Source of the DNA: Anaerolineales bacterium
Lineage (GTDB): Bacteria > Chloroflexota > Anaerolineae > Anaerolineales > UBA6663
Reading direction: 5' to 3'
Assembly (NCBI GenBank): GCA_017999235.1
Contig: JAGOBN010000082.1
Location: forward strand, 1 to 10,111
DNA: 10,111 bases
Shown: piece after piece, positions 1 to 10,111 of the stretch
How positions within the stretch are numbered: position 1 is the stretch's first letter
Layout of the letters: the number at the start of each line of letters is the position of its first letter
Made by a program: the position numbers and the translations under genes
The notes under the pieces: generated by a model
What the model was told of the DNA's origin: nothing
The model's input: the letters and a program-made list of their open reading frames with translations, nothing else
Databases searched by the model: none

Positions 1-1
1 C

Positions 2-873
2 ATCGGGGAAACGCCCGTGACCTGGACCGAGCGGCGCCTGTTAGTGCAATCCCTGCGCTATGCCGAAGCCCAGGAAAAAAGCTTGCGCGCTCGCCTCGCT
101 CAGGCGCAAACGGCCTTACTGGCGCTAATCAGCGCGGCCGCGGTCATCGCCGTTATCCGGAAGAAGCTACGCTCCGGGAAGCCGCTGACGCGCTCCTCCA
201 GCAGTATGAAGTGACCGACTTGTTGCAGGTCACGTATCACGCCCAGACCACGGACCGGACCGTGCGCGCTTATGGGGAGCGCCCAGCCCGCACCACTGCG
301 ACTACCGACTATGGCCTCCGGGTGAAAGTCAAAACCAAGCCATTGGCGCAGGCCATTCGGCGTCTCGGCTGGCGGGTCGCAGCGCGTGCCACCAATCAAC
401 CCGTGGCGGACCTGTCCCTCACGCAAGCGATCCTGGCGTATCGACAGCAATATCGGGAAGAGCCAGGCTTCGGTCGGCTGAAAGGCCGCGCCCTGGCGCT
501 GACGCCCATGTATCTCAGTCAGGATCAGCGCGTGGTGGGGTTGATCCGCTTATTATCACTCGGTCTCCGCGTGCTCACCCTGGTGGAGTTCGAAGTGCGG
601 CGTAGCTTGCAGCAGGCGAAAGAGCCCTTGGCCGGCCTTTACGCCGGCCAACCCAAGCGCGCCACGGCCCGTCCGACCACCGAAATGCTCCTGCGCGCTT
701 TCAAAGGCGTCTCGCTCGTCGTACTGCAAACGGGCGCCACGCAGGAACGCCATCTCACCACGCTGACGCCGCTGCAAAAACGCATTCTGAAATTGTTAAA
801 GTTCCCGGCCACGCTCTACACGCGGCTCGAACGCAATTCCTTGAAACTCGCCCCCGAAATGGGCGAACCATGA
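2..873 (+). pseudogene. IS1634-family (IS4-like) DDE transposase, C-terminal part, frameshifted and cut by the window edge
   Basis: This is the C-terminal half of a DDE transposase of the IS1634 group. The frame is open from base 2 (IGETPVTWTERRLLVQSL), so the N-terminus lies outside the window. The first frame is good up to about base 126, where the homologous reading jumps to the frame that continues to the TGA at 871-873. Joined, it reads TALLALNQRGRGHRRYPEEA, so one base seems lost between 126 and 127. The second frame holds the IS4-type Y-R-E-K signature (YRQQYREEPGFGRLKGRAL, about 436-492), whose glutamate should be the third catalytic residue, followed by the typical MYLSQDQR and GLYAGQPKRATARPT stretches. 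Family membership rests on recalled motifs, not a search. The right end of the element must lie near 850-885, but the left end is not visible, so no inverted repeat can be confirmed. It is likely inactive unless the shift is a sequence error. Confidence 0.85.
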
Positions 874-883
874 GGATCAGGTC

Positions 884-1741
884 GTGACGTGTCTCAACAG
901 CCTGAAGGCCTTTGGCGTCAGCCGGCATGAGGCGCAGCGCGCCGGCGTCGCTGATAAGCTGATCTTCTCCGTCGGCACAATCTCCACTTACTGCCAGTTA
1001 AACGTGGTCTTTGCCGAGTGGTGCCGGGACAACTATGGGACACGACGACTGGCCGAGATCACGCCCGAGATGGCAGATGCGTTTCTCGCCGACCGCCGGA
1101 ACCAAGCCCTGTCGCCGGCGACGATCAACACGTATGTGTGCGCCATCAAGAAGCTGGATGTCGGCCTGCGCCAGTTGGGTTGGCGGCGCGAGAAGGCGCC
1201 GCTGCTGGTCGCGGCTCATGACGGCCGGCGCGCCGATGTTATCGCCGATCCGTATTCTGTTGAAGATGCGGAACGTCTGATCACGGCCTTGGCGCAGATT
1301 GATCCTCAATATGGCCAGGTAGCACGTTTGCAGCGGGTAAGCGGGCTACGGATCAGCGAAGCCGTGCATCTTCAGGCAGAGTGCATAGCACCAGACGGGA
1401 GCCGGATCATTTTGGATGGACCAGGCATCCACATCAAGGGCGGCCGGCCGCGGCCGGTGCCGATCCTGCCACAACACCAGGTGTTTATGGTTGAGTTGCT
1501 CACTCAAGAGTCCCCGGACGGGCATGTCTTCATATATAGGCAGTCGCTGGCCACCGCCATAAAACGGGCCACTAGCCGGCTGGTGACCAAACTGGACATC
1601 CAGGTGGGTAGCGGCACCCACTCGTTTCGGAAGCTTTATGCCAATGAATTGTTCGGCTATTTGTGCAGTGAGAAAGCCTTGCCGGCTGAAGAAGCCCAGT
1701 CGCTCCAAGAATACGATCAAGTTGACGCGGCCAGCATTTGA
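884..1741 (+). CDS. Truncated tyrosine recombinase (phage-type integrase) with a HigB-like C-terminal tail
   Basis: The 285-residue product is a tyrosine site-specific recombinase. Residues about 28-105 form the SAM-like core-binding domain (TISTYCQLNVVFAEWCRDNY, LSPATINTYVCAIKKLDVGL). The catalytic domain shows Arg I at R156 (SGLRISEAVHL), the beta-hairpin lysine around K185 (HIKGGRPRPVPI), and HxxR at H246/R249 (GTHSFRKLYANEL). The expected LGH box and nucleophilic tyrosine, normally some 25-40 residues further on, are absent. The protein instead ends QEYDQVDAASI, which resembles the last residues of HigB toxins (consensus THxEYDKIDAxxI from memory). The enzyme is therefore predicted to be catalytically dead. 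I chose the GTG at 884 because GAGG (872-875), overlapping the transposase stop, sits 8 bases upstream. No promoter of its own is visible; transcription could come from the upstream IS. The higA gene follows after 14 bases. Confidence 0.85.
   Translation: MTCLNSLKAFGVSRHEAQRAGVADKLIFSVGTISTYCQLNVVFAEWCRDNYGTRRLAEITPEMADAFLADRRNQALSPATINTYVCAIKKLDVGLRQLGWRREKAPLLVAAHDGRRADVIADPYSVEDAERLITALAQIDPQYGQVARLQRVSGLRISEAVHLQAECIAPDGSRIILDGPGIHIKGGRPRPVPILPQHQVFMVELLTQESPDGHVFIYRQSLATAIKRATSRLVTKLDIQVGSGTHSFRKLYANELFGYLCSEKALPAEEAQSLQEYDQVDAASI
1706..1741 (+). pseudogene. higB toxin remnant: C-terminal tail only
   Basis: The final codons of the recombinase frame encode QEYDQVDAASI and a stop. HigB toxins of the YgjN/RelE-like family end in a very similar string, and that string normally lies just before a higA gene, as here. 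The remainder of a HigB toxin (about 85-90 residues) is missing, so the ribosome-dependent mRNA interferase activity cannot be present. The tail is in frame with the recombinase, which implies a deletion with endpoints near 1700. The match is short, so the call leans on position next to an intact higA. Confidence 0.6.
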
Positions 1742-1755
1742 CAGGAGGCAGCCTA

Positions 1756-2178
1756 ATGAACATTCACCCCATCAAGACCGAAGCGGATTACGAGGCCGCC
1801 CTCAAAAAGATCGAAGCCCTGTTTGCGGCTGAACCGGGCAGTCCGCGCGGCGATGAGCTCGAAGTACTGGTCACGCTGATGGAGGCTTACGAAGAGCAGC
1901 ATTTCGCCATTCCATCACCGGACCCCATCGAGGCGGTCAAATATTTCATGGAAAGCCGTGAACTGACCCGCAAGGACCTGGAGACTTACATTGGCAATCG
2001 GGCCCGGGTTTCGGAGATCCTCAACCGCAAGCGTCCCCTGACTTTGCGGATGATCCAGCGCCTGCACGGCGAGCTCGGCATCCCGGCCGAGGTCCTCGTG
2101 CGCCCATATTCATTACCCAAAACTCGAACCCGCAAAGCGACTCGCGCCAAAACGCGTCTTCCAGCTATACCTGTTTAG
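1756..2178 (+). CDS. higA: HigA-family antitoxin / XRE-type transcriptional regulator, without its toxin
   Basis: The 140-residue protein belongs to the HigA (YgjM-like) antitoxins. The N-terminus (MNIHPIKTEADYEAALKKIE) is the typical toxin-binding part with an acidic helical region up to about residue 50. A helix-turn-helix XRE domain spans about 59-115 (DPIEAVKYFMESRELTRKDL, then NRARVSEILNRKRPLTLRMI, then IPAEVLVRPY). The tail after residue 117 is basic (KTRTRKATRAKTR). In a complete module HigA neutralises the HigB mRNA interferase and represses the higBA promoter. Here only a HigB tail precedes it, so it is an orphan antitoxin or DNA-binding regulator. I chose the ATG at 1756 because GGAGG at 1743-1747 gives an 8-base spacing. 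An upstream in-frame TTG at 1738 overlaps the recombinase stop and would put the SD inside the gene. No promoter is seen in the 14-base gap, so it is likely co-transcribed with the chimeric gene. Confidence 0.9.
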   Translation: MNIHPIKTEADYEAALKKIEALFAAEPGSPRGDELEVLVTLMEAYEEQHFAIPSPDPIEAVKYFMESRELTRKDLETYIGNRARVSEILNRKRPLTLRMIQRLHGELGIPAEVLVRPYSLPKTRTRKATRAKTRLPAIPV

Positions 2179-2224
2179 ATGAAAAACATTGAACGTAAGG
2201 GTGTGACCGAACAGCGATCGAAGG

Positions 2225-2240
2225 CGGCTCTTATGAGCCG
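2225..2240 (+). terminator. Small perfect hairpin after higA, possible terminator
   Basis: CGGCTC (2225-2230) pairs perfectly with GAGCCG (2235-2240) around a TTAT loop. It lies 46 bases after the higA stop. The downstream side is only moderately T-rich (GTTCTTCTCG), so it is a weak candidate for intrinsic termination. A 39-codon reading frame (2179-2298) starting directly at the base after the higA stop crosses it. That frame has no Shine-Dalgarno sequence and no recognisable product, so I do not call it a gene. Confidence 0.3.
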
Positions 2241-2267
2241 GTTCTTCTCGCTCAGTGGCAATATCTG

Positions 2268-2321
2268 TGTTATTAAACGATTGGGTGATTTCGCTTAATA
2301 AGGCTTGCCCTTATTAAACGA
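2268..2321. repeat. Three copies of a 13-bp AT-rich motif (CCTTATTAARCGA) in alternating orientation
   Basis: Copy 1 is forward at 2268-2280 (TGTTATTAAACGA). Copy 2 is inverted at 2291-2303 (its reverse complement is CCTTATTAAGCGA). Copy 3 is forward at 2309-2321 (CCTTATTAAACGA). Copies 1 and 2 face each other over a 10-bp spacer, and copies 2 and 3 diverge over 5 bp, so copies 2 and 3 also form a 9-bp stem with a 5-base loop. The motif is AT-rich in a GC-rich setting. Paired inverted arms with a short spacer suit a tyrosine recombinase or repressor binding site. Whether it belongs to the upstream recombinase or to HigA cannot be told from the sequence. Confidence 0.6.
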
Positions 2322-2590
2322 TCTTCCTACTATCCGGTGGAGAGAATTCCTGGGGCTGATTGAGCCCATCCCTTCGTTGATCGTCGCCCTTCCAAACGCC
2401 AAGTGAGATGGACAGACATCACGGAACGCCAGACATCGAGCTCGACAATCTATGAGCGGTCAGATAGACAACGAAATACCGTCGCGCAACTGGCTCGCTC
2501 ACGCCTACGATTGGCCGCCGCTTTCTTATCTGAACCGCCCGCACAACGGACCTGTAGGCTACTGTGAATTTCCAGCCGCGTCCAAATCCA
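2322..2590. other. Non-coding stretch between the repeat cluster and the leftward operon
   Basis: I see no convincing gene here on either strand. There is a weak 5-bp stem (GGGCT 2353-2357 with AGCCC 2363-2367), and nothing resembling a strong promoter. The end of the leftward small open frame lies at 2591, and its alternative frame runs down to 2419 with ordinary-looking but unrecognisable codons. Confidence 0.4.
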
Positions 2591-2808
2591 TCACCGATAC
2601 CAGACGTCGGCCACCACCTCGTGGTAATCGTCGGTTTCCGGCTCAGCGTCTCGAGCCGCGACGTGTCCACCCAGCGCAGCAGTGTGCGGCCGACGGCGTA
2701 CAGTCCGATCAGAGCTGGCAGTTGCAGGTGTGCAGAGATGGAAATAGCACCGAATACCAGCACCGCCGCCAACCTCACCTCGCTCCACCTCAGCAAACAA
2801 AGCCGCAT
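2591..2808 (-). pseudogene. Possible small membrane protein, frame-broken; function unknown
   Basis: I do not recognise this gene. Reading leftwards from an ATG at 2808 (GAGG eight bases upstream), the product starts MRLCLLRWSEVRLAAVLVFG and continues with a hydrophobic stretch (VLVFGAISISAHLQLPALIG) that could span the membrane once or form a signal anchor, then GLYAVGRTLLRWVDTSRLE. After that the frame becomes unnatural. The neighbouring frame gives a protein-like acidic tail (RDAEPETDDYHEVVADVWYR) with a stop at 2591. One lost base near 2640-2665 would join the two. Alternatively the frame from 2808 stays open to 2419 and is a real 129-residue protein with an odd C-terminus. It begins 31 bases after the DUF4287 gene stop, so it could be the last gene of the sigma operon. 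Confidence 0.3.
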
Positions 2809-2839
2809 GGCGCCGGCCTCAGATCGCTGTAGCCCTGGC

Positions 2840-3397
2840 TCAAGCCTGGTCGTAAGCCTGCCGCAGCCAGGCGATCAGTTCCTGGTCTACCTCGGCGACA
2901 TTGCCCACCCGCACGCGGTGCGTGAACATGGCGTTGTAGTTGCCGGAGAGTTCCAGCCGCCCGGCCGGCCTGACGCCTTTCAGGTTTATGCCGATGTCTA
3001 TGCGCGTCGTGGTCGATGGCTGGATACAGGCGAATTGCTTCGTGCGCCGCAGGCTGACGTAAGCCTTCTTGGGCGCCAGCGTCACGCCGCCGAACTTGCC
3101 CACCGCCGCCGCCAGCTTGTCATAGATCGGGCGCAGCCTGGCCTTGTCGCCGGCATACTGCGCCGCCAGCAGGTCACCGGCGGCGTAGGGCGCCTGGCCG
3201 CCTTGCAAGGCTCGCAAGGCCACGAGGTTGGCGTAGCCGTGGGTCAGGCCGTGCTCGGTCTTCAGCGCCTTCACGATCTCGCCGTGCTTACTGCCGGCCA
3301 TGCACGCCAGCGTCACCCACTGCGCCAGGGTCTTGCCAGTCTTGGCTTCCAGGTTGCGCACCATGGTCTCGGTGGCCTGGTCGAAGCTGTCGGTCAT
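2840..3397 (-). CDS. DUF4287 - DUF5655 domain protein, third gene of the sigma operon
   Basis: The protein has an N-terminal DUF4287 domain (about 5-65 of the long form: METKTGKT-like segment NLEAKTGKTLAQWVTLA, then GEIVKALKTEHGLTHGYANL). A DUF5655 domain follows (about 85-185: RLRPIYDKLAAAVGKF, APKKAYVSLRRTKQFACIQP, TRIDIGINLKGVRPAGRLE, YNAMFTHRVRVGNVAEVDQE). DUF5655 is a small alpha/beta domain of unknown biochemical role, often joined to DUF4287; the domain names come from memory of the families. No signal peptide or membrane segment is seen, so it is cytoplasmic. Its start overlaps the sigma gene stop. Of three clustered starts (GTG 3403, ATG 3400, ATG 3397), I prefer 3397, where GGAGG at 3405-3409 gives a 7-base spacing; 3400 would give 4. 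The overlap suggests translational coupling with the sigma factor. The frame is intact. Confidence 0.85.
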   Translation of the reverse strand: MTDSFDQATETMVRNLEAKTGKTLAQWVTLACMAGSKHGEIVKALKTEHGLTHGYANLVALRALQGGQAPYAAGDLLAAQYAGDKARLRPIYDKLAAAVGKFGGVTLAPKKAYVSLRRTKQFACIQPSTTTRIDIGINLKGVRPAGRLELSGNYNAMFTHRVRVGNVAEVDQELIAWLRQAYDQA

Positions 3398-3399
3398 CA

Positions 3400-4674
3400 T
3401 CACTCCTCCACGTCTGGCAGCGCGGCCAGGCGCTGCTGAATGAAGCGGCGCTCGACTTCGTTGCCGGTCAGATCCAGCGCGCGGGCGTAGGCCCAGCGAG
3501 CCTCGGCCTGGCGGCCGGCTCGTTGGAGCAGATCAGCCCGCGCGGCGTGATACGGTTGGTAGGTTTCCAAGCTGTCGCCGGCGGCCAACTGGTCGAGCAG
3601 CGCCAACCCCTCAGCCGCGCCATAGGCCATGCCGACGGCCACCGCGCGGTTGAGCTCGACCACGGGCGTGGGATAGCGCCGGGCCAACTCCCCGTAGAGC
3701 GCCGCGATCTGCAGCCAGTCGGTGGCGGCAGCGCTGGGCGCACGAGCGTGCAGCGCACTGATGGCCGCCTGGATCTGGTAGGGACCGGGCCGGCGCAGGT
3801 CCAGCGCCCGGTCGAGCACGACTAGACCTTCGCCGATCAGCGCCTGATCCCACAGCGCGCGGTCCTGGTCATCGAGGGGGGCGAAGTTACCCTGCGGGTC
3901 GAGGCGCGCGGCGCGGCGGGAATGGTGCAGCAGCATCAAGGCCAGCAGGCCCCGCGCCTCGGCCGCGGCCGGCGGCGGAAGGTGCCGGTCGGCCTCCAGC
4001 AGGGCCACCAGCACTCGCGCCAGGCGTAGGGCTTCGCCGCACAAGTCGGTGCGCATCAGCCGGTCGCCAGCGCTGGACACGTAGCCCTCGTTGAAAATCA
4101 GGTACAACACGGCCAGCACTGCTGCCAGCCGTTCGGGCAACGCCTCGGCCGGCGGCACCCGGTAGGGAATGCGGGCCTGCTTGATCTTGCGCTTGGCGCG
4201 CACCAATCGCTGCGCCATGGTGGCCTCCGATACCAGGAAGGCATGCGCGATGGCCGGGGTCGACAGGCCGCCCAGCGTGCGCAGCGTCAGCGGCACCTGG
4301 GCCTCAAGCGGCAGAGCCGGGTGGCAGCAGGTGAAGATCAGCTTGAGGCGTTCGTCGGGGATCGCGTCCATGTCGGTGTCCGGGTCGGCGCCGGCCTCCA
4401 GCGCTGCCTGCGCCTCAAGTTCGGCCTGTTTCTCAGTCAAGACGCGCTCGCGGCGCAGCCGGTCGATGGCCTTACGCCGGGCCGTGGTCACGATCCAGCC
4501 GGCCGGGTTCGGGGGTATTCCCTCGGCCGGCCAGCGCTGGAGCGCCACCGTCAAGGCCTCCTGCAGCGCGGTTTCGGCCAGGTCGAAGTCTTCAAAGCGC
4601 CCGATGAGGCTGGCCAATACCCGCCCCGCCTCCTCAACGAACACCCGCTCGACCGCTGCCTGCACAGATTCCAT
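3400..4674 (-). CDS. ECF42-type RNA polymerase sigma factor with long C-terminal extension
   Basis: The 424-residue protein is far longer than a typical ECF sigma factor (about 180-200) and fits the ECF42 group. Region 2 covers about 8-78 ([39 protein letters not shown]). The group-typical motif [15 protein letters not shown] lies at 107-121. Region 4 covers about 120-170 ([40 protein letters not shown]). The extension carries conserved blocks [20 protein letters not shown] (191-210), [12 protein letters not shown] and [20 protein letters not shown], then TPR-like helices ([20 protein letters not shown]). In this group the extension is known to be needed for activity, and no anti-sigma gene accompanies it; none is seen here. 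It starts 24 bases after the DGPF gene stop. A GGAG lies 4 bases before the ATG at 4674. The stop overlaps the start of the DUF4287-DUF5655 gene. The frame is fully intact. Confidence 0.93.
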
Positions 4675-4698
4675 GGCGCTCCAACCCGAGGTGGCGTT

Positions 4699-5109
4699 TT
4701 ATGCGCCGGGGCCGCTCGGCGATCCGGCCTGCATCATCCGCGTCTCGGACTCGTTCGCCTCCCAGATGGGGCGGATCTCCATGATGCCGTGGCCCGAAGC
4801 CACAGTCGGGAAGCGCGCGGCCAAGTCAATCGCTTCGTCCAAGTCCTTGCACTCGAAAATATTGATGCCGCCCAAGCGTTCCTTGGTCTCGGCAAACGGG
4901 CCGTCGGTGACGAGCACCTGGCCGGCCTGGATGCGCACAGTGGTCGCCAGGGCGGTTGGGCGCAGGCGCTCGGCCAACTGGAGAATGCCGCGCTGGGCGA
5001 CCTCGCCGTAGTAAGCGCCGTGGGCGGCATAGGAGGCCGCCAGCGCCTCGGGCGAGACCGGCGCGTCGGTTGTGGCTTCGGCTTCGTAAATCAACAGCAT
5101 GTAGCGCAT
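4699..5109 (-). CDS. DGPF / YCII-related protein, first gene of the ECF42 operon
   Basis: The 136-residue protein starts MRYMLLIYEAEATTDAPVSP and holds the family hallmark VTDGPFAETKERLGG with DGPF at 69-72. The C-terminal part is the usual ferredoxin-like half (INIFECKDLDEAIDLAARFP, then GHGIMEIRPIWE). DGPF/YCII proteins are small alpha+beta dimeric proteins, and their biochemical role is mostly unsettled. They are the standard genomic partners and transcriptional targets of ECF42 sigma factors, exactly as arranged here. AGGAGG (complement of 5116-5121) lies 6 bases before the ATG at 5109, a strong ribosome binding site. The C-terminal 18 residues (NESETRMMQAGSPSGPGA) look like an unstructured tail. 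No export signal is present. Confidence 0.92.
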   Translation of the reverse strand: MRYMLLIYEAEATTDAPVSPEALAASYAAHGAYYGEVAQRGILQLAERLRPTALATTVRIQAGQVLVTDGPFAETKERLGGINIFECKDLDEAIDLAARFPTVASGHGIMEIRPIWEANESETRMMQAGSPSGPGA

Positions 5110-5163
5110 GGCAGGCCTCCTGGGTCATAGGGTGCGGCCGGATGCCGCAGGGATCTACCTTAA

Positions 5164-5191
5164 CAACGAACGAGATGGGCCAAAATCGACA
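5164..5191 (-). promoter_or_regulatory. Candidate ECF42-dependent autoregulatory promoter
   Basis: On the minus strand TGTCGA (5191-5186) is followed after 17 bases by CGTTG (5168-5164), 54 bases upstream of the DGPF start codon. From memory, the ECF42 consensus is TGTCGA at -35 and CGA/TC at -10. The -35 matches fully and the -10 matches CGT but has T instead of the final C. The position, directly upstream of an ECF42 operon, supports self-activation. A second CGTTC at 5172 gives only a 13-base spacer and fits less well. Confidence 0.5.
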
Positions 5192-5277
5192 ACTCCGTCT
5201 CCCAGCTTCCGCAGGGGCGCGTCACTGGTGCGCACGCCTCGAGCCTCTACCGCGCGCGCTATCAGACTTCGGCACGT

Positions 5278-5290
5278 GTAACTACTCACG
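5278..5290. repeat. IS66 left terminal inverted repeat
   Basis: GTAACTACTCACG, inverted partner of 6672-6684 with two mismatches. It contains the expected transposase stop (TGA on the minus strand at 5288-5286). Confidence 0.65.
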
Positions 5291-6637
5291 CCTGTGACGG
5301 CTGAAGGTAAGGCAAAACTGGCTTACCCACAGGGTCACGAGTTTGTGGAAGATATTCTCGCCGGCGCGCTTGGCGGTGTTGATCACGGTTGCCAACGCGG
5401 CATAAGCCTGCGCGCCCCACTCGGAGCGGAAGCTGCCCATAACTTTGCGATGAACCACCAAGGGCCGCAAGGCCCGTTCACTCGCATTGTTGTCGGCCGG
5501 TACGTCCGCTCGGTACAGGAACACAAACAAGTGTTGGCGATGCGTGCGATAGCGTGTCCGCAAATTCTGCGCCAACCGACCGCTCACCGGCCGCGCCAGC
5601 AAGCGATCCAAGCGCCGCTCCAAGGCGGTGATTTGCCGGTGGAAGCCCGCTTCGTCAGGGTGGCGCGGCGCTTACCCAAGTGGACGGCCGCCCGAAACAG
5701 GATCTGGAGTTCCAGCGCCCAGCGCAATCTGGGGCGACGCTCAACACCGCACCTGCCGGTGGGTGCAGGTGTCAAGCCTTGCCAAGCCCGGATCTGATGG
5801 GCCAAACACAACTGCCGTTGCTGCGCCGGGGCATTCAACTGCGGCTTCCAGCAATCACTCACCCAGACTTCCGGCGTGGCGTCACCGATAAACTCGTCAA
5901 TGACGTCTTGGCCGCGGCTTTGCCGGATCAAGTGATACTCGCCGGCGTCGCTGACGAACACCCATTCCCACCAATTGCGCCCCTGCACGCGGCAACTGGT
6001 CTCATCACTCTGGATCACCTGGCTTTGGCGAACTTGGACGCCAATCGCTTCTGCCAACGGTTGCGCCGCTGCACCCGCCCGTTCCAGCACGCTGACTTCG
6101 CCCCCTTCGCTGAGCGGCGTTCCGAAGAGATCGGTCAGCAGCCGTTGCAGGCGCTGAAAACTCAGATGATGCTCGTGATGCAGATACGTGATCGCCGCTT
6201 CCAGCCGGGGTCCGAGATGCCGGTGGGCTTCCAACCCGGCCGGCAAGACCCCGGCTTGCCGACTGGCGCACGTTGGGCAGACCACAATGTGCTGCCGAGT
6301 CTCCAGGATCACTGGCTTGATCTCGGGCTACTCAGTGATTTGTCGGCGGATGATTTGGGCCGGCGTGACTTTCCGAAAATTCGTGCCGCACGCCAGGCAG
6401 TTGGGGACGGGCGCTTCGATCACCGCGTGCGGCTGCTCGACCCACGTCCGCTCGACTTGGCGTGGCCCGGCTTCGCGCCGCGCGGGCGTGGCCGGCGCCT
6501 TTTGCCGATCGGCACATCCGTTTTCTAATCCCGGGCTGGTGGCAGGGACGAGTTTTGCGAAGTCGGCGCGGCAGAATCAGGGCGATCAGTTCGTCGCGGG
6601 ACAAATCTCGCAACCGGTCTGGCTTCGGAAGGGTCAT
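5286..6637 (-). pseudogene. IS66-family transposase (TnpC type), multiply disrupted
   Basis: Reading leftwards from the ATG at 6637, the N-terminus is MTLPKPDRLRDLSRDELIAL, typical of this group. Then a stretch of the coiled-coil region is missing near 6570, and another frame gives PTSQNSSLPPARD-stop-KTDV with an amber at 6527-6525 where tryptophan is expected. A base is lost at 6453/6454 (GHAKS to ERTWVEQPHAVIEAP). A second amber lies at 6330-6328 (IRRQITE-stop-PEIKPV). The core is intact: SDETSCRVQGRNWWEWVF with the first Asp, EVWVSDCWKPQLNAP with the second Asp, and LCLAHQIR. One base is lost near 5656 before DEAGFHRQITALERRLDRLL, which leads to the third catalytic residue in PADNNASERALRPLVVHRKV. 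A final lost base at 5329/5330 hides the expected end GKPVLPYLQPSQA, whose stop is at 5286. It is non-functional as read. Confidence 0.85.
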
Positions 6638-6671
6638 CGTGCTACTTATAACACCGATTCACGCCAAAAGT

Positions 6672-6684
6672 CGTGAGCAGCTAC
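6672..6684. repeat. IS66 right terminal inverted repeat
   Basis: CGTGAGCAGCTAC, the inverted counterpart of 5278-5290 with two mismatches. It marks the promoter-proximal end of the transposase gene, 35 bases before its ATG. Confidence 0.6.
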
Positions 6685-6996
6685 GAGTACGCAATCCAAG
6701 ATTCCGACCTGGTCAGCCGCCTTGGGGAAGATCTCCCTGGCCTGTGCTTGACGCGCCCGTTCTTCGCCCAGTGATTACTGCTTTTAAAACAACCTCTTCG
6801 GAGCGAAGTAAATTGAAGCGCCTCCACTCTTTTCATGATGCACAACAACTAGCCGGCCCGGTGCGGCAAGCAGGCGGCCTTTGTGCTGGTCCAGGGCTGG
6901 TTGGCGGAGCGTCAGGAAGATCTGCCTGCCCCAGCATTTGGCGGCGCTATCCCGCCGGCCGCCCCGGTTCATGCCATGTAAGTGTATCCCCAGGAA
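6685..6996. other. Gene-poor spacer with an unidentified C-terminal coding remnant (6853-6981, + strand)
   Basis: No complete gene is visible. On the + strand a 42-codon open stretch from 6853 to the TAA at 6979-6981 reads protein-like (KQAAFVLVQGWLAERQEDL, then PAPAFGGAIPPAAPVHAM). It has no start codon before its last residue, and it ends 15 bases before a strong hairpin, as the tail of a lost gene would. I do not recognise the family. A second short frame from GTG 6674 to TGA 6775 (SSYEYAIQDSDLVSRLGEDL) begins inside the IS66 repeat and also has no known match. The minus-strand frame 6784-7044 overlaps both and looks like a shadow. Confidence 0.3.
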
Positions 6997-7031
6997 GTGA
7001 CGCCGCCGCGTGAAAGCGGCGGCGGCGTCAC
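6997..7031. terminator. Strong GC-rich hairpin, possible bidirectional terminator-like structure
   Basis: GTGACGCCGCCGC (6997-7009) pairs perfectly with GCGGCGGCGTCAC (7019-7031), a 13-bp stem with a 9-base loop. Because of the repeated GCC/GGC units it can also slip to a tighter loop with a bulge. No T-tract follows on either side (CAAAATTG on +, TTCCTGGG on -), so it is not a classical intrinsic terminator. It stands between the + strand remnant and the - strand collagen-like gene and could end transcripts from either. Confidence 0.4.
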
Positions 7032-7102
7032 CAAAATTGTCCACTGCTCAAGAGGTGGGCAGTCTAGGCTACAAACCAGAAAGAGCCCCGATGGCGGACG
7101 CG

Positions 7103-7143
7103 CGCCTCGCCGCGCCCAGGCGCTGACAGTGCCCAGCGAGGCG
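7103..7143 (-). terminator. Inverted repeat just after the collagen-like gene, weak terminator candidate
   Basis: CGCCTCGC (7103-7110) and GCGAGGCG (7136-7143) are perfect inverted 8-mers. They start 12 bases after the stop of the collagen-like gene on the minus strand. The 25-base loop can form an inner 6-bp stem in an alternative pairing (GCGCCT 7102-7107 with AGGCGC 7118-7123). No T-run follows, so a terminating role is uncertain. Confidence 0.25.
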
Positions 7144-7155
7144 TGGTCTGCGCGT

Positions 7156-9213
7156 TTATGGGTAAAGCTTCAGCGCCATTTCCACGCCGGATTGGCCCGC
7201 GTTACTAGAGCTCGTGCCGCCAGTCCCGGCGACCCCCAAGTGGAAGGTGTTCTCAACCTGGACCAAGCCGGTCACCCGGTCGGCCACGATGCCGATGGAC
7301 GGCCCACCCCCACCGCCACCACCGTCCCCACCGTTGCCACCCGCGCCGCCCACGCCGCCGTCCCCACCCGCGCCGCCGTTGCCACTCGGGCAGGCTACTG
7401 CGCCAAGGCCAGCGCCGCCGCCCGTCCCGCCCTGGCCACCCGGCGCCCCTGCGCCACCCTGGCCGCCGCGGCCGGTCGAGATCATATTGGCCTGGAGTGT
7501 GATGTCGGTGGAGTCCGACAGTAAAACCGCGAAGGAGCCGCCGCCGCCCATCCCACCTGTGCCGCCGCCGCCGCCCGTCCCGCCTGCGCCGCCGCCGCCG
7601 CCGCCGCTGCCGGGGGTGCCAAAGACGGTGAAGCATCCGACCACCGGGGTACAACTCTGATGATTGGCACCACCGCCGCCGCCACCACCGCCGCCACCAC
7701 CGTTGCCAGGCTGTCCATCCAGGCCGTTGTCTCCGCCCGCGGGGGCGTAGAAGCCGGCTGTCACAGTCCCAAACGCCCCCGCGCCCGTGCCCGGCCCGCC
7801 ACTCGCTCCGGCCAGACCGTTTTCGCCTTTCGAGCCTAAGAGTGAAAAGCTTCCGCGGATTCCGCCCGCTCCGCCAGGAGTGCCGATCTGGCCCGGCAGA
7901 CCGTTAAACCCCGAATTGTCGGATGACCCACCCGAACCGCCGCTCCCACCGATACGTTGGACAGAACTAGCGCCGCCCACGCCGCCGCCACCTGCAAAAC
8001 TGCCAGTGCAGACGGCGGGCGCATAGCCAGCCTGCCCAGCGCCGCCCTGGATGCCAGCCAGCCCGGCGGCACCTGCCGACCCGGCGCCAGCATCCCCCGC
8101 GGCCAGCGTGTTGTGCGAAAACACCACCTGGTGACTGCCCACCAAGCGCACCACATACGTACTCTCGCCCGGGGCGGTTGCGCTGGCGCTTCTAAAGATG
8201 AAGCCATCGACCGTGAGATTACTAACCGAGAGGCCTTCCACTGCCGTCGTGGCCCCCGCCACCTGACTTACGTAGGTCGCGGGATTACGGTCCCAATTCG
8301 CTGCACCGCTGTAACCTCCGAATAAATTGACGTTGGAGGCCAGCGTGAGCGATTCGGTATAGATACCAGCCCCCACAAAGACATTGCCGCCGTTGGCGCG
8401 GGCCGCCTCAATGCCTGCTTGGATGGTCAAGAACGGCGCCGCGCGGGTGCCGGGGTTGGAGTCGCTGCCAGCCTGGCTTACATACCAACTGGCCGTGTTC
8501 GCATCGACCACCGTGATCACCACCGCAGCCGGCGCGCTGATCGCCACGCCGTCGCCCACCACGAGGGCAAACGTCAGGATCGCCGGAGTTGAAGGCGCGG
8601 TGAACGTCGGCTGTGCGCCGGCCAGCGTGCCCGTGCCTCCGGTCACATCCACCCCATTGATCTGGGTCCATGTATATACGAGCGCCGCGCTGCCTGTGCT
8701 CGCGCGGCCATCCAGTGTGACCACCGCCCCAAGGTTCACCGTCTGACCCGGTCCCGCGTTGGCGACCAGAGGAACCAGCCGACTCAGAACCGCGACCTGT
8801 GTCTCGAGCGCCTGGGTGCGATCGTAGAGCGCGGCCAGCTCCGGGGTCGCGCCTGGCGCGCCCTGCGGCCCAGTTGGGCCGACCGGCCCGATTGGCCCCG
8901 GGTCGCCCTTGGGTCCCGCCGGCCCCACTGGCCCAGCGTCACCCTGTGGCCCGGTTGGGCCTTGGGGCCCGAGCATATTCCAGCTCACCACCACCTCATC
9001 TTTTCGGCAAGGGCCGTTACCGTCTTCTGCGTGGTGTTTGCTGTCGTCACCCTTAATAAAACTCAGTCCCACTAGACGGAGTTCGCCGCTTTCTTTCTTG
9101 ACGCAGGCCGAAATAAGGTCGTTGCTGGTAGCCTCAGCCCAGCTGGCCGCGCCCAACACTATCACCGCCGTCAACGCAGCTACATATGTCAACCAACGCC
9201 TTTGCCAGAGCAT
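7156..9213 (-). CDS. Secreted modular protein: collagen-like stalk, PKD-like domain, beta-helix with glycine-rich tail
   Basis: The 685-residue product begins with a clear signal peptide ([20 protein letters not shown], then GAASWAEA; cleavage expected near 28). A small domain follows with two cysteines near 37 and 69 ([29 protein letters not shown]), a module often seen before collagen repeats in bacterial proteins. Residues about 82-123 form 14 uninterrupted Gly-X-Y triplets ([20 protein letters not shown]). A short helical neck comes next ([19 protein letters not shown]). A PKD/K319-like domain covers about 150-237 ([29 protein letters not shown]). A DUF1565-type right-handed beta-helix starts near 241 ([39 protein letters not shown]). 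From about 372 to 637 the chain is very glycine-rich, with rung-like strands returning at [20 protein letters not shown] and [20 protein letters not shown]. No anchor or sorting signal is seen at the end (ALKLYP). AAGGAG lies 6 bases before the ATG at 9213. It is probably a trimeric extracellular or surface protein; ligand unknown. Confidence 0.88.
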
Positions 9214-9708
9214 GGAATACTCCTTCGATAATTTAGATGAGGCTTGCGCAGCCCCAGCCTCCGCCAGCCGGCTGCCAGCTCGTCACTTCATGGCACCCGT
9301 AATGAGGGAATGCTATTCAAGCAAAATACAGCCGATTTGCCCTAAATCCTTGCGTTTTCTTGACAAATCACAACGTAAATTTGACAACGGTCCTGCCGAT
9401 GTATCCTCGGTAGTTGGTAATTCCCGGGCGGCTTGACTGACCGCCCTAATCTCAGCATCCCTAGGATTGGCCCTGGCCTTCCTCGTCGAGCTTGTCCAGT
9501 TGGGCCACTTCCCAGGGTGGCGCCCACCCCACCACCCTCCAAGCACCGCGCGCCACGGCCGCTCCGCCCGCGCGATCGTCCCACTGTCCGCTGGAGATAA
9601 TTCCCGAAACTTGACGAACCCAGCCCATCGTTCATCATCACTCTTCCGCACGCCAGTCGAGATGGGCCCTGGCCCGTCAACGCTCTGATGCCCTGAAACT
9701 GAGTCGAC
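9214..9708. other. Upstream spacer of the collagen-like gene, with a TTGACAA direct repeat
   Basis: No convincing gene is found in these 495 bases. Two identical TTGACAA heptamers stand 21 bp apart (9360-9366 and 9381-9387), about two helical turns, in the locally AT-rich part. They resemble -35 hexamers on the + strand but lack good -10 partners, so they may be operator half-sites or chance. A perfect palindrome CAGCCGGCTG lies at 9265-9274, and a 6-bp stem GGGTGG/CCACCC at 9515-9529. The - strand frames across 9313-9791 have no recognisable domain. Confidence 0.35.
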
Positions 9709-9888
9709 TTAAGTTCGCCCACGCCAAAAGAAACGGCGGTAGTCGGGCCACAGCTCACCGACCGTGGCCACGGTCCAGGCGCTGTCGTCATCGTCTTTCA
9801 GCGCCGTGTCCCAGGAGATCCAGCGGCCAACGCAGCCGAACATCAGGTTAGGCGGCTTGGCGTTGCGCCCAATGCGGTGATGGTGGTT
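9709..9888 (-). pseudogene. C-terminal remnant of an unidentified protein gene
   Basis: On the minus strand an open stretch from 9888 to the TAA at 9711-9709 encodes HHRIGRNAKPPNLMFGCVGR, then WISWDTALKDDDDSAWTVAT, then VGELWPDYRRFFWRGRT. Most codons end in G or C, as in the intact genes here, and the composition (several tryptophans, an acidic DDDD run) looks like true protein. An in-frame TGA at 9891-9889 precedes it, and the only ATG (9843) has no Shine-Dalgarno sequence, so it is more likely the end of a truncated gene than a complete small one. I do not recognise the family. Confidence 0.4.
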
Positions 9889-9914
9889 TCAAGGAACTGT
9901 CTCGAGGAACTTAA

Positions 9915-10111
9915 TTGAATAGGCGCTTTCTGCGTTTGAGTTTGCTCGCACTAGGCGAAACCGTCTGGTTGTTTTGCGGTTATGTGTTTGCTTTTGCCTG
10001 GAGCCACATCCTATACTTTTTTCCGATAGCACTTTGGGCATGGCTGATATCAGGCTTTGTATCGATCGCGGCAATCACAGCGCGGCGCAAATTACTTGGC
10101 TTCATTCTGGC
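9915..10111 (+). CDS. N-terminus of an inner-membrane protein with TTG start, cut by the window edge
   Basis: From the TTG at 9915 the frame stays open to the end of the window (65 codons plus two bases). I chose this start because GAGGA at 9904-9908 lies 6 bases upstream, an in-frame TAA at 9912-9914 directly precedes it, and no ATG occurs in frame. The product begins MNRRFLRLSLLALGETVWLF (TTG read as Met) and continues CGYVFAFAWSHILYFFPIAL, WAWLISGFVSIAAITARRKL. Two hydrophobic segments (about residues 8-33 and 36-58) are separated by a short turn. The basic N-terminus and the RRK after the second segment suggest both ends face the cytoplasm. I cannot name the family from this part. Base composition is clearly more AT-rich than to the left, which may mark DNA of another origin. 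The minus-strand frame over the same bases is a shadow. Confidence 0.65.
   Translation, partial: MNRRFLRLSLLALGETVWLFCGYVFAFAWSHILYFFPIALWAWLISGFVSIAAITARRKLLGFIL

Follow-up and report, generated by a model that had tools for sequence, protein, structure and literature searches.

Orphan antitoxins, some of them left over from degraded modules, are known from 2,253 occurrences in Klebsiella (PMC7192599). Anti-addiction has been proposed as their role (PMC7354431, PMC7192599), with regulation suggested as an alternative (PMC7192599). The locus described here lies in a window of 10,111 nucleotides (contig JAGOBN010000082.1, Anaerolineales bacterium; Table 1). Like the orphan antitoxins in the relevant passages of these two papers, it holds an intact antitoxin gene with no working toxin gene adjacent to it. 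In contrast to them, the window also shows what appears to be the product of the deletion, with 11 toxin codons fused to a recombinase fragment. The passages on orphan antitoxins in both papers describe no such junctions, and a literature search, which is weak evidence of absence, returned no report of a recombinase-HigB fusion.

Two further groups of known systems meet at this locus. In comparison with HigBA modules (PF09907 for HigB and HTH_3 for HigA; structures 5ifg and 5ycl), the HigA is intact and related, and the toxin tail and the spacing are typical, whereas 86 of the 97 HigB codons and, as we infer, the promoter region are missing. In comparison with XerC/D-like tyrosine recombinases (Integrase_1 plus Phage_integrase, the family of P0002), the upstream ORF shares the Arg, Lys and HxxR motifs but has neither the LGH box, nor the tyrosine, nor the start. 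A deletion has probably joined the recombinase gene, which breaks off before the codon for the catalytic tyrosine, to the eleven terminal codons of higB, and has left the antitoxin gene intact.

Table 1. Features at the recombinase-higA locus (positions in the window)
Feature	Position	Strand	Basis or content
IS1634-family transposase remnant in what seem to be two frames (ORFs 17-214, 211-873)	17..873	+	NF033559
5' junction	870..880	+	recombinase similarity from Gln (nt 878-880), equivalent to P0002 residue 7
Chimeric ORF	884..1741	+	tyrosine recombinase fragment (residues 1-274), HigB tail (275-285) and stop
3' junction, recombinase Leu274 / HigB-derived Gln275	1703..1708	+	recombinase alignment and HigB tails
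Final 11 higB codons, QEYDQVDAASI	1706..1738	+	11/11 identical to P0251 and P0236
Ribosome-binding site of higA (AGGAGG), untouched by the putative deletion	1743..1748	+	sequence; 7 nt before ATG
Intact higA antitoxin gene (140 aa)	1756..2178	+	HTH_3, P0037, similarity to solved HigA

The chimeric ORF encodes 285 amino acids and ends with EEAQSL-QEYDQVDAASI. Pfam places Phage_integrase at residues 127–256, where the match to the profile ends at position 140 of 172. A search of 5.8 billion proteins returned 36 matches including the window's own protein. The nearest relative, P0002, is 84% identical to the ORF over 96%; among solved structures it had no match at E 0.001. R156 (in SGLR), K185 (in KGG), H246 and R249 (both in HxxR), which we take to be the catalytic residues, are invariant across the 36 aligned recombinases. 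The alignment thus agrees with a first-pass annotation of this DNA, which had called the recombinase normal through HxxR. The ORF tracks its relatives up to Leu274 and then diverges: the relatives continue with VSQALGHNRIDVLKAY or similar, the window with the eleven tail residues. Beyond the equivalent of Leu274, P0002 carries 28 more residues. The LGHxR...Y motif, comprising the LGH box and the nucleophilic tyrosine, occurs in 35 of 35 relatives and is missing from the window ORF, so that the loss of both elements noted at first pass holds. A natural C-terminus of this recombinase subfamily can be ruled out, because the tail terminates none of the 35 relatives. The search for full-length recombinases that naturally end this way, which the first-pass annotation had named as evidence against a fusion, therefore came back empty.

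The eleven residues after Leu274 are those of a HigB toxin. In a search with the HigB protein of locus L002 as query, two intact HigBs, P0236 and P0251, end exactly in QEYDQVDAASI among the 120 listed of 1,501 matches. The L002 protein itself ends in QEYDQVDAATV, and its DNA is also similar to the window tail. When the tail DNA was aligned with four loci, L001 matched best, with 33 of 39 nt and a match that extends through the stop codon. To score the tail we used a C-terminus matrix built from 107 listed HigBs of 97 residues, which include P0236 and P0251 with the identical tail. On this matrix the window tail reaches 34.3 bits (HigB mean 31.7, lowest 21.5). Of the 15,706 words of eleven residues that the window yields in six frames, no other attains this value, which rules out a chance likeness, and the top-scoring word in the 35 recombinase relatives gives 2.9 bits. 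Pfam found no match to the RelE-like HigB core (PF09907) in 1640–1738, and a HigB profile, for which an 11-residue tail is too short, found nothing on the plus strand between 900 nt before and 200 nt after the higA start. The assignment of the tail to HigB, made at first pass from its likeness to an EYDKIDA-type string, is thus borne out by a perfect HigB C-terminus, and the lack of profile similarity that would have spoken against it was not observed. The junction, placed at that stage within 1640–1760, lies in that interval and can be narrowed to about 1703–1708. The loss of higB was put too low, at about 85%; 11 of 97 codons are kept and 86 are lost (about 89%).

The transition into higA is that of an ordinary operon. 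Whole higB genes near the HigA family of the window typically end in GTHxEYDxxDAxx[IV], followed by a stop and a short gap, for which 15 nt is the commonest value among whole operons (78 loci displayed). More distant higBA loci differ, for example with a KQYDKINIEEL end and a gap of 1. In the window, the ORF ends in EYDQVDAASI directly before higA, as first described, with 14 nt from the stop to the higA start. The stop codon (1739–1741) precedes AGGAGG (1743–1748), and similar purine-rich stretches stand at the same place in several whole higBA operons. The first-pass annotation had held that the long ORF keeps higA translated. This role is unneeded, since higA has its own AGGAGG. HigA itself is an HTH_3 antitoxin of full length that resembles solved HigA (5ycl/5ifg, E 3e-5). 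Its HTH_3 match is just over the cut-off (23.3 versus 23 bits), it is 93% identical to P0037 (among 120 listed of 5,963 matches), and it shows 2 departures at 69 conserved columns, compared with 0–8 in 33 aligned relatives. The predicted HigA of the window is an orphan antitoxin, without a complete cognate toxin alongside.

The 5' end of the recombinase is truncated as well, a feature absent from the first-pass annotation. Its relatives start with MGSLKYQVVTCLN. The window retains QVVTCLN from nt 878, and the GTG start at 884 corresponds to residue 9 of the relatives. Residues 1–6 and the start codon (start region MGSLKY...) are lost, with the cut at nt ~877, and in their place stands the end of a broken IS1634 transposase ORF. 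ORF 211-873 matches the C-terminal part of NCBIfam NF033559 (profile 344–482 of 483, E 2.4e-26) with 92.8 bits, below the cut-off of 100, and is thus a remnant and not a full-length match. ORF 17-214, for which Pfam gave no credible match, is presumably the preceding part of the same protein, judged by adjacency and by IS1634 sequence. The start of the window falls near or inside this remnant. From upstream to downstream the order is three broken genes, then one intact antitoxin gene. As aligned, neither the start of the recombinase nor its catalytic tyrosine remains. The 3' junction is still explained most simply by the single deletion proposed at first pass, and the truncation at the 5' end adds at least one further event.

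Since the broken transposase implies that mobile DNA arrived nearby, one may ask whether a segment with the recombinase came from elsewhere and on insertion replaced the 5' part of higB, so that the two genes were never neighbors. We consider this unlikely: such an insertion requires the loss of both recombinase ends plus the 5' part of higB, and a contig on which both genes seem to occur makes simple adjacency enough.

This contig came to light in the protein lists. For P0002, the closest recombinase, and for P0251, one of the two HigBs that share the window's tail, the lists give a contig of 11,308 bases from an Anaerolineales bacterium, with ncbi and nr as sources for both. The two listings probably refer to one contig, and because they are shared the recombinase and higB were probably once neighbors. 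As a control, locus L005, an 18,128-base contig with higB and higA, has that figure in both protein lists (P0100 and P0175). For locus L001, HigB is listed with its 35,147-base contig and HigA (P0052) with a 1,940-base contig instead, so the contig column is incomplete. For this reason it says little that no HigA on the 11,308-base contig stands among the 120 listed of 5,963 matches. Comparison of 36 recombinase with 120 listed HigB contigs gave two coinciding values, 11,308 and 1,108 bases, of which the second, being so short, may be chance.

An assembly artefact, in which recombinase and higBA read paths were joined although they are adjacent in no cell, has to be weighed against these listings. 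The window may derive from a metagenome, and misjoins are frequent in regions of mobile genes. The chimeric protein nevertheless occurs on 2 contigs, if possibly non-independent ones, a related Anaerolineales contig appears to carry both genes, and the junction preserves the reading frame and leaves the higA signals untouched. On balance an artefact is quite improbable.

Other collections gave no close counterpart. Among the fetched stretches of 123 higA loci there was no close relative of the window recombinase, only two weak matches (L066 and L086). No relative was found in genome_contigs or in viral_contigs, the recombinase search in phages returned none, and a search of 20 genomes of higA loci gave one match at 29% and none close. 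Against plasmids, the window DNA matched only higA-like sequence. The sole plasmid protein match was a distant (25%) recombinase relative on HG796340.1 (2065–2955; 3.6 kb, uncultured bacterium). In five sets of kin genomes (396, 400, 400, 6 and 370 genomes; the second 400-genome set and the 370-genome set are largely identical), the thresholds used returned 2, 2, 3, 2 and 2 recombinase matches, and no close relative was found beside higBA. The best of these (L129) is 64% identical to P0002, with neither HigB nor HigA in the 3,253 bases fetched. At L066 (1720–2988), an intact-looking tyrosine recombinase of another branch stands before a full-length higB with a gap of 30 nt (recombinase ORF end 2664, higB start 2695). 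The ancestral order of recombinase, spacer, higB and higA that the first-pass annotation had posited is thus supported by the shared 11,308-base listing, although none of the 123 higA loci shows it with a close recombinase.

We interpret the locus as the scar of one deletion in an ancestral recombinase-spacer-higB-higA arrangement, which left an orphan higA, and put the probability of this reading at roughly 0.85. The deletion would have taken ~28 codons from the end of the recombinase gene, 86 of the 97 higB codons and, between them, the spacer that held the higBA promoter. Behind the fused higB tail follow the normal spacer, the ribosome-binding site and intact higA. The reading frame would have been kept by chance. 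The in-frame join described at first pass is observed, and with a chance of 1 in 3 it needs no special reason; selection for frame retention was dropped on this ground, and one other tail locus in frame was seen (L065). The chimera should be no working recombinase, because it has no tyrosine, and no toxin, because the HigB fold is gone. That recombinase and toxin were both disarmed while the antitoxin stayed intact, as the first-pass annotation had it, agrees with the absent tyrosine, the missing HigB codons and the whole higA. HigA would be translatable from its own ribosome-binding site as an orphan antitoxin. Its transcription would depend on read-through from upstream, because the deletion should have removed the usual promoter in front of higB. 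The gene would survive the toxin deletion because a lone antitoxin is harmless, so that HigA would tolerate the loss of its partner, and the surviving HigA may still be useful, for example against HigB arriving on plasmids.

The cut in the recombinase looks recent, with no sign of long decay in its sequence. At 71 conserved columns the fragment shows 2 departures; since one of them falls on the first tail residue, the recombinase part has 1 of 70. These counts cover 31 of 36 alignment rows, with five short ones left out. Close relatives have 0–4 departures, more distant ones up to 30. The end branch of the fragment is 0.081, compared with 0.15 for P0002 and a median of 0.16. That all 285 codons are open and unusual residues are not in excess could also point to a chimera that works and is retained, for example as a DNA-binding regulator of the locus, with the fusion under selection. 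We regard this as very improbable, since an open frame is expected anyway after a recent deletion, the protein has lost its own start region and catalytic tyrosine, a single allele is known, and a search of 700–2450, limited to the sigma-70 type, found no promoter-like site.

We then asked how often related antitoxins stand without their toxin. Of 177 confirmed HigA loci in the genome collection, the best 80 were kept and classed by a HigB profile built from 32 of them, followed by the C-terminus matrix. Full-length HigB in one frame is present in 52 of these 80 (L057 is ~11 residues short inside). HigB is cut by the contig end in one (L023) and split by a stop or frameshift in two (L064, L079). 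By profile only the tail remains in eight (L015, L020, L025, L026, L039, L041, L065 and L073) and only the N-terminus in two (L004, L061), and the profile is blank at 15. Among these 15 the matrix adds two tails, L045 (22.0 bits, 11 codons) and the weaker L055 (11.6 bits); the other 13 give at most 1.05 bits. No intact HigB is thus found in 27 of the best 80 of 177 loci, and 10 of the 27 hold a tail remnant. The window, outside the 80, is the eleventh tail case. Excluded from these counts are 43 loci of the viral collection, which are more distant and include many near-copies. Of these, 37 have a near full-length HigB, L094 has a split HigB, L091 has a HigB tail with HigA itself cut short (67 residues), and L083, L093, L095 and L123 have no HigB, three of the four with HigA partly matched.

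On a HigA tree of 81 rows (127 columns; 40 of 77 inner branches open), loss of intact HigB takes 22 changes, at least 8 of them forced by well-supported branches, and the tail state takes 10, at least 5 forced. This indicates many separate losses of the toxin, with the antitoxin kept, among related HigA loci, at least as read from a sample drawn by similarity to the window HigA, in which loss of higA is invisible. For the reverse view, HigB was searched in 201 genomes, which gave 51 places in 38 genomes, 30 of which were fetched; the 21 others include two with an internal stop as well as fragments. A HigA match of at least 67 bits lies within ~100 nt downstream in 27 of the 30. L158 and L160 have no HigA match and L159 a weak partial one; these three are distant HigBs (43–46% identical), whose partners the HigA profile may miss. 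HigA without HigB looks common and HigB without HigA rare, in two samples that differ in breadth, as expected of an antitoxin versus a toxin.

Two loci of the survey carry fusions of their own. At L004 (2908–3435), approximately the first 28 HigB residues are fused in frame to a whole HigA, another route of toxin loss. At L065 (2080–2991), a 303-residue ORF ends in the last ~40 HigB residues (PF09907, profile 36–74) before an intact higA, and here too a HigB tail is fused in frame to a gene unrelated to it. For the N-terminal ~255 residues Pfam gave no family at E 0.001. Of the 10 genome loci with a tail remnant besides the window, L065 alone was seen in frame with a long upstream ORF.

An orphan antitoxin that arises by toxin deletion is an ordinary, known kind of decay; here the junction is clearly readable. 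The window is an unusually clean case of the disarming of a toxin-antitoxin module, with the toxin removed and the antitoxin and its translation signals spared. Tentatively, we surmise that higB loss with higA retention is a repeated evolutionary route in this family and that selection maintains the HigA left behind, for example because it guards against mobile elements that carry HigB or acts as a regulator. If this rather speculative proposal is true, its visible signature would be deletions that, like the one proposed here, end before they reach the ribosome-binding site of higA. Such loci make it possible to test why antitoxins outlive their toxins, through a comparison of how HigA evolves before the toxin is lost and afterwards.

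The rest of the window carries further genes on the minus strand. Two ORFs at 5282–6312 correspond to positions 56–273 and 289–382 of 387 in an IS66 transposase profile, and this copy is probably frameshifted. Between 2840 and 5109 lie a DUF4287/DUF5655 protein, a sigma-70-like protein with DUF6596 and a YCII protein. The ORF at 7156–9213 encodes a 685-residue protein with glycine-rich repeats, weak collagen-like matches and a PKD-like domain, which is perhaps a surface protein.
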